Below, piece after piece: positions 1 through 64,000 of a DNA stretch of 64,000 bases. The notes below the pieces were generated by a model. It did no database searches. It worked only from the letters and a program-made list of their open reading frames with translations, and had not been told where the DNA came from. Origin of the DNA: Desulfobacterium sp. (GTDB taxonomy: Bacteria; Desulfobacterota; Desulfobacteria; Desulfobacterales; Desulfobacteraceae); assembly GCA_030145245.1 (NCBI GenBank), contig JAQYWC010000074.1:1-64000 (forward strand). Reading direction: 5' to 3'. The translations under genes and the position numbers were made by a program. Each line of letters begins with the position of its first letter. The stretch's first letter is position 1.

Positions 1-732
1 ATTCATGTAGGTGACATTGAATTCCGGATCAATGGCCATGATCGGGGTGGGCAGGGTGTTCAGGTTTTCAATCTTTTCATCGGCCACCTGCTTCTGCTTC
101 ATCTCGTCTGTGACATCAAGGACATACTCCAGCGCGCCCTTGATATTTCCCTTGGCATCCGTGATGGGAGACCCGGTGTACTTGATGGGAATGATCACGC
201 CTTCCGCGGGTCGGGCGATGGTCTGTTCCGTTACCACCGAGTTGGTCTTCATGGCCCGGAGACAGGCACACTTATCGGTCCGGCAGTGGGGGGTCTTGAA
301 CAGGTCATAGCACTTCTGCCCGATCACCTCGTCCGGGGTGGAACCGATGACACCGGCACCGGCAGGATTCATATAGGTGACATTGAATTCCGTATCAATG
401 GCAATGATCGGGGTGGGAAGGGTGTTCAGGTTTTCAATCTTTTCATCGGCAACCTGCTTCTGCTTCAGCTCCTCTGTGACATCAAGGATATACTCAAGCG
501 CGCCCTTGATATTCCCCTTGGCATCCTTAATGGGAGCACCGGTATACTGGATGGGAATAATTACCCCGTCGGCCGGCCGGGCAATGGTCTGCTCCCTGAT
601 GACCGAATCGGTCTTCATGGCCCGGGCACAGGCGCATTTGTCGGTTTTACAATGGGGGGTTTTAAACAGGTCGTAGCATTTCTTTCCGATCACCTCGTCC
701 GGGGTTAACCCCACCACACCGGCACCGGAAGG
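1..732. repeat. Tandem 366-bp repeat encoding duplicated PAS domains
   Basis: The DNA at 1-366 recurs at 367-732 with a constant 366-bp offset, and a more diverged copy starts near 733. For example, GTGACATTGAATTCC occurs at 11-25 and 377-391. By eye the first two units are about 85-90 percent identical in DNA, with no frame-changing indel. This is 122 codons, one PAS domain plus linker, and indicates fairly recent in-frame domain amplification within the gene. Confidence 0.85.
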
Positions 733-1203
733 ATTCATGAATGTGACATTAAATTTTGTGTCAATCTCCATGATCGGCGTTGGAATAACATCCAGGTCTG
801 TCTGCATCTGCCGCAGATCCGCCTGGGTATTCTTCAGTTCGGTGATATCCGTCATGGTAACAAAGAAACTGTTATCCTCACCGTCTATGGGTGTTGCTTT
901 TGACGCATAGTAAAAAATTTTATTTTCAGCGTCTTTATGAACAACTTCCGCTGGGGCCAGTTTTTTTATCCGGGAAGATTTTGCGACAGGACAGTCTTTG
1001 GTGCCGCATAAATGTGTGGGACAGGCCTCTTCACAGGTCATTTTATTGATAACATCTGCTGAGTTCAAATTAAATGTCTTCAGGAATGACTCATTTGCCC
1101 AGGTGATTATGCGGTCATCACCAACAATAAAACTCGGATCCATCAACAGGTTCAAACAGGATGATCCCACTTCTGCCGTTACGGTTGCTTCAACGGTTTC
1201 CAT
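1..1203 (-). CDS. Multi-PAS sensor protein, 3' end off the left edge (probably chemoreceptor or kinase)
   Basis: The minus-strand frame opens at ATG 1203 and stays open for 401 codons to the window edge, so the C-terminal output domain is not visible. Residues about 10-125 form a first PAS domain with a Cys-rich tail (CEEACPTHLCGTKDCP). Two further PAS domains carry GxKCYDLFKTPHC-type motifs followed by CAC, and a fourth PAS begins at the edge. Each unit ends in a coiled linker (ELKQKQVADEKIENLNT). This Cys-rich PAS type is common in deltaproteobacterial chemoreceptors and kinases. The gene lies 44 bp downstream of a CheW gene on the same strand, which favours a methyl-accepting chemotaxis protein, but that is inference. 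A purine-rich AAAAGGTG precedes the start. Confidence 0.75.
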   Translation of the reverse strand, partial: METVEATVTAEVGSSCLNLLMDPSFIVGDDRIITWANESFLKTFNLNSADVINKMTCEEACPTHLCGTKDCPVAKSSRIKKLAPAEVVHKDAENKIFYYASKATPIDGEDNSFFVTMTDITELKNTQADLRQMQTDLDVIPTPIMEIDTKFNVTFMNPSGAGVVGLTPDEVIGKKCYDLFKTPHCKTDKCACARAMKTDSVIREQTIARPADGVIIPIQYTGAPIKDAKGNIKGALEYILDVTEELKQKQVADEKIENLNTLPTPIIAIDTEFNVTYMNPAGAGVIGSTPDEVIGQKCYDLFKTPHCRTDKCACLRAMKTNSVVTEQTIARPAEGVIIPIKYTGSPITDAKGNIKGALEYVLDVTDEMKQKQVADEKIENLNTLPTPIMAIDPEFNVTYMN

Positions 1204-1247
1204 TTTCTTATTTACACCTTTTGTCTAAAATTGAACGTATTATTAAT

Positions 1248-2753
1248 CTATACATTTCCATCCGGTTTGGTTGAAGATGGTTCTCTGCTGTTGCTTGATT
1301 GCAAATGGTTACGGATCAGATTGTGGGTGTTCAGCACCAGCACATGCTCCCTGATCCCCTCGGGATTGAGGTAATCTATCAACCGGTCCGCGGTGTCTTT
1401 CTTGTCACTCAGCTGGGCTGCCAGGGACGGTGTTTCGTAGTACTGCTCCTGTTTGTGGATCGTCACAATATGATCCACCTCCAGGGCCACTGTCTGCCCA
1501 TGACTGCAACAAATGATGAGGTTATGCCCCCCATCTTCCCGGGAACCTTGATAGTTGTAAAATTGTTTAAGCTTGATGACCGGCACCACCAGTCCCCGCA
1601 GGTTGATAACGCCGGAACAGTAGCCGTCCGTGGCAGGGATTGCCATTTGGCCGACATTTTCAATGATCTCCTGGACATCTTTAAGCTCAATGGCAAATTT
1701 TTTGCCGATGGAGAAGATCAGATAGCAATTTTCGGTGATCAGGTGCTGGGTACCTGTTTGAACCGCCCGGTCCGGCTGTTCCCCGGAACTATCCTCATTA
1801 CTGAGCCTGGCGATGGATTTAAGACTGTCAAGATGAACACAGACAAGATTGTACATGTTCAACAGGATAACGTTTTGATCGTCAGGCCGTTGATACATGC
1901 CCAGGACATTCTCATCCTTCCCTTCCGGAAAACGAAGGATGTCATCATCACATATGGTGAGAATGTCCCTGACCCCTTCCACAATCATTCCAAAGGCACA
2001 CTTTTCCGAGGCAAGCACAAGCACCCGGGTATCTTCCCCCCTGTGGCACGGGCTGTTCTTCTCCCCGGAAAGCAGGGCCAGGGAATTCACGACGGGAATT
2101 GTTTTTCCCCGGATATCAAGGGCACCTGCCACGATACCGGTTTTGAACATCTCATCGATTTCACTGTAAAACGTGATCTCCTGGGCACACTGCACCGGCA
2201 CCCCATACTCCTGGCCCGAGCAGCGGAACACAACATAGCAGGAGGAGGCGGATGGTTTGGCCGATTCCGAAAGAAGCTGGGCTTCAGTGATCTTTTCGTC
2301 AAGGACCGCCTGGGCATTGCTGAACAGATGATTGAGGTCAAGCAATTCAACAACCCTTTTACCGGACTCTAATTTTATCAGGTCGGAAATAATAGGATCA
2401 TCGCCCTGGAGCGCCTTGCTGATGGGGGAGAGAAGAGAGGATTCGGCCCGGAAGACCTCCTTGATATCATCAAACAAAAGACCGTAACTGCGATTAAAGA
2501 TTGACACCACAGCGATCCTGGCATCCGCACCATAACCGTCTTCGGTTAATCCAAACCGCCTCTTCAGGTTGATCACCGGTATAACATTCTCCCGCAAGGT
2601 CATGAACCCTTCAAGAAAATCAGTTCCCCCCGGAAGCTTTTGGATCACACCGTTGATCGGGGTGGCTTCGGTAACCTGCTCTGCCTTAAGAGCGATTTCC
2701 ATCCCCTGATCCTGATCCAGTATAAATGATGCAAATAGCTGTTCCTGTGTCAT
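1248..2753 (-). CDS. Triple CheW-domain chemotaxis coupling protein
   Basis: The 501-residue protein has three successive CheW-like domains at about residues 1-150, 170-315 and 345-480. Each shows the CheW pattern of a short beta segment, a segment like GVINLRGLVVPVI or GALDIRGKTIPVV, and a terminal helix. Single CheW proteins are about 150-170 residues, so this is a natural triplication with little sequence identity between units. CheW joins the CheA kinase to chemoreceptors at the inner-membrane array. The PAS sensor gene follows 44 bp downstream and the two probably form one transcript. No CheA, CheY or CheR gene is visible. Three receptor/kinase-binding surfaces in one chain could make a branched array linker; that role is inference. 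Confidence 0.88.
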   Translation of the reverse strand: MTQEQLFASFILDQDQGMEIALKAEQVTEATPINGVIQKLPGGTDFLEGFMTLRENVIPVINLKRRFGLTEDGYGADARIAVVSIFNRSYGLLFDDIKEVFRAESSLLSPISKALQGDDPIISDLIKLESGKRVVELLDLNHLFSNAQAVLDEKITEAQLLSESAKPSASSCYVVFRCSGQEYGVPVQCAQEITFYSEIDEMFKTGIVAGALDIRGKTIPVVNSLALLSGEKNSPCHRGEDTRVLVLASEKCAFGMIVEGVRDILTICDDDILRFPEGKDENVLGMYQRPDDQNVILLNMYNLVCVHLDSLKSIARLSNEDSSGEQPDRAVQTGTQHLITENCYLIFSIGKKFAIELKDVQEIIENVGQMAIPATDGYCSGVINLRGLVVPVIKLKQFYNYQGSREDGGHNLIICCSHGQTVALEVDHIVTIHKQEQYYETPSLAAQLSDKKDTADRLIDYLNPEGIREHVLVLNTHNLIRNHLQSSNSREPSSTKPDGNV

Positions 2754-3048
2754 CCGTGTTACCTATAATGGTCTGTTAATTGGGGGACATTCAGATTGAG
2801 TCCAGAAAATATCGCGTGGTCTACCGATGATAAAATCTATAACCCCATGGTTATCAATCAACAACGTATACCGGGATAAACCTCGTCCCGGCACAAGCAT
2901 CAGACATAAAGCGCGCACAATACCAAAAAAGCATATTATTTACAATAACTTATTTCACCCACTTTCTTGCGCATTTTTAACGCTGGTAGGAAAAACCGGT
3001 CTTGGCAAAAAGCTGCAAATTCCCAAAGGACAATACAAAAATCAGGGC
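2754..3048. other. Intergenic region, AT-rich, no gene supported
   Basis: About 295 bp lie between the start of the triple-CheW gene and the stop of the MocR gene. An 82-codon plus-strand frame at 2827-3075 has no recognisable domain, no good ribosome binding site, and overlaps the MocR 3' end, so I do not call it. The stretch must hold the promoter for the chemotaxis genes on its left side; I found no clear sigma-28 or sigma-54 match. Confidence 0.5.
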
Positions 3049-4431
3049 TTACAGATGAAAGCCGGGTGTGCCTGACGATTCAGAAAAATATTTATGAATC
3101 ATTCTGCAGACATATTCCAGCTCACTAAACACCTCGATCTGGCCAAGGCACAACCTGAGACCGCTGGGCATCATTCCGCTGCCAACGGAGAAATATTCAC
3201 CCGGAGTGACATCGATCCCCTTTTGGCTCAGCACCATGACGGCCTCGCTTTCCCGAACGGATGAAGGTAATTTCAACCACACATGGGGGCAATGGGGATT
3301 GGATCGCACGTTCGAATCATTGAGATGGTTCTTGAAAATTGCGACCCGCTGTGCAATTTTTCCGGCCTGGAGTGAAACCAGGCGATGGGCGTTCCCATCC
3401 TTGATCCATCCGGAAACCATCTCCACCATCATCGGAGAAGCCATCCATGATGTCACCCTGAGACCGGTCAACACCCTTTGGTGAAAACGTTCAGGCGGGA
3501 CGACATATCCCACACGCAACCCTGGGGCAATCCCTTTTGAAAAGCTGGTAATATAAAACGACAGATTGGGAACCATGGAGGATACCGGGCTGATCTGATT
3601 TTCCATAAGGCTGCCGAACACATCATCTTCCAGGATGTAAAGGTGATATTTTTCCGCAATTTCAGCAATGGCCACCCGTCTCTCAAGGGGCATGACCGAA
3701 GTGGTTGGATTATGAAAATTCGGTATCATATACAGCGCCCTGCACCGGTTCTGTTTCAGGGTCTCCTCAAGATCCCCGGGAATCATGCCATCTTCATCCA
3801 TGGCCACAGGTTTAAGCCGTAAATGAAGCATGGCGGCAATGCTGCGGACAGCAGGTGACGTCAATGTATCAGTGAGAAGAAGATCCCCGGGTTTGGTGAG
3901 GACCATCAGAGACAAAAAGCCCCCATGAAGCGCACCATTGGTGATAACAACATTCTCCGTGATGGTATTGACCCCGGCACGGCTCAACCAGAACCGTGCC
4001 GTTTCCAAATGGTCCGGCCGGGCAGATCCCGGCTGATACTGAAGCAGCCGGCCAAGCTCCGGACTTTTCCCAAGTTCAGTAAACGTTTCACGGAATATGG
4101 GATCATCTGCAAGACTGCAGGGAAAATCCGACCGCAGATCAATACGACCTGGCAGTATCGTCTCCTTGGGCCAGGGGGTTTTTGAAGAGGGCGGGTCTTT
4201 TCTGACAAAGGTCCCCCTCCCGATCTCCCCCCGGACAAGTCCCCGTTCAGCCGCAAGCACATATGCCTTTGTAACGGTGCCCAGGTTTATATTCAACCCA
4301 TAGGCCAATTCCCGCTGGGGAGGTAATTTCTCTCCGGGTTTAAGCCTGCTGTTTCTGATATCATCACAAAGTGCATCTGCCAGGGCGATGTATTTCGGCC
4401 CGGTGTAATTACTGAGATCCGGTTTCCACAT
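3049..4431 (-). CDS. MocR-type PLP-dependent transcriptional regulator
   Basis: This 460-residue protein pairs an N-terminal GntR winged helix (about residues 10-75, with PPQRELAYGLNINLGTVTKAY) with a fold-type I aminotransferase domain. The PLP lysine sits in SFSKGIAPGLRVGY, and a SFYITSFSK context is typical of MocR/PdxR/GabR regulators. I chose ATG 4431 (MWKPDLSNYTG) because the GntR domain begins just after it; an upstream ATG at 4509 adds 26 residues without family similarity. It is divergent from the racemase gene at 4629 and most likely controls it, sensing PLP plus an amino acid. A palindrome and direct repeats in the shared intergenic region are candidate binding sites. Confidence 0.88.
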   Translation of the reverse strand: MWKPDLSNYTGPKYIALADALCDDIRNSRLKPGEKLPPQRELAYGLNINLGTVTKAYVLAAERGLVRGEIGRGTFVRKDPPSSKTPWPKETILPGRIDLRSDFPCSLADDPIFRETFTELGKSPELGRLLQYQPGSARPDHLETARFWLSRAGVNTITENVVITNGALHGGFLSLMVLTKPGDLLLTDTLTSPAVRSIAAMLHLRLKPVAMDEDGMIPGDLEETLKQNRCRALYMIPNFHNPTTSVMPLERRVAIAEIAEKYHLYILEDDVFGSLMENQISPVSSMVPNLSFYITSFSKGIAPGLRVGYVVPPERFHQRVLTGLRVTSWMASPMMVEMVSGWIKDGNAHRLVSLQAGKIAQRVAIFKNHLNDSNVRSNPHCPHVWLKLPSSVRESEAVMVLSQKGIDVTPGEYFSVGSGMMPSGLRLCLGQIEVFSELEYVCRMIHKYFSESSGTPGFHL

Positions 4432-4455
4432 GGGGTCTCTGTCCTTCCATGAAAT

Positions 4456-4491
4456 ATTGTTATGGTAACAATAAAAACATTGCATAACAAT
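4456..4491. promoter_or_regulatory. Candidate MocR operator: palindrome plus direct repeat
   Basis: ATTGTTA (4456-4462) and TAACAAT (4466-4472) form a perfect 7-bp palindrome with a 3-bp centre. A further TAACAAT lies at 4485-4491, giving direct repeats 19 bp apart. MocR/GabR regulators typically bind direct repeats in the divergent promoter of the gene they control, so position and pattern fit. Binding is inferred. Confidence 0.5.
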
Positions 4492-4628
4492 TTCCAAAAT
4501 GCAATACAAACGATCATCAAAACCCGAACTGCAAACGGACTTAACAACCTGTAAATATAGAAATAACTACACCAATAGACACCTGGACCTAAATTACTCG
4601 GGCAGCAGGCAATCAAGGAGAACACAGA

Positions 4629-5321
4629 ATGAAGGTGATCGGACTCTTAGGCGGTATGAGCTGGGAAAGTACTGCATTGTATTATCGATGGATCAATGAA
4701 GAGGTCAAAAAAAGGCTGGGCGCGCTGCATTCGGCCCGGATCGCCATGGTGAGTGTGGATTTTCATGAAATTGAAACACTCCAGCGTGCCGGCCAATGGG
4801 ACCGTGCCGGAGAGTTACTGGCAAAAGCTGCGCAACAGGTGGAGGCCGCAGGCGCAGATTTTCTTTTGATCTGTACCAATACCATGCACAAGGTCGCCCC
4901 GCAGATTGAAAAGAGTATTTCAATTCCCCTGCTGCATCTTGCAGATGCAACAGCAGAACATGTGAAGCAAAACAAAATCAAAACGGTCGGTTTACTGGGC
5001 ACCAACTTTACGATGGAGCAGGAGTTCTATAAAGGCCGTTTAATTGAGCGCCATGGACTGAATGTGATCATTCCGTCTGAAAAATACCGGGAACGTGTCC
5101 ATAGGATTATCTTTGAAGAACTCTGCCTTGGCAAAGTAAAAGAAGAGTCAAGGCGTGAATACTTGAACATCATGGGTCAAATGCAAGAACAAGGGGCGGA
5201 AGGCATTATTGAAGGGTGCACGGAAATTGTCATGCTGGTCCAGCAGAAGCATACGAATATCCCATTATTCGATACGACAGAGATCCATGCAAAACAAGCG
5301 GTAACCCTGGCACTGAACTAA
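4629..5321 (+). CDS. Aspartate/glutamate racemase family protein
   Basis: The 230-residue protein matches the cofactor-independent Asp/Glu racemase family of the YgeA type. It starts with MKVIGLLGGMSWEST and has the two catalytic cysteines in ICTNTMHK (Cys82) and EGCTEI (Cys197). The enzyme interconverts L and D amino acids, usually aspartate, glutamate or a broader set, by a two-base mechanism in the cytoplasm. A good ribosome binding site (AAGGAGAACACAGA) precedes ATG 4629. It is divergent from a MocR regulator and is followed by an acyltransferase about 100 bp later. Exact substrate cannot be read from sequence. Confidence 0.9.
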   Translation: MKVIGLLGGMSWESTALYYRWINEEVKKRLGALHSARIAMVSVDFHEIETLQRAGQWDRAGELLAKAAQQVEAAGADFLLICTNTMHKVAPQIEKSISIPLLHLADATAEHVKQNKIKTVGLLGTNFTMEQEFYKGRLIERHGLNVIIPSEKYRERVHRIIFEELCLGKVKEESRREYLNIMGQMQEQGAEGIIEGCTEIVMLVQQKHTNIPLFDTTEIHAKQAVTLALN

Positions 5322-5424
5322 ATTTGCCGGTACAAAATTCGGGATTTACTTGTAAGTTGACAGGATAGGAATTCATTGTTAATGAAGCTCTGTTTATATT
5401 AACAGAACTATTTGGGAGACCAGA

Positions 5425-6282
5425 ATGCAACTTACAAACCGGCTACATTTCATGGATAATCTCCGGGGGATCATCATCGTCATGGTGATCCTTCTTCACA
5501 CATCATTATGCTACATGGCCTATGCCCCGGAGTGGTGGTATGTTCTGGATCCCGACCGAAGCCTGCTCTTTACCTGCATTGTTCTCCTGCTGGATGTTTT
5601 TATCATGCCCGCAATGTTTTTTATCTCCGGGTATTTTACGTTCTCCTCACTCAGAAGAAAAGGCACCTCTCTATTTATCCGGGATAAGGTTTGGAGAATC
5701 GCTTTGCCCTGGGTGATGGGTGTGTTTCTGATGGTGCCTCCCCTTGCCTATATGATCTATTTTTCAAGAAGTATTCCTCTTCCCTACCTGGACTTTCTGA
5801 CAGGTGATTTCTTAGGGAAAGCATACCAGCAGGCCCACTACTGGTTTCTGGGTGTGTTGCTGGGATTTATAATCGTGGTGACGGTCATTTCAAAGCTGTT
5901 TCCCGCTCTCCTTAAAAAACCTGACAATGGAAAGGTTCCGGGGCTCTTTTTTCACACAGGGTTTATCGTTCTCACCACACTCTTTTTCCTTGGGGCCGAC
6001 CAGTTCTTCAGCCTGGATGCCTGGATTCATCCAGGCTATGTTTTTGTGTTCCAGCCCGTAAGAATCGCCGGCCTGTTTGTCTGGTTTTTACTGGGAATCT
6101 ATTGTGAGCAGAACAGATGGTTCACGGATACCGGCTACAACCCGAAAGAGCTGCCCTGGACCCTGGTCTCTCTTACGTTCGGCATACTGTACCTCGCCTG
6201 GAAACTCACATTAATACGGAATTTGAGATCACAGCCAGGTTTGCGGATAAAGCCAAAGCAATCAAGCTGTGATCTCAATTAG
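5425..6282 (+). CDS. Acyltransferase family 3 membrane protein, apparently C-terminally truncated
   Basis: The N terminus (RLHFMDNLRGIIIVMVILLHTS) is the hallmark of acyltransferase-3 (OafA/NodX/MdoC-like) integral membrane O-acyltransferases, with the family histidine in VILLHTSLC. About seven membrane segments can be traced up to residue 270. The reading frame then runs into a charged tail (NLRSQPGLRIKPKQ) encoded by an inverted repeat and stops at 285 residues, against the usual 350-400 with about ten segments. No continuation is seen downstream. It is either a pseudogene or a shortened variant. The ribosome binding site is TTTGGGAGACCAGA before ATG 5425. Confidence 0.75.
   Translation: MQLTNRLHFMDNLRGIIIVMVILLHTSLCYMAYAPEWWYVLDPDRSLLFTCIVLLLDVFIMPAMFFISGYFTFSSLRRKGTSLFIRDKVWRIALPWVMGVFLMVPPLAYMIYFSRSIPLPYLDFLTGDFLGKAYQQAHYWFLGVLLGFIIVVTVISKLFPALLKKPDNGKVPGLFFHTGFIVLTTLFFLGADQFFSLDAWIHPGYVFVFQPVRIAGLFVWFLLGIYCEQNRWFTDTGYNPKELPWTLVSLTFGILYLAWKLTLIRNLRSQPGLRIKPKQSSCDLN
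6223..6278. repeat. 13-bp inverted repeat at the truncated acyltransferase end
   Basis: TTGAGATCACAGC (6223-6235) and GCTGTGATCTCAA (6266-6278) are perfect inverted repeats enclosing 30 bp. They straddle the point where the acyltransferase loses its family similarity and include its last codons. It could be a terminator-like stem-loop or the footprint of a small inserted element. There is no T tract after it. Confidence 0.6.
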
Positions 6283-6392
6283 ACGGCACCCTGAACTTGT
6301 GTTATCTTAATTGTATTTAACAGCCTTCGCTCTTTTAGCCCAGCCTGACCGCCCCGGTTCAGGGACAGGGGAACCAAAAGGGAGATACGATT

Positions 6393-7250
6393 ATGGATTC
6401 ACACCAAAAACAGAAAAAGCCCCTTCTTAAAATAATCAGATTGTTCTCTGTACTCCTGACGCTTTGCCCATTTTTTTTTCCTTTTCCGGCATTCTGTCAG
6501 AATATAGAAAAAGTGAAGCTCGGAGGATTTGATTACCCTCCCTTTTATTCCCATGAGAATGGAGATATACAGGGGATTGGTGTGGAGCTGACCGGCGAAT
6601 TGTTCAGAAGGCTGAATATCGACACCGAACTCAGGATCTATCCCTTGAAACGCGCTTTATCTTATATGAAGAATGGCAGGACGGATGGCGTCATGTTCCT
6701 GATCAAAACCCCAGAGAGAGAGAAATACCTGCACTATTCAGATCCGATCATGACCATACGAGGCCTGATATGGTCTGCGGCTGACAGAAAAGGCGGACCA
6801 GTGGAATTTGAAACTCTGGAAGATTTGAGGCCCTACAGAATAGGTGTCACCATTGGATACAGTTACGGTAAGGAATTTGACAAATTCCTTAAAACCATGA
6901 ATGTGTATGAAGTTCCCATGGATTTGCATAATTATAAAAAGTTGTTACTGCACAGAATAGACCTTTTCCCCGGCAATGAGATCGTCGCCAAAGGATTATT
7001 TAAAAAATATCCGGAGTTACGCGGAAAGTTTATCCATTCCAGCAAATCTTTCATAAAATGGACGTTTCATATGACGGTCAGTAAAAAATCTCCGTTTGCT
7101 TCCATGATGCCCGAAATCAATAGTGTACTGGCCGATTTTAAGAATGAAGGTTTCATCGATGTAACCGTCAGAAAATATACGGAGCCCGGGGCCGGCACGA
7201 ATCCTGGGCATATAAAGCTCACCCTGCCGCAGCCCTCCCATCCCCAGTAA
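6393..7250 (+). CDS. Periplasmic extracellular solute-binding protein, family 3
   Basis: The 285-residue protein has a cleavable signal peptide (charged MDSHQKQKKPLLK, a hydrophobic stretch to about residue 34, AFCQ). A family-3 solute-binding domain follows, with KLGGFDYPPFYSHENG, GIGVELTGELFRRLN and DGVMFLIKTPEREKYLHYSDP. Such proteins bind amino acids or small organic acids; stand-alone copies without ABC permease genes, as here, often feed a sensor or an unlinked transporter. The GGGAGAT before ATG 6393 is a suitable ribosome binding site. The ligand is not predictable. Confidence 0.8.
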   Translation: MDSHQKQKKPLLKIIRLFSVLLTLCPFFFPFPAFCQNIEKVKLGGFDYPPFYSHENGDIQGIGVELTGELFRRLNIDTELRIYPLKRALSYMKNGRTDGVMFLIKTPEREKYLHYSDPIMTIRGLIWSAADRKGGPVEFETLEDLRPYRIGVTIGYSYGKEFDKFLKTMNVYEVPMDLHNYKKLLLHRIDLFPGNEIVAKGLFKKYPELRGKFIHSSKSFIKWTFHMTVSKKSPFASMMPEINSVLADFKNEGFIDVTVRKYTEPGAGTNPGHIKLTLPQPSHPQ

Positions 7251-7253
7251 CGG

Positions 7254-7356
7254 TCAATTGTACAGAATCCTCACCCGGGTCCCCTCCCCGGGCAGGCGTA
7301 CGATATCGATTTCCCAGCCAAACCGGGTGCAAAGCCGTTCCACAATATTGAAACCC
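7254..7356 (-). pseudogene. Histidine-kinase 3'-end remnant (duplicate of 13633-13732)
   Basis: Read on the minus strand this fragment encodes GFNIVERLCTRFGWEIDI then a GEGTRVRILYN end and a stop at 7256-7254. It is the last roughly 33 residues of the kinase encoded at 13620-14906. By-eye alignment gives about 13 mismatches over 98 bp (roughly 87 percent identity), in the same orientation. Similarity stops abruptly at about 7356, just before the glycyl-radical promoter region. It is a non-functional scar. Confidence 0.88.
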
Positions 7357-7381
7357 AAAATCATACATAATGAAAATTGCC

Positions 7382-7410
7382 TTGACACACACAGAACAGT
7401 GTTCTATTTA
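7382..7410 (+). promoter_or_regulatory. Candidate sigma-70 promoter for the tetR remnant / glycyl radical genes
   Basis: A consensus -35 TTGACA (7382-7387) is followed after 17 bp by a weak -10 TATTTA (7405-7410). A palindromic operator occupies the spacer, as expected for a repressor-controlled promoter. The -10 match is only three of six, so the exact start site is uncertain. Confidence 0.5.
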
Positions 7411-7434
7411 AAAATAATATAACAGTGTTATATT
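7393..7434. promoter_or_regulatory. Twin TetR-type palindromic operators
   Basis: AGAACA-G-TGTTCT (7393-7405) and AATATAACA-G-TGTTATATT (7416-7434) are two perfect palindromes sharing the core AACAGTGTT, with centres 26 bp apart. Odd-centred palindromes of this kind are typical operators of TetR-family repressors. They flank the -10 region of the candidate promoter and precede a decayed TetR-like frame, which supports the assignment. Confidence 0.7.
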
Positions 7435-7444
7435 TATCTTCAAA

Positions 7445-7603
7445 AAAGATCAACATATCAAGAAAGCCCCGGTACCAAAAGTTATTGAAACGGTTAAAAA
7501 CGATAGTATTGACGCTAATCTGGAATTAATACTTGATGTTGGCTTTAACAATACGAGTATGAGAAAACTTGCTGATAAAGACGAATTTTTAAAGGGTATT
7601 TAC
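7445..7603 (+). pseudogene. Decayed TetR-family regulator remnant
   Basis: In the frame of 7481 the translation reads NLELILDVGFNNTSMRKLAD, matching the helix-turn-helix start of TetR regulators (AAxxLFxxxGFxxTSMRxIA). The usual GVSxGTxYxxF segment is missing and the frame runs straight into the glycyl radical gene with a stop near 7670. No start codon with a ribosome binding site is evident. A large deletion seems to have removed the ligand-binding domain and joined the promoter region to the enzyme gene. Confidence 0.55.
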
Positions 7604-7607
7604 GATA

Positions 7608-10574
7608 ATGAAAATAAACCATATGAATTTGCTGACCCATGGGGCGCTGCGTTTAATGGCGGCTCAGTTTAATTATCGCCCGTCGTTGAGACCCTATTTG
7701 AAAAGCATGGATGGCTGGATAAATTTTTCAATCGGGATCACCACAGAGAGCGGCAGTGTTTCCCAGGCGATCATTTTCCATGACGGCAAGGTACGGGCAA
7801 CGGGTAAAATGCCCTTGAATGTTGATTCAACAATGAAGTTTGCCAACGAGGATGTGTTGGTGAGCATGGCTAAAAGTACGCCCAATGAGATCTTCAATCT
7901 GGTATTAAAAAACAGGCTTATTGCCCAAGGTAATCTAAATGCCTTACAGGCGTTCAACTTTTTTATTTCTCTTTTAATGGGAAAATCCCATCAAAAAAAA
8001 CTTGATAAAGCCTGCGCCCGGGAACTCAAAGAGAGAAAAGCCGGTGGCAGGGATATGAGTCCAAAGGCTTACACCGCCTTTCTCGAAAGAAAGAACTACC
8101 GGATGAAAGGAGAACAGGGCGCTGATTCCGGAGTCAAATACCTGGAAGATCCTTTTCTTACAAATTATAAAATCGAAGATTTCCCAAGATTACAGGTCTT
8201 CCTTGATAGTCATTTTGAGACTAAACCGGAAGTTTGTCCTGAAAGACCCCAACTCCTGACAAAATGGTTCAGGGAACACGGTTTTGAAGAAACAAAATCC
8301 GGGGAGGCATGGCTTCCGGAATTAAGGCAGGCTTTGGCGTTTAAATATCTGATGGAAAACAGAAAACCGATCATCCGCGAGAATGATCTTATTGCCGGAA
8401 CAACAACTTCAAAGGCTACGGGAGTTACCTGTTTTCCCGATGGGCAGGCGCATATGTTCTGGGGCGAGTTGAATTCGGTCAGTAACAGGATTTTAAATCC
8501 ATATATCTGCTCAAAAGCAACCGCTGATATTCTTCATAATGAAGTTTTGCCTTTCTGGATAAACAGAACGTTCAGGGATTATGTAAGAACAAAATACGAT
8601 TATCCGCTTTGCCAGCAGATCGATGAACGGTTTGTCGCCTATTTTGTCTGGAAATCCGTTGGAATTTCCCACACAATCCCCAATTTCAAAAGACTGCTCG
8701 AAAAGGGGACTCTGGGTATTATTGACGATATTCAAACACAGCTCAAAGAGAATCTTGATCAGACAGAAGAACAATCCCTTGAAGCAATGCAGCTCTGCCT
8801 GGAAGGTATTAACGCATATGCCGCAAATCTTGAAAAAGAATCCAGAAGACTTGCAACGAAGGAAAATAACAGCAAAAGGAAAAAAGAGCTTGAGCATCTT
8901 GTGAAAATTTGTGGCCGGGTTCCGTCCCATCCAGCCAGGACACTTGATGAAGCATTAAATTCAATCTGGATTGTCTGGACCGCAATTCATATGGAAAATT
9001 CCAATACGGGAACGTCCATTGGAAGACTGGACCAATGGCTTCAGCCCTATTTTGAAAATGATATGGCGGAACTTGAGACAGATGAAGAGCGCAAAGCGTA
9101 CATAAAACATGCCATCGAATTGACCGGTTGCTTTTATATGCGCCTTACGGATCATGTTCCGCTTTTGCCGGATGTTGCCAATTTTCTTTTCGGGGGGGCG
9201 TCATCAACACAGGCGGTAACCATCGGCGGGATTACCCCTGAAGGAGAAGATGCTGTTAACGATATGAGCTATATTATCCTCAAGGTTACAGAGATTCTGG
9301 CCGTAAGGGATGTAAATCTCAATGCCCGTTTTCATAGTGATAAAAACAGCGACAATTATTTAAAAAGGCTGTGTGAAGTAAATATCATTACTTCAGCAAC
9401 GCCTATCATGCAGGGGGACAAAGCTGTCATTCAATCCTTGTCCCAGCACGATTACCCTGAAGAAGCAATAAACGACTGGGCAGCGACCGGATGTGTCGAA
9501 CCGACCTTGCAGGGACAGAATTTCAGCCATACAGGTTCCATTTTGCTGAACATGGTGGCTTCCATGGAACTTGCTCTTAACAATGGATTTCATCCGCTTA
9601 TGAACTGGGCACCCGGTCCTGAAACCGGAAGTATAGAAAACGGCGATTTTAAAACCTTTGAAGATTTTTTCAGGGCATGGAAGATTCAGCAAAAATTCAT
9701 TATCGATCAGGCGGTTGAACTGAACAATCTTCTTGGGGAAGCGCATCAGCGGATTCGACCGACTCCATTGTTATCCAGTCTTATTGACGGAGCGATTGAA
9801 AGCCGAAAAGATGTTCTCCATGGCGGGGCAAGGTATAATAGTTCGGGAACGTCCAATATCGGCCTTTCTGATGTAACTGACTCGCTGCTTGTCATAAAAA
9901 AGCTTGTTTTTGATGAAGAAAGAGTCCGCTTTCAGGATCTTAAAAAAGCTATCGATACAAATTTTGAAAATGACCCCGTACTCCATGCAATGGTAAAAAA
10001 CAAGGTGCAGCTGTTTGGTTCCGGGGATAAAGACGCTGTTAAAATGGCAAATCGTGTCGCAAAGGTTGTGCATGACTGTTATATGAATCATAAAAACTAT
10101 CGGGGTGGACGATATTCCGCAGGCTTCTGGTCAATGTCACAGCACGTGGCCTATGGATCATTATCCGGCACCCTTCCTTCCGGACGGTTGGCAGGCAAAC
10201 CGTTTACCCCAGGACTGACACCTACACCCCATGCTTCAAAGAATTTTTTGGATAATCTTTCGGCTGTTGCAGCTCTTAAACCGGAATATATGGATAACAA
10301 CATCGCCTTTAATGTGAAAATCACCCCAGCGCCCAACGAATCCCGGAAAAAAAATGTGGAGACCATGTTTTTTTATGTAAAATCCTATTTTGAGCAGGGT
10401 GGAATGCAGATGCAGTTTAATGTTGTCACCTCTGAGATGTTAAAAGATGCTGTTGCCAATCCGGAAAACTATAGAGATCTGATGGTTCGAATTTCGGGAT
10501 ATAACGCATATTTTGTAACCCTTAACCGGGAAATCCAGCAAGAATTGATCGAAAGGACGGAATATGGCTTATGA
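7608..10574 (+). CDS. Glycyl radical enzyme with N-terminal SCP2-like domain, copy 1
   Basis: The 988-residue protein has three parts. Residues about 20-125 resemble the sterol carrier protein 2 fold (WINFSIGITTESG, NEIFNLVLKNRLIAQGNL, FNFFISLLMG). Residues about 190-840 form a pyruvate-formate-lyase-like barrel with the thiyl cysteine in ATGCVEP (Cys629, with Glu631). The C-terminal glycyl radical domain carries VRISGYNAYF (Gly964). The Cys-x-Glu motif is the one used by glycerol/diol dehydratase-type and related lyases, unlike the Cys-Cys pair of pyruvate formate-lyase. Known members are about 800-860 residues, so the extra length is the N-terminal domain. No activating radical-SAM enzyme is in the window. 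The next gene is a paralogue overlapping by 11 bp. Base composition is AT-richer than the flanks. Substrate unknown; a hydrophobic one is inferred. Confidence 0.88.
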   Translation: MKINHMNLLTHGALRLMAAQFNYRPSLRPYLKSMDGWINFSIGITTESGSVSQAIIFHDGKVRATGKMPLNVDSTMKFANEDVLVSMAKSTPNEIFNLVLKNRLIAQGNLNALQAFNFFISLLMGKSHQKKLDKACARELKERKAGGRDMSPKAYTAFLERKNYRMKGEQGADSGVKYLEDPFLTNYKIEDFPRLQVFLDSHFETKPEVCPERPQLLTKWFREHGFEETKSGEAWLPELRQALAFKYLMENRKPIIRENDLIAGTTTSKATGVTCFPDGQAHMFWGELNSVSNRILNPYICSKATADILHNEVLPFWINRTFRDYVRTKYDYPLCQQIDERFVAYFVWKSVGISHTIPNFKRLLEKGTLGIIDDIQTQLKENLDQTEEQSLEAMQLCLEGINAYAANLEKESRRLATKENNSKRKKELEHLVKICGRVPSHPARTLDEALNSIWIVWTAIHMENSNTGTSIGRLDQWLQPYFENDMAELETDEERKAYIKHAIELTGCFYMRLTDHVPLLPDVANFLFGGASSTQAVTIGGITPEGEDAVNDMSYIILKVTEILAVRDVNLNARFHSDKNSDNYLKRLCEVNIITSATPIMQGDKAVIQSLSQHDYPEEAINDWAATGCVEPTLQGQNFSHTGSILLNMVASMELALNNGFHPLMNWAPGPETGSIENGDFKTFEDFFRAWKIQQKFIIDQAVELNNLLGEAHQRIRPTPLLSSLIDGAIESRKDVLHGGARYNSSGTSNIGLSDVTDSLLVIKKLVFDEERVRFQDLKKAIDTNFENDPVLHAMVKNKVQLFGSGDKDAVKMANRVAKVVHDCYMNHKNYRGGRYSAGFWSMSQHVAYGSLSGTLPSGRLAGKPFTPGLTPTPHASKNFLDNLSAVAALKPEYMDNNIAFNVKITPAPNESRKKNVETMFFYVKSYFEQGGMQMQFNVVTSEMLKDAVANPENYRDLMVRISGYNAYFVTLNREIQQELIERTEYGL

Positions 10575-13551
10575 AAAAAGCATTACTCTCAAAAACCACA
10601 TGAACATCCTGTCCCACTGGACCCTGCGTTTAATGGCAGCCCAGTTCAACTTCAGGCCGTCCTTAGGAAAATTTCTCAAAAGCGCGGATGGATGGACGAA
10701 TTTTTCAATTGGCCTTAAAACTGAAACCGACACAGTGGAGCAGGCGATTGTGTTTCAAGACGGCCGCGTTAAGGTGCTGAAATATATCCCTGAAGATGCG
10801 GATGCCGTCATGCGGTTTACCAATGATAAGGTATTAAAGGGAATCATTAATACCACCCCCAATGAGATGGTAAATCTTATTTTGAAAAATAAAGTCATTC
10901 TGGACGGCAACATGGCCTATCTTCAGGCATTTAACTTCTTTGTTTCGCTGCTCATGGGCAAGCGGCACCAGAAAATGCTGGACCAGGCAAAGCAACGGGA
11001 CAGGAGATCCAGAAAGGAGGAATATGGAATCAATGACCCGGAATTTTCAAAAGAGCTTGCCAAAAGAAAAGAGCATCGGTTAAAAGCTGAAACCATCGAT
11101 CCCGGCGTCAAATACCTTGATGAACCGTATCTGTCCCAATACAGCATAGATTCGTTCCCTCGGATTAAAAGGCTCCATGAAAAATATATTTCAACGACAC
11201 CTGAAATTTCATCGGAGCGACCGGTACTTCTGACAAAATGGTATAGAAAAAACGGGTTTGAAACGGATCAAAACGGCATGCCCTGGGTTCCGGAACTGCG
11301 CCAGGCCCATGCCTATAAATTCCTGATGGAAAACAAAACCCCTTTTATCCGGAAGGATAGCCTTATTGCCGGCACCACCTGCCTGGAGGAGGTGGGTGTC
11401 CTGATCTATCCGGATACCACCGGGACCGTGATATGGGGGGAGCTGGGATCGATTGATCAAAGAGTACTTGCGCCTTACAAGATCTCAGAAAAAACCGTCC
11501 GGGAGCTTCACGATATCTTTCCGTTCTGGGCCAAAAGAACCACCCGGGCATGGATTAATGAAAACCGGGACTATCCCTTTTGCCAGAAAATTGACGAACG
11601 CTTTGTTGCATCGTTTAATTTTAAGCTTGTCAGCATCTCCCATACCGTGCCCGACCTTCCCCGTTTTGTCAATCATGGCACCCATGCCATGATTGAAGAG
11701 ATCCGTCAGCAGATCAATACATTAGCAGAAGGCGATACCGACAAACGGGATACCCTGAACTCCATGATACTCTGTTTGAAAGGATTAAATGCCTATGCCG
11801 CAAATCTTGCCGAAGACGCAAAAATCCGTGCTGAAAAAGAACGGGATCCAAAGCGAAAGGAGGAATTAAAAAAGCTATATCAAATCTGCCGGCATGTTCC
11901 TGCCAATCCTGCCAGAACCCTTGACGAAGCGGTGAATTCCGCATGGATTTCCTGGATCGGGCTGCTTATGGAAAATACCAATGTCTCCCTTTCTCCGGGA
12001 AGATCAGACCAGCTTTTTCAGCCGTTTTTTGAAAAAGAGATGAAAAAGCTATCCACAGAACAGGAGAAAAAACAATATATAGAACATGCCATTGAGCTGA
12101 TATCCTGCTATTTCCTGCGAAATGCAGAACACCATGCCCTTGTTCCGGATGTGTCAAACTATCTGTTTGGTGGAAGCCAGTCACAAACTGCCATAACCCT
12201 GGGTGGCGTTACCCCCGAAGGCAACGATGCCGTCAACGACATGACCTATATATTTTTAAAGGTTACGGAAATGTTATCGATGACGGAGCCGAACATGAAT
12301 GCACGATTCAAACTCGGAATTAACAGCGATACCTATCTTAAACGCCTGTGCGAAATCAATTATATTACGGTTGCGACGCCTTCCATGCATAATGACGATG
12401 CGATCATAAAAGCCTTCAGCCAGAACTCCGATAAAATTGAAGATCTGCGGGACTGGGCATCAACCGGATGTGTGGAAATAACCTTGTCAGGTAAGCATAT
12501 GAGCCATACCGGAGCCACATCGGTGAATATGGTGGCAGGACTTGAGATGGCTTTAAACAACGGTTACCATCCCCTGATGAACTGGCATCTCGGCCCAAGG
12601 ACAGGACAGGTAGAAAATGGAGATTTCAAGACCTTTGACGCGTTTTTTGACGCGTTTGCCGCCCAGCAGAAGTTTATAATAGACAATACCATTGAACTGA
12701 ACAACATGTCGGCAGAGGCCTATGCCCACCTTCGTCCAACCCCGCTCCTGAGTACGGCCATAAAGGGAGCAGTTGAAAATGCAGAAGACGTGACCAAAGG
12801 CGGAGCCCTTTACAACACATCGGGCAGCTTCAACATAGGGCTTTCCGATGTGGTCGATTCCCTGATGGTTATTAAAAAGCTTGTCTTTGATGAAAAAAGA
12901 ATCACCTTTGAAGAATTAAAGAAGGCCATTGACGCCAATTTCCAAGGGAATCCCGCCCTGCATGCAATGGTGCTGAATAAGGTTCCCCGCTTCGGATCCG
13001 GCAGTGACGAAGCCGTTGAGATGGCCAACCGATTAACAACGCTGATCCATGGTTGCTACAAATCAACAAAAAATTTCCGGGGAGGGGATTACACGGTGGG
13101 ATTCTGGTCCGTTGCCCAACATGTTGCCTACGGCACACTTTCAGGCGCACTCCCCTCGGGCCGGCTTGCCGGCCGGGCCTTTACCCCCGGAGCCACACCA
13201 GACGCATCCGCTTCAAAAAGTTTTCTGGATAACATCCGTGATGTGGCGCGGCTGAACCCACACAACATGGACAACAATATTGCCTTTAATGTAAAACTTG
13301 TCCCAGCTCCCGGGGATTCACGGGAAAAAATCGTTAACACAATGTACGCGTATGTAAAAACCTATTTTGAACAGGGTGGCATGCAGATCCAATTTAATAT
13401 GATCAATTCAGAGGTTTTAAAGGATGCCATGGCCAATCCTGAGAACTATAAAAACCTTCTTGTCAGGATTTCAGGCTTTAATGCCTATTTTGTAACCCTT
13501 AACAAGGAGATACAGATGGAATTGATTGGAAGAGCGAAATACGGATTGTAA
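10564..13551 (+). CDS. Glycyl radical enzyme with N-terminal SCP2-like domain, copy 2
   Basis: This 995-residue paralogue is similar in sequence to copy 1 along its whole length, including the SCP2-like N terminus (about residues 25-130). The active-site motif is STGCVEI (Cys636, Glu638) and the radical loop is VRISGFNAYF (Gly971). Its start lies inside the end of copy 1 with AAAGGACGGAAT as ribosome binding site, so the pair is translationally coupled and may form a hetero-oligomer or act on related substrates. Residue differences next to Cys (EP versus EI) and at the radical loop (Tyr versus Phe) hint at different substrates. Both copies keep every catalytic residue, so neither looks decayed. 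Confidence 0.88.
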   Translation: MAYEKSITLKNHMNILSHWTLRLMAAQFNFRPSLGKFLKSADGWTNFSIGLKTETDTVEQAIVFQDGRVKVLKYIPEDADAVMRFTNDKVLKGIINTTPNEMVNLILKNKVILDGNMAYLQAFNFFVSLLMGKRHQKMLDQAKQRDRRSRKEEYGINDPEFSKELAKRKEHRLKAETIDPGVKYLDEPYLSQYSIDSFPRIKRLHEKYISTTPEISSERPVLLTKWYRKNGFETDQNGMPWVPELRQAHAYKFLMENKTPFIRKDSLIAGTTCLEEVGVLIYPDTTGTVIWGELGSIDQRVLAPYKISEKTVRELHDIFPFWAKRTTRAWINENRDYPFCQKIDERFVASFNFKLVSISHTVPDLPRFVNHGTHAMIEEIRQQINTLAEGDTDKRDTLNSMILCLKGLNAYAANLAEDAKIRAEKERDPKRKEELKKLYQICRHVPANPARTLDEAVNSAWISWIGLLMENTNVSLSPGRSDQLFQPFFEKEMKKLSTEQEKKQYIEHAIELISCYFLRNAEHHALVPDVSNYLFGGSQSQTAITLGGVTPEGNDAVNDMTYIFLKVTEMLSMTEPNMNARFKLGINSDTYLKRLCEINYITVATPSMHNDDAIIKAFSQNSDKIEDLRDWASTGCVEITLSGKHMSHTGATSVNMVAGLEMALNNGYHPLMNWHLGPRTGQVENGDFKTFDAFFDAFAAQQKFIIDNTIELNNMSAEAYAHLRPTPLLSTAIKGAVENAEDVTKGGALYNTSGSFNIGLSDVVDSLMVIKKLVFDEKRITFEELKKAIDANFQGNPALHAMVLNKVPRFGSGSDEAVEMANRLTTLIHGCYKSTKNFRGGDYTVGFWSVAQHVAYGTLSGALPSGRLAGRAFTPGATPDASASKSFLDNIRDVARLNPHNMDNNIAFNVKLVPAPGDSREKIVNTMYAYVKTYFEQGGMQIQFNMINSEVLKDAMANPENYKNLLVRISGFNAYFVTLNKEIQMELIGRAKYGL

Positions 13552-13619
13552 AACAAACCTGGGGAGTAACGTATCATGTGGTGTCTGCTGGAATGATTGA
13601 AGCCCGGTGCCCCCAACAA

Positions 13620-14906
13620 TCATATGGCATTTTTGTATAGAATTCTCACCCGGGTACCCTCCCCGGGTGAGCTTGCGATGTCGATCTCCCAGCCAAACCG
13701 GGTGCAAAGCCGTTCCACGATATTGAGGCCCAGGCCGAACCCCGAACTCTCCTCCCCCTTGACATGGGCCTTTGTCACCGTTTCCAATTGACCGTCATCG
13801 ATCCCCATGCCCGTGTCCGACACCTCAAGGAAACCCGGATCGACAATGATGGTCACCTTTCCTTTGCGGGTATAGGCGAAGGCGTTCTTTACCAGGTTGC
13901 CGGCCACAATATAGAGGATCTCCTCCTTGACCTTAAGCGCAACCGTTTCATCCACCCGGAATTCAATTTCGACCGGTTTTCCCTGCAGGATATGGCGGTT
14001 GCCTTCAACGGCCCGGTGGACCACCTCCCCCACCCGGCAGTGCCCCGTGGCATCCACATCCTCCCTGGCCAGCCACAAAAAAGTCTCGATGGTGTTCTCC
14101 ATTTGAAAGACGGACCGCTTGATTCTGGAAAGGGGCCGCTTGATGAGGCCGTTGGTTTCAGCCTCAGGCTGTGCCTCCATGATCTCAACCGCACCCTTTA
14201 CAATGGTCAACGGGGTGCGAAGTTCGTGGCTGGCATCCCGGGTGAACTCTTTTTCCCGGTCAATGAACTGCCGTATCCTTGCCATGGTCTGTTCCAGGGT
14301 GGTTGTGAGCACACCGATCTCGTTGGCGTAGGTTTTATCCGAAAGATTGGACGGCAGGTCCCCGGGGTTTAATGCCCGGATCTTTTCCATGAGCCGGACC
14401 AAGGGCGCAAGGATGGCCCTTGAGGTGAACATTCCCAGGATGAGACCCGGAATAAGGAGGGCGGCAAGTGAAAACATCAGCACCTGATGGGGGCGTATGG
14501 GATTGTTCTCCTCCATGAACTGCCTGCCGTGGAAAAACATGTAATATAGTTCGACCGTGTCCGGTAGTTCCATCACGGCGATGTGAACCGGACGGTGCCT
14601 GTCGGGTTCGTGAAAGTTGTAGATTCCCCCGGGCATATCCCTGACCTTCTCCCTGAAATGTTCGGGCACCTGGTCGATGCCCTTGAACACCTGCATATAC
14701 TTGGAATGGGGAAGGGCTGTGGTCCTGTCCTGGCTGTAGCGATACTCAAAATACTCCACCTCGGTGGCAAGCAGGTTTTTGATAAGCCCGGACATGCCCT
14801 TGCCCATGACAAAAAAGGTGATGCCGGAGTTGAGCACAATCAGCACAAACCCGAACAGCAGGATGGTGGCAACGATCCTGAAACGGATGCTGTGGAAAAA
14901 GGTCAT
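13620..14906 (-). CDS. Sensor histidine kinase of the RND efflux operon
   Basis: This 428-residue inner-membrane kinase has a first membrane segment at about 10-33, a periplasmic sensor of roughly 110 residues, a second segment near 143-168, a HAMP linker, and a HisKA domain with the phospho-accepting His at about 228 (DASHELRTPLT). The ATPase domain has NAFAYTRKGKV, DTGMGID and GFGLGLNIVERL. ATG 14906 overlaps the response regulator stop as ATGA, which fixes the start; longer frames reach back into the regulator gene. It is the last gene of the five-gene efflux operon. A broken copy of its 3' end lies at 7254-7356. Confidence 0.92.
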   Translation of the reverse strand: MTFFHSIRFRIVATILLFGFVLIVLNSGITFFVMGKGMSGLIKNLLATEVEYFEYRYSQDRTTALPHSKYMQVFKGIDQVPEHFREKVRDMPGGIYNFHEPDRHRPVHIAVMELPDTVELYYMFFHGRQFMEENNPIRPHQVLMFSLAALLIPGLILGMFTSRAILAPLVRLMEKIRALNPGDLPSNLSDKTYANEIGVLTTTLEQTMARIRQFIDREKEFTRDASHELRTPLTIVKGAVEIMEAQPEAETNGLIKRPLSRIKRSVFQMENTIETFLWLAREDVDATGHCRVGEVVHRAVEGNRHILQGKPVEIEFRVDETVALKVKEEILYIVAGNLVKNAFAYTRKGKVTIIVDPGFLEVSDTGMGIDDGQLETVTKAHVKGEESSGFGLGLNIVERLCTRFGWEIDIASSPGEGTRVRILYKNAI

Positions 14907-15583
14907 GGATGCTCCCTCAAGCGGAACCCTTTTCCGTGGACCGTCTCCACAAGATGGGTCCCAAAGGGCTTGTCTATTTTCTTTCGAAGGGTGTACATGT
15001 GGCTCCTCAGGGCATCGCTGTCCGGCGGCGTGTCCCCCCACAGGGCATGCTCCAGGCGGCTTCGTGTCACAAGGTGCGGGGAGGCCTCCATGAGTATCTT
15101 GAGAATAGCGGTGCAGATGTTGTTGAGCTCGATGGCTGTGTTCCCCCGCTTCACCTCAAGGGAACCAAGATCCAGGACAAGGTCCGAGACCCTGAGGGTT
15201 CGCAGGCTCCGGCTCCGGCGGCCGGACAGGGCCCGTATCCTTGCCTCAAGCTCCTGGAGGGCAAAGGGCTTGACCAGGTAATCGTCGGCCCCGGAATCAA
15301 AGCCCGAAAGCTTGTCCTCCAGGGTATCCCGGGCCGTGAGCATGAGAACCGGAGTCTCGTTCCGGGCCTCCTGCCTCAGTTTTCCGCACAGGGTGATGCC
15401 GTCCATGCCCGGCAGCATGATATCCAGGACAATCACATCATACTCATTGGTGATGGCCAGATGCAGCCCGCCGATGCCGTCCATGGCAAAATCCAGCAGA
15501 AAGCCCTTTGCCTCCAGAAAATCGGTGATGTTGTCCACGATATCGTGGTTATCCTCGACGATCAATACCCTGACTTGTTCCAT
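14903..15583 (-). CDS. OmpR/PhoB-family response regulator
   Basis: The 226-residue protein has a receiver domain with the phosphorylation site Asp54 (VIVLDIMLPGMDG), acidic pocket residues VEDN, and the conserved Lys in DYLVKPF. A winged-helix DNA-binding domain follows, ending in RSHMYTLRKKIDKP and VHGKGFRL. ATG 15583 gives the canonical family N terminus. The gene overlaps the TolC-like gene by 35 bp and the kinase by 4 bp. The likely target is its own operon, since four 11-bp-spaced GTGAA boxes precede the first gene. Confidence 0.93.
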   Translation of the reverse strand: MEQVRVLIVEDNHDIVDNITDFLEAKGFLLDFAMDGIGGLHLAITNEYDVIVLDIMLPGMDGITLCGKLRQEARNETPVLMLTARDTLEDKLSGFDSGADDYLVKPFALQELEARIRALSGRRSRSLRTLRVSDLVLDLGSLEVKRGNTAIELNNICTAILKILMEASPHLVTRSRLEHALWGDTPPDSDALRSHMYTLRKKIDKPFGTHLVETVHGKGFRLREHP

Positions 15584-16889
15584 ATTCTTCCCGCTTCTCA
15601 ATATTTTTTCCAGTGTAATAATCCAACTGCTCTTGGGCCAGCACCAGGGAGACCCTGGCCTTGGCCAATTCGCCCTGGGATGCCACCAGGGTGTTCTGGG
15701 CCTCATTGAGCCTCACCAGGGAGACCTGGCCCGCCCGGTACTCCTTTTCCACAAGATCACGGGACCGGGTCACAAGCACCACATTCTCCTCCTGGAGGGC
15801 AAGCTGTTCCCTGGCTGAAACCACCTTGGCAAGCGACGCCCTGACATCAGATATAGCATCAATCCGGGCTTTTTCCAGCTCTTTCTCCTTTTCCCGTTTG
15901 CCCGACCGGGCCTGGCTCACCTTTGACCGGGTGGCGCCCCCGGCAAAGAGGTTAAAAGCCATGGTAAGCCCGACACTTGCACCCAACTCATCCCTGTCCC
16001 CCACCTCCTCCCAGCTGCCATCGGATCCATAGGCACCGGTGAGGGAGATTTCAGGATAAAACCCGGATTTCGCCTTTTTCACCTCGGCTTCGGCTTGTTC
16101 AAGGGCCAGCCGGTCCTGTTTCAGGTCAGGCCGGGTCTTGAGGGCGGTCGCGATCTGGGACGCCATATCCGGGAGCACCACCTCCCTTTCCAGGTTCAGC
16201 CCTTCAATCCCAATGGCATCCACATCCCCGGGGATCGCCTCTCCCATGAGGGCATACAGGCCAAAGAGGGCTTCCCTGCAGCTCTGTTTGGCCTGGATCA
16301 GGGAGGCCCGGGCGGAATTGACCCGGATCTCAAAGTTCATGTGATCACTCAACGACCCGGTTCCGGCCCTGAGTTTGGCCCCGGCCTCCCGTGCCTGGGC
16401 GCGGTTGTAATCCATGTCCGATTGGGCAATGGCCATGTTCTCATGGGCCAGCTGAAGGTTGAGAAACCCCTGGGACACGTTCCAGATCAACAGCCGCCTG
16501 GCATCCAGCTCTGCTTCCCGGCTCATCGTCAGCCCCACCCGGGCCGCCAGGGTGGAATAACGGGTCAGGAACCCGTTGAACAGCACCTGGGTCACGGACA
16601 GTCGGTTAACGTACTGGTTCTCGTCAAAATCCAGGTTTTCCGCCCCAATGGCTTCGGTATACTGCCAGGAGGCGGTCTGGGAGATGGTTGGCAGGTAACC
16701 GGCCCTTGCCTGGTTCACAAGCTCCAGGGCCTGGAGGGTCCGCTCTTTGGCCGCACCCAGGTCGGGATTGTTCAAAAGCGCCGTGGCCTTTGCCCCTTCA
16801 AGGGTGAGCACAAGCTTTTCTTCACCAGCGGCAAAACCGGCTGCGGATAAAACAAGGATCAAAACAACAACAGCAATGGACGTTTTCAT
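15549..16889 (-). CDS. TolC-family outer membrane efflux protein
   Basis: The 446-residue protein has a signal peptide (MKTSIAVVVLILVLSAAGFAAG) and two outer-membrane-efflux repeats rich in long helices, with motifs such as ALLNNPDLGAAKER and VSLVRLNEAQNTLVASQGELAKA. It would form the trimeric outer-membrane channel of the tripartite pump. ATG 16889 overlaps the RND stop by 4 bp (ATGA), supporting the chosen start over the longer frame. The 3' end runs 35 bp into the response-regulator gene. Confidence 0.92.
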   Translation of the reverse strand: MKTSIAVVVLILVLSAAGFAAGEEKLVLTLEGAKATALLNNPDLGAAKERTLQALELVNQARAGYLPTISQTASWQYTEAIGAENLDFDENQYVNRLSVTQVLFNGFLTRYSTLAARVGLTMSREAELDARRLLIWNVSQGFLNLQLAHENMAIAQSDMDYNRAQAREAGAKLRAGTGSLSDHMNFEIRVNSARASLIQAKQSCREALFGLYALMGEAIPGDVDAIGIEGLNLEREVVLPDMASQIATALKTRPDLKQDRLALEQAEAEVKKAKSGFYPEISLTGAYGSDGSWEEVGDRDELGASVGLTMAFNLFAGGATRSKVSQARSGKREKEKELEKARIDAISDVRASLAKVVSAREQLALQEENVVLVTRSRDLVEKEYRAGQVSLVRLNEAQNTLVASQGELAKARVSLVLAQEQLDYYTGKNIEKREEYGTSQGIDRRG

Positions 16890-19800
16890 GCACCTTCTCC
16901 CGGGGCGGTGGCACCTGGCGCTACCCATGGCTCCTGCCCCTTATTCCTGGTAAAAGCCGGTTCCAGGCGCTCCCGTGTGACATCCTGCCTGCCACGAAGT
17001 TTTGCCCCAACCAGGCGCAGATCATTGATGATGGTAAAAAAACAGGGGATGAGCACCAGGGTCAGCACCGTTGCAAAAGCAACCCCAAAGGCAAGGGAGA
17101 TGCCCATGGGCACCAGCTGTTGGGCATACTGGCTCGTCTCCATGATCAGGGGCAGCAGGCCTCCCACCGTACTGATGGAGGTGAGCATCACCGCCCTGAA
17201 CCTGCGGACCCCGCCCTGGAACACAGCCCCATAAAAGGTCATCCCCTCTGCAAGGTTCATGTTGATCCGCTCCAGGAGTACAATGGCATCGTTGACCACC
17301 ACGCCGATGAGGGCCACCATGCCGAATACGCTCAAAAGAGACAGCATCTTCCCCATAACAAAATGACCCAGCACAGCCCCCACAAGGCCGAAGGGAACCG
17401 TGACAAGCACAATCAGCGGCTGGATATAGGAGCGGAACATGGTGGCGATGATCAGGAACATCCCCATGACGGCAATGGGCACCCAGAGATAAAGGCTTGA
17501 AAACGACTCCTGGGACCGCTTGGCATCCCCTTCAAAGGAGATGGTGATGCTGGGATGTTTTGCCTTGAGTTCCGGGAAGAACTCCCGGTTCAATTGATTG
17601 ATCACCTCCCCTGCCACCACAATACCGGTATCCACCTCGGCACTCACCATCACCTGGCGCCTCCCGTCCTTCCGGGTGATGGAAGAAAACCCGGGTTCGT
17701 AGGTAAGTTCGGCCACACTGGCCAGGGGCACCTGGGCACCGGTACCGGTCCGGACCATGAAATCCCTGATGCTTGCAAGGCTTGCCCGCTCGGTTTCCGT
17801 CAGCCTCACATTGACCTCCACCTCGTTGTCCCCCCGCTGCACCTTCATGGCTTCCATGCCGTAGAAGCCCCCATACACCTGGGAGGCAAGATCGGAAACC
17901 GTCAGCCCCAGGTGTTCGGCCCCGGGTTTCAGGGAAAACTTGAACTCGTTTTTCCCGGGAGCGTTGTCCGAGAACACCTGGGTCACCCCCTTGATCTGCC
18001 TGAGCTTTGCAATGGTCTCGTCAGCGGCCCCGGAGATGGCTGAAAGGGAGTCACCCCGGAAGCAGATCTCCAGGGGGGCGCCCGGGGGACCGGAATTGGA
18101 AGCTGCGAATTCAAGGGTCTGAACCCCGGCAAGATCACCAGCCTCCTCTTCCCAGGCCCGGATGAAACTCTCGGAGTGAACCGTGCTGATGTCAGGATCC
18201 ATAAGCGTCACCCGTACGCCCCCCACATTGGGCTGGCCCGCATCGACCATGCCCGCTTTCTCCCCGGCGGCCTGGCCCACGGTGGAAAGCATGTTGACAA
18301 TGAGGGACTCTCCAGTTGGGAGGATAAATCGTTGTGCCGCCCGTTGGGCCCCAAGCGCCACCTGGGCAACGGCCCGTTGGGTAACCCCATGGGGGGTGCC
18401 TTCGGGAAATTCGATCACGCTTGTAACAATGGAGGAGGCGGACTTGGGAAAGACATTGAAACGGATGAACCCGCCCCGGACAAGGCCTGCGCACAAAAGC
18501 AGCATCACCATGGCCACACACACGGCCACATACCGCATCCCCACCACCCGTTTTAACAGGGGCAGATAGATCCTTGTGGCAACCCGGTCCATGCTGTTCA
18601 CCGTCATCCTGTGAAACCGGTCAACCCCGGCAAAGAACCGGTTCTTTGGTTTCCTGTCCCCTGTTTTGAGATTGGAGAGATGGGCCGGCAGCACCAGGAT
18701 ACACTCCACAAGGGAGATGACCAGACACCCGATCACCGCCGTGGGCAGGGCCACGATGAACTTTCCCATGACCCCGTCAATATGGTAGAGGGGGATGAAG
18801 GCCACCATGGTTGTCAAAATGGAGGCAAGCACGGGCATTCCCACCTCGGACACGCCGTTGACAACGGCCATGGTGGGCGAATCCCCGTTTTTCCGGCGCA
18901 CAAAGATCGCTTCTCCCACCACAATGGCATCATCGGCCACGATCCCCAGCACCATGATCAGCCCGAACAGGGTGATCTTGTTAAGCGAAATTCCGGCAAA
19001 GTGGACAATGGCAAGGCCGCCCAGAAGCGAGGTTGGAATGCCCATGCCCACCCAGAAGGAGATGGTGGTGTCCATGAAGAGCCACAGGAGAATAAACACC
19101 ATGACAAGCCCCAAAAGAGCGTTGCTGACAAGGGTTTTCAGGCTTGCCCGGATGCCTTCGGTGTTGTCGGACAGGACCATGATCTCGGCGCCTTCAGGAA
19201 GGCTTTGCTGCCGCTCCTGCTGGAACTGGATCACCCGGTCGGCAATTTGAATGGTGTCCTCCTCCCCTGCCAGCACATTGATCAACACCCCGGGCGCTCC
19301 GTTCACCGCCATTGACAGGGTGTTCTCGGTGAACCCGTCCCTGATATCGGCGATCTCTCCCAGGGTGACGCTTTCGCCACCGGCGCCCGTGATCACCTTG
19401 ATCCGGGCAAACTCTTTTCCGGTATACCGTCTTCCAACGGTTCTGACCCGGATCTCTTCGGCATCGGTTTTTATGGAGCCGCCGGACCGGTTCTGGCTTG
19501 CGTCGGAAATGATTTGGGCAATCCCGGCAATGGTAAGGTCGTACTTGAGGAGGGTCGCCTGGGAAACTTCAATGGAGATCTCATAGGCACGGGTGCCCGA
19601 GACCTCGGCCCGGCTCACCCCGTCAATGGCCTGGATCTCCTGCTTGACGGACTCGGCCCACTCCTTGAGCCGTGCCTCTGGCATATCGCCTGTCAGGGCA
19701 AGGCTGATGACGGCCTTCTCGATCTGTGGCCTGACCACGGACGGGGTCTCGGCATCGTCGGGAAAGGTAGTGATGGAATCCACCTCGTTCCTCACCCGGT

Positions 19801-20119
19801 CCAGGAGCACATTGGCATCATACCCGTCAATCACGGTGATGGTGGTGGTGGAGATCCCTTCGGCCGAGGTGCTGGTGTACTCGTCAATGCCCTCAAGCCC
19901 GTCAATGGCGTCCTCGATCTTCCGTGAGATCCCCTCCTCCACCTCTTCGGGATCGGCCCCGGGAAAGGCAACGGTTACACGAATGAAGTCCAGCTCCATG
20001 TCCGGCATCTCTTCCCGCACCATCCCGTTGGCTGCGAGCATGCCGGCCACAAGGATCAGCGCCATGACAAGATTGGCAAACACCCGGTTTCCGGAAAAAG
20101 CCTTGATTATGGATTTCAT
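16886..20119 (-). CDS. RND (HAE1/AcrB-type) efflux pump
   Basis: At 1077 residues this is a full-length proton-driven RND transporter of the inner membrane. It has the N-terminal helix, two large periplasmic loops, and twelve expected membrane segments. The proton-relay aspartate pair is in GIVADDAIVVGE near residue 395, and the second repeat has GVVVNDAIVLLERIN. The porter-domain start EMPDMELDFIRVTVAFPGADPEEVE is typical of the less-studied deltaproteobacterial AcrB-like group that exports hydrophobic drugs or lipids. It overlaps its neighbours on both sides by 4 bp, so the adaptor, pump and channel genes are translationally coupled. Substrate is unknown. Confidence 0.94.
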   Translation of the reverse strand: MKSIIKAFSGNRVFANLVMALILVAGMLAANGMVREEMPDMELDFIRVTVAFPGADPEEVEEGISRKIEDAIDGLEGIDEYTSTSAEGISTTTITVIDGYDANVLLDRVRNEVDSITTFPDDAETPSVVRPQIEKAVISLALTGDMPEARLKEWAESVKQEIQAIDGVSRAEVSGTRAYEISIEVSQATLLKYDLTIAGIAQIISDASQNRSGGSIKTDAEEIRVRTVGRRYTGKEFARIKVITGAGGESVTLGEIADIRDGFTENTLSMAVNGAPGVLINVLAGEEDTIQIADRVIQFQQERQQSLPEGAEIMVLSDNTEGIRASLKTLVSNALLGLVMVFILLWLFMDTTISFWVGMGIPTSLLGGLAIVHFAGISLNKITLFGLIMVLGIVADDAIVVGEAIFVRRKNGDSPTMAVVNGVSEVGMPVLASILTTMVAFIPLYHIDGVMGKFIVALPTAVIGCLVISLVECILVLPAHLSNLKTGDRKPKNRFFAGVDRFHRMTVNSMDRVATRIYLPLLKRVVGMRYVAVCVAMVMLLLCAGLVRGGFIRFNVFPKSASSIVTSVIEFPEGTPHGVTQRAVAQVALGAQRAAQRFILPTGESLIVNMLSTVGQAAGEKAGMVDAGQPNVGGVRVTLMDPDISTVHSESFIRAWEEEAGDLAGVQTLEFAASNSGPPGAPLEICFRGDSLSAISGAADETIAKLRQIKGVTQVFSDNAPGKNEFKFSLKPGAEHLGLTVSDLASQVYGGFYGMEAMKVQRGDNEVEVNVRLTETERASLASIRDFMVRTGTGAQVPLASVAELTYEPGFSSITRKDGRRQVMVSAEVDTGIVVAGEVINQLNREFFPELKAKHPSITISFEGDAKRSQESFSSLYLWVPIAVMGMFLIIATMFRSYIQPLIVLVTVPFGLVGAVLGHFVMGKMLSLLSVFGMVALIGVVVNDAIVLLERINMNLAEGMTFYGAVFQGGVRRFRAVMLTSISTVGGLLPLIMETSQYAQQLVPMGISLAFGVAFATVLTLVLIPCFFTIINDLRLVGAKLRGRQDVTRERLEPAFTRNKGQEPWVAPGATAPGEGA

Positions 20120-21474
20120 GGCGCCCCCAGGGCCGATGCCACCCGGGTGTCACCCAGGCTCACCAGCTGGTTTTCCAACGGATGGGCAAGACGGGTGGTG
20201 ATCACAGGGGTGCCGTCGGGAATATTGCCGGTGACGTAGGCCAGGTCCCCATCCTCCATGACCACGGTGACGTCAACGGTCCGAAGGCGGCCATTTTCTG
20301 CGATAAAGACGGTGTTGTCGTCATTGACAACGGAAATGGGCACCTGGATGGCCCGGGAAAGGGTTTTTCCAGGAATGAACACAGTACAAAACATGCCGTC
20401 CACAACGGGAAACTTTGTCCCGTCAAGCCGGTAGCTGTCACCCTGAATGCGGACGGCCACAAGGAGAGTCCTGGACACGGGGTCATACTTGACGATTCGA
20501 TGGACGGTTGCCCGAACAGAGGAGGTCAACGTTCCGGTCACGGTCTCCACCCTGCACGATCTTGCTTCCATACCGTTAAACCAGTTGCCCGATGAAACAG
20601 TCGCTCCCAGTCCGAGTTTCTCAAAGCAATCGTCCTCGCCCAGGGAGACCCGGATCTCCAGCAGATCATCGTTGGCCAGGGTCAAGGCCCTTGCGCCCAT
20701 GGAGAGATAGATGCCGGGCTCAATGAGCTCCTCCCGGATTCTTCCGTCAAACGGGGCCCGGACCGTGCACCGCTCAAGGTTGAGGCTGGCCGTCTCAAGC
20801 CCGGCCCTGGCATTGGCAAGGTTCTCCTCCGCCTCCAGGATCCTGAGGGGGTAGAGTTCAATGGACTTGATAAGGGCGCGTTCATTGTCAAGAAGCGTGT
20901 TATAGCTCTGCTCGGCCCCCTCCACCCCGGCAAGGGTGCCGACCTGCTCTTGTTCAAACAGGCCTTTCAGGCGAAGGTGGTCGGCCCTGGCAAGGGCGGT
21001 GGTCCGCTGAACCGCGGGCAGCCTTGAACGGTCGTTCCCAGCCTCCACCTTGAGCTGCTGAACCCTGTTCTCCTGGAGCCTCAGGTTGATCCCGGCCTTT
21101 TTTACGGCAAGGGAATAATCCCTGGCATCGATCTCAAACAGGACCTCGCCCTTTTTCACCTGGCCCCCCTGGACAAGGTTGGGGCTGACACGGCTGACGG
21201 TCCCGGACACCTCGGGTGAAATGTCAACGCACTCAAAGGGAGCGGCCTGGCCATATCCCTTGACCGATATCACCACATCCCGGGACTTTGCAATCACCGC
21301 GTCAACGGCCAGGGCCGCAACCTTGGGCGCTTTTTTCGGCAACGGCTTTTTGGCCCGGGCCAGGGTGTTCATGCCGATCATCCCGGCCAGGATCAGCCCC
21401 AGGCAGACCAGGACGGTCACGGCCGGCTGATGCCGTCTGTTTACAATTTTTAGTTCTTTCTCTGGTGGTTCCAT
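20116..21474 (-). CDS. RND efflux periplasmic adaptor (membrane fusion protein)
   Basis: The 452-residue protein has an N-terminal membrane anchor (about residues 14-33), a lipoyl/barrel-sandwich domain split by a helical hairpin, and a beta-barrel domain. Motifs include SPEVSGTVSRVSPNLVQGGQ and CTVRAPFDGRIREELIEPG. It links the pump to the outer-membrane channel. I chose ATG 21474 (MEPPEKELK) because GGAGGGATTC stands just in front of it; two upstream in-frame starts lack such a site. It is the first gene of the efflux and two-component operon. Confidence 0.92.
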   Translation of the reverse strand: MEPPEKELKIVNRRHQPAVTVLVCLGLILAGMIGMNTLARAKKPLPKKAPKVAALAVDAVIAKSRDVVISVKGYGQAAPFECVDISPEVSGTVSRVSPNLVQGGQVKKGEVLFEIDARDYSLAVKKAGINLRLQENRVQQLKVEAGNDRSRLPAVQRTTALARADHLRLKGLFEQEQVGTLAGVEGAEQSYNTLLDNERALIKSIELYPLRILEAEENLANARAGLETASLNLERCTVRAPFDGRIREELIEPGIYLSMGARALTLANDDLLEIRVSLGEDDCFEKLGLGATVSSGNWFNGMEARSCRVETVTGTLTSSVRATVHRIVKYDPVSRTLLVAVRIQGDSYRLDGTKFPVVDGMFCTVFIPGKTLSRAIQVPISVVNDDNTVFIAENGRLRTVDVTVVMEDGDLAYVTGNIPDGTPVITTRLAHPLENQLVSLGDTRVASALGAP

Positions 21475-21768
21475 GAATCCCTCCATGTTGAATTTACAAC
21501 CCACTGTAATCCATGGCGGGTGAACCCCGGGTGAAATTTGTGTGAAAAAACCGTGAAATCATTTCCGGTTCACACGGCCATTCTCTTCCCCAGGACCAGC
21601 ACAACCGGTCGGTCCTATCATCGCCATGGAATCAGATTTTTTGTTGACAATGCCCGTGAATTGATAGACAGTTTTGCCTCCCATGGAACAGGGAGGGCCG
21701 GAGATTGCGCGTCTTGATCTCCTAAACGCGACGGTCCCGGAAAGGTTTATTTTTCAGGATTGAATGCA
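21475..21768. other. Divergent intergenic region between efflux operon and GGDEF gene
   Basis: About 290 bp with no gene. It contains the GTGAA boxes described separately, and a TTGACA at 21644-21649 on the plus strand that could be a -35 element for the GGDEF gene, without a convincing -10. I see no RNA gene or terminator in it. Confidence 0.5.
21520..21557 (-). promoter_or_regulatory. Four 11-bp-spaced GTGAA boxes, likely response-regulator binding site
   Basis: GTGAA occurs at 21520-21524, 21531-21535, 21542-21546 and 21553-21557, exactly 11 bp apart, with a reversed TTCAC just beyond at 21569-21573. Direct repeats with one helical turn spacing are the signature of OmpR/PhoB-family binding. 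They lie 46-83 bp upstream of the adaptor start, so the operon's own regulator is the obvious candidate. Binding is inferred. Confidence 0.72.
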
Positions 21769-22527
21769 ATGGATAGAAAAAATCAAATGAACCATTTAAA
21801 AGAACTCAACACGATTGTATCGGATATCATCACTGCGAAGTCCCATGACGTTCAGGTGGAAGCCGGGCAAAGATTGCTGGCATATACCGTGCGCAAAGAG
21901 ATTGACCGGGAACTCACGGACCTTGCTGAAAATATCGCCATGCTGATGATCCAGAAAGAGGGACGGGATCTGCATCTGGAGTTCATGGACGATGATCTTC
22001 AAAAAGCCAGCAATCTACTTCATACGGCAAAACATGATCCATTGACCGGCCTTGCCAATCGCGGGCTTTTCTATGAAACACTGGATGCTGTATTTGAGAC
22101 GGCGGAAAAAGAGGGCGGCAAACTGGCCCTGATTCTCCTTGACCTGGACAATTTCAAGCCTGTCAACGACACCCATGGCCATGATGCAGGCGATGAACTT
22201 TTACGCCAGGTGGCTGTAAGGATAAAGTCTGAGACGGGAGACACGGGCATTTCCGCCCGCCTTGGCGGGGATGAATTTGTCGTTCTTTTGCCTGATCTCC
22301 AGGACGAAAAAGCGGCATTCACCATGGCCCAGAAGATTCTGCTGAGCCTGAAAAAACCGTTCAGCCTTATTTCAACCACGGTTTTCATCGATTCATCAAT
22401 CGGGATCAGTTTTCTGGACGAGACAACCCAAGGGCCACGCTCCCTGTTAAAGCATGCAGACCTTGCCATGTATGAGGCAAAAAAGGCAGGCAGGGGACGA
22501 TATGTGGTCCATTTTAAAAAAGATTAA
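21769..22527 (+). CDS. GGDEF-domain diguanylate cyclase
   Basis: The 252-residue protein has a helical N-terminal region (residues 1-85) without a recognised sensor and a C-terminal GGDEF domain with an intact RLGGDEFVVLLP signature near residue 165 and DPLTGLANRG at its start. It should make cyclic di-GMP from GTP. The autoinhibitory RxxD site that usually sits before the signature is absent (GDTG instead), so product inhibition through that site is not expected. ATG 21769 with AGGA nine bases ahead is preferred over a TTG three codons upstream. Confidence 0.88.
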   Translation: MDRKNQMNHLKELNTIVSDIITAKSHDVQVEAGQRLLAYTVRKEIDRELTDLAENIAMLMIQKEGRDLHLEFMDDDLQKASNLLHTAKHDPLTGLANRGLFYETLDAVFETAEKEGGKLALILLDLDNFKPVNDTHGHDAGDELLRQVAVRIKSETGDTGISARLGGDEFVVLLPDLQDEKAAFTMAQKILLSLKKPFSLISTTVFIDSSIGISFLDETTQGPRSLLKHADLAMYEAKKAGRGRYVVHFKKD

Positions 22528-22642
22528 ACCCTCTTTTTTCCATGGACAGTTACAAAAAGAGTTGCATTTTGCAGCCCATCCCTGTATACGTTTCTCCACA
22601 TAGAAACAAAAAAACCAACTCCCAGGGAGAAAGGAAGCTATA

Positions 22643-23860
22643 ATGAGCGAGACAATCAGCGACTACAAACTGCCGGACAGCAAAGGATACTTTGGCAACT
22701 ACGGAGGAAGTTTTGTTCCCCCCGAGCTCCAGGACGTTCTGGATGAGATCACGGAAAGCTATCTTGCCATCAGGCAGGACGAGTCCTTCATCCAGGAGCT
22801 TGCCATGCTCAACCGCCACTTTACCGGCCGCCCTTCTCCCATCTTCCATGCAAAAAACCTCTCGGAAAAAATCGGCGGTGCCGACATCTATCTGAAACGG
22901 GAGGACCTGAACCATACAGGTGCCCACAAGATCAACCACTGCCTGGGTGAAGCCCTCCTGGCAAAGAAAATGGGCAAGAAAAAGCTCATTGCCGAAACAG
23001 GGGCAGGCCAGCACGGGGTTGCCCTTGCCACGGCCGCAACCATTGTGGGCCTTGAGTGCGACATCTACATGGGTGTGATCGACATCAAGAAAGAGCACCC
23101 CAACGTAATACGGATGAAGATCCTCGGCGCCAACGTAATACCGGTGGACCGGGGCACACAGACCCTCAAGGATGCGGTGGACGCGGCCTTTGAAGCCTAT
23201 CTTGAAGATCCCGTCACCCAGCTCTACGCCATCGGCTCGGTGGTGGGCCCCCATCCCTTTCCCATGATGGTCAGGGATTTCCAGAAGGTCGTGGGCATCG
23301 AAGCAGAACAGCAGTTTCTCGAGATGACCGGCAAGGATCCCGACAACCTGGTGGCCTGCGTTGGGGGCGGCTCCAATGCCATGGGACTCTTTTCCGCCTT
23401 TCTCGAAAAAACGGACATCAATATCTACGGCGTCGAGCCTGCGGGCAAAGGGTTCAAGGATGGTGAGCACGCAGCCACCCTGAGCTTTGGCAAACCCGGC
23501 ACCCTCCACGGCTTCCACTCCTACCTTCTCCAGGACGAGGCAGGCGAGCCCCTGCCGGTCTACTCGGTTGCAAGCGGACTCGACTATCCCGGTGTGGGTC
23601 CCCAGCACTCCCTGTTAAAGGATCTCGGCAGGGTCAACTACGTGACCGCCAACGACAAAGAGGCCATTGACGCCTTCTTCGGCCTCTCCAGGAGCGACGG
23701 CATCATCCCGGCCATCGAGAGCGCCCATGCCGTAGCCTTTGCAGCAAAGCTTGCCAAAAAGGAAGGAAAGGGCAAGACCATCCTCGTCAACCTCTCTGGC
23801 CGGGGCGACAAGGACATCGATTTTGTCATCGACACCTATGGCAAGGAGTACGGGCTCTAA
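22643..23860 (+). CDS. trpB: Tryptophan synthase beta chain
   Basis: The 405-residue protein is a full-length TrpB of the standard (TrpB1) type, with the PLP lysine in HTGAHKIN (Lys96), the phosphate-binding GGGSNAMG, and catalytic [10 protein letters not shown] plus SGRGDKD near the end. It condenses indole with L-serine to give L-tryptophan, normally in complex with TrpA. No trpA or other trp gene is adjacent, which is unusual for this type. A ribosome binding site, AGAAAGGAAGC, precedes ATG 22643. A strong stem-loop follows it. Confidence 0.95.
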
Positions 23861-23894
23861 CCCTTCCTGAACCTTTTTCTTCCAGGACATACAC

Positions 23895-23932
23895 CACCAG
23901 GTCCCAAAGCCTTACTGTTTTGGGGCCTGGTG
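23895..23932 (+). terminator. Stem-loop after trpB
   Basis: CACCAGGTCCCAAA (23895-23908) pairs with TTTGGGGCCTGGTG (23919-23932), a 14-bp stem with one G-U type mismatch and a 10-base loop. There is no T-run after it, so it may act as an imperfect terminator or an mRNA 3' stabiliser. Confidence 0.6.
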
Positions 23933-23972
23933 ACGCCCGTTTATCAGCCCTGAACAAAGGACCCTCCACACA

Positions 23973-24512
23973 ATGAAATCAGCCGTATTGGTAATTGATG
24001 TTCAGCGCGGGCTTTTGGATCAAAGCCCGAGACCCTATGATGCCGACGAGATGGTTCAAAAGATCAATCACATTACAAGTCAGGCAAGAACCGCCGACAC
24101 ACCCGTCATTTTCATTCTCCATGAACAAGCCACGGGCCTCCTGGAATATGGCAGTGACAGCTGGCAACCCGCATCAGGACTAACTGTTCACGATACTGAC
24201 TTCAAGGTGAGAAAGACCACACCCGATTCCTTTCTCCGAACCGACCTCGGGGAAATACTGACCACGATTGGCGCAACCAACCTGATCATCAGCGGTTTTG
24301 CCACCGAGTTCTGCGTTGACACCACCACACGCAAGGCAGCCGCATTGGGGTACACGGTTCAACTTGTTTCCGATGCCCACACCACCCACGACAAAGAGCA
24401 CCTGTCTGCAATCCAGATCCGCGCCCACCATAATGCAACCCTCCCCAACATCACAAGCTTTGGCCCCAAAATCACTGCCGTGCCCTCTTCCGATCTCAAC
24501 CTTGGGGGCTGA
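23973..24512 (+). CDS. Isochorismatase-like cysteine hydrolase
   Basis: The 179-residue protein belongs to the isochorismatase/nicotinamidase superfamily, with the catalytic triad Asp9 (LVIDVQRG), Lys81 (KVRKTTPDSF) and Cys114 (FATEFCVDTT). The fold is complete and the length typical. Members hydrolyse amide or vinyl-ether bonds; the exact substrate cannot be predicted and no pathway partner is adjacent. Confidence 0.9.
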   Translation: MKSAVLVIDVQRGLLDQSPRPYDADEMVQKINHITSQARTADTPVIFILHEQATGLLEYGSDSWQPASGLTVHDTDFKVRKTTPDSFLRTDLGEILTTIGATNLIISGFATEFCVDTTTRKAAALGYTVQLVSDAHTTHDKEHLSAIQIRAHHNATLPNITSFGPKITAVPSSDLNLGG

Positions 24513-24667
24513 CCGGGAACCACAACATCCTTGCTATCTCTTTCATCATATTGTATCAACACCAGGTAAGTAAGGCAGGCTGACAGCAAACACAAACCCA
24601 TGGGATTCGCTCCGGACATGAAACGTGCCAGCACACTTTATTGCGCGTCCCCTTAACAAAAGACGAT

Positions 24668-25015
24668 ATGATGGAAAACCAGCAAAAGGCAAAGCTCAAA
24701 GAGAATATCAAGGAGAAACTGGAAGCGATAAAAGAAACCATCGCGTCCTATGAACTGCTTACAAAACCCGTTGCCCCGGATAACGCCATTGGCCGGCTCA
24801 CCCGCATGGAAGCGATAAACAGTAAAAGTATGAATGAAGCTGCCCTGAAAAGAGCCAAATTTACACGATCAAAACTGGAACGCGCATTGGTCAAGATTGA
24901 TACGCCTGATTTCGGCCTGTGCAGGGAATGCGAAGAGCCAATTCCATTTGCAAGATTAATGATCCTGCCTGAAGCCGACCTGTGCGTGAAGTGTGCTGAA
25001 AATCTGGGTGGTTGA
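24668..25015 (+). CDS. DksA/TraR-type zinc-finger protein
   Basis: This protein of about 115 residues has an N-terminal helical part and a C4 zinc finger of the DksA/TraR type, CRECxEPIPFARL followed by CVKC. Such proteins bind in the RNA polymerase secondary channel or act as general transcription modulators. The coiled-coil is short and lacks the acidic tip (DxxDxA) of true DksA: the loop reads FTRSKLERAL. I take ATG 24668 or 24671; no strong ribosome binding site distinguishes them. Confidence 0.78.
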   Translation: MMENQQKAKLKENIKEKLEAIKETIASYELLTKPVAPDNAIGRLTRMEAINSKSMNEAALKRAKFTRSKLERALVKIDTPDFGLCRECEEPIPFARLMILPEADLCVKCAENLGG

Positions 25016-25077
25016 ACCCAACAGACATTGCTAAAACCGTTAATCAGACCAAAACGAAGCTGATCGGAACCCGACAA

Positions 25078-25833
25078 ATGAATGAATTCCAGTGCAAGCG
25101 CTTACCTGCCATGATTTTGCTTGGTTTACTCACCTTCTGGGGATGTGCAACGAATAAGCAACCGTCAGATTTGAATCATTCTGACGCAACCGGCAAGGAG
25201 ATCCAATCCACGCAACTCCCGGCTGCACCAAGCCCCACCATGATCTACGTGACAGACTTCTATCTCGATCCTGATCAGATCCGGCAAGACCGGTCCGTTC
25301 TTCGACGGGATGGCATGGTCGCAAAACGCCTGAACCGCTTTCGCCGTGGGGAAGACCCTGCATCCAAGGCTGCAAGATTGATTCGACTACTTTCAAAGAC
25401 CATTACAAAGGAGCTCAATCGGGCCGGTCAGCCAGCAAAGTATTGCCCGAACAGCTCCGGTTTAAGAAACGAGCTTTTCCAGGCAGATACCCCACTCCCC
25501 CAAGAGGGATGGGTCGTCGGAGGTTGGTTTAAGACGGTGGTCGAAGGTAATCGGTTGGTTAAGGCAACGGTGGGCTTTGGCACCGGGGCAGAAACGATCA
25601 AGATTCAAGTGGCTGTGTCAGATCTCACAAAGAATGCAGCCGAGCCGTTTCTATTCATTGGAACTGACAATGGAACACAAATGATGCCCGGAGGCTTGGT
25701 AACCAAGAATCCCTATGTTGTTGCCGCCAAGTACGTAATGGCTAAGGGCGCAACAGAGAACGATGTAAAGCATCAAGCCGCCTCCATCGCAAAAAGCCTG
25801 ATGGAGTATATCAGCAGAAAACCTACCTCTTGA
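25078..25833 (+). CDS. DUF4410-like lipoprotein
   Basis: The 251-residue protein begins with a lipoprotein signal peptide (hydrophobic MILLGLLTFWGC, lipobox Cys) and continues with a domain resembling the DUF4410 type (IYVTDFYLD and long beta-strand region with GWFKTVVEGNRLVKATVGFG). It should be anchored in the outer or inner membrane facing the periplasm. Function of the family is unknown. ATG 25078 is chosen because it places the signal peptide at the N terminus; the frame opens earlier at a TTG overlapping the previous gene. Confidence 0.68.
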   Translation: MNEFQCKRLPAMILLGLLTFWGCATNKQPSDLNHSDATGKEIQSTQLPAAPSPTMIYVTDFYLDPDQIRQDRSVLRRDGMVAKRLNRFRRGEDPASKAARLIRLLSKTITKELNRAGQPAKYCPNSSGLRNELFQADTPLPQEGWVVGGWFKTVVEGNRLVKATVGFGTGAETIKIQVAVSDLTKNAAEPFLFIGTDNGTQMMPGGLVTKNPYVVAAKYVMAKGATENDVKHQAASIAKSLMEYISRKPTS

Positions 25834-25968
25834 CAATGCCCCTCCACCATGTAAGAGAATATTGAACAGCAAGAGTCACGGCTCTCATCTTCCGGATAAC
25901 ATGAAAATTTATGGGATTAACCTATCTGTAGAATTCATTGTTGTGCTGATAAAACCGAGGGACTTTGA

Positions 25969-26313
25969 ATGATGGAATATTTATTATTTGCAGTAATGGC
26001 GATTGTTTTCGGAGCATTGCATTATTATATCTCCTTATTATTTCTTAAATTCATTGCATATGTTGGCGACAATTACCTCGGATATAAAAAGGATTTCACT
26101 TTCATTGGAATCGGGTTTGTATACGCTTGTTTTATCATTTCCCCTATATTACTTATGCTTCGGGTAAGACTCTTAATGAAACCAGATTCTGCTATTAACT
26201 ACATAGAAACTGCTTGGATTATATTTTTATATTTAATCTTCGCAGCTGTTGGAATTAGAAACCTGATAAAAAATAAAAGCATTTTGATTAAAGCTGGTTA
26301 TATAAAAGATTAA
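25969..26313 (+). CDS. Small membrane protein of unknown function
   Basis: The 114-residue product has three or four predicted membrane segments (about residues 4-28, 44-66, 80-102) and a basic C terminus. I recognise no family. The gene is clearly AT-richer than its surroundings and opens an accessory stretch to about 27.9 kb. GAGGGACTTTGA precedes the start. Confidence 0.6.
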   Translation: MMEYLLFAVMAIVFGALHYYISLLFLKFIAYVGDNYLGYKKDFTFIGIGFVYACFIISPILLMLRVRLLMKPDSAINYIETAWIIFLYLIFAAVGIRNLIKNKSILIKAGYIKD

Positions 26314-26584
26314 AAAGTTGCCTTATTGTTTCACCATGCAAAACTGCTATGGACATTTCATCTACAACGGCCAGAAAGATCTTCATAGTCTTGAGCCCTT
26401 GCCAGTAAATGATACAATTACCCATGTGGAATACAGGATCGCCTACATTACATTTTGCATTGAAATGCAGTGCTTCGGGAAGAGGGTTGTTTGAGGCTTT
26501 AAATGAAATAACGTCCATGGATTCGCAAAACGTCCAGTTCTGTTGTGCAGAGTGGTTCTGAAAAAAACAGGTCAATTCTTATGC
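26314..26584. other. Intergenic, no gene supported
   Basis: About 270 bp after the small membrane protein. A 95-codon minus-strand frame covers part of it but has no domain and no ribosome binding site, so I do not call it. Nothing else is recognised. Confidence 0.4.
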
Positions 26585-26710
26585 ATGCAAGTAGGGCCGG
26601 ACAGGTTTAAGCGTAAGGACAAGGCAATACTTGACTACAAGGAAGCATTATATATTGAAAAGATACGAAATGAGTTTTTTATCAGGCTTGATAAATTGCT
26701 TGAAAAATAA
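26585..26710 (+). CDS. Possible 41-residue helical peptide
   Basis: ATG 26585 opens a 41-codon frame ending at TAA 26710. The product is highly charged and helical (KRKDKAILDYKEALYIEKIR, ending LDKLLEK). It may be a real small protein or the 3' remnant of a larger gene; no ribosome binding site stands out. It is followed closely by a frameshifted small membrane protein. Confidence 0.3.
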   Translation: MQVGPDRFKRKDKAILDYKEALYIEKIRNEFFIRLDKLLEK

Positions 26711-26745
26711 ATGATTTTATTGAACGTTGTCATGGAGATGATAAT

Positions 26746-26977
26746 TTGAACCTGAAGAAAATATTGTACTGGACAGCCCAATTCATATTAATTGATGAAG
26801 TAGCCGGTTTTTTTATATTGGGCGGCTGCAATATATGGTATTTATAAGATCACCGGAGCAGATGACAAGCCGATTGTAACCGCGTTTTTCGTTTCGGCCT
26901 ATATCGTGGTAATCGTAATGATTTATTTTGTGCTTGTAAAAAGGCTTAAGGCTTTTTTTGAGACAAAGAAGAAGTAA
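26746..26977 (+). pseudogene. Small membrane protein interrupted by a frameshift
   Basis: A frame starting at TTG 26746 behind GGAG (26733-26736) encodes NLKKILYWTAQFILIDEVAGFFILG and then hits a stop. One base away the adjacent frame continues smoothly as AAIYGIYKITGADDKPIV and a second membrane segment, ending ETKKK at 26977. The join near 26820 looks like a single-base insertion in a roughly 75-residue two-segment membrane protein. It could be a real mutation, a sequencing error or programmed shifting at the T-rich run just upstream. Confidence 0.5.
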
Positions 26978-27132
26978 CGGTTGCATAGACTTATCTAAAT
27001 TCACTTTGTTTTTACGCTGCATTTTGCAGATTCGGTTTTATTGGTCACGATAACTTTGTATCCGTAATACGAATATAGGGGGCCCAAAAGAGCCAACTGG
27101 AGGGACCCTTACTTTACACAGGCGTTGCGTTT

Positions 27133-27777
27133 ATGAAAAGATTACGAAAAAAAACACCTGTTTTACTTATAATCATTATCATTTTTTCCCCTGGATATCT
27201 TTTTAGCGAACAAGCAATGGAGTGTTGGTTACCGATATACTCTAAAAACCGACAGTCATGGAAAACGGTTCAATTAACTTCAATTGGACAATTTGGCGAA
27301 TTAAGAAGAGCCAGACCAAAGATTCCTGCTCATCTTCATACAGGTATCGATTTTAAACGTCCAAATACCAACTATGAAAATGAATATATTTTTCCAATTA
27401 TGTCTGGTAGAATCATCAGTCTGAGAGCGGATGGTCCTTTCTCCCAAATAATAATTGAGCATAACCATAGAAACCTGAAAGCCATATGGTCTGTTTATGA
27501 ACATGTTGCCGGGATAATCGGAACTGTCGGTGACTCTGTAAATCCAGATTATCCAATCGCCAGGTTTATGAATCGAAATGAATTGGATCAATATGGATGG
27601 CAATTTGATCATTTCCATTTTGAGATATTAAAAAAAAGGCCTCGCAGTCTAAGACATAATGCAAAGACACCTTTTAGATTTTTTGGTACATATTGTCTTG
27701 AATGCTATTCAAAAACAGATTTAGAGAAGTATTACTATAATCCAAAAGAATATTTCAAATCACAATGGCTTCATTAG
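27133..27777 (+). CDS. Secreted M23-like (LytM-type) peptidase domain protein
   Basis: The 214-residue protein has a signal peptide (basic start, hydrophobic VLLIIIIIFSPGYLFS) and a LytM-like beta domain. The zinc-ligand pattern is present: HTGIDF (His and Asp) and HFHFEIL (His-x-His). GRIISL and VGDSV match the family core. Such enzymes cut peptide cross-links of peptidoglycan in the periplasm. The gene is AT-rich and lies alone in the accessory stretch. Confidence 0.7.
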   Translation: MKRLRKKTPVLLIIIIIFSPGYLFSEQAMECWLPIYSKNRQSWKTVQLTSIGQFGELRRARPKIPAHLHTGIDFKRPNTNYENEYIFPIMSGRIISLRADGPFSQIIIEHNHRNLKAIWSVYEHVAGIIGTVGDSVNPDYPIARFMNRNELDQYGWQFDHFHFEILKKRPRSLRHNAKTPFRFFGTYCLECYSKTDLEKYYYNPKEYFKSQWLH

Positions 27778-27888
27778 TCTTCCATTGTGCTGTTTTTATC
27801 AAACCCAGCGTTTCATACTGAGATTAAGCCAAAATAAAACCCAGGGCTGCTGATTAACGGATTGAAATGTTATAAAACAGGAGGTCCC

Positions 27889-28176
27889 ATGCAAAAGAAA
27901 GCATTAATACTCTGTTTATTATTGTTTGTAACAGCGTCTTGCTCACAAACGCAATATAACGAAAGCGAGCAGGATTCTTTTTCCGGATCAAACATCTCAA
28001 ACCGGCAGGACATCAAATACCTGACATATGAACATTTCATTACTGTAGATGTTAAAGGGAAAGGAATTTATGCGCAAAGACCAAGCGAGCACGACAGCAT
28101 ACAAAGTGGCACTCAATGTACTTACACTGGGTGCGGAACCCGGCATGGACAAAGTACTTCCCAGTGGCATGGTTGA
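27889..28176 (+). CDS. Small lipoprotein overlapping the next gene
   Basis: ATG 27889 has an excellent ribosome binding site (AGGAGGTCCC) and begins a lipoprotein signal peptide (KKALILCLLLFVTASC). The mature part is hydrophilic and without known domain; its last 36 codons overlap the methyltransferase gene in another frame. The C terminus therefore looks like an accidental read-through, and the gene may be truncated by a recombination that brought in the methyltransferase. Confidence 0.5.
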   Translation: MQKKALILCLLLFVTASCSQTQYNESEQDSFSGSNISNRQDIKYLTYEHFITVDVKGKGIYAQRPSEHDSIQSGTQCTYTGCGTRHGQSTSQWHG

Positions 28177-28924
28177 AGCCACAGAGAAATTGCTCCTTGC
28201 TTCGGGGGCGGTACCCTGCAGTTGGGTTCAATGGTCCCGTGCCAGATCAATGACCTGCCTTTATAGATTGTTCGACTGGCTGTTGCCGGGAATGTACCTT
28301 GGGGTGGGCTATCGGAAGGCATTTTTTGAACAACAGGCAAGAGCGGCAATTGGATCGGGCGCAACCCAGGTATTGATTCCGGGGGCAGGTTACGACACCC
28401 TGGGATGGCGACTGGCCCCGGAGTTTTCGAGTGTTCAGTTCTATGAAATCGATCATCCCGGGACAGCCTGCTTGAAAGCCAGGGGAATTGAAGCCATGGG
28501 TCAGAGGGAAAATCTTCACCTTGTCCAGGCCGATCTGGGTAAACTCAAACTGGCAGATATTTTAAATCCCATCGATTCATGGAATCCTGCTGGAAAAACG
28601 GTGGTCCTGGCTGAAGGGTTGCTCATGTACCTGTATAGGGAGACAGTCAGGGATCTGTTTGTTCAGAGCCATAGAATTACCGGCACAGGCAGCCGAATTG
28701 CCTTTGACTATATCAGTTCCGGGGCCGATGGCCGACCGGATGCAGGGCCATGGACAGCATCGTTCCTATGGCTGCTCAACGCATCCGGTGAGCCTTGGCA
28801 CTGGAGTATCTCCCCCGGCGACCTCAGCGATTTCTTAATCGGCACGGGGTGGACAAATACGCCTGACTTTGTGGGAGAGTCCGACAGGTGCGGTGTTGAG
28901 TTTCTTGGTGTTGCGGTCAAATAA
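28070..28924 (+). CDS. Leucine-carboxyl-methyltransferase-like SAM methyltransferase
   Basis: The 284-residue protein belongs to the LCMT/PPM1 family, with VLIPGAGYDTLGWRLAPE as the SAM-binding motif, YEIDHP as the acidic follow-up motif, and VLAEGLLMYLYRE. Bacterial relatives O-methylate small molecules or unknown acids. The start is ATG 28070, behind GGGAAAGGAATTT; an in-frame upstream ATG is less supported. It is followed after 31 bp by the kinase/beta-lactamase fusion gene on the same strand. Confidence 0.82.
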   Translation: MRKDQASTTAYKVALNVLTLGAEPGMDKVLPSGMVEATEKLLLASGAVPCSWVQWSRARSMTCLYRLFDWLLPGMYLGVGYRKAFFEQQARAAIGSGATQVLIPGAGYDTLGWRLAPEFSSVQFYEIDHPGTACLKARGIEAMGQRENLHLVQADLGKLKLADILNPIDSWNPAGKTVVLAEGLLMYLYRETVRDLFVQSHRITGTGSRIAFDYISSGADGRPDAGPWTASFLWLLNASGEPWHWSISPGDLSDFLIGTGWTNTPDFVGESDRCGVEFLGVAVK

Positions 28925-28955
28925 ACACACGTTCGGCACAGGCAGGAAACACGCC

Positions 28956-30926
28956 ATGGCGGAAAAAAATAACTTGGATAGGATGGGCCATACCCATTCC
29001 AGGTTGCTGTCAGCCCATGAACCCGGGCGTATTGCTGAAGCGCTGGGCAAGGATCATCACCGTGTCCTGCTGTTCGGGGAAATGGGCAGCGGCAAGTCCA
29101 CCCTTACCACCGGGCTTGCCCGGGTCATGGAAAAAGCGGGACGATCCTGTTTCTGCCTGGGGGCGGATCCCGGCTCTCCGGCCTTTGGCGTTCCGGGTGC
29201 CGTTTGCCTTGGCAGGTGGCAGAATAACAGATGGCATCTTGTTGCAATGGAAGCGCTCTGCAGCCTGAATGCAGGCAGGTTCCGCCTGCCGCTGGTATCG
29301 GCGGTGAAGCGCCTTGTCAGGGAATTTGACAGAAAATTACTGCTAGTGGATGCACCCGGGGTTGTCAGGGGAATCCCAGGAGCGGAACTGCTGCCGGGGC
29401 TGGTTGAAGCCGCTTCAATCCAAACCATCCTTGTGCTGTGTAAAAAAGGAAAAGAACTTCCCTGTGCCGGTGAACTCATCTCCACACAGACCTGTATCCA
29501 CAGGGTGCTGCCCTCTCCCCTGGCCCGCCCCCCGGGAAGAGGAAAACGAACCCGTCAGCGGACACGCCTGTGGAATGACTACCTCCAGGATGCAAAGGAG
29601 ATGAGGGTGGACCTTTCCCGGGTCAGTCTGACAGGCACACCTCCTCCCCTGGAATCGGTCAGGGAATTGCAGGGCAGGCAAGTGGCCCTCCTGCAGGGAG
29701 CAACAACACTTACCATGGGCGAGGTGGTCAAGATTGAGAACAACACCCTCCGGATCCGTACCCCCGGCAGGGTAAAAGCGTTCAGCCAGGTGATGATCAG
29801 GGATGCATGCCGCAGTAAAGATGGGGGGCTGCAAACAGCCAGACATGCTGCATCATCTGTCGGTACCCATTGTGTTACCTTCCAAAGGAAAGCGTCAGGA
29901 GCCGGCACATATCCCCCGGCCGTGGTTAGGATAGGGGGTATCACCGCCACCCTGATGAACGGTGTGTTTGGAGATCCCCTTGTTCACTTGCGGTTAATGA
30001 ACCGGAAACAAAGCATGCTGTTCGATCTTGGAAACGGAGAAAGGCTTCCCTCACGTCTGACCCATCAATTGACCCATGTGTTTATCACCCATGCCCACAT
30101 GGACCATATCGGAGGTTTCCTCTGGTTTCTGCGGTCCAGGATCGGAGATTTCCCGCCCTGTAACATCTATGGCCCGCCCGGACTTACCAACCATATCGAA
30201 GGGATGATCCATGGGGTGCATTGGGATCGGATAGGGGAATCCGGGCCCCGGTTCCGTGTGGCGGAACTCCATGGGGATTACTTGCATATAGTTGGGCTCC
30301 AGGCAGGAAAAAAAGGGAGAGAGATACTGGGCCGGGAGCAGGTAATTGATAATATCCTGCTTAAAACATCCACATTCAGCATCCAGGCAATTGTGCTTGA
30401 CCACGGTACGCCGGTCCTGGCTTACCAGTTTAAAAGAATGCCCCAGCTTAACATCCGGAAAAGACTTCTCCTGGAGACCGGCATCTCCCCGGGTCCATGG
30501 ATTGGTGAACTCAAGCGGATCATTGCAGCAGGCAACCGGGATGCCCGGATTCTGCTGCCCGATAACAGCCTGGCCCTGGCCGGCAGGCTGGCTGACGATC
30601 TGCTCCGTGTCAGTCCGGCGTATAAGCTTGTGTATGCAACCGATCTTGCCGACACCCCTTCCAATCGCAACAGGCTGATCGGGTTTGCCAGGAACGCCCA
30701 TACCTTGTTTTGCGAAGCCGCCTTTACCCAGGATCATAAAAAAAAGGCCGCAAGTTCAGGCCATCTGACGGCCCGGGCCTGCGGAGAAATCGCAAGGGCG
30801 GCAAATGTCAACCAGGTGATACCGTTTCACTTTTCCAAACGATACGAATCCAGACCATGGCAGATCTATGATGAGGTAAAATCTGCGTGTGCCAGGATGG
30901 TTATCCCCTCTCAAAGCCCTCACTGA
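28956..30926 (+). CDS. Fusion of Clp1/Grc3-type polynucleotide kinase and RNase Z-type metallo-beta-lactamase
   Basis: In the 656-residue protein the N-terminal part has a Walker A loop GEMGSGKST (41-49) followed by LGADPGSPAFGVPG, the pattern of the Clp1/Grc3/NOL9 5'-hydroxyl polynucleotide kinase family (DxGQxxxxPPG). The C-terminal part from about residue 330 is a metallo-beta-lactamase: THAHMDHIGG near 378 supplies metal ligands, ATDLADT resembles motif IV, and GHLTARACGEIARAA then HFSKRY match tRNase Z. So one chain combines an RNA/DNA 5'-end kinase with a likely 3'-processing nuclease. This pairing suggests RNA end repair or tRNA maturation. ATG 28956 is chosen over a GTG inside the previous gene. 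Confidence 0.78.
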   Translation: MAEKNNLDRMGHTHSRLLSAHEPGRIAEALGKDHHRVLLFGEMGSGKSTLTTGLARVMEKAGRSCFCLGADPGSPAFGVPGAVCLGRWQNNRWHLVAMEALCSLNAGRFRLPLVSAVKRLVREFDRKLLLVDAPGVVRGIPGAELLPGLVEAASIQTILVLCKKGKELPCAGELISTQTCIHRVLPSPLARPPGRGKRTRQRTRLWNDYLQDAKEMRVDLSRVSLTGTPPPLESVRELQGRQVALLQGATTLTMGEVVKIENNTLRIRTPGRVKAFSQVMIRDACRSKDGGLQTARHAASSVGTHCVTFQRKASGAGTYPPAVVRIGGITATLMNGVFGDPLVHLRLMNRKQSMLFDLGNGERLPSRLTHQLTHVFITHAHMDHIGGFLWFLRSRIGDFPPCNIYGPPGLTNHIEGMIHGVHWDRIGESGPRFRVAELHGDYLHIVGLQAGKKGREILGREQVIDNILLKTSTFSIQAIVLDHGTPVLAYQFKRMPQLNIRKRLLLETGISPGPWIGELKRIIAAGNRDARILLPDNSLALAGRLADDLLRVSPAYKLVYATDLADTPSNRNRLIGFARNAHTLFCEAAFTQDHKKKAASSGHLTARACGEIARAANVNQVIPFHFSKRYESRPWQIYDEVKSACARMVIPSQSPH

Positions 30927-30998
30927 TGTGGACTGGCCTATTTCTCTGAAACCGGAATATACGTCTGCCACCCTGGATTTTTTCACCCGTTTTTTTCT

Positions 30999-32063
30999 CT
31001 AGGCCGCACAAATTCCATATTTGGGCAGCAGGTCATGGAGCACATGAAAACGATGAGCTTGTGCGGCATCATGAAATAATTTCCAGTTACTGGCCATGAA
31101 GGATTCTGAATATTGGCATACCGATTCGTCAAAATTGGTGCCTAATGCTTCTTTTTTCCAAGAATTCTTTCCTTTTCCAGAATAATGAACTTTTTCCGGG
31201 CCAAAACTAAAATGGCCTTCTGCGATTCTCTTCAGCCATTCCTTATGACGTTTTTCCCCATCCTTTTCCTTAATTCCCTCAAAGAGAAGTCGGATTTTGT
31301 CCTTATCCGACTTTTGAATCCCGGTAACATCCGTGTCGTCGGGATTTCCCAAGCGATACCGTTTCATGGCCATACACATATGATCTACAGCCTCACAAAA
31401 GTCATCCGGGTTGTTGCGGGTTATCGATTCTCCTGAATTATTTTTATATTCCCAGGTCAGAAAAGGCATATCCGGGAATACATTTGCGCGACCATGGCCC
31501 AGGGGGGGAATGGTATCATCCAGGAGATCCCGCCACCAGGACCCTATACCACCTTTAAACACGCCTGTGTCACTCACTTCCACAGCATCTTCAACTTCAT
31601 TGATGTCATGCAAAACCCCCGCAAATTTCTGATGAGCCCAGGTATCGGCATAAACATGCATGGTGATACCCAAACGCTGGAGGCCATAGGATTTATCCTT
31701 CTCAAGAATCGCCTGGCGGACCATATCTTTTGCAACAGGACTATTTTTGGTGCAAACTATTTTATTAATAAATCCCCCTTCGGGGTTCTTTCCAGCCTCC
31801 AGGCCGTTATTGCCTGGCAAGAAATGAAACGGTAACCAGACCATATGATTTTTTATTGATTTCTTAAAATTATTGGGGTCGGTCATGGCGTGGGCAGAAG
31901 AGATCCTGTGATACATGGCATTATTGGAAAAATGGACCGTCCCGCCGGACGTTGCATCATCGACATATTGCGCAGCATGGGCGATAATTGCGGCTTTTTC
32001 TTTCTTAAACCCTGACAACCGGGCAACAACATAAGTAACGGCATGATGGAAGTCAATTTGCAT
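30999..32063 (-). CDS. DUF6765-like family protein
   Basis: This 354-residue protein starts MQIDFHHAVTYVVARLSGF with HAAQYVDDATSGG, the hallmark of DUF6765. Histidines and aspartates in LGITMHVYADTWAHQKF suggest a helical metal-binding hydrolase core like phospholipase C/P1 nuclease, but this is inference. No signal peptide is seen. AAAAAAGGAGAGACGCA precedes the start. It follows the catabolic operon on the same strand after a 53-bp gap, so it may be co-transcribed. Confidence 0.7.
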   Translation of the reverse strand: MQIDFHHAVTYVVARLSGFKKEKAAIIAHAAQYVDDATSGGTVHFSNNAMYHRISSAHAMTDPNNFKKSIKNHMVWLPFHFLPGNNGLEAGKNPEGGFINKIVCTKNSPVAKDMVRQAILEKDKSYGLQRLGITMHVYADTWAHQKFAGVLHDINEVEDAVEVSDTGVFKGGIGSWWRDLLDDTIPPLGHGRANVFPDMPFLTWEYKNNSGESITRNNPDDFCEAVDHMCMAMKRYRLGNPDDTDVTGIQKSDKDKIRLLFEGIKEKDGEKRHKEWLKRIAEGHFSFGPEKVHYSGKGKNSWKKEALGTNFDESVCQYSESFMASNWKLFHDAAQAHRFHVLHDLLPKYGICAA

Positions 32064-32116
32064 TGCGTCTCTCCTTTTTTTGTTCTGTGGTTTACAAAAA
32101 GTGTCTCCGGCATTGC

Positions 32117-33691
32117 TCAGGAAACCATGCGGTCCCTCTCCTTCCAGAACCGCTGTCTCAGGGCTTTCTTGTCCACCTTGCCAAGGTTGGTGAGGGGAAT
32201 GGCATCGATAAACTCAACGCTCTTTGGCGCCATAAGACTGCCCTTTCGCTCCTTGACAAACGCCTTGATCTCCCGGTCGCTTGCATGGGCTTCCGGCTTC
32301 AGGACCACCAGGGCCTTGACCTCCTCCCCCCATTTATCATGGGGCACGCCGATCACCGCCGCATCCTTCACGGCCGGATGCTCGAACAGCACATCCTCGA
32401 TCTCCCGGGGAAAGATGTTGAACCCCCCTGAGATGATCATGTCCTTTTTCCGGTCAACGATGTAGAGATAGCCCTCGTGATCCTGCCTTGCGATATCCCC
32501 GGTATAGAGCCACCCGTCCCTCACGGTCTCCCGGGTGGCATCGGGATTGTCCAGATACCCGGACATCATGTTGGAGCACTTTACGATCACCTCCCCGGGT
32601 TCCCCGGGCGTGACATCCCTCCCCTGTTCATCCACGATCCGGAGATGGGTATGGAAGGTGGGCCGGCCGGCGGAACTGAAGATCTCCCGCTCCCGGACCG
32701 GATCATCAATGACATGCTCGTCCCGGGTGAGAACGCTGAAGGTCATGGGCGCCTCTGTCTGGCCAAAGAGCTGGGTGAATATAGGGCCGAACCGTGTCAC
32801 GGCCTGCTTCAACCGCCCGGGAGCGATGGCCGAGGCCCCGTAGATCACGTTGGTCAGGCTTGACAGGTCGTAATTGTCAAGACCGGGATCGTCCAGCAGC
32901 ACATAGAGCATGGTGGGCACCACAAAGGTGGCGGTGACCTTCTCCTTTTCTACGGTTTCAAGAAAGGCTTTGGGATCAAAATGGTCCAGGATTACGCACC
33001 GGCCGTTCCGCAGGAGCACGGGGAGCATGAGGCAGCCCCCGGCATGGGTCAGGGGCGTGAGATAGGCAAACACCTCCCTGCGGCCGAACCCGAACTCAAG
33101 GGTCTCGAACAGAATGGTGTTGACCCAGGCCCTGTGGGAGAGCATCACCCCCTTGGGCCGGCCCGTGGTGCCGCCGGTGTAATAGATCCCCACAAGGTCT
33201 TCCGGGTTGATGGCCGGGGCATCGGCCATGGGGCCATGCTCCTTCATGAGGGTCTGGAGGTGAAGATGCCCCGGTGTTATGGTGGCCCCATCGTCGGCCA
33301 CACAGATATAGTGCCGGACCGTCTCAAGCCTGGGACTCATCTCCTTAATGCGGTCTGCCATGGTTTCATGGTAGATCAGCGTGGTGCACCGGGACTGGTT
33401 CACCATGTAGATGTGATCCTCCGGGCCCAGGAGCACAGCCAGGGGCACCCGGACGCAACCGGTCTTTGCCACGGCATATTCGCTGAAAATATATTCAGGG
33501 CAGTTGGCCATCAAAAAAGCGACCCGGTCCCCTTTGCCAAGCCCCAGGCCCTTGAAGGCGTTGACCAGGCGGTTGGCATTCTCCCCCATCTGGCTGTAGG
33601 TATAGGATCGGTCCCCGTGGGTGATGGCCGTGCTCCTACCGTGGAACTGAACACATCGGTCGTAGAGATCACCGATTGTCAAGGCTATCAT
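32117..33691 (-). CDS. AMP-forming acyl-CoA ligase
   Basis: The 524-residue protein is an ANL-superfamily ligase with the ATP-binding P-loop YYTGGTTGRPKG, an adenylate motif LFGQTEAP, YTGD and the C-terminal Lys in LTNLGKVDKK. It converts a carboxylic acid to its CoA thioester via the acyl-adenylate. It is the last gene of the sigma-54 operon, overlapping the MaoC gene by 4 bp. Two other ligases in the operon suggest that several intermediates or several side chains need activation. Confidence 0.9.
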   Translation of the reverse strand: MIALTIGDLYDRCVQFHGRSTAITHGDRSYTYSQMGENANRLVNAFKGLGLGKGDRVAFLMANCPEYIFSEYAVAKTGCVRVPLAVLLGPEDHIYMVNQSRCTTLIYHETMADRIKEMSPRLETVRHYICVADDGATITPGHLHLQTLMKEHGPMADAPAINPEDLVGIYYTGGTTGRPKGVMLSHRAWVNTILFETLEFGFGRREVFAYLTPLTHAGGCLMLPVLLRNGRCVILDHFDPKAFLETVEKEKVTATFVVPTMLYVLLDDPGLDNYDLSSLTNVIYGASAIAPGRLKQAVTRFGPIFTQLFGQTEAPMTFSVLTRDEHVIDDPVREREIFSSAGRPTFHTHLRIVDEQGRDVTPGEPGEVIVKCSNMMSGYLDNPDATRETVRDGWLYTGDIARQDHEGYLYIVDRKKDMIISGGFNIFPREIEDVLFEHPAVKDAAVIGVPHDKWGEEVKALVVLKPEAHASDREIKAFVKERKGSLMAPKSVEFIDAIPLTNLGKVDKKALRQRFWKERDRMVS

Positions 33692-34146
33692 AATTCCACC
33701 CCCCTCATGTGAAACATCATTGTATAGTCAAGGTCCATGACCGTCTCCCGGCGCTGGTTCTTTACCGTGTACTTCCAGGTCTGGACCCCCCGGGCAGGAT
33801 CACTTGTGGTCCGTTTTTTCATCACCTCCACCACAACGGTGATGGTGTCCCCGATCTTCACCGGGGCATGCATCCGCATGTTGTCCACCCCGAGCCAGGC
33901 AATGGCGGAATCCCCGGCAAAGCCTGCCATGGCCACCAGGCCCACAGCGAGCCCGAAGATCATGGGGCCGTGGGCCAGCCGCTCCTTGAACGGGCTCTTT
34001 GCCGCATACTCCTTGTCCATGTGAAGGGGATAAAAATCCATGGTAAGACCTGCCCAGTTGACCACATGGGTTTCGGTCACCGTTATGGCGGGGGTGGTGT
34101 AGACGTCCCCCAGGTTGAAATCATCGCCGTATTTGTTGTGTTCCAT
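33688..34146 (-). CDS. MaoC-like hot-dog enoyl-CoA hydratase
   Basis: The 152-residue single hot-dog protein carries the hydratase-2 motif with catalytic Asp and His in MDFYPLHMDKEYA and the substrate-loop FKERLAHGPMIFG. It hydrates or dehydrates an acyl-CoA. It lies next to the DUF35 gene and the thiolase-fold lyase, the same trio found in steroid side-chain gene clusters, where MaoC and DUF35 proteins work together. ATG 34146 is chosen; the longer frame runs into a repetitive palindrome. Confidence 0.87.
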   Translation of the reverse strand: MEHNKYGDDFNLGDVYTTPAITVTETHVVNWAGLTMDFYPLHMDKEYAAKSPFKERLAHGPMIFGLAVGLVAMAGFAGDSAIAWLGVDNMRMHAPVKIGDTITVVVEVMKKRTTSDPARGVQTWKYTVKNQRRETVMDLDYTMMFHMRGVEL

Positions 34147-34158
34147 CTTTTTTCCCCC

Positions 34159-34204
34159 GGGGACAGATTTCAAATCTGCCCCATTGATTATTAAATCTGT
34201 CCCC
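34159..34204. repeat. REP-like palindromic element
   Basis: GGGGACAGATTT (34159-34170) is repeated inverted as AAATCTGTCCCC (34193-34204), a perfect 12-bp pair, with an imperfect inner copy (CAAATCTGCCCC, 34171-34182). The GGGGACAGATTT motif is typical of REP elements mobilised by RAYT-like transposases in deltaproteobacteria (from memory). It sits in the gap between the DUF35 and MaoC genes and could cause hairpin formation in the operon mRNA. Confidence 0.7.
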
Positions 34205-34218
34205 ATTTTAGTCCCATT

Positions 34219-34626
34219 TTATATGGGCCTGAACTTTGGCAGGGTAAACTCGTTGTTGAGCCGTTCAAACACCACCTCCACGGGCATCTCGCACACAACC
34301 GAATGGGGATCGCACCCCACAATGTTGCTCAACAGCTGAATCCCTTCCGCAAGCTTGACAATGGCAACCACATAGGGCATGTCATCCACAAAGGCCGAGG
34401 GCGCATTGCTCTCCACCACGGTGTAGGTATAGACCCGGCCCTTGCCGCTTGCCTCGATCCACTCGAGATCGTCTGAAAAGCAATCGGGACAGGCGATCCT
34501 CGGGTAGAAGATGTTCTTGCTGCACGCGTTGCAGTGTTGGAACACAAGTTTTTCCCTGTTGGCCGCATCCCAGAACGGTTTGGCCCAGGGATTGACCACA
34601 GGAACCGGTTTTTCAATTGCTGTCAT
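34219..34626 (-). CDS. DUF35 (zinc-ribbon/OB-fold) acyl-CoA-associated protein
   Basis: The 135-residue protein has a rubredoxin-like zinc ribbon (CNACSKNIFYPRIACPDC) followed by an OB-fold (GKGRVYTYTVV, PYVVAIVKLAEG). DUF35 proteins bind thiolase-fold partners and, with MaoC partners, form complexes that hand over acyl-CoAs; Ltp2-DUF35 complexes are known for steroid degradation. The adjacent upstream gene encodes such a thiolase-fold protein, so a complex is likely. GAAAGGAGAGAGCA precedes the start. Confidence 0.87.
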   Translation of the reverse strand: MTAIEKPVPVVNPWAKPFWDAANREKLVFQHCNACSKNIFYPRIACPDCFSDDLEWIEASGKGRVYTYTVVESNAPSAFVDDMPYVVAIVKLAEGIQLLSNIVGCDPHSVVCEMPVEVVFERLNNEFTLPKFRPI

Positions 34627-34642
34627 TGCTCTCTCCTTTCAA

Positions 34643-35830
34643 TTATGGGATCTCCGTACCAAGCACCGTTACCTGGGCATCCATGTAGGTGCCGCCGGTG
34701 GCTGTCTCAACGGCAAACCGTGCATCCCTGACCTGGCGGTCCCCGGCCTTTCCCATGAGCTGGCGCACGGCCTCGATCATCAGGGCCACGGCCCCGCCGG
34801 CACCGGTGTGTCCCTGGGAAAGCATGCCGCCGTTGGTGGTGCAGGGAAGGGAACCGCCGGGCCAGGTGGCACCGCTGACAAAGAGCTTTCCTGCCTCGCC
34901 CCGTTCACAGAACCCCAGCTCCTCAAGGCCGATCATCTGATAGATGGGATAGGAGTCGTAGATTTCCGCCAGATCCATATCCCTGGGGGTGAGCCCTGCC
35001 TGCTCAAAGGCCTTTTTGCCGGCCCTGGCCCAGCCGAACCGGCTCACGTCCGGCTCCTGGGAGTAGACAAAATGGGTGACCGTGCCGCCCTCGCCCAGGA
35101 GATACACCGGCCGGGGACAGATATCCGGGGCCCGTTCCGCGGAGGTGAGCACAAAGGCGCCCCCGCCGTCAAAGAGCATGTTGGACTGCTTGGCCCGCAA
35201 GGGGGTGGAGAGCATCTTGGAGGCCATCACCTCTTCAATGCTGAGATCCTTTTTATTGAAAAAAGCGTTGGGATTGAGCCTGGCCCATTTTCTGTTGGAC
35301 ACGCACACAGCCGACAGTTCCTCGTCCGTGCACCCGGTCTCAAACTTGTACCGGTTGGTGGCAAGGGCTGCAATGGCGGAATAATGCTGGCCAAAGGGGA
35401 CCTCCCACTCGGCCGAGATGCCGGCCGTTGAGAAGAGATCAATGCCGCCCTGGGCCGTAACCCCGGTGCCGAGCCGGTCCGCATGGACAAAGAGTACGGT
35501 CTTTGCCTTCCCGGTTTCAATGAGACTGGATGCCAGCTGGAGTCCGCAGCTGCTGCTGGATCCCCCGGCAAACACCTGGCAGTTCTTGTTCACGTTCCTG
35601 AGCCCCAGCTCCTCCACGATCCGGCAGGTCACAAGCTCGGTGTTAAAGGCCGGGCTGTACAGGGAAGCGGTGGGCATGACATAGTCGATCTCATCCTTGT
35701 CAATGCCGGCATCCCGGATGGCAAGCTTTGCCGATTCAATGGCGTGGTAGATGGCGGCAGTTTCCGGGAACCGACCTGTGGGCACCTCGCCGATCCCGAT
35801 GAATGCCGCCCGCTTTGCGTTCTTATCCAT
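34643..35830 (-). CDS. Ltp2-like thiolase-fold lyase, nucleophilic Cys not conserved
   Basis: The 395-residue protein has an SCP-x/lipid-transfer-type thiolase fold, ending with GGMLSQGHTGAGG. The catalytic loop reads GGSSSSCGLQLA; aligned to thiolases the nucleophilic cysteine position falls on serine, as in Ltp2-type aldol lyases that cleave 17-hydroxy steroid CoA thioesters by retro-aldol chemistry. It is preceded in the operon by the enoyl-CoA hydratase/dehydrogenase fusion and followed by DUF35 and MaoC genes. Lyase activity is inferred from this context and the missing cysteine. Confidence 0.75.
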   Translation of the reverse strand: MDKNAKRAAFIGIGEVPTGRFPETAAIYHAIESAKLAIRDAGIDKDEIDYVMPTASLYSPAFNTELVTCRIVEELGLRNVNKNCQVFAGGSSSSCGLQLASSLIETGKAKTVLFVHADRLGTGVTAQGGIDLFSTAGISAEWEVPFGQHYSAIAALATNRYKFETGCTDEELSAVCVSNRKWARLNPNAFFNKKDLSIEEVMASKMLSTPLRAKQSNMLFDGGGAFVLTSAERAPDICPRPVYLLGEGGTVTHFVYSQEPDVSRFGWARAGKKAFEQAGLTPRDMDLAEIYDSYPIYQMIGLEELGFCERGEAGKLFVSGATWPGGSLPCTTNGGMLSQGHTGAGGAVALMIEAVRQLMGKAGDRQVRDARFAVETATGGTYMDAQVTVLGTEIP

Positions 35831-37979
35831 GATTTCCCCCTTGGCAGGTGGTATAGAAGGTCCTGTTGTCCGCAGCCATGAATCTTAACAGGGGGGAGGG
35901 TGTGAAGCGCGGGCCAAACTCGTCTTCAAGTTCCAGAAGATAGTCGTACACCTTGCCGATGCCCCAGGTATCCGCCTCCCTGAATATCCCGCCCCTTGCG
36001 GCGGGATACCCGCACCCGTAGACCATGGCAAGATCCATGTCCTGGGGCCGGTTGTCGCAGATCCCTTCGTCCATCATAAAGGCGGCCTCGTTGATGGCCC
36101 GGGCCAGCATCCGTTTGGCCAGGGTTTCTGAAGTGACCTCAGGCATGCCTGCCGGATTGCTCTTTTCAAGGTGGGTTGAAACAAGCTGCTCCACCACCGT
36201 GTTGGGCACCGGTTTTTTGTGGGTGTAATCATAATACCCGGCGCCTGTTTTCCGGCCATAGCACCCGGTCTCAAATATCTTTTTATGAATTTCGGCCACC
36301 TTCCAGCGGTCGCCAAACTCCCGTTCAAAGTAGTTGGCCACATGGAACCCGATATCGATGCCGGTCAGGTCATGCAGGGTGAATGCGCCCATGGGCATGC
36401 CAAACTCCGTGAGGGCCTGGTCGATCACGCCAAGGGGAATGCCCTGTTCGAGCATGAAGTTGCTCTCCCCCATGAGGGCGTTGAGCTGGCGGGAGGTGTA
36501 GAAACCCGGCCCGTCGTTGACCACCACCGGAATCTTTCCGATCCGCCGTGAAAAGGCAACCCCTGTGGCAAGGGTCAGGTCCGAGGTGGTCTTTGCCGTG
36601 ATCACCTCCACCAGCTGCATCCGCTCGGCCGGGTTGAAGAAGTGAAGCCCCAGCATCCGCCCGGGATCACCAAGAGAAGCTGCAAGCCCGGTCACGGGAA
36701 GGGCCGAGGTGTTGGTGGCAAACACGGTATCCGGCCCGCAGATCGTATCTACCCTGGCCCAGAGGTCCTTCTTGATATCCATGTTTTCCACCACGGCCTC
36801 GATCACGAGATCCGCACCTTTAATCTGGTCAAGGTCGGTTGTGACCACGGCCTTGTCTGCGATCAGGCCGTCGAGCTCCTCCGGGGTCATGCGCCCCGTT
36901 TTAACGGCAAAGGCAAAGGTTTTCCTGACCCGCTCAACCCCCTTGCCCAAGGCCGCTTCGTCCAGATCCCAGAGCACGGCCCGGAACCCGCCCTTCAACA
37001 GCAGGTTGGCGATACCGGCCCCCATCACCCCGAGGCCAAGCATGGCAACGGTTTTAACCGCCATGGGAGTAACTGCCCTGGTGCGCTCAAGCCGGCCCGC
37101 CTTCCTGGAGTTCAGGAAGATGGAGATCAAATTCTTTGCCTCCTGGGAAAGGGCACATTCGCAGAAGAGTTGGGCCTCCCGTTGAATGTCATCTTCAAAA
37201 TCGTCTGAAAGCCCCATGGAAAGCGCCTCCATGGCCTTGTACGGCGCCCCGGGCCCCTTTGCCTGTTTAGCTGCCATCTGGACTGCAGTATTGATGATAG
37301 CCTGTTTATCCGGGTTTGAGGGAAGCTTCTCCTTTTTGTTTCTTGTCCGGTGGATCGAAAGCCGCCGCTCCTTCCTGACAAAGGACTTGGCTGCCAGCAC
37401 CGCCTGGTGCAGCAGCTCTTCCTGGGGGAACACCCCATCCACGATGCCGTGTTCCAGGGCTTTTTCCCCGGAGATGGGCTTGCCCGTGGTGATCATTGAA
37501 AGGGCGGTGTCAAGGCCGCAGAGCCTGGCAAGCCGCTGGGTGCCCCCGGCCCCGGGGATGAGGCCCAGCTGCACCTCGGGCTGGCCGACCTTCACCCCGG
37601 TTGCTGCCACCCGGTAGTGGCAGGCCATGGCAAGCTCCAGCCCGCCCCCAAGGGCCGGGCCGTTAATGGCGGCAACCACAGGCTTGGGCCCGTTTTCGAT
37701 GATCGCCTGGAACCGGTTGTAGGCCATCACCTCATCAAACAGCAGCAGGGTATCCGTGATGTTGGCCATCTCGGTGATATCCCCTCCTGCCATGAAATTT
37801 TTTCCAATGCCGGTCAACACAACGCCCTTTATGCGGGTAGAGGCAAAGGCCGCCTCAAAGGCTGCGGCCATCTCCGTTCTCAAAAGGGTGGAAAGCTGGT
37901 TCACCGGCGGATTGTTCAGTTTGATAATCGCAATCTCATCGTTGAGTTCAACCATGAGCGTCTTGAAATCAGTTAGCAT
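35823..37979 (-). CDS. Enoyl-CoA hydratase / 3-hydroxyacyl-CoA dehydrogenase fusion
   Basis: At 718 residues this is a full FadJ/FadB-type two-domain enzyme. The crotonase half has GGGLELAMACHYRVA and QPEVQLGLIPGAGGTQ with both catalytic glutamates. The dehydrogenase half has a Rossmann motif GLGVMGAGIA and the His-Glu motif LHFFNPAERMQLVEVI. It performs hydration of trans-2-enoyl-CoA and NAD-dependent oxidation of the 3-hydroxyacyl-CoA, two steps of beta-oxidation. It overlaps the downstream lyase gene by 8 bp. Confidence 0.93.
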   Translation of the reverse strand: MLTDFKTLMVELNDEIAIIKLNNPPVNQLSTLLRTEMAAAFEAAFASTRIKGVVLTGIGKNFMAGGDITEMANITDTLLLFDEVMAYNRFQAIIENGPKPVVAAINGPALGGGLELAMACHYRVAATGVKVGQPEVQLGLIPGAGGTQRLARLCGLDTALSMITTGKPISGEKALEHGIVDGVFPQEELLHQAVLAAKSFVRKERRLSIHRTRNKKEKLPSNPDKQAIINTAVQMAAKQAKGPGAPYKAMEALSMGLSDDFEDDIQREAQLFCECALSQEAKNLISIFLNSRKAGRLERTRAVTPMAVKTVAMLGLGVMGAGIANLLLKGGFRAVLWDLDEAALGKGVERVRKTFAFAVKTGRMTPEELDGLIADKAVVTTDLDQIKGADLVIEAVVENMDIKKDLWARVDTICGPDTVFATNTSALPVTGLAASLGDPGRMLGLHFFNPAERMQLVEVITAKTTSDLTLATGVAFSRRIGKIPVVVNDGPGFYTSRQLNALMGESNFMLEQGIPLGVIDQALTEFGMPMGAFTLHDLTGIDIGFHVANYFEREFGDRWKVAEIHKKIFETGCYGRKTGAGYYDYTHKKPVPNTVVEQLVSTHLEKSNPAGMPEVTSETLAKRMLARAINEAAFMMDEGICDNRPQDMDLAMVYGCGYPAARGGIFREADTWGIGKVYDYLLELEDEFGPRFTPSPLLRFMAADNRTFYTTCQGGNHG

Positions 37980-38003
37980 GGTCTTGATCCTCTTGTCCGT
38001 AGG

Positions 38004-39638
38004 TTACAGGTCTTTTCTCAGGATTTTGCCCACCGCGCTCTTGGGCAGTTCATCCCGGAACTCAAAGAGTGTCGGCACCTTGTAGGCGGCAAGGTGTTCC
38101 CGGCAGTATTTTTTCAGCTCTTTTTCCGTGAGGGTCTCACCCGGCTGTACCACCACAAAGGCCTTGACCGTCTCCCCCCGCTTTGGATCCGGCACCCCCT
38201 TGACGCAGGCTTCCACAATTTTGGGATGGGCAAAGAGCACCTCATCGATCTCCCTGGGATAGATGTTGTAGCCGCTTGCGATGATCATATCCTTAAGCCG
38301 GTCCACGATGGTGATGTAGCCGTCCTTGTCCAGGGTGGCCACATCCCCGGTGTAGAGCCATCCGTTCCGGAAGGTCTTTTGGGTCTCTTCGTCCATGTTG
38401 TAGTAGCCGGTCGCCACCTGGGGCCCCTTGACCACAAGCTCCCCTTCCTCTCCAAGGGGCACCTCCTTTTCAGGGTCGTCAAGGGCGATGATCTTCACCA
38501 CGGTATCCGGGAAGGGCAGGCCGATGGTGCCGGGCTTGTTTTTCCCGTTCACCGGATTGATGGCCGCGGCCGGGCTTGCCTCGGAGATGCCGTAGCCTTC
38601 AAGGATCTGGGCCCCGGTCAGTTTTTCAAACCGTTCCAGCACATCAACTGGACAGGGCGCCGCCCCTGACACGCAGAAATCAAGGCTGGACAGGTCGTAC
38701 TGTCTCAGTTTCGGATGGTTCAGGATATCCACGAACATGGTGGGCACCCCGGGAAAGAGATTGACCCGGGTTCTTGAGATGGCCTTCATGATCTCTTCGG
38801 CCGTGGGCCTGGGCAGGAGCACCATCTCCCATCCCCCCCTGACACACATGTTTAACGCAAAAAGGCCAAAGGCGTGGAAGATGGGCAACGATCCCAGCAC
38901 CACCTTCTCCCGGGGCTTGAGCATGGGCAGCCAGGCAAGGCCCTGCTGACAGTTTTTCGAAAGATTGCCGTGGCTGAGCACCACCCCCTTGCTCACACCG
39001 GTGGTGCCGCCGGTGTACTGGAGCGCAGCCAGATCGTCCACCCCCACCGCCATGGAAGGCGCGCGCTTGGAATAGGTCTTGAGCAGGGTGGTCCATTCGA
39101 TCAGATCGATTTCAGGGGCAATATCTTTGTGCTTGTCCTTGGCCACAAAGGGAAAAAGCTGCTTTTTGGGGAAACGCAGGTAGTCCCGGATGTGGGCCAC
39201 GATGATGGTCTTGATCCCGGTCTTTGGCTTGAGCTTGAGCATCCTTGGCACCAGCAGGTCCAGGGAGACGAGCACCGTGGCCCCGGAGTCGTTAAACTGG
39301 TGCTCAAGTTCGGCATCCGTGTAAAGGGGGTTGTTCATCACCACCACCCCACCGATGCGCCATGTGGCATAGGTGGCAACCGCTACCTGGGGAATGTTGG
39401 GCAACAGCAGGGCCACCCGGTCGCCCTTGGCCACTCCCATGGCGATGAGTCCGTTTGCCACCTGGTTGACCTGGTCGTCAAAGTCCTTGAAACTGATCCT
39501 GTTGCCTGCAAATTCAAGGCTCTTGGCCTTGGGAAAATTGGCTGTGCTCCGCTTGAGCACATCAGACATGGTGATTGATTCATAATCAAGATTCCTTGAG
39601 ATCCCCTCGCCATAGGAACGAACCCATACTTTTTCCAT
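38004..39638 (-). CDS. Long-chain acyl-CoA synthetase (FadD-like)
   Basis: The 544-residue ANL ligase has P-loop YTGGTTGVSKG, LEGYGISEASPA, YTGDVATLDKDGYI and the C-terminal Lys in KSAVGKILRKDL. Its overall features are those of long-chain or medium-chain acyl-CoA synthetases. It activates a carboxylic acid at the membrane or in the cytoplasm. A good Shine-Dalgarno (AGGAGGGGATATGG, overlapping) precedes the start, and it lies 24 bp upstream of the fusion enzyme. Confidence 0.93.
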   Translation of the reverse strand: MEKVWVRSYGEGISRNLDYESITMSDVLKRSTANFPKAKSLEFAGNRISFKDFDDQVNQVANGLIAMGVAKGDRVALLLPNIPQVAVATYATWRIGGVVVMNNPLYTDAELEHQFNDSGATVLVSLDLLVPRMLKLKPKTGIKTIIVAHIRDYLRFPKKQLFPFVAKDKHKDIAPEIDLIEWTTLLKTYSKRAPSMAVGVDDLAALQYTGGTTGVSKGVVLSHGNLSKNCQQGLAWLPMLKPREKVVLGSLPIFHAFGLFALNMCVRGGWEMVLLPRPTAEEIMKAISRTRVNLFPGVPTMFVDILNHPKLRQYDLSSLDFCVSGAAPCPVDVLERFEKLTGAQILEGYGISEASPAAAINPVNGKNKPGTIGLPFPDTVVKIIALDDPEKEVPLGEEGELVVKGPQVATGYYNMDEETQKTFRNGWLYTGDVATLDKDGYITIVDRLKDMIIASGYNIYPREIDEVLFAHPKIVEACVKGVPDPKRGETVKAFVVVQPGETLTEKELKKYCREHLAAYKVPTLFEFRDELPKSAVGKILRKDL

Positions 39639-39650
39639 ATCCCCTCCTGT

Positions 39651-40787
39651 TTATAGACCCATTAATCCTGCGATTTTAAGCCCCAAACTATCATTGCTGA
39701 TCCCGGCGGACAGGGTGCCGGCAGCATCCCTGACATAGCGCTGGATATCGTACTCCATGGAATACCCATACCCCCCAAAGACCTGTAGCCCGTCCATTGC
39801 GGCCTTAACCGCAATCCGAGCGGCCGCAATTTTTGCCATGGCAACCTCCCGGGTGAATTTCCTGCCTGCGGAGGCCGCAAGGGCTGCGTTGTAAACAAGG
39901 AACTTGGCCGCGACAATTTCACAAAGAAGATCGGTGAGCTTCTCCTGGATGGCGGTGAATTTGCCGATGGTTTGGTCAAACTGAACCCGGGTCTTGGCAT
40001 GGGAAAGGGCAAGCCCGAATGCGCCCTGGGCAATGCCAAGGGCCTGGGCCCCGATGCCCAGCAGCTGGTAATTCCGAACCATCTCCAGCTGCTCTGCTGC
40101 CGTCATCTTCCGGTCCATGCCCCCCAGGACCGCCTGGTTCTCCACCCTGACCCTGTCCAGCCCGACATTCACCAGGCTCTCCCCGTGCAAGCCAAGGGTT
40201 TCAACCCTGTTCCGGGTGATGCCCGGGGCATTGCCATCCACACAAAAGAGGGCCGGCTCATCCTCTTTTCCTGTCCGGGCAAGTACCAGGAAAACGTCTG
40301 CCACATCCCCAAGGGCAACCAGTTTTTTTTCACCGGAGATGAGAAAACCTGTCCCTTCGGCTTCCGCCCGGGTTTCTATCCGCTCCGGATCGTCATCCGC
40401 CTCAGCCAAAGCCAGGGCCATCCAGAGCTCTCCTTTGGCGATCCCCGGCAGGTACAGTGATTTCTGATCCCCGCTCCCAAGGGCGGCCAGGACCGCGCCC
40501 GCACCAAACACAGCATTACAATAACAGGCGGCAAGGGCGGGATAGCGCATGGCCAGCTCCTCTGCCACAATGCATGCCCCCACAATATTCTCCCCTTCAC
40601 CGTCAAACGCCTCGGGAACGGTCATCCCCAGGAATCCCAGTTTTGACAGGGCGGTTAAGAATTTTGCCGGGAATTGCCCCATCCCATCCAGCTCTCTTAC
40701 CCGGTCATGGGGCAACTCTTTTGTGACAAAATCCCGGATCGCTTTCTGGATCATCGTCTCTTCGCTGTTCAGTTCAAAATCCATCAT
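39651..40787 (-). CDS. Degenerate acyl-CoA dehydrogenase-like protein
   Basis: The 378-residue protein has the acyl-CoA dehydrogenase fold, including VQFDQTIGKFTAIQEKLTD and a C-terminal VFGGYGYSMEYDIQRYVRD. The usual catalytic glutamate of short-chain enzymes is missing: IYEGT is replaced by LSAGISND. The alternative isovaleryl type base (ExR in helix G) is also absent (EMVRN). The FAD-contact ALTEPxAGSD is altered to ALAEADDDPER. It is likely an inactive partner of another dehydrogenase, as in heteromeric steroid-type FadE pairs, or has a new role. The start carries two ATGs (40787, 40784). Confidence 0.8.
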   Translation of the reverse strand: MMDFELNSEETMIQKAIRDFVTKELPHDRVRELDGMGQFPAKFLTALSKLGFLGMTVPEAFDGEGENIVGACIVAEELAMRYPALAACYCNAVFGAGAVLAALGSGDQKSLYLPGIAKGELWMALALAEADDDPERIETRAEAEGTGFLISGEKKLVALGDVADVFLVLARTGKEDEPALFCVDGNAPGITRNRVETLGLHGESLVNVGLDRVRVENQAVLGGMDRKMTAAEQLEMVRNYQLLGIGAQALGIAQGAFGLALSHAKTRVQFDQTIGKFTAIQEKLTDLLCEIVAAKFLVYNAALAASAGRKFTREVAMAKIAAARIAVKAAMDGLQVFGGYGYSMEYDIQRYVRDAAGTLSAGISNDSLGLKIAGLMGL

Positions 40788-42505
40788 TATTGCTCCTTTC
40801 CAGGTTTATGGTTCAGCATATCCCTGAGTTTTCGCCTCAGTACCTTATTAAGAGCGCTCCTTGGCAATTGATCCAGGATCTCCAGCCGCTCAGGATACTT
40901 GTATTTTGCAACCCCCTGCTCCTCCAGGTAACGGGAGATCTCCGCCAAGGTAACTGTCCGGCCCGGGTGCACCACCACAAACACGCAGGTCCTCTCCCCG
41001 AGCCGCTCGTCCGGAACCCCCACGGCAGCGGCTTCTGCAACACCTGGATGGCCGGCAACCAGGGTTTCCACCTCTTCCGGACTGATGTTCTGGCCTCCCC
41101 GGATGATGAGATCCTTGAACCGCCCGTGGAACAGCAGTTTCTCCCCGGCCTCCCCTTCAATGGAGAAAAGATCCCCGGAATGGTAATACCCCCTTGTGTC
41201 AAAGGCCTTTTCAGTCAGCTCCCTTTGCTTCCAGTACCCTTCAAACATGGTGGTGCCTTTAAAGCAGAGTTCCCCCACCTTCCCGCTTTCCGTGATCTCT
41301 TCCCCGGTCATCACATCAGCGATGCAGCTCTCCATGCCTCCGATTACCCGGTCTGAGATATCAAAAGAGACCTCCCTGCACCCGAACCGTGGAAAAAACC
41401 GGGCCCGGTCGTCGGGATCGGGAAACAGCCCGGGGCCGGAAAACAGGGCGATCCCCTCGTTGGAGGCAAAGAAATTAACGATGCTGATGTTGAACGTCTC
41501 CTGGTAGTACCTCACCATCCAGGGGGACAGGGGCACGGAACCCGAGGCGATCACCCTGACATTGCTCTCTCCCATGGCTGAAGCCCCAGTCGATTTTGCC
41601 AGGGTGTCCAAAAGGGCCGGGGGCATGAGGGTGTAGTAAAGATCTTCCGTGGCCATCTGCTTGAAAAACACCCCCAGGTCAAAGGGATGGTGGAGAACGA
41701 ATTTCCCGCCGGTCAATACCCAGGGCACCATGAGCCCGCCAATGCCGGCCATGTTGATCACGGGAAAGGTGCCGTGGATGTTGTCCCCCTCCTTTACCCG
41801 GCATCCTTCGGTTGTGACTCTTCCGATGGAGATCCAGTGGTTGTGGGTCCTTGGCACACCCTTGGGCTCGGCCTCCGTGCCTGAGGTCCAGCAGATGGTG
41901 AAGATCTCGTTGGGACCCGAGGCCTTGCCGTCAAAATAGGCGGCTGGCAGGGGGGGATTGATTTCCCGGGAGAGCATCCCGTCAAGGCTTGGAAATCCAT
42001 GGTCACTTTCGTCCCCGGCAACCACGATCTGTTTGAGACAATCAAACCGCTCTTTCAGCCCTTTCATGAGGGCCAGGTGGTCAAACCCGTTGAATTTTTC
42101 CACCGTGACCACGGCCACCGACCGTGTGGCTTCAAGGGCATGGCCCACCTCCCTTGACCGGGCCATCATGGAAAGCGGGCTTGATATGGCGCCGATCCTG
42201 GCGGCTGCAAAAAAGAGGAGCACGCTCTCCACCACATTGGGCAGCTGCACCAGGATCACATCATCCTTTTTTATGCCCAGGCGTTCAAGCCCCAGGGCAA
42301 GGCGGTCCACCAGGGTGGCCGCCTCCCTGTAGGTGAGCCGTTTGGCCGTACCGCCCATGAGGTCGCCCCGGTTGAGGGGATCCACCAGGGCCTCGGCATC
42401 CGGCCGTTTCCGGACCGTCTCAAAAAAGAGGTCCAGGACCGTGCTCCTGCCCCACCACCCCTTTTGTGTATAGTCATCAATCCTCTCTTTGGGAACCGGT
42501 ATCAT
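40787..42505 (-). CDS. Acyl-CoA ligase (ANL superfamily)
   Basis: The 572-residue protein has an atypical P-loop ICWTSGTEAEPKGVPRTH, an adenylate region NFFASNEGIALF, YHSGD and a C-terminal PRSALNKVLRR lysine. It is related to cyclohexanecarboxylate/2,3-dihydroxybenzoate-type ligases in its long N terminus and P-loop form. It is the second of three ligases in the operon, overlapping the degenerate dehydrogenase by one base. GGGAGGCAGG precedes the start. Confidence 0.87.
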   Translation of the reverse strand: MIPVPKERIDDYTQKGWWGRSTVLDLFFETVRKRPDAEALVDPLNRGDLMGGTAKRLTYREAATLVDRLALGLERLGIKKDDVILVQLPNVVESVLLFFAAARIGAISSPLSMMARSREVGHALEATRSVAVVTVEKFNGFDHLALMKGLKERFDCLKQIVVAGDESDHGFPSLDGMLSREINPPLPAAYFDGKASGPNEIFTICWTSGTEAEPKGVPRTHNHWISIGRVTTEGCRVKEGDNIHGTFPVINMAGIGGLMVPWVLTGGKFVLHHPFDLGVFFKQMATEDLYYTLMPPALLDTLAKSTGASAMGESNVRVIASGSVPLSPWMVRYYQETFNISIVNFFASNEGIALFSGPGLFPDPDDRARFFPRFGCREVSFDISDRVIGGMESCIADVMTGEEITESGKVGELCFKGTTMFEGYWKQRELTEKAFDTRGYYHSGDLFSIEGEAGEKLLFHGRFKDLIIRGGQNISPEEVETLVAGHPGVAEAAAVGVPDERLGERTCVFVVVHPGRTVTLAEISRYLEEQGVAKYKYPERLEILDQLPRSALNKVLRRKLRDMLNHKPGKEQ

Positions 42506-42526
42506 CCTGCCTCCCTTTGCCCGTTA

Positions 42527-43726
42527 TTAGTGCCCGATAATGTTGACGCTGATGGTGCATCCCCCAGGGGTGCCGCCCAGGTTATGGGAGAGGCCGATCT
42601 CCGGGTTTTTCACCTGGCGGTCCCCGGCCTTTTCCTGGAGCTGCTTGTAAAGTTCATAGGTCATGCGAAGGCCGGTGGCGCCGATGGGATGACCAAAGCA
42701 CTTCAGCCCCCCGTCCATGTTCACCGGCAATTCGCCGCCCAGCTCAAAGGTGCCGGCCTCGATATCCTCCCGCATGCCGCCCCTGGGACTAAAAACCAGA
42801 TCCTCGTAGATCACGCCCTCGGTGATGGAGAAGCAGTCATGGACCTCGGCCATGCTGATCTCGGCCCGGGGATCCTTGATGCCGGCCTCTTCATAGGCCT
42901 TCTGGCCCGCCACCCAGGTCTCCTTGACCATGGTCCAGTCATGGTTCGGGTTGAGATAGCCTTCCGACGGCCCCACCGCGATCTGGCACGCCTTGATCCT
43001 CACGGGATCGGGCCGGAAGCTTTTGGCCATGTCGGCCCGGACCACGATGGCGGCGGCCGCCCCGTCACTCACCCCGCAGCAGTCAAACAGGCCAAGGGGC
43101 CATGCGATCATGGGCGCTTTAAGCACCAGCTCCACGGAGATGGGCATCCTGAAGTGGGCCTTGGGGGAGAGCATGCCGTTCCTGTGGTTCTTGACCATGA
43201 TCTTTGCCAGCATCTCCCGTCCCTCTTCCGGGGAGAGGCCGTAGCGCTCAAAATACCGGGTCGCCATCATGGCAAAATGGCTGGGGGCCGTGAAATTGCG
43301 GCTCCTGAAGGTGTTGGGAGCTGTGGACACAAGCCCCATGGCCAGATCATCCGTGGGCAGCCCGCTGTAGCCGGAATCCTTGAGTTTCTCCCCGCCAACG
43401 GCCAGCGCAATGTCGCAGGCCCCGGATGCCACACCGTACACCGCGTTCCGAAGGGCGTCCGAGGCGGTGGCGCACATGTTCTCAAGCCGGGTGACGGGCT
43501 TGTAATCAAGCTTCAGGGTGGTGGCCAAAGGCTGGCTCGGGGCCGGCAAATTGGACCAGTAGGACCCCATCCACACGGCATCGATATCGTCCGGCCCGAT
43601 GCCGGCATCCTCGTAGGCTTCATACACGGCATCGATGATGAGATCGTCAAAGCTCATATCCCAGTTCTCGCCGAACTTGGTGCAGCCCATGCCGATGATG
43701 GCCACCTTGTCTTTGATTCCTTTCAT
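42527..43726 (-). CDS. SCP-x-type thiolase with intact active site
   Basis: The 399-residue protein is a lipid-transfer-type thiolase with the nucleophilic cysteine in RLENMCATASDAL, the His in CFGHPIGATG and the terminal SHNLGGTPGG. It should cleave or form a C-C bond of 3-ketoacyl-CoA with CoA. It contrasts with the Ser-bearing lyase-type protein encoded later in the operon. Its start overlaps the stop of the HMG-CoA-synthase-like/DUF35 gene as ATGA, and the two probably make a functional pair. Confidence 0.9.
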   Translation of the reverse strand: MKGIKDKVAIIGMGCTKFGENWDMSFDDLIIDAVYEAYEDAGIGPDDIDAVWMGSYWSNLPAPSQPLATTLKLDYKPVTRLENMCATASDALRNAVYGVASGACDIALAVGGEKLKDSGYSGLPTDDLAMGLVSTAPNTFRSRNFTAPSHFAMMATRYFERYGLSPEEGREMLAKIMVKNHRNGMLSPKAHFRMPISVELVLKAPMIAWPLGLFDCCGVSDGAAAAIVVRADMAKSFRPDPVRIKACQIAVGPSEGYLNPNHDWTMVKETWVAGQKAYEEAGIKDPRAEISMAEVHDCFSITEGVIYEDLVFSPRGGMREDIEAGTFELGGELPVNMDGGLKCFGHPIGATGLRMTYELYKQLQEKAGDRQVKNPEIGLSHNLGGTPGGCTISVNIIGH

Positions 43727-45231
43727 TCTTTGCCCTCCCCCGGGCCATGGTCATCGATTTGGGCGACTGTTCCGCGCAACGGCCTCGATAGCTCCTGGCT
43801 CACCGGGTGTGATTGGGCCTGGCGCACCGGCCGTGACTTCCACCAGTAGACCTGGATGCCGTTGGTCCTTCTGAACTTTCGAAAGGTCATCTCAACCTCC
43901 ATGTTGATGGCGATCTCATTGGGATTCCTGTCCGTGATATCCACCATGATGCGGCCCCCCTCCTCAAAATCCACGGCCGCCACCGTGGTGGGGGGATCCG
44001 GGGTCACCCCCAGTAGATCGTGGGAAAAGGTGACCACCCTGCCCCGCCTGCCGGCAAAGGCGTAATAATCAAACCTGTCCTTTGCCCTGCAATTCATGCA
44101 GATCCGCTGGACAGGGTAATGAACGGTTCCGCACTCCCGGCATTTTGAGCCCTGGAGGGCCATGCCACAGCGCCGGTCCCGGTATAGGGCCGGTGCGGAA
44201 ACAGGCTCCTGGCCGGGGCGCATGGGCGGCTCGGTCTCAACAAGGTTCCGCCAGCGAAGGTACTTGGGATAGGTGGTGAGCGCACCTGAACCCAGCTGGG
44301 CTTCAACCGCGACCTGTTGCCGTTCCAGAATCCGGTCGGTGACGGTGAGGAGCATCACGTCGCAGCCGTCTCCGTAGTTGGCCCATAGGATCCTGTCCCC
44401 TGGTTTTGCCCGGTCCAGGGCATGGCAGAGGAGCAGGAAACTGTGGGCGCACCCAGTGTTGCCGGCCCTGGGATAAACGGCGTCCATGGCGGCAAGTTTC
44501 GGGTCCCACCCAAGCTTTTTGGCAACACCTTTTAAATAACCGGGGTTGGGAGCGGTGAGCACGGGCAGGGTGATGTCGGACCAGGAGAGTTTGAACCGCT
44601 CCATGGCCGTGGTCACGGCCTTGACCATCACCTGGGAAAACCCCTTTTCCCTGACAAAGCGATCCTCCCAGGAGAGCACATAGGGGTGGTCCGCGGGCCT
44701 GTACTGGTCAAAGATCTCATGGTTGACCGAATAATAGCCGTCGATCTTGGCGATCACATCATCCCTTGCGAGCACAAGGGCTGCGGCACCGTCTCCCAAA
44801 TCCAACTCCTTTACCCCGTTGGGAGCACCCAGCCGCATGTCCGAAGCCGTGACAAGGGCGTTGGAAGCCGCATTTGCCTGGAGGGCGTCAAGCCCGGCAC
44901 AGATGGCGCTGGTGCCGGCCCGCAAGGAGCCTGCCACATCCATGGTAAAGGCTGCGGGGGAAAGATCCAGGGCCGCGGCCGCAAGGCTTGCCGCCTGTTT
45001 CTCGGCATAGGGCGCCGTGGTGGAGGCAAAATAAAACCGGTCCACGGTTTTGTTCCCCCCCGGAGAAAGGCAGGCCCTTGCCGCCTCCACCGCCATGGTC
45101 ACCGTGTCTTCATCAAAATTGGCCACGGCCTTTTCCCCTTTTTTGGGATATCCTCCCCAGGTCTGGGCGATCCTGGAACGCTCCAGCCGGTTATAGGGGA
45201 TATACACCCCGTAATCTCTGATCCCTGCCAT
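43723..45231 (-). CDS. HMG-CoA synthase-like / DUF35 fusion protein
   Basis: The 502-residue protein joins a thiolase-fold HMG-CoA-synthase-like domain (residues 1-335, MAGIRDYGVYIPYNRL, PRAGNTGCAHSF) to a DUF35 zinc ribbon and OB-fold (CRECGTVHYPVQRICMNC). The family's catalytic loop CKAGT here reads SLRAGTSA: the cysteine is Leu, TTG in the DNA. So classic acyl-enzyme chemistry is unlikely. ATG 45231 is clear from AGAGGAGGAAGC in front; a longer frame extends into the neighbouring dehydrogenase gene. It may form or break a C-C bond at a ketone of the substrate. Confidence 0.8.
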   Translation of the reverse strand: MAGIRDYGVYIPYNRLERSRIAQTWGGYPKKGEKAVANFDEDTVTMAVEAARACLSPGGNKTVDRFYFASTTAPYAEKQAASLAAAALDLSPAAFTMDVAGSLRAGTSAICAGLDALQANAASNALVTASDMRLGAPNGVKELDLGDGAAALVLARDDVIAKIDGYYSVNHEIFDQYRPADHPYVLSWEDRFVREKGFSQVMVKAVTTAMERFKLSWSDITLPVLTAPNPGYLKGVAKKLGWDPKLAAMDAVYPRAGNTGCAHSFLLLCHALDRAKPGDRILWANYGDGCDVMLLTVTDRILERQQVAVEAQLGSGALTTYPKYLRWRNLVETEPPMRPGQEPVSAPALYRDRRCGMALQGSKCRECGTVHYPVQRICMNCRAKDRFDYYAFAGRRGRVVTFSHDLLGVTPDPPTTVAAVDFEEGGRIMVDITDRNPNEIAINMEVEMTFRKFRRTNGIQVYWWKSRPVRQAQSHPVSQELSRPLRGTVAQIDDHGPGEGKE

Positions 45232-45257
45232 GCTTCCTCCTCTTGTCAGCGAATCTG

Positions 45258-46403
45258 TTAAAGTCCCATGAGCTTTGAGATGATGTTCTTCTGGATCTGG
45301 GAGGTGCCTCCGCCAATGGAGAGGATGGGGATGTCCCTGTAGAATCGCTGGAGATCGCACTCCATGGTGTACCCCAGCCGTCCCATCACTTCCATGCCAA
45401 GCCGGGTGACCGCCTTGCCGGTCTCGGCACAGAACAGCTTGGTCATGGAGGTCTCCTTTACGCACTCCATCTGCTGGTCCACCATCCATGCTGACTGAAA
45501 CGCGAGCTGGCGCCCGGCCTCGACCCTTGCGGCCATCTCCGCGATGCCATGCTCCACGGCCTGGTAGCGTCCCTGGATCCGGCTGATCTTCTGCCGCTCT
45601 TTGAGATGGTCCACCAGCCCCTTGAGCACCGTCTCGGAGATGCCCAGGGCGCAGGCGGAAAGCACCAGGCGCTCCCCGTTCAACAACCGCATCATCTGCT
45701 TCCATCCCTGGTTGTAGCAGTCCTCTCCGCCAAGGATGTTCTCCCGGGTCACGTCCACATCCTTATAATAGACCTCACAGGTGTCAGACCCCTTGTAACC
45801 TAGTTTCCGGATGGGAGCGGCCCTGTATCCCTCCTGGTCCGTGTCCACCAGAAAGGAGGTGATCCCCTTGTACCGGGAGGATGCGGTCCGGGTGTTGGTC
45901 ACGGCAATATGGGAGACCGAGGCCCCGGAGATGAATACCTTGCTTCCGTTGATGCGATACCCCCCATCCACCGGTTCGGCCCGGGTGATGATATTGGCGG
46001 CATCAGACCCTGCATCCGGCTCAGTCAGGGCAAAGCAGAAGAGATACTCCCCGTTCATGAGCCCGGGGAGAAACCGCTTTTGCTGTTCCTCATTGCCGTT
46101 CACCTGGAGAATATTGTTGCCGTACAAAAGGACATTGCCCGAGGTCCAGGCCAGCACGGGCAGGTTTTTGGAGATCTCCTCGAAAAAGATCATCAGTTCG
46201 ATAATGCCGCCGCCACGCCCACCGTATTTTTCGGCAACATTAATGCCCCAAAACCCCTGGGCGGCAAGCTTTGCCATGATCCCGCGGGGGTATGCGCCTT
46301 CCGCGTCAAGCCTGCGTGCGACTTCCGGGGGAACCTCTTTTTGGACAAAGGCCCGTGTCCGTTCCCTGAGCTTCTCCTGCTCCCGGTTAAACCGTCGATC
46401 CAT
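45258..46403 (-). CDS. Acyl-CoA dehydrogenase (isovaleryl-type base)
   Basis: The 381-residue flavoprotein has ALTEPDAGSD, GYKGSDTCEVYY and the terminal RDIPILSIGGGTSQIQ. The short-chain-type glutamate is Gly here, but the alternative base Glu in NGERLVLSA is present, as in isovaleryl-CoA and long-chain dehydrogenases. It introduces an alpha-beta double bond in an acyl-CoA and passes electrons to ETF. With the degenerate dehydrogenase at 39651 it could make a heteromer. AAAAGGGAGATACCA precedes the start. Confidence 0.9.
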   Translation of the reverse strand: MDRRFNREQEKLRERTRAFVQKEVPPEVARRLDAEGAYPRGIMAKLAAQGFWGINVAEKYGGRGGGIIELMIFFEEISKNLPVLAWTSGNVLLYGNNILQVNGNEEQQKRFLPGLMNGEYLFCFALTEPDAGSDAANIITRAEPVDGGYRINGSKVFISGASVSHIAVTNTRTASSRYKGITSFLVDTDQEGYRAAPIRKLGYKGSDTCEVYYKDVDVTRENILGGEDCYNQGWKQMMRLLNGERLVLSACALGISETVLKGLVDHLKERQKISRIQGRYQAVEHGIAEMAARVEAGRQLAFQSAWMVDQQMECVKETSMTKLFCAETGKAVTRLGMEVMGRLGYTMECDLQRFYRDIPILSIGGGTSQIQKNIISKLMGL

Positions 46404-46416
46404 TGGTATCTCCCTT

Positions 46417-47307
46417 TTATTGCAATTTAGAAAATTGGTTTACGACGCCATGGAACTCGTCAACCATGTCGTTGATAATGGTTGCTGCCGGTTTCACGGC
46501 ATCGGCCTGGGCCACACTCACCCCCGCACTCCAGAGGTCAAGCCAGCGCCTGGAACCGATCGAAGGCCCGGATTCCACCCCCTCAATGCTCCTGGCGATC
46601 CAGCTTGCCCGGTTGCCGGTGATCCTGTCCGTCACCACGATATCCCCGGGCCCGGACGCCACCACCGCCTGTTTATACGCCTCCGCCACCCGGGCTTCCA
46701 CAGTTGCCACAAGCCGTGTGCCCGTGACCACGCCCCAGGCCCCAAGGGCTAAGGCTGCGGCCATCTGGCGGCCGGTGCTGATGCCGCCCGCCGCCACCAC
46801 GGGAAGAGAGGTGTGCTCTTTCAGATAGGGCACGAGCACCATGAGGGGCAGCACGCCCCCGTGGCCACCGGCGCCCCGGGCCACTGCAATCAGGCCGTCC
46901 GCACCCGACCCTTCCGCCCTGACCGCCTGTTCCAGGCTGACCACCTCGGCAAACACCAGGCCGCCCCGGGCATGGACCCTGTCAATCACAGGAGCAGGCG
47001 CCCCCAGGGAGGTGATAAAACAGCGAACGCCCCTGTCCAGGCAAAGCTCCAGCTGTTGGCTCCAGGGAAAGCGGCCGGACACATGGATGTTGACACCAAA
47101 GGGTCGGTCCGTTGCGCTATCAAGGGTTGCCAGGGCCTGGTCCAGGTCATCAAGGGTCCGGTAGTTGGGAAGGGCTAAGGTACCCAGGCCCCCGGCATTG
47201 GAAACCGCCGCCACAAGCTCTTCAAAGGCAACAAGGAACATGGGCGCCCCAATGACCGGCACCTTGATTCCCAGCATCTCTGTCAACCCGGTTCTGATTC
47301 CGGCCAT
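46417..47307 (-). CDS. Nitronate-monooxygenase-like flavoprotein
   Basis: The 296-residue protein is a TIM-barrel FMN protein of the 2-nitropropane dioxygenase family, with PVIGAPMFLVA, NAGGLGTLALPN, VARGAGGHGG (family His) and VVAAGGISTGRQ. In anaerobes such proteins are often enoyl reductases or thioester-linked redox enzymes; steroid degraders carry one (IpdC) in ring opening. Whether this one has such a role is inference from context. AGGGGAGCAGGGC precedes the start. Confidence 0.83.
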   Translation of the reverse strand: MAGIRTGLTEMLGIKVPVIGAPMFLVAFEELVAAVSNAGGLGTLALPNYRTLDDLDQALATLDSATDRPFGVNIHVSGRFPWSQQLELCLDRGVRCFITSLGAPAPVIDRVHARGGLVFAEVVSLEQAVRAEGSGADGLIAVARGAGGHGGVLPLMVLVPYLKEHTSLPVVAAGGISTGRQMAAALALGAWGVVTGTRLVATVEARVAEAYKQAVVASGPGDIVVTDRITGNRASWIARSIEGVESGPSIGSRRWLDLWSAGVSVAQADAVKPAATIINDMVDEFHGVVNQFSKLQ

Positions 47308-47321
47308 GCCCTGCTCCCCTG

Positions 47322-48644
47322 TTATGGTGCTCCTGTTAATATCCTGTTTCGCCCCATCACCTCTTCGGCCACATCAATGCCGGTGGCCACCACCCCGGGA
47401 AGGCCGGTATACCCAAAGGGCTTTACCCCGTCCCCCACGTTGTAAAGATTGATCACCGGGGTTTTCCGGTCCATGTCCCTGCCGGGCAGGGAGTGCATGC
47501 CGGGCCAGGCACCCTGGAAGGTGCCCGCCAAAAGCAGCCTGGCACGGCTTTCAAACCCGGGAAAAACAGCCCTGAGATCGGCAAGGCATTGTTCGATCTC
47601 CCGTTTTCCGTCAAACGGTTCCAGAGAATTTCGCGGTGCCGATCCCGCCACCAGGAGGTGAGCTCCGTCAGGGGCCCACTCCGGGCAAACCATTGTGGGC
47701 TGGTACACGGAGTTGAGGCTTTGGGTGCCGGTCACCAGCAGGTGGTTGCTCTCAAACAGGGGCTCATCCATGGAGAACTGGAGGGCGGTGATCCTGGCGG
47801 GGGTCATCCGCTGCTCCAGCTCCCGGAGGTAGTATTGATCCCGGATCCCTGTCTCAGCTAACCTTGCCGTCTCTTTAGGCCCTGCATTGGAGATCACCAC
47901 CGGCGCCTTGATGGAGAGGTTTTTTCCCCGCCTTGACACCGTGGCCCCCCGGACAATGTTGTTCCGGCTCTTGATGGCGTTCACCCGGCACCGGGTCCAG
48001 ATCTCTCCACCATGGTCCACCACCACCTTTGCCAATGACCGGGCAAGGGAAATGCTGCCCCCCGGGGCATAGCCAAACCGCTGGATCCCCTTAAGCTTTT
48101 TCAGGAACTCAAAATAGGTGTGAACCGAAAGCTCGTTAACATTAACAAACAAAACGGCTGAAACAAGGGCCTGGAAGATCTCCATGATCCTAGGATTGCT
48201 TGTGTACTGCCGGAGCCAGTCGCCAAGGGGGACATCGGATGAGGGGGCTCGCCATTGAAGGGCGCCTGTGATGGCGTTCATCACCGTCTCCACCTCCATG
48301 GCACCGGCCCCTGCGGCCATCATCAGATGCTTCATCCCCCCCCTGGAGGGCACCTGGCAGATCTGCCCGTTGATGAGGTAGTGGGGAGGGCCTGCCTCTT
48401 TTACATCAAAGCCGGCCCCCACCCGGTCAAACAACCCCTGGACAACGCCCCTTGTTTCCACCCCCACCACGCCGGTGATACACTTGAACCCGTTGTAGTC
48501 CATGGTCGAGCAGCGGCCGCCGAGCCTCGGCATCTTCTCCGCCACAATGACCCGGAAGCCGTCCCTGGCAAGCAGAGCCGCCGCGGCCAGCCCCCCCATG
48601 CCCGATCCCAGAATAAGGACATCGCAATGCGCTCTATGATCCAT
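47322..48644 (-). CDS. FAD-dependent oxidoreductase, phytoene-desaturase-like
   Basis: The 440-residue protein has the dinucleotide-binding start DVLILGSGMGGLAAAALLARDG with VAEKMPRLGGRC, and a C-terminal NLYNVGDGVKPFGYTGLPG. The fold is that of the phytoene dehydrogenase/amine oxidase group, which desaturates or isomerises hydrophobic substrates. It lies directly behind a ferredoxin gene with an 11-bp overlap, so ferredoxin may be its electron partner. ATG 48644 with AAAGGAGCCCC is chosen; the longer frame reads into the ferredoxin gene. Confidence 0.87.
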   Translation of the reverse strand: MDHRAHCDVLILGSGMGGLAAAALLARDGFRVIVAEKMPRLGGRCSTMDYNGFKCITGVVGVETRGVVQGLFDRVGAGFDVKEAGPPHYLINGQICQVPSRGGMKHLMMAAGAGAMEVETVMNAITGALQWRAPSSDVPLGDWLRQYTSNPRIMEIFQALVSAVLFVNVNELSVHTYFEFLKKLKGIQRFGYAPGGSISLARSLAKVVVDHGGEIWTRCRVNAIKSRNNIVRGATVSRRGKNLSIKAPVVISNAGPKETARLAETGIRDQYYLRELEQRMTPARITALQFSMDEPLFESNHLLVTGTQSLNSVYQPTMVCPEWAPDGAHLLVAGSAPRNSLEPFDGKREIEQCLADLRAVFPGFESRARLLLAGTFQGAWPGMHSLPGRDMDRKTPVINLYNVGDGVKPFGYTGLPGVVATGIDVAEEVMGRNRILTGAP

Positions 48645-48831
48645 GGGGCTCCTTTCTGTTCTTTCCCCGGCCAAGGGCCGTGACCGGACAGAAATCAAGG
48701 CATTCCAGGCAAGCAACGCATCGATCCTTGTCGATCTCGGCCAGGCCCAGGCTTGAGATGGCCCGGTTGGGACAGACAGGGACACAAAAGGCACATCCCG
48801 TGCATTTTAATGGGTTCACAACAACCATCAT
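48634..48831 (-). CDS. Bacterial-type 2[4Fe-4S] ferredoxin
   Basis: The 65-residue protein has two classical cluster motifs, CTGCAFCVPVCP and CVACLECLDFCP. It carries low-potential electrons in the cytoplasm. Position between the SDR gene and a FAD oxidoreductase, with overlap into the latter, suggests it serves that enzyme. Its presence supports a strictly anaerobic lifestyle. Confidence 0.93.
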   Translation of the reverse strand: MMVVVNPLKCTGCAFCVPVCPNRAISSLGLAEIDKDRCVACLECLDFCPVTALGRGKNRKEPHGS

Positions 48832-48834
48832 GGT

Positions 48835-49602
48835 TTACCTGAAAAAGGCCCCTCCATTCATCACAAGGTCGTGGCCGGTCATATAGTTGGTGGCCGACGA
48901 TGCCAGGAACAATGCTGCCCGGGCGATCTCCTGGGGAGTGGCCACACATTTCAGCGGCGTGTTCTTGAACTCTGCCGCCATGAGCTTGTCATTGGACCAG
49001 AGTGCCTGGCTGAACCCTGTTTTCACGATCCTCGGGCAGATGGAGTTGACCCGGACATTGTATGGCCCCATCTCCATTGCCATCTGCTTGGTCAGCATGT
49101 TGATCCCGGCCTTGGAGATGCAGTAGGGCCCGAGCCCTTCGGCGGGACTTACGCCCCCGGCAGATGAAATGTTGATGATGTTGCCGCTCTCCTGGTTCTG
49201 CATGATCTTTCCCACAAGCTTGCTCAACAGGAAATAGCCCTTGAGATTGGTGTCCACAATGTGGTTGAACATCTCAGGATCGGTATCCACGATGGCCCCC
49301 ATGGCAGGGTTGGTGGCGGCATTGTTCACAAGGATATCGATGCGGCCATAGGCTGACATCACCGATTCCACCAGGTTGTGAAGCTCCTCCGGCTTTTTGG
49401 CATGGGTGGGAACACAAAGGCATTGCCGGTCCATGGCCCGGATCTCTTGGGCCACCTCTTCAAGGCCCGCAAGTTTCCGGCTGGCAATGGCAATGTCTGC
49501 CCCGGCATCGGCAAAGGCAAGGGCTGTCTCCCGCCCGATTCCCCGGCTTCCCCCCGTGACAAGGACAATTTTCCCGCTGAAATCAAGATATGAGCAATCC
49601 AT
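48835..49602 (-). CDS. Short-chain dehydrogenase/reductase
   Basis: The 255-residue protein is a classical SDR, with TGGSRGIG for the cofactor, NNAAT, catalytic Ser in NISSAGG and YCISK (Tyr, Lys). It interconverts a hydroxyl and keto group with NAD(P)H. It is the first gene of the 15-gene operon. AAGGAGAAAGCC precedes ATG 49602, and the sigma-54 promoter lies about 60 bp upstream. Confidence 0.93.
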   Translation of the reverse strand: MDCSYLDFSGKIVLVTGGSRGIGRETALAFADAGADIAIASRKLAGLEEVAQEIRAMDRQCLCVPTHAKKPEELHNLVESVMSAYGRIDILVNNAATNPAMGAIVDTDPEMFNHIVDTNLKGYFLLSKLVGKIMQNQESGNIINISSAGGVSPAEGLGPYCISKAGINMLTKQMAMEMGPYNVRVNSICPRIVKTGFSQALWSNDKLMAAEFKNTPLKCVATPQEIARAALFLASSATNYMTGHDLVMNGGAFFR

Positions 49603-49659
49603 GGCTTTCTCCTTATTTTAAGTTTGCGTCTGAAATGGGTGTGAGATGCCAATTACTGT

Positions 49660-49675
49660 TGCAAATGGGATGCCA
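49660..49675 (-). promoter_or_regulatory. Sigma-54 promoter of the catabolic operon
   Basis: Read on the minus strand the sequence is TGGCAT-CCCAT-TTGCA, a near-perfect -24/-12 element (consensus TGGCAC-N5-TTGCW) with GG and GC ten bases apart. Transcription should start near 49649, giving a leader of about 47 nt before the SDR start. An upstream palindromic site at 49732-49743 is a candidate enhancer. Confidence 0.85.
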
Positions 49676-49731
49676 GGCCAAAAAACGCCTATTTACGATA
49701 AGTTACATGATCCGGGATGCGATCCAGGATC

Positions 49732-49760
49732 AACATATTGACTCTTTGGTCAACATGCTG
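49732..49760. promoter_or_regulatory. Candidate enhancer site TCAACATATTGA upstream of the catabolic operon
   Basis: The line contains GGATCAACATATTGAC (TCAACATATTGA is TCAA-4-TTGA) and, after a few bases, a degenerate GGTCAACATGCTG. The same 12-mer recurs in two orientations at 59045-59079, upstream of the second sigma-54 promoter. Both sit 70-130 bp from their promoters, the usual distance for sigma-54 activator sites. Confidence 0.7.
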
Positions 49761-49858
49761 CGCCGGTTGGATCCCATATAATCCGGTATGATCCGGCGAG
49801 GCCAAAGGGGCAGAAACAGGACGGTGCCCCCCTGTTCAAATTTTACTATTTTTATTAC

Positions 49859-49885
49859 TAAAGTTACGAATCCTGCCGCCGATGT
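49859..49885 (+). promoter_or_regulatory. Sigma-28 (FliA) promoter
   Basis: TAAAGTTA (49859-49866), 11 bp, then GCCGATGT (49878-49885), against the FliA consensus TAAAGTTT-N11-GCCGATAA. Spacing is exact, with 7 of 8 and 6 of 8 matches. The start would be near 49892 and the leader about 50 nt long to the next gene at 49941. Confidence 0.72.
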
Positions 49886-49940
49886 TTTAATCATATGCTC
49901 TTAAGAAGCCATGAACGCCGACATAAAACAGGAGACAGAT

Positions 49941-51896
49941 ATGACATCAGTGCACCTGACATCAACGGGGAACTACCCGGCCAACTCTTTGTTAAAAACA
50001 CCGGCATCCCCCCCGACCTTCAGATCCACGGTTCAGGAGGCCGTAACGCCAACCCCCGTCAACGGCATAGCCACCCACGGGATTCCGCTATCCCAGAAAG
50101 CTATAAAGATACCACCGGAAATAAGGGCGCTTGCGGCCACCATGGAAGTGCCGGAAAAGGCATTGATGACCCTGGTGTCAGAACTCGGCGACCAGGACCG
50201 GTCTAACTTTCTTTCATCACTGGCCAAGAGCGGAGACAGTGCCCGGAAGTTCTTCATCGCCACGGAAAGACTTAAGGGAGATGACAGGGAAGCGTTTCTG
50301 ACCTTTGCGGATCAGCTGTCGGAAGAGGGGATCCAGGATTTTCTCACCGCCATAAACAACTCTCCGAAAGAGATGAAAAGCATCATGGAGACCGCCTCAA
50401 ACCTGTCGGAAAAGGACCTTGACAACTATCTGTCAGCGGCGGCCATGGCCGGAAGGGAGGTCGATCTCCTGAACGAAGCGGTGAATGACCGCCTCGACAA
50501 ATCCGGAAAACCCAATGGAAAGAACCTGACCGGCTTTTTGTCCGCCGCAGCCAAAAGCGGCACGTTCGTAATAAATCTCCTCGAAAAGATCCAAGGGATT
50601 TCCGAGAAGACCGGTGGCAAGATCCTTGACTTTATCAACACCCAGGAGCCCGGGGAGGACCTGGACAATTTCCTTATGATGATGGAAAACGCCAGTGAAG
50701 CTGCCATCACCACCATCATCGATATCTCTCCGGAACTGACTGGCCAGGAACGTAAAGAACTTCTCAAGACCGCATCACACCTGGGCAAAAACCTGGATCG
50801 TTTTACAGGCACCATCTCAACCCTTGCAATCGATCACTCCGGCTACAAGCCAGCGGGGCTGTCCGATTTTATCATCACAGCCGGCAAGGCCGGAAAACAG
50901 GTCGGAAAACTCCTGGATCTGTCCGGACAGATCGATCTTGGCATCACCAGCAAATTATCGGCCGTGGATACCGCCAATTTCCTGGTTGCCGCCGATAAAG
51001 CCGACGGGCAGTTGCCCCTGCTGACCGAGCTTGCCGGGTCCCTCGAAGGAAACGACAAAAGCAATCTGCTGTACGGGGTTGCCTACACGGATGTCGATCC
51101 CGAAAAATTCCTCACCCAGGTTAAAGATCTGGATGGGGATGTCAGATCCGAGTTTCTCCTGTCAGCAGCCAATCAGGGCCAGGAGAAAGTAGAACACGCC
51201 ATTTTCATGAAAGGCATCCTGTCATCCAAGGCCTATGAGAATTTCAAAACAGCCGCAGAATCCATAGGAGACGGCCGGACCGAAGAACTCGTGGCCATCA
51301 CCAATGAGCTGGACGATACCGACCGGAACAATTTCCTTAAAATGGCCTCCACCGCCGGAGATACCACCGACAAACTCCTGAACGTCGCCACGGCTGTCTC
51401 CGGCACGGAACGAAAAGAGTTCCTTGATGTGGGCAGCAATTTTATTAAGGATAACCTTAAAAACTTCATCACAACAGCCGAGACAGCCGCATCAGGGGCA
51501 GCCCAGGGGGTATTCTCGGATTTCGTCGGTCTTGCCGGGGAACTAAACGGATATGAGTTGGACTTTTACCTCGAAGCAGGCAGCCATGCCACAGCGGATC
51601 TCCTTGACGACCTCACCGACTTTACCAAGGAGCTGATAACCAAAGAACTGGTAGCCGAAGATAATAAGGCACTGAAAATCAAGGACCCGGACCTCTATTA
51701 TAGGAGAATAGAACAGGCGCAATCAATGCGGTTCCACTTCCTGGAGGCGGCGTCAAAAGCAGGCTCGAACCTGGAAGGACTCATCCACATGGGAAGGGTC
51801 CTGAACACAACAAAATTTAACAATTTGGACGAGGTTTTAAGCGCTGCCGCCGTATCAGAAAAGTATATGGGCTCCATGATCCAAACCTACGCATAA
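49941..51896 (+). CDS. Alpha-helical repeat protein under a sigma-28 promoter
   Basis: The 651-residue protein lacks signal peptide and known domain. From about residue 70 it consists of repeated helical units of about 35-40 residues with a pattern like L-x2-DR-x-NFL-x-AA-x2-AG-x6-LL (for instance DDTDRNNFLKMAS, GTERKEFLDVGS, GDVRSEFLLSAA). This would be a solenoid. The N-terminal 60 residues are Ser/Thr/Pro-rich and probably disordered. ATG 49941 has the site AGGAGACAGAT; an upstream ATG at 49911 is less likely. The sigma-28 type promoter suggests flagellar or chemotaxis-linked expression, possibly flagellar export. No homologue is recognised. Confidence 0.72.
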   Translation: MTSVHLTSTGNYPANSLLKTPASPPTFRSTVQEAVTPTPVNGIATHGIPLSQKAIKIPPEIRALAATMEVPEKALMTLVSELGDQDRSNFLSSLAKSGDSARKFFIATERLKGDDREAFLTFADQLSEEGIQDFLTAINNSPKEMKSIMETASNLSEKDLDNYLSAAAMAGREVDLLNEAVNDRLDKSGKPNGKNLTGFLSAAAKSGTFVINLLEKIQGISEKTGGKILDFINTQEPGEDLDNFLMMMENASEAAITTIIDISPELTGQERKELLKTASHLGKNLDRFTGTISTLAIDHSGYKPAGLSDFIITAGKAGKQVGKLLDLSGQIDLGITSKLSAVDTANFLVAADKADGQLPLLTELAGSLEGNDKSNLLYGVAYTDVDPEKFLTQVKDLDGDVRSEFLLSAANQGQEKVEHAIFMKGILSSKAYENFKTAAESIGDGRTEELVAITNELDDTDRNNFLKMASTAGDTTDKLLNVATAVSGTERKEFLDVGSNFIKDNLKNFITTAETAASGAAQGVFSDFVGLAGELNGYELDFYLEAGSHATADLLDDLTDFTKELITKELVAEDNKALKIKDPDLYYRRIEQAQSMRFHFLEAASKAGSNLEGLIHMGRVLNTTKFNNLDEVLSAAAVSEKYMGSMIQTYA

Positions 51897-51902
51897 AACC
51901 CA

Positions 51903-51963
51903 GGGTCAGGTCTACACTCTTGACACAAGAATGAGCAAAGTTCAAAAGCGTTGCATCTGACCC
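51903..51963. repeat. REP-like stem-loop after the repeat-protein gene
   Basis: CAGGGTCAG at 51901 is matched by CTGACCCCTG at 51957-51966, an inverted pair enclosing about 48 bp that includes GGTCTACACTCTTGACAC. Such GGGTCAGGTCTACACT sequences recur in deltaproteobacterial genomes (from memory). It may also terminate the gene at 51896. Confidence 0.5.
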
Positions 51964-52001
51964 CTGACAATATTCATCAGATGGCCACCCCAACCGGTTA
52001 T

Positions 52002-52205
52002 TCACCAATGGGTGCCAGCCAGAAGGGATTCCACATCACTGGGTTTCATGCCGCCGCCCAAGAGCTTGTATATGATCTCAAGACTTGGGTATTCTCTATG
52101 GGTCTTGTAACGGATGGTTGCGTTCTTCAGCGATTGAGAACTGCAACCGCAAGCAATCAACAGCAGAATTGCAGTTAAAATATGCGGCTTCGCATTGATC
52201 ATCAT
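52002..52205 (-). CDS. Very small BamE/SmpA-like lipoprotein
   Basis: ATG 52205 has AAAGGAAAA before it and starts a 67-residue lipoprotein (signal MMINAKPHILTAILLLIACGC, lipobox Cys). The mature part contains GGGMKPSDVESLLAG, like the Gly-Met-x(3)-DV-x(2)-LL signature of SmpA/OmlA-type (BamE-like) outer membrane proteins, but the domain ends just after it at GTHW. It may be a truncated relative or a real minimal form. Confidence 0.5.
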   Translation of the reverse strand: MMINAKPHILTAILLLIACGCSSQSLKNATIRYKTHREYPSLEIIYKLLGGGMKPSDVESLLAGTHW

Positions 52206-52415
52206 TTTTCCTTTCACGAATAACTTTGATTGACATGTAACCCTTGGGATGTCATAGACATAACTATAGCATTCACATTTTTCCAACCTTTTCCCAGGTT
52301 CAATGCATAAAATAAATCTGATCGGCAAATATAACATTGGACAGGTTGTTCTGTAATGGAAATCGGCGTTGCGTAACGGCCTGTCGCATCTTAACTTAAT
52401 TATGAGGTGTGGCTT
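52206..52415. other. Intergenic region, promoter area, no gene
   Basis: 210 bp between the divergent lipoprotein and membrane protein genes, AT-rich. Nothing recognised apart from the Shine-Dalgarno sites. Confidence 0.4.
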
Positions 52416-53675
52416 ATGGGTGAATTAACAGTGAGAAATGAAGCTGCAGATGCTATGGATGTAAATAACTTTGTGACCCAGGACATTATTCAGATTGTAA
52501 AGGATTCTCAGCTTCTGGTTTCGTATGTTGTCCATGAAGGCGAAATTGAAATTGATGAAGAGGCTTTAAGTGTTCTTGTTAAGTCAAAATATCTGATAGA
52601 AGAAAACAAGTGGACTCTTGACGCTGAAATCCTGTTCTGGAAAACCTACGACAGGGTAATGTCCCAGATTAAACCTGTTACAATTGAAAGTATCAAATCA
52701 AATATTTCAATAGATGACAAAAAGGCTAAATCATTTATCCGAAATGGAAAAGCCAGGTCGGCAAAAGCTGTTACGTGGTACAGATTTCTTGCTGTCCTTG
52801 CAATGGCTTCACTTCTTCTGACTCAAATATACTGGGTGATAGGAACGAATCTTACCCAACAAATAGGGTCGATATTTGATGAAAGAGAAGCTGTCCGAAT
52901 TAAGCGTGAAAAAATAGTATATCTAAAAGAACAGGGAAATGCTGATGATCTTAAAACGGATCCGGAAATCAGTGAATTTAACGTTGCGTATAAGGTATTA
53001 GACCAGAAGCTTGATTCTAATTACGAACTTTTATGCGGATGGAACAGAATCTGGCAAAAAATTATGTTTAAAGATCAGTTTGTGGGAAAAGTAACAGACT
53101 ATGTGGAAAGTAAATATGATCGAAAAATGACAGCGCTTAAAGAAAGTAAAAAGGATAGCGACGGAGCAACGTCTAATTATCAAAAAAAGATTGATGAAGA
53201 AGAAAACATGCATCAGCTTAATATCGCAAGGAACCGGCTTTTCCTTTCCGAGTTTTCTGCGGAATATGTTCTGATTGCTTTACAGATTTATCTTCTTCCG
53301 CTGCTGTATGGTTTTTTAGGTGCTGTAACTTTTGTGCTCAGGACCTTATCGGTTGAGATCAGAAACCTTACATATACCCGGGATTCTGAAATAAAATACA
53401 GGCTTCGATTATCTTTAGGGGCATTGGCCGGCATGGCAATCGGATGGTTTTTTAAACCGGAGGATGTAAATTTTGTCAGCTCCCTGTCACCTTTTGCAAT
53501 TGCATTTCTGGCGGGTTACAACGTGGATGTTCTTTTTTCCATAATGGATAAAATGATTGAAAAAATTAATAACTGGATAAACAGTCCGGCGAAAAAGAGT
53601 AATGAGAATAAAATGGGGGGCGGACCACAGCAACCGGTCAATGCCGAATCTGAGGCATCGAAGAAAATATTATGA
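52416..53675 (+). CDS. Membrane protein of unknown function
   Basis: The 419-residue protein has a cytoplasmic N-terminal part (1-120), a membrane segment at about 123-145, a long coiled-coil-rich region (145-270, acid and Lys rich), then three segments near 283-308, 328-345 and 352-372, and a polar tail. GAGGTGTGGCTT precedes ATG 52416. The gene is AT-richer than its neighbours and lies between the repeat protein and the sigma-54 activator. I recognise no domain. A 4-TM scaffold with an extramembrane coil could be a sensor or effector, but nothing supports a function. Confidence 0.6.
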   Translation: MGELTVRNEAADAMDVNNFVTQDIIQIVKDSQLLVSYVVHEGEIEIDEEALSVLVKSKYLIEENKWTLDAEILFWKTYDRVMSQIKPVTIESIKSNISIDDKKAKSFIRNGKARSAKAVTWYRFLAVLAMASLLLTQIYWVIGTNLTQQIGSIFDEREAVRIKREKIVYLKEQGNADDLKTDPEISEFNVAYKVLDQKLDSNYELLCGWNRIWQKIMFKDQFVGKVTDYVESKYDRKMTALKESKKDSDGATSNYQKKIDEEENMHQLNIARNRLFLSEFSAEYVLIALQIYLLPLLYGFLGAVTFVLRTLSVEIRNLTYTRDSEIKYRLRLSLGALAGMAIGWFFKPEDVNFVSSLSPFAIAFLAGYNVDVLFSIMDKMIEKINNWINSPAKKSNENKMGGGPQQPVNAESEASKKIL

Positions 53676-53679
53676 TCAT

Positions 53680-56600
53680 CTATTTGATGCCAAGCTTTTT
53701 CATCCTGAAGTGAAGGGTTGAGGGGTTGATCTCGAGAAGTTCGGCCGCCCCGCCCTTACCTCGGATTTTCCCATGGGTCTTTTCCAGGGCCCAGAGGATG
53801 TGGTTGCGCTCGTTCTCCTTCAGGGTCACCCCGGAACCGGAAGCGCGGCACTCCTCTTCGGGCGCAAGCTGGGGCACCCTGAAAACCGGTTCCCGGCTCA
53901 AGATGGTGCCCCGCTCCATGATGTTTTCAAGCTCCCGGACATTGCCGGGCCAGTCATACTTGATAAGCTTTTCCATCTCGCTTTCCGGAATCCCGTCAAA
54001 GTGACGCCCCATTCGCGATGAGTAGAGGTTGAGGAAATGGTAGGTCAGCAGCGGGACATCCTCTTTTCTCTTTCGCAACGGCGCCATGACAATGGGAAAC
54101 ACATTCAGCCGGTAGTAAAGATCCGCCCGGAACCGTCCCTGGGTCACCTCCTGGTCAAGGTTCTTGTTGGTTGCGGCAATAAGCCTGAAATCGGAATACA
54201 GGGTGGTGTTCCCCCCCACCCGCTCGAACTCATGGGTCTGGAGCACCCGCAGCAGCCGGACCTGGAGATCCTGGGAGATCTCGCCGATCTCGTCCAGGAA
54301 AAGGGTCCCACCGTCCGCCAGCTCAAACCGGCCGATCCTGCGGCCGATGGCCCCTGAGAACGAGCCTTTTTCATGGCCGAACAGCTCGCTTGCAATGAGA
54401 TCCTCGGAGAGAGCGCTGCAGTTCACCTTGACAAAGGGCTTATCCCGCCGGGGACTCTGGCGGTGGATGGCCGTAGCCACAAGCTCCTTTCCCACCCCGG
54501 TCTCACCCAGCACAAGCACGGTGGATTCCGTTGCGGCCACCTGTTCGGTCTGGGAAAGAACCTTCTTGATGGGCCGGCTCTTGCCGATGATATCGTCGGA
54601 TTTAATGCTCTTGTCATGCTCCTCCTTATAATACGCCTTCTCCTTGCTCAGCTTGGCGTTGAGGCGCTTTATCTCGGCATAGGCCCGGGAGTTGTCCAGG
54701 GCAAAGGTGGCAAGGGCAGCAAAATAATCGAGGATAGCCATGTCCGATTCCTGGAATGCGGCACTCAGTATCCGGTTGTCGTGGTAGAGGGCGCCCACCA
54801 CCCGGTTCAGCAGCACCAGGGGAACGCAGATCCGGGAGCGGATGGTTTCGTTGGAAAAGAAATTGGCATCATCGTCCCCCTCACTCTCTTTGATGACCCC
54901 CTTTCCGGTTTTCACCACATCTTCGATCATGGCCATGGAGGAGGTAAAATCAGGATGCCCGATCTGGGCCGGGGTGATGTTCTTTGAGGCCCGGAGGCGG
55001 AGCCTGGGCCGTTTTCCCCGGTCATCCAGGAGGAACAGCGCGCCCCGTTCCGCCCCGGTCATTTTATTGACCGTGGTGATCACCTTTTTCACCAGGTTGA
55101 TATCGTTGGCAATGTAAAAGATCTCGGTGCCGATCTTCAATATCTTCTTGAGAAACGCCTCGTTCTGGGGATAGTGGTCCACAACAAGGGATCGCAGGGC
55201 ATCGGGAACGATCTCCTCATTGTATGGGGCTACCACCTCATGGGCCCTGCGGGTGAGTTTTCTTGCCTTGTCCGTGTTGTCCAGCATGAGGTGAACCCGG
55301 GCAAGCTCGATCCGGGAGCGTGCCAGGGCAAACTTATGGCCCGACTGTTTCAAATATTTGATGGAGCGCCCCAGGCAGCTCATCACCTGGACAACGGGCT
55401 TTCCCCTCTTCTTGCTGAGCAGGGCCTGGTATCGGTAAGCGATCCCCTTCATGAAGATATTGGTGTCCCGGAGCTTGTTCTCGATCTCCTCCTCCAGGCT
55501 AACCCCGTCAATCCCGGGCAGTTCCCCCTCTTCCATGGCCCATAAAAGCACCATGAGATAGGGATAGGGGGTCTGGGAGATCTGCAATTTCCGCGAAATC
55601 TCAAGGTATTCCTTAAGATAGGCGATACAGCGATCTTTGCGATTTTTCAGGTAATAGGCAAAGGCAAACATGATCCGTGTGTTCATGTAGACCCAGTCGT
55701 TGCGGATCGCCTTGGCCTCCCTGTCCGCATGTTCAAGGTGCACCAGGGCATCATCCACCCTTCTCAGATCCAGCATGATGCTGCCGATGTTGCCGGCGGC
55801 ATAGGAGGCAAGATCCAGGTCCCCCCGTTCCAGGCAGTGGTTCCGGATCACATCGAACATCCCAAGTCCCTGGGTGACCTGGCCCGTGTTGTAATAGCAG
55901 TATCCCACGGTGATGGCCGCAAGCAGAGGAAACTGGCCCATGGGGATCTTATCCACATCGGGCACCACCTGCTCAAAGCTCTTGATCGCCTCGGTGAACC
56001 GCCCCTGCCAGTAGAGAAAAAACGAACTAAAGGTGGTGGCGGACCGGATCAGCGCGGGATCACCCAGTTCATTGGCAAGCTTCCACCCGGACTCATAATG
56101 CTCAAGGGCTTTGGGGTAGTCGGATCGCAGCCACTCAAATTTGGCGATATGCATCTCCAGAAGGGCGGAGGCGTGGAGATGGTCCCATTTTTTCGCCCGG
56201 GCAAACCCCTGGTGCAGCATCTCCAGGTTCCTCCGGGTATCGTGCTTTGCCGTGCACACCTTGGAATACTTGACGGCCGTATCGGCATAGAGGATGCAGG
56301 CATCCTTGCCCTGGACGGCATCGAGATCCCGGAGCACCTTGTTATAACATTGGAACGCTTCTTCGTTTTTATACACCTTAAGATAGAGATCGCCGGCCTG
56401 GACAAGGCAGCGGCATCCGGTGATATCGTTCCGGGTGTGGAGAAGATGGTGGGCCAGAACCTGGGGTTTGGCCTCCTCTTCCGGGTACTCCCTCAGGAGC
56501 AGGTCCACGATCTTCCGGTGCAGGGCCTGGCGCTCCTGTCCGGAGAACCGCTTCTTCGACCGCTGTTGCCCCCCCTTGCCGTTCATGGCGTAGATCCCGG

Positions 56601-56802
56601 CGCCCCGGTTGATCATCCTGCCGTTTTCCACCTCCGCCTCGAGGATGGAGAGAATCCGGGTCACCTTCAGCCCTGTCAGCTCCACGAGCCAGTCGATGGA
56701 GAAATCCCGCTGGAAAAAAGAAGCGATGGAGACAAGATCGTCATGCTCCTTTACGGCACTCTTTGTTGAATCGTTCAGTTTGGCAAGATCAACATGGGAC
56801 AT
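53680..56802 (-). CDS. TPR/GAF sigma-54-dependent transcription activator
   Basis: The 1040-residue regulator has an N-terminal winged-helix-like segment (res. 20-75), a TPR-rich region (about 100-570), a GAF domain (about 590-740), an AAA+ domain with Walker A GETGVGKE, and a Fis-type helix-turn-helix (last 40 residues, [24 protein letters not shown]). The sigma-54 contact loop GAFTGA is GSFSGA, a conservative but notable change. TPR-GAF-AAA architectures recall MalT-like or AcoR-like ligand-sensing activators. It sits between two sigma-54 operons and divergently from the second, so it is the likely activator. ATG 56802 is chosen behind CAGGAAATTTCCC. Confidence 0.88.
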
Positions 56803-57216
56803 GGGAAATTTCCTGTTGTACTTGTTCAGATTGACTGAATTGAACCGATTACGAAACAATGTGATTAATTTTGTGTAGCACATCAGTGATTTGATTGCAA
56901 ATTTGATTTATAAATTCTTTTCATTTAATAAACAATCGTAATTGAAACGAAATATATGTTTTTTATCCTTGACACACTCCGCTGAACTCTATAGTGATTT
57001 TTACTATCACACACTGAACTTTACAACGGGTCACGACACATGCGTCAGCAAGACCGGGACGAATCCTGGCCATAGGTGTTGGCATACGAATTGATACCTG
57101 CCTTACCTGATAGAATGAGAAGTGGGCTCAATTCATATGCGAAACCCATGGATTTTACGTTCCATTACCATCAGAACCAACCGAAAAACACAATTTCATC
57201 CAAAGGAGATATGACA
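56803..57216. other. Divergent intergenic region with candidate sigma-54 promoter
   Basis: About 414 bp between the activator and the acyl-CoA dehydrogenase gene, AT-rich. At 57080-57095 TGGCAT-ACGAA-TTGAT matches the -24 element and spacing of sigma-54 promoters, with the -12 GC changed to GA. A small inverted repeat (ATAGTGA and TCACTAT-like, 56989-57012) could be an operator. No gene is seen. Confidence 0.5.
57080..57095 (+). promoter_or_regulatory. Weak sigma-54 promoter candidate for the acyl-CoA dehydrogenase
   Basis: TGGCAT (57080-57085), 5 bp, TTGAT (57091-57095). The -24 GG is intact, the -12 GC is GA. Distance to the start at 57217 is about 110 bp. I would not trust it alone; the perfect copy at 59145 makes sigma-54 control of the cluster more convincing. 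Confidence 0.45.
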
Positions 57217-59025
57217 ATGGCAGACCTGGTAGCAGATCGTCGTGATGTTGAATTTGTCCTGTTTGACCAGCTCAATGCGGAGCAGCTTACCGCCAGCGAG
57301 CGATACAGCGATTTTAACAAGAAAATCTTTGACATGATCATCAACGAGGCCAGAAATTTCGGGATCAAGGAGATCCTGCCCACATACATGGAGGGGGACA
57401 AGCAGGGGATCGTCTTTGACGAGGGTGAAGTCAGGACACCCGAGTGCTATCGCAAGCCCTTTGAGCGTCTCAAGGCGGCGGAATGGACCGCCATGACCGA
57501 AGATACCCAATACGGCGGCCAGGGGATTCCCGAGCTGATCTCCATGGCGGTCCAGGAGTATATCACGGGCATCAACTTTGCCTTTGCCAGCTACGCCCAC
57601 CTGGGCCATGGCACCGGCAAAATGATCGAGCTATTTGGAACGGAACTACAGAAAAAGCTCTTCCTGAAAAACCTCTACACCGCCCACTGGGGCGGCACCA
57701 TGCTGCTGACAGAACCCCAGGCCGGCAGTGATGTGGGGGCGTTGACCACCACGGCCCGGCGAAACCCCGACGGCACCTACACCCTCACGGGTAACAAGAT
57801 CTTTATCACGGCCGGGGAGCACGACCTTGCCGAAAACATCATCCACCCGGTGCTGGCCCGGATAGAGGGGGCCCCTGCCGGCACCCGGGGCATCTCTCTT
57901 TTTATCGTGCCCAAGTTCTGGGTCAATGACGACGGCAGCCAGGGGAAAAGGAACGGCATTTTCTGCACCGGGGTGGAGGAGAAGATGGGCCTCCACGGCA
58001 GCGCCACCTGCAGCATGGCCCTTGGGGAGAACTGCTATGGACTGCTGCTGGGCGAAGAGAACCAGGGCATGAAGGTGATGTTCCACATGATGAACGAAGC
58101 CCGGCTCGGGGTGGGCCTCCAGGCGTTCACCCATGCATCCAACGCCTATCTCTATGCGCTGAACTATGCAAAGGACCGGCTCCAGGGCAGGGCCCTGGAA
58201 CAGATATTGGAGCCGGACGCCCCCCAGGTGGCCATCATCAACCATCCGGACGTCCGGCGGATGCTCCTGGAGATGAAGGCCTATGTGGAGGGCATGAGAA
58301 GCTTCACCTACTACGTCGCCTCCTGCTTTGACCATATAAAGACCGCCGGGTCCGACAAAGAGAAGGCCTGGCACCAGGATATGATCGATCTTTTGACACC
58401 GGTGCTCAAGACCTACAACAGCAACAAGGGGTTTGATGTCTGCATCAAGGCCATGCAGGTCCATGGCGGAGCCGGCTACACCAAGGACTATCCCGTGGAG
58501 CAGCTGGCAAGGGACTGCAAAATCGCCTCCATCTACGAGGGTACCGACGGCATCCAGGCCATGGATCTGGTGGCACGGAAACTGGGCATGAAGCAGGGCA
58601 AGGTGTTCCAGGAGTTCATCCAAACCATCAACCAGACCATTGACCAGGCACGGGAGTTTGAAGCCCTCAAGCCCCTTGCCGAAAAGATGGAACCCCTGGT
58701 AACGGCGTTCTGCGAAACCGTGGCCTTCATGGGTGAAAACCTGCTGTCCCCCCGTTTCAAGACGGTATTCGGCCATTCGGTTCCCTTTCTCGAGGTGATG
58801 GGGGACCTGGTCATGGCCTGGATGCTGTTGTGGCGCTCGGTGATCGCCGCCACCCGCCTTGCCAACGGGGCAAAGAAAAAGGACCTTGATTTCTATGATG
58901 GCCAGATCAAGACCGCCGACTATTTCATCAACAACATCCTTCCCGTAACCCATGGCAAGATCGCTTCCATCAAAGGCTTTGGCAATGCCGCCATTGAGAT
59001 AACAGACAAGGGACTGGGTGCCTGA
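57217..59025 (+). CDS. Large acyl-CoA dehydrogenase (DmdC-like)
   Basis: The 602-residue enzyme belongs to the long acyl-CoA dehydrogenase group (about 600 residues, as in DmdC), with MLLTEPQAGSDVGAL, GNKIFITAGEHDL, QVHGGAGYTKDYPVEQ and the catalytic Glu in SIYEGTDGIQA near residue 440. It oxidises an acyl-CoA to an enoyl-CoA. ATG 57217 follows GGAG by eight bases; two upstream in-frame starts have worse spacing. It is the first gene of the second catabolic cluster. Confidence 0.93.
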   Translation: MADLVADRRDVEFVLFDQLNAEQLTASERYSDFNKKIFDMIINEARNFGIKEILPTYMEGDKQGIVFDEGEVRTPECYRKPFERLKAAEWTAMTEDTQYGGQGIPELISMAVQEYITGINFAFASYAHLGHGTGKMIELFGTELQKKLFLKNLYTAHWGGTMLLTEPQAGSDVGALTTTARRNPDGTYTLTGNKIFITAGEHDLAENIIHPVLARIEGAPAGTRGISLFIVPKFWVNDDGSQGKRNGIFCTGVEEKMGLHGSATCSMALGENCYGLLLGEENQGMKVMFHMMNEARLGVGLQAFTHASNAYLYALNYAKDRLQGRALEQILEPDAPQVAIINHPDVRRMLLEMKAYVEGMRSFTYYVASCFDHIKTAGSDKEKAWHQDMIDLLTPVLKTYNSNKGFDVCIKAMQVHGGAGYTKDYPVEQLARDCKIASIYEGTDGIQAMDLVARKLGMKQGKVFQEFIQTINQTIDQAREFEALKPLAEKMEPLVTAFCETVAFMGENLLSPRFKTVFGHSVPFLEVMGDLVMAWMLLWRSVIAATRLANGAKKKDLDFYDGQIKTADYFINNILPVTHGKIASIKGFGNAAIEITDKGLGA

Positions 59026-59044
59026 CCCCCTGCCCCTTCCCCAT

Positions 59045-59079
59045 GGTCAATATGTTGATCCCTGGGATCAACATATTGA
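59045..59079. promoter_or_regulatory. Double enhancer site, inverted TCAACATATTGA copies
   Basis: TCAATATGTTGA and TCAACATATTGA stand 9 bp apart and form one large palindrome (GGTCAATATGTTGATCC-CTG-GGATCAACATATTGATC). The 12-mer is identical to the one at 49732. It lies about 70-100 bp upstream of the perfect sigma-54 promoter at 59145, so the activator is the likely binder. Confidence 0.8.
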
Positions 59080-59144
59080 TCATCGGTTTTTCGCCCCGCG
59101 CCCCGCCCCGCCCCAACCCACCGGAATCACCCTGTTTCCTCCCT

Positions 59145-59160
59145 TGGCACCCCCCTTGCA
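59145..59160 (+). promoter_or_regulatory. Perfect sigma-54 promoter
   Basis: TGGCAC-CCCCC-TTGCA matches the -24/-12 consensus at every conserved base with exact spacing. Transcription should start near 59172, giving a 60-nt leader before the FAD oxidoreductase gene at 59235. The genes to about 63893 are likely served by it. Confidence 0.9.
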
Positions 59161-59234
59161 ATAGCATTGGGAAAATCCAGTGTGTGTCGTGACCCCCAAA
59201 GAATCTCAAGCCATTTAAAAATAAAGGAGGAAGT

Positions 59235-60827
59235 ATGAAAGCAAAAGAGTCCTATGATGTTGTTATCGTCGGTTCAGGCATTGGCGGCTGCGGAGCTGCC
59301 GCCCTTCTGGCCAAGGACCATGGCAAAAGCGTGCTCGTCCTGGAAAAATCCCCGTTCATCGGCGGCAGGGTGGCCTCCTATACGGGCAAGGGCGACAAGG
59401 TTGTCATTGACGGCCAGGAACTGGACCACCGGGGATTTGTCAAATCCCTCACCGACACCCGGTGCTGGGTCTCCCATTGCGAACCCGACCTGAAAACCAT
59501 GTTCAACAAGGGCCTCCTGGACGGCTACACCTTTGAGAACGGTGGCCACGGCCTGTTCTGGGGCAACAAGTCCCGGTGCCGGCTGCTCCTGGACCATCTG
59601 AACAAGCCCGTTGACATGCCGGTGAACGAAGGCCTTGCCTTTGTGGACTCCCGGAACTTCGACATGTACCAGGTGCCTGCAAGGGCCGCCTATCCATGGC
59701 AGTCTGAAGAGGGATTCAAGAAAACCCTGGCCGCCCTCAAGCAGATGGGAAGCCTCTCCATGGAGGAGTGCGCCGCAGCCATGGAGATCGATGTCCAGAC
59801 CTGGCTTGAAAACAAGGGACTGACCGACAACCAGGAGGCCTACGACTATATCAAGGTGGTGATGGCCTGCCAAAACGCCATGGCAGAGCCCAAGATGGCC
59901 CCGGCCGGGGATTTTCTGGGCTACATGGCCATGGCCCGGGACATCAAGATGAATCTCCATACGGGATCCGTGGCCACCATTGCCGAACCCGGGTGCCTTG
60001 CCATCCCCCTGGCCATGGAGCAGGCCCTGAACGAGGCCGGCGGCGAGGTGAGGCGCAACACCCCCGTGGAAGAGATCGTGGTTGAAAACGGCAAGGCCGT
60101 GGGCGTGATCATCCGGACCGCCAAGGGCACCCTGGAATTTATCGCAGCCGACAAGGTGATCTGCAACATTCCGCCCAAGCACATCTTCAACGTGATCCAT
60201 CCCCGGCACTTTCCGTCGGACTGGGTGGACCTGCTCCAGAACAAGTTCTGGTCTCCTGGCCTGTTGTCCGCCTTTATCGGCATCAAGAACAACGTGTGGG
60301 ATGAGTTTGAGATCAACGAGAAGAGCTTTGTGTGGATGCCGGGCATCATCAAGGACGAAGGCTACATCGGCGCCGTTGACATGGTGATGTGGAACATGGC
60401 GGCCTGCGCCAAACGCGCCCCCGACGGCAAGCGGGACTACATCTTCTCAACCGCCCTCACGGACAAGGAGATGCGCGATCCCCGGAAGGTCAAACGGGTG
60501 ATCAACTACTGCATGGACTGGTTCAAGCGAACCTTCAAGGGATTTGAGGAGAACGTGGAGTTTGTGCTGTGGACCCCCTCCGACGAGGCCTACGGCAACT
60601 GGCGGCCCGTTGGAGAGAAGCGCCCCAGTATCAGAAGTCCGTATGTGGACTCCCTCTTCTTTGTGGGGGACCAGTACGGCGAACGCATGTGGGGCGGCGG
60701 CGTGGACGGCGCCTCCCTCTGCTCGGTCATGGTGGTTGACGAGATCATGGGCAGTGAACTGGAGTTCGAGATCTATCCCAAATACCACCAGGGGATCCCC
60801 AAGACAGATTCGTCCTGGGAACTGTGA
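59235..60827 (+). CDS. FAD-dependent oxidoreductase, phytoene-desaturase-like (second)
   Basis: The 530-residue protein has DVVIVGSGIGGCGAAALLAKDHG, EKSPFIGGRVAS and a C-terminal FFVGDQYGERMWGGGVDGA for FAD binding. It resembles the oxidoreductase at 47322 in family but is longer and not a close copy. Such flavoenzymes oxidise or desaturate hydrophobic, often cyclic substrates. It is the first gene after the sigma-54 promoter, with AAAGGAGGAAGT before ATG 59235. Confidence 0.88.
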   Translation: MKAKESYDVVIVGSGIGGCGAAALLAKDHGKSVLVLEKSPFIGGRVASYTGKGDKVVIDGQELDHRGFVKSLTDTRCWVSHCEPDLKTMFNKGLLDGYTFENGGHGLFWGNKSRCRLLLDHLNKPVDMPVNEGLAFVDSRNFDMYQVPARAAYPWQSEEGFKKTLAALKQMGSLSMEECAAAMEIDVQTWLENKGLTDNQEAYDYIKVVMACQNAMAEPKMAPAGDFLGYMAMARDIKMNLHTGSVATIAEPGCLAIPLAMEQALNEAGGEVRRNTPVEEIVVENGKAVGVIIRTAKGTLEFIAADKVICNIPPKHIFNVIHPRHFPSDWVDLLQNKFWSPGLLSAFIGIKNNVWDEFEINEKSFVWMPGIIKDEGYIGAVDMVMWNMAACAKRAPDGKRDYIFSTALTDKEMRDPRKVKRVINYCMDWFKRTFKGFEENVEFVLWTPSDEAYGNWRPVGEKRPSIRSPYVDSLFFVGDQYGERMWGGGVDGASLCSVMVVDEIMGSELEFEIYPKYHQGIPKTDSSWEL

Positions 60828-60883
60828 TGCCGGCGCTTTAACCGCCACCCGCTTTTTAACCACCATAAAACCAGGAGCGAACG

Positions 60884-62317
60884 ATGGGTTTAATGACACC
60901 CCAGCAATACAAAGAGAGCCTGAACGACGGCCGGGTCATCTACTACAAGGGCGAACGGGTGGAAAACGTGACCACCCACCCCGACCTTGCGCAATGTGCG
61001 AACCTCATGGCCCTTGACTATGGGATGGCCGAGGATCCCCAATACAGGGATATCGCCGTGATGACCGATCCGGACACGGGAGAGGAGATCAGCCGTTACT
61101 ACCACAAACCAACCAATTCCGAGGACCTACTCAAGGCCTATGAGCTGATCGTCAAGGCCACGGAACTCGGGGACGGCTACATCCCCCTTGCCCACGACAT
61201 CGGGGCTGACGCCCTCAACGCCATCAGCATCACCACCCACAACATGGGAGAGGCGGGCAAAGAGTACCACCAGCGGATCGAGGACTACCGCCGGCATCTC
61301 AAGGCCACGGACATCGCCACCTGCGCCGGTGTCACCGACGTCAAGGGCAACCGGATGCTCCGGCCCTCGGACCCGAAACAGAGCCATCCCGATTTTTACG
61401 TCCGAAAGGTGAAAGAGACAAAGGAAGGGATCATCGTCCGGGGCGCAAAGGTTCACATCACAGGCGCCGCCTACTGCAACGACATCTTTGTGATCCCCTG
61501 CCGCCAGATGACGGAGAACGATGCAGACTATGCCGTGGCCTTCAGCATTCCGGCCAACACCCCGGGCATCCGCCAGATCTGCCGGCCCTTTACCGCCCAT
61601 ATCAGCCCCCTGGAATTTCCCAACACACGGCCAGTCCGGGTCCACACCGACTCCCTCATCATCTTTGACGACGTGCTGGTTCCCTGGGACCGGGTCTTCC
61701 TGAACGGCGAATGGCAGCACGCCGCCACCATGGTCTACAACTTTGCCCTGATGCACAGAAGAACAGGCTGCGCCTACCGGGTGCCCATGAGCGAGCAGTT
61801 CCTGGGCCTGGGGGCGGCCATTGCCGAGTACAACGGCATTGCCAACGCCCCCCATGTCAAGGAGAAGCTCACGGAGCTGGTGCTCTATCTGGAGACCCTG
61901 AGGTCCCTTTCCAAGGCGGCCTGCTACGACTTTGTGATGCACGGGGAGATTGCCGTGCCCAATCCCGTTTCCACCAACATCGCCAAGTACCACTTTGCCA
62001 CCAAATACCATGATGTGGTGCGGATCATCCAGGACCTTGCCGGCGGCCTCCTTGTCACGGCCCCCACCTACAAGGATTTCAAGCACCCGGATCTCCATGA
62101 CGACATTAAAAAGTACCTGGGCGGCAACAGCGCCGTCTCCACCGAGAAACGGCTCAGGATGTTTGACCTGATCCGCAGGCTCACCTCGGACGATCTTGAA
62201 ACCATCGCCCTCCATGGCGAAGGCTCTCCCTTTGGCCAGAGAATGACAGTGCTCATGGAGGCCCGGCACATCATCAAAAAATGCAAGAAAATCGCTGAAG
62301 AGCTGGCCGAGGTATGA
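60884..62317 (+). CDS. 4-hydroxybutyryl-CoA dehydratase / HpaB-superfamily flavoprotein without full cluster ligands
   Basis: The 477-residue protein aligns throughout with 4-hydroxybutyryl-CoA dehydratase (AbfD): LMTPQQYKESLND, GIIVRGAKVHITGA, IIFDDVLVPWDRVF, IIQDLAGGLLVT. In AbfD the [4Fe-4S] cluster is held by Cys99, Cys103, His292 and Cys299 (known from memory). Here His291 and Cys296 remain, but residues 95-107 read LGDGYIPLAHDIG with no cysteine. So the cluster is probably absent or different and the enzyme is a flavin-only relative, perhaps a dehydratase or an isomerase on another acyl-CoA. ATG is chosen at 60884 behind CAGGAGCGAACG. Confidence 0.78.
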   Translation: MGLMTPQQYKESLNDGRVIYYKGERVENVTTHPDLAQCANLMALDYGMAEDPQYRDIAVMTDPDTGEEISRYYHKPTNSEDLLKAYELIVKATELGDGYIPLAHDIGADALNAISITTHNMGEAGKEYHQRIEDYRRHLKATDIATCAGVTDVKGNRMLRPSDPKQSHPDFYVRKVKETKEGIIVRGAKVHITGAAYCNDIFVIPCRQMTENDADYAVAFSIPANTPGIRQICRPFTAHISPLEFPNTRPVRVHTDSLIIFDDVLVPWDRVFLNGEWQHAATMVYNFALMHRRTGCAYRVPMSEQFLGLGAAIAEYNGIANAPHVKEKLTELVLYLETLRSLSKAACYDFVMHGEIAVPNPVSTNIAKYHFATKYHDVVRIIQDLAGGLLVTAPTYKDFKHPDLHDDIKKYLGGNSAVSTEKRLRMFDLIRRLTSDDLETIALHGEGSPFGQRMTVLMEARHIIKKCKKIAEELAEV

Positions 62318-62323
62318 CCCAGG

Positions 62324-62353
62324 ATCCCGGGCGGTCCCCCAACCGCCCGGGAT
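62324..62353 (+). terminator. Strong GC-rich hairpin
   Basis: ATCCCGGGCGGT (62324-62335) and ACCGCCCGGGAT (62342-62353) form a perfect 12-bp stem with a six-base loop. No T tract follows, so it may attenuate or stabilise rather than fully stop transcription between the flavoprotein and the porin genes. Confidence 0.7.
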
Positions 62354-62540
62354 GCGCCACCGGCAGAGGCACCCATCAGAAAGAGATGAACCCAGAATCC
62401 AGGGCCCGGCGCAATCTGGCCGCAGCCATCATTGAACCGTCACAAATAGAAAGAGATCCCAAGGTAAGGTCTGCCATATGCAGACCCGTCTGCTTAAAAA
62501 ATTCTCTATCATCGTAAGACACAACGAAAAGGAGAGAAAC

Positions 62541-63893
62541 ATGAAGCTAAAGAGACCACTTGGATGTTTATTGGCGACCGCTTTCTTTTCAATCTTCGTG
62601 GCAGCATCCATCTGCCATGGCGCAGCCTTTGCCCTTCTTGAATGGAGCGCCAGGGGAGAATCCCTGGGGGCCGGCATGGTGGCCCGGGCCGACGATCCTT
62701 CGGCCGTGGCGTACAACCCAGCTGGCATTACCCAGCTGGACGGATACAATATCCAGACAACCAGCACCATGGTAACGGTACAGAGCACGGTGGATACACG
62801 AAACGTCTACGACGGTTCCTGGGAGAGCAATTCAAATGACCGTGAGTACCATATTCTGCCCACCGCTTTTATCACGGCCCAGGTGAGTGATAAACTGTAC
62901 ATGGGTTTTGGCACCTTCACCCGGTTCGGCCTGGGGGTCAGCTGGGACGAGGAATGGCCCGGCCGCTACAGCACCACCAGCGCCGAACTCAAATGTTTTT
63001 CAGGCAACGGCAGCCTTGCCTACAAGGTCACCGACTCTTTTTCCGTGGCTGCCGGAGTCGAAGTCATCACTGCGGATGTCACCCTGGAGAACACCCTGGA
63101 TGCCACCCGGGTCTTCCACGCCACGGGCCAGGCAGACGCGCTTGCGGCCATGGGGGTTTCCACAACGGTCAATGATCCCAACACCAACCTTCTGGATGTA
63201 AACCACAGGCTGGAGGGAGATGCCACGGAAATGGCCTATAACCTGGCCCTTCACTACAAACCCTCCGACCAAATCTCCATGGGCGTCTCCTACCGCAGCC
63301 GGGTAACATTCAAGGCAGACGGCAAGGCCAGCTTTGAGAAATCCCCCACCGTGGAAGCCTTGCCCCTTCCCGACTACCTATACTCCACCACGGGGTTCAA
63401 GTCGGAAATAACGGTTCCGGACATGCTCTTTACCGGCATCATGTACAGACCCAGAAAGGATCTGACCCTGGAGTTCACCACCCTCTGGACCAACTTCAGC
63501 GTCTACAAAGAGCTGGAGTTCAACTATGACACCCCTGCCATCGGGGTGGACACGGCAACCATGATAAAGAACTATAGCGATACATGGCGGCTGGGGCTGA
63601 GCGCAGAGTGGAATGTGAACCCGCAACTGGCCCTCAGGGCGGCCTATGTGTATGATGAGTCCCCCATTGACAAGGATCACACCGACTACCTCTGCCTGGA
63701 CAATGACCGCAACATGTTCAGTTTTGGCGCAGGGTATAAAAGGAACCGGTTTGAATGCGACTTTGGATACATGTACATTCTGTTTGATGATATCGATACC
63801 GGTTCCCGGCAGGCCCAGGACGGATTTCTGCAGACAAACTACCGGGATGCCGATGCCCACATCCTTGGCATAAACGTCTCCTATACCTTTTAA
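62541..63893 (+). CDS. FadL/TodX-family outer membrane hydrophobic compound transporter
   Basis: The 450-residue protein has a signal peptide (MKLKRPLGCLLATAFFSIFVAASICHG, cut near residue 30), followed by the FadL mark GAGMVARADDPSAVAYNPAG, and alternating beta-strands to a C-terminal aromatic strand ending VSYTF, typical of outer-membrane barrels. FadL-type channels bring fatty acids, toluene or other hydrophobic compounds across the outer membrane. Being last in the cluster it fits uptake of the substrate. AAAAGGAGAGAAAC before ATG 62541 supports the start over an upstream ATG. Confidence 0.9.
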   Translation: MKLKRPLGCLLATAFFSIFVAASICHGAAFALLEWSARGESLGAGMVARADDPSAVAYNPAGITQLDGYNIQTTSTMVTVQSTVDTRNVYDGSWESNSNDREYHILPTAFITAQVSDKLYMGFGTFTRFGLGVSWDEEWPGRYSTTSAELKCFSGNGSLAYKVTDSFSVAAGVEVITADVTLENTLDATRVFHATGQADALAAMGVSTTVNDPNTNLLDVNHRLEGDATEMAYNLALHYKPSDQISMGVSYRSRVTFKADGKASFEKSPTVEALPLPDYLYSTTGFKSEITVPDMLFTGIMYRPRKDLTLEFTTLWTNFSVYKELEFNYDTPAIGVDTATMIKNYSDTWRLGLSAEWNVNPQLALRAAYVYDESPIDKDHTDYLCLDNDRNMFSFGAGYKRNRFECDFGYMYILFDDIDTGSRQAQDGFLQTNYRDADAHILGINVSYTF

Positions 63894-63972
63894 GAGATAT
63901 TTTGGATGTCTTTTTTTCTCCAGGTCAAGTAAAGTAGGGACACGTCCATACCATAGGAGCTTTAAACATAAC

Positions 63973-64000
63973 ATGACCCGGAAAGAGAAGAGCAGACACA
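63973..64000 (+). CDS. Possible start of an unknown gene at the right edge
   Basis: After TAGGGACACGTCCATACC, which resembles sequence seen upstream of REP-type transposases (from memory), ATG 63973 opens MTRKEKSRH and runs off the window. Only nine codons are visible, so this is speculative. Confidence 0.2.

Follow-up and report, generated by a model that had tools for sequence, protein, structure and literature searches.

A glycyl radical enzyme subfamily with a fused or neighboring SCP2-like module, and lipid elimination as its candidate chemistry, in Desulfobacterium and relatives

Two overlapping genes in the window (the whole 64,000-nucleotide stretch of Desulfobacterium sp. DNA that was analyzed) encode glycyl radical enzymes (GREs) with an N-terminal SCP2-like domain, and these SCP2-GREs are a new GRE subfamily. 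As judged from sequences and a predicted structure, a dehydratase- or lyase-type barrel is combined with an SCP2-fold domain in two ways: by N-terminal fusion in the window's branch and through the product of the next gene in a sister branch. We give an even chance to the reading that the window pair represents an undescribed GRE clade built for lipids and acting by the elimination mechanism outlined below. The broader proposal falls somewhat short of that: a whole GRE branch may be dedicated to lipids, with an SCP2-type module, fused or encoded by a partner gene, presenting a long-chain or isoprenoid lipid to the thiyl radical. To our knowledge, characterized GREs act on small polar substrates or add hydrocarbons to fumarate. 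An earlier, sequence-only reading of this DNA knew of no described family with such an architecture; our search of the open-access literature likewise found no description in print, and the family is absent from the portions of PMC13101534 and PMC12583861 that were available.

The coordinates of the two open reading frames, copies A and B, are exact, with an 11-nt overlap between them. Their products are 57% identical to each other, and each has a counterpart in an operon of the same genus (87.6% identity between copy A and the first GRE of that operon; 88% between copy B and the second). The features of the pair are as follows.

7608..10574, + strand: SCP2-GRE copy A, 988 aa (N-terminal SCP2-like domain, PFL-like barrel, glycyl radical domain)
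7620..8006, + strand: SCP2-like domain of copy A, residues ~5-133 (alignment to copy B; family HMM)
9492..9500, + strand: Cys629 and Glu631, active site of copy A (GCVE loop)
10497..10499, + strand: Gly964, predicted radical site of copy A (RISG; PF01228)
10564..13551, + strand: SCP2-GRE copy B, 995 aa
10597..10983, + strand: SCP2-like domain of copy B, residues ~12-140 (AlphaFold model and Foldseek)
12469..12477, + strand: Cys636 and Glu638, active site of copy B (GCVE loop), invariant in a 54-sequence alignment
13474..13476, + strand: Gly971, predicted radical site of copy B, invariant in the same 54-sequence alignment

Both proteins are complete GREs, as had been read from the sequence: PF02901 matches copies A and B at E values of 2e-161 and 4e-159 (539 and 532 bits) and PF01228 at 4e-23 and 1e-21 (82 and 78 bits), all over the Pfam cutoffs, and the GCVE loop and the RISGY/RISGF motif are present. 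Every catalytic residue occurs in each protein and single-copy loci are common, so the earlier suggestion that the two paralogs may form a heteromer is not supported. Nor is the size of about 800 to 860 residues then quoted for GREs general, as the PDB holds a choline lyase chain of 1150 residues, but in the PDB matches of the window proteins no best-matching stretch starts before residue 186.

Going by sequence searches only, the case for an SCP2 domain is weak: PF02036 does not match copy A, scores 14.9 bits in copy B against a cutoff of 21.3 (18.5 bits for the domain alone), and matches 9 of 24 N termini of the family at E ≤ 0.1 (best, 7e-4). What makes the earlier assignment firm is the combination of three further results. 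The same-genus ortholog of copy B scores 21.2 bits (21.5 with its neighbors in frame) against the cutoff of 21.3, and the search tool flagged it as over; an AlphaFold model of copy B (residues 8-160; pLDDT, 82.7) folds as SCP2, as the sequence-only reading had anticipated; and the module accompanies all 35 clade members surveyed. Among the best 44 PDB matches of this model (best E value, 4e-6), 31 are SCP2, UbiJ-SCP2, or AF1534 chains and 13 are alkylsulfatases or YjcS, the aligned region in these 13 being an SCP2-like domain; a viral structure library yielded no match to the model at E ≤ 0.001. The fused-domain profile retrieves only four PDB matches at E ≤ 10, all of them SCP2 (E values, 0.24 to 0.66). 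The family HMM recognizes the domain of copy A at 9e-76, copy A itself being among the HMM members. We conclude that the N-terminal SCP2 domain is real. UbiJ, AF1534, sterol carrier protein 2, and the alkylsulfatases Pisa1 and SdsA1 share its predicted fold (copy B residues 8-160), with 11 to 20% identity for hits named SCP2 or alkylsulfatase, and none of these proteins is known to be joined to a radical enzyme.

The phylum survey covered 247 genomes, the source genome included, and collected GRE genes matching the catalytic half at E ≤ 1e-120. Each of the 35 genes found has an SCP2-like module, which is N-terminal in 24 (2 of these fusions being pieced together from gene halves on different contigs) and a separate gene directly 3′ in the other 11. 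The commonness of unfused GREs is taken from this survey, since the patterns behind a separate survey of genome contigs came from fused GREs and its list was limited to the best 80 of 285 loci. Profile comparisons indicate that the fused and separate forms of the module are homologous: hhalign gives 98.7% (E value, 4e-16) for the two, against 0.3% for a TetR-profile control, and the fused-domain HMM finds the separate module proteins at 2e-18 to 1e-14, and at 3e-10. The separate module's own profile matched FtsH chains in the PDB (E value, 0.05) and no SCP2; of the 11 sequences in that profile, 5 give a PF02036 match at E ≤ 1, the best one at 0.0064.

The unfused sister clade, examined at locus C58 of the source genome and 21 other loci, shares a mean identity of 37% with the fused clade (7 loci) in its catalytic part. 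An SCP2-like gene lies directly 3′ in all 22 loci, and the activase adjoins the GRE in 18; the clade differs in that the module is its own gene and in the DUF6765 gene present at 13 of the 22 loci. BLAST with one TetR query detected no TetR at these loci. In a tree with few named references (CutC, HPAD, and HpsG, with a long-branch warning for the last two; a truncated HypD was left out), the fused and split clades are sisters relative to those references only. Two further candidates were rejected: another small protein encoded at C58 (L028:1777-2307), SCP2-like by eye, has no profile support, and L186, considered as a split cassette, gave a weak match (1.6e-4) with no GRE within 12.5 kb. CutC, HpsG, HypD, and 4-hydroxyphenylacetate decarboxylase of the source genome belong to the same superfamily and are 22 to 31% identical to the fused clade; in the 16 to 18 kb surrounding these other GREs (six loci), no frame matches the module HMMs.

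A hydrophobic substrate is our best guess, because the nearest folds of the module (UbiJ, alkylsulfatases, and sterol carriers) are lipid- or alkyl-chain-related. That the SCP2 domain holds or delivers such a substrate, as proposed from the sequence, fits both these folds and the 35/35 co-occurrence; the further specification of the substrate as "unactivated" is not supported. At some loci, the neighbors are lipid- or aldehyde-type enzymes, namely SDR, 3-beta-HSD/OleD-like enzymes, and aldehyde dehydrogenase, as annotated through one or two representatives per neighbor cluster. Among the best 80 of 285 loci, 8 have an aldehyde ferredoxin oxidoreductase cluster (immediately upstream, on the opposite strand, in 7). 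A fatty acid hydroxylase family member and a GMC oxidoreductase lie beside relatives at one locus each. No oxidoreductase neighbor is universal, and none stands next to the GREs in the window.

The module could instead be a scaffold that tethers the GRE to the membrane or within a multienzyme complex, or that docks the activase, in which case the reaction might be on a small molecule; we regard this as unlikely, though it deserves serious weight. UbiJ is thought to organize the enzymes of ubiquinone synthesis, and UbiJ-SCP2 is the best structural match of the copy B domain model. A separate module beside the GRE in the sister branch would also suit a subunit, and the module has one invariant column only. 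Against a scaffold speak the several readable neighbors that are lipid-, alcohol-, or aldehyde-type enzymes and the presence of alkylsulfatases, too, among the nearest folds.

The catalytic half indicates what might be done to that lipid. Cys636, Glu638, His360, His648, and Gly971 are invariant in the 54-sequence alignment, which includes both window proteins; the outlying relatives L083 and L075 lack both histidines. Glycerol, 1,2-propanediol, and hydroxyproline dehydratases head the 50 folds shown in the structure ranking. The Cys-x-Glu pair and this ranking favor a radical elimination in which the lipid-like substrate is functionalized, not unactivated. NCBIfam equivalogs (diol/glycerol dehydratase, HypD, CutC, HpsG, and decarboxylases) all stay below their cutoffs, the best at 434 bits versus 1100. 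The B12-independent glycerol and 1,2-propanediol dehydratases, which take the top Foldseek ranks at 28 to 29% identity, have the same barrel fold but not the extra N-terminal SCP2-like domain. Likeness to glycerol dehydratase extends to the Cys-x-Glu pair and a His at the place of His164, whereas its His281, Asp447, and Tyr339, which we take to bind glycerol, align by eye with Val474, Gly650, and Gln541 of copy B; because these residues are replaced, a diol substrate is only a guess.

In the mechanism that we propose, a radical-SAM activase, probably one beside a further copy on contig C62, would form the glycyl radical at Gly971. The radical would move to Cys636, which would abstract a hydrogen from the functionalized head of a lipid, with the SCP2 pocket holding or delivering the lipid's tail. 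The base and acid would be Glu638, possibly helped by His360 and His648, and a leaving group, most likely water, would be expelled to give a lipid aldehyde or ketone. This product might then be processed by the SDR/3-beta-HSD-like enzymes, aldehyde dehydrogenase, or aldehyde ferredoxin oxidoreductase near some relatives, and the lipid is probably also the signal to which the TetR regulator responds. Our first guess at the substrate, a long-chain vicinal diol or glycerol (ether) lipid, has about one chance in three of being right. The lipid-carrier-like module in or beside every sampled clade member suggests radical chemistry on lipids, which could bear on anaerobic lipid breakdown or remodeling in sediments. 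If so, anaerobes would gain radical elimination on lipids of the membrane or wax type, for example long-chain diols and glycerol ethers, for which we know of no enzyme. The substrate question is directly testable via the module, the operator, and the neighboring dehydrogenases.

Another reading is decarboxylation, or another C-C lyase reaction, of a fatty or isoprenoid acid, along the lines of the arylacetate decarboxylases; both 4-hydroxyphenylacetate decarboxylases encoded in the source genome also have a Cys-x-Glu pair. We consider this reading improbable: decarboxylase models fall far under their cutoffs for copy A (211 bits versus 1150, and 271 versus 1100), 4-hydroxyphenylacetate decarboxylase (2y8n) is at rank 49 of the 50 folds shown, and the Cys loop differs in length in the same-genome homologs.

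Upstream of the GREs, the window retains parts of a regulatory region.

7395..7403, no strand assigned: operator AACAGTGTT, first copy, within a TTGACA-17-TATTTA promoter-like site (7382-7410), read by eye
7421..7429, no strand assigned: operator AACAGTGTT, second copy, 26 nt downstream of the first
7460..7579, + strand: TetR gene remnant (tblastn: residues 6-45 of the same-genus TetR, 70% identity)

Apart from these two operator copies, the 64-kb window has no AACASTGTT site; the operator is found in 18 of 36 TetR-led operons. Where loci have enough flank, an activase is near in 36 of 53 and a TetR in 34 of 53. The same-genus operon is ordered TetR–GRE–activase–GRE–GRE; in the window, the two GRE genes overlap and the intervening activase is absent, the window's contig has no activase match, and tblastn with the same-genus TetR and sequence inspection did not find the remainder of the TetR gene. 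A third SCP2-GRE copy, on contig C62 of the same genome, has a TetR and a radical-SAM activase beside it, the latter 78.5% identical to the same-genus activase and cut by the contig end. The TetR remnant and the missing activase would fit a decaying, unused operon, a possibility that concerns the window copy and not the family. It is quite improbable, as both GRE frames are intact and 87 to 88% identical to their orthologs, both operators are kept, and the genome retains an activase and a TetR at C62.

Very improbable is hydrocarbon activation by fumarate addition, in which an unactivated alkane, terpene, or steroid would be supplied by the SCP2 domain: the host genomes are mostly Desulfobacterota and syntrophs (among the best 80 of 285 loci), groups in which fumarate-adding enzymes are known (PMC12583861, portions available), but dehydratases are nearest in both fold and sequence, fumarate-adding enzymes come at ranks 45 to 48 of the 50 folds shown, and Glu occupies Cys+2. 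In addition, 19 of 75 fused GREs have TetR, activase, or GRE on both sides with gaps of <150 nt, so that genes for small subunits would hardly fit there; at the other fused loci, the screen covered frames of 90 aa or more. The complete genome of one host, Desulfoluna limicola ASN36, carries two SCP2-GRE loci (L086 and L099).

The survey bears out, and enlarges, the sequence-only reading's observation of an SCP2-like N terminus on two glycyl radical enzymes (GREs): a whole clade of GREs is tied to an SCP2-like module, which is either fused N-terminally to the enzyme or encoded by a separate gene (the split architecture). The features of the window that bear on this are the following:

7395 and 7421: putative TetR operators (AACAGTGTT), the sole AACASTGTT sites in the window
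7460-7579: TetR remnant, matching residues 6-45 of the TetR of a same-genus genome at 70% identity
7608-10574, + strand: copy A, complete ORF of 988 aa
10564-13551, + strand: copy B, complete ORF of 995 aa

The two ORFs overlap by 11 nt and share 57% identity, and both contain the GCVE and RISG loops. In Pfam searches, the catalytic assignment holds (PF02901 and PF01228 lie well above cut-off in both copies), and for SCP2 there is no match in copy A and one under cut-off in copy B. The copy B orthologue from the same genus reaches the curated cut-off (21.2 bits, or 21.5 with its neighbours in frame, against 21.3). Structural modeling of copy B supports the SCP2-like reading of its N terminus. 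AlphaFold2 gave a pLDDT of 90.9 and a pTM of 0.92 for full copy B (54 sequences), and 82.7 and 0.71 for residues 8-160 (53 sequences), whose predicted order is two helices, four strands, two helices, one strand, and two helices. Searched against the PDB with Foldseek, the 8-160 model has 31 matches at E ≤ 0.001; ranks 1 to 44 comprise 31 SCP2, UbiJ-SCP2, or AF1534 chains and 13 alkylsulfatases or YjcS (which we take to contain an SCP2-like domain), with moderate TM-scores of 0.46 to 0.69 (normalised by single-domain targets), and the first other fold appears at rank 45 (E 0.014).

Ten PF02901 matches occur in the host genome (6.4 Mb, 83 contigs): copies A and B, a third of this long type (contig C62), an unassigned GRE of 816 residues (contig C58), five proteins above NCBIfam cut-off (CutC twice, 4-hydroxyphenylacetate decarboxylase twice, HpsG once), and a HypD-like fragment scoring under cut-off. 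The C58 GRE gene precedes genes for a 177-residue protein and an activase, in that order. Such separate proteins are homologous to the fused domain (hhalign probability 98.7%, E 4e-16; TetR control, 0.3%). Neither the fused-domain HMM nor the separate-module HMM matches in the six other GRE loci of the host genome.

The N-terminal profile finds matches in 16 of 145 genomes, and the 177-residue protein in 14 of 145 (own genome included in each). Patterns derived from fused members, scanned over an 84,980-species collection, returned 285 relatives, the best 80 of which (78 loci) are labelled mostly as Deltaproteobacteria or Desulfobacterota, with other MAG labels being Spirochaetes, Actinomycetota, Myxococcota, SAR324, Phycisphaerae, and Gammaproteobacteria. 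The domain HMM matches all 84 GRE ORFs of these loci, fragments included, the loci having been picked with fused-member patterns. A fairer test of the pairing queries 247 genomes from across the phylum with the catalytic half alone: here, 35 matches (E ≤ 1e-120) occur in 26 genomes, and every one has an SCP2-like module. Four lie in the host genome (three fused, one split). The other 25 genomes hold 31, whose partners lie in the GRE's own frame (19), in a frame of their own, 144 to 191 residues long, immediately 3′ to an unfused GRE (10), or on a different contig (2, in G211 and G155, interpreted as the remainder of genes broken at contig ends). One of the 25 (G273) has two extra, weaker domain-profile matches elsewhere. 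An SCP2 domain above cut-off also occurs at G000:C42:27351-27611 within a 924-residue frame, matched in G001, G060, and G075 in frames of 918 to 924 residues.

Thirteen loci from the search with the 177-residue protein were examined. In 12, a GRE gene has the SCP2-like gene immediately on its 3′ side; 11 of these have an adjoining activase and 10 a DUF6765 gene in the locus, and L186 has none of these features. In ten further split loci from the catalytic-half search, the SCP2-like gene is present in all 10, an activase in 7, and DUF6765 in 3. For DUF6765, zinc phospholipase C is suggested only faintly (E 0.07, under cut-off), and the domain is not mentioned in the open-access full text searched. 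The split-type GRE frame is interrupted at L184:3847-6331 and L201:4450-7038, and five loci (L192 to L196) have a 431-residue protein upstream of the split GRE, the one annotated member (L195) being metallophosphatase-like. A 176-residue protein (L028:1777-2307, − strand), next to a presumed iron-type alcohol dehydrogenase (by eye) near a split cassette, was read by eye as SCP2-like and rejected, having no profile match.

A tree built from 34 catalytic parts places all 22 fused members in one group and all 7 split members in another, these two groups being sisters relative to the 5 references, which carry a long-branch warning. Mean identity is 59% among fused members, 37% between fused and split, and 27% between fused and reference.

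Cys636, Glu638, His360, His648, and Gly971 (copy B numbering) are invariant in a 54-row alignment, outside which the outlying relatives L083 and L075 are without both histidines. In an alignment read by eye, copy B retains Cys433, Glu435, and His164 of glycerol dehydratase but carries other residues at its His281, Tyr339, and Asp447 (numbering and roles as we presume them). Among the 50 matches listed, the nearest whole-protein folds are glycerol dehydratase, 1,2-propanediol dehydratase, and HypD; benzylsuccinate and alkylsuccinate synthases rank 45 to 48 and 4-hydroxyphenylacetate decarboxylase 49. These residues and folds support an elimination reaction, the head-group site being altered, and the "unactivated" substrate proposed earlier would better read as a functionalised lipid; the proposed heteromer of the two paralogues should be dropped.

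Gene neighbourhoods were compared in 80 loci (the window, C62, and L084 to L161), 78 of which have a GRE ORF longer than 900 aa. In the 53 of these 78 that have flanks of 2.5 kb, an activase is present in 36, a TetR in 34, both in 26, and neither in 9, the window included. The operon is extended by a short-chain dehydrogenase/reductase (SDR) of the 3-beta-HSD/OleD/HpnA kind plus a classical SDR in L135, L137, L144, and L147, and in L081 and L142 it includes a protein from one cluster, that of L081 containing both parts. Eight of the 80 loci have a member of an aldehyde ferredoxin oxidoreductase cluster (annotated through one member), which in 7 lies just upstream on the opposite strand. Other neighbours, no single one of these enzymes or transporters being universal, are:

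L083: aldehyde dehydrogenase
L067: MFS/OATP-type transporter
L077: SDR
L087: fatty acid hydroxylase family
L201: GMC oxidoreductase, adjoining the split GRE
L195: metallophosphatase-like protein

The fused GRE frame at L076:7997-10549 is only 850 residues long and stops just before a Mutator-family transposase gene (10589-11800).

The same-genus operon is ordered TetR-GRE-activase-GRE-GRE. The window has no activase between copies A and B, and tblastn finds only weak matches in the rest of the 64 kb (TetR, E 0.014; activases, 5e-5 to 8e-5, at 48.7 kb); on sequence evidence, the window pair is left without an intact TetR regulator or an activase of its own. A promoter-like site and the two putative operators (7382-7429) are retained despite the TetR remnant, and their 26 nt spacing recurs upstream of the C62 TetR. 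Around operon starts, between 250 nt upstream and 30 nt within, AACASTGTT occurs in 18 of 36 TetR-led operons versus 1 of 40 others (the window itself); the loci overall, with the sites counted in, give an expectation of 0.009 per 280 nt. Since C62 has an intact TetR and, beside its GRE, an activase (broken by the contig end), the window copies are likely regulated and activated in trans from there.

Searches of largely open-access full text returned, in titles and abstract openings, no description of a GRE joined to SCP2 or a sterol carrier protein, the sole joint match of two of these searches being an unrelated fungal genome paper. Elsewhere in the window, a 685-residue predicted ORF (28869-30926, + strand) carries a CLP1-type P-loop domain at residues 70-240 and, at residues 359-681, an RNase Z-like metallo-beta-lactamase, a combination that is uncommon in RNA processing.
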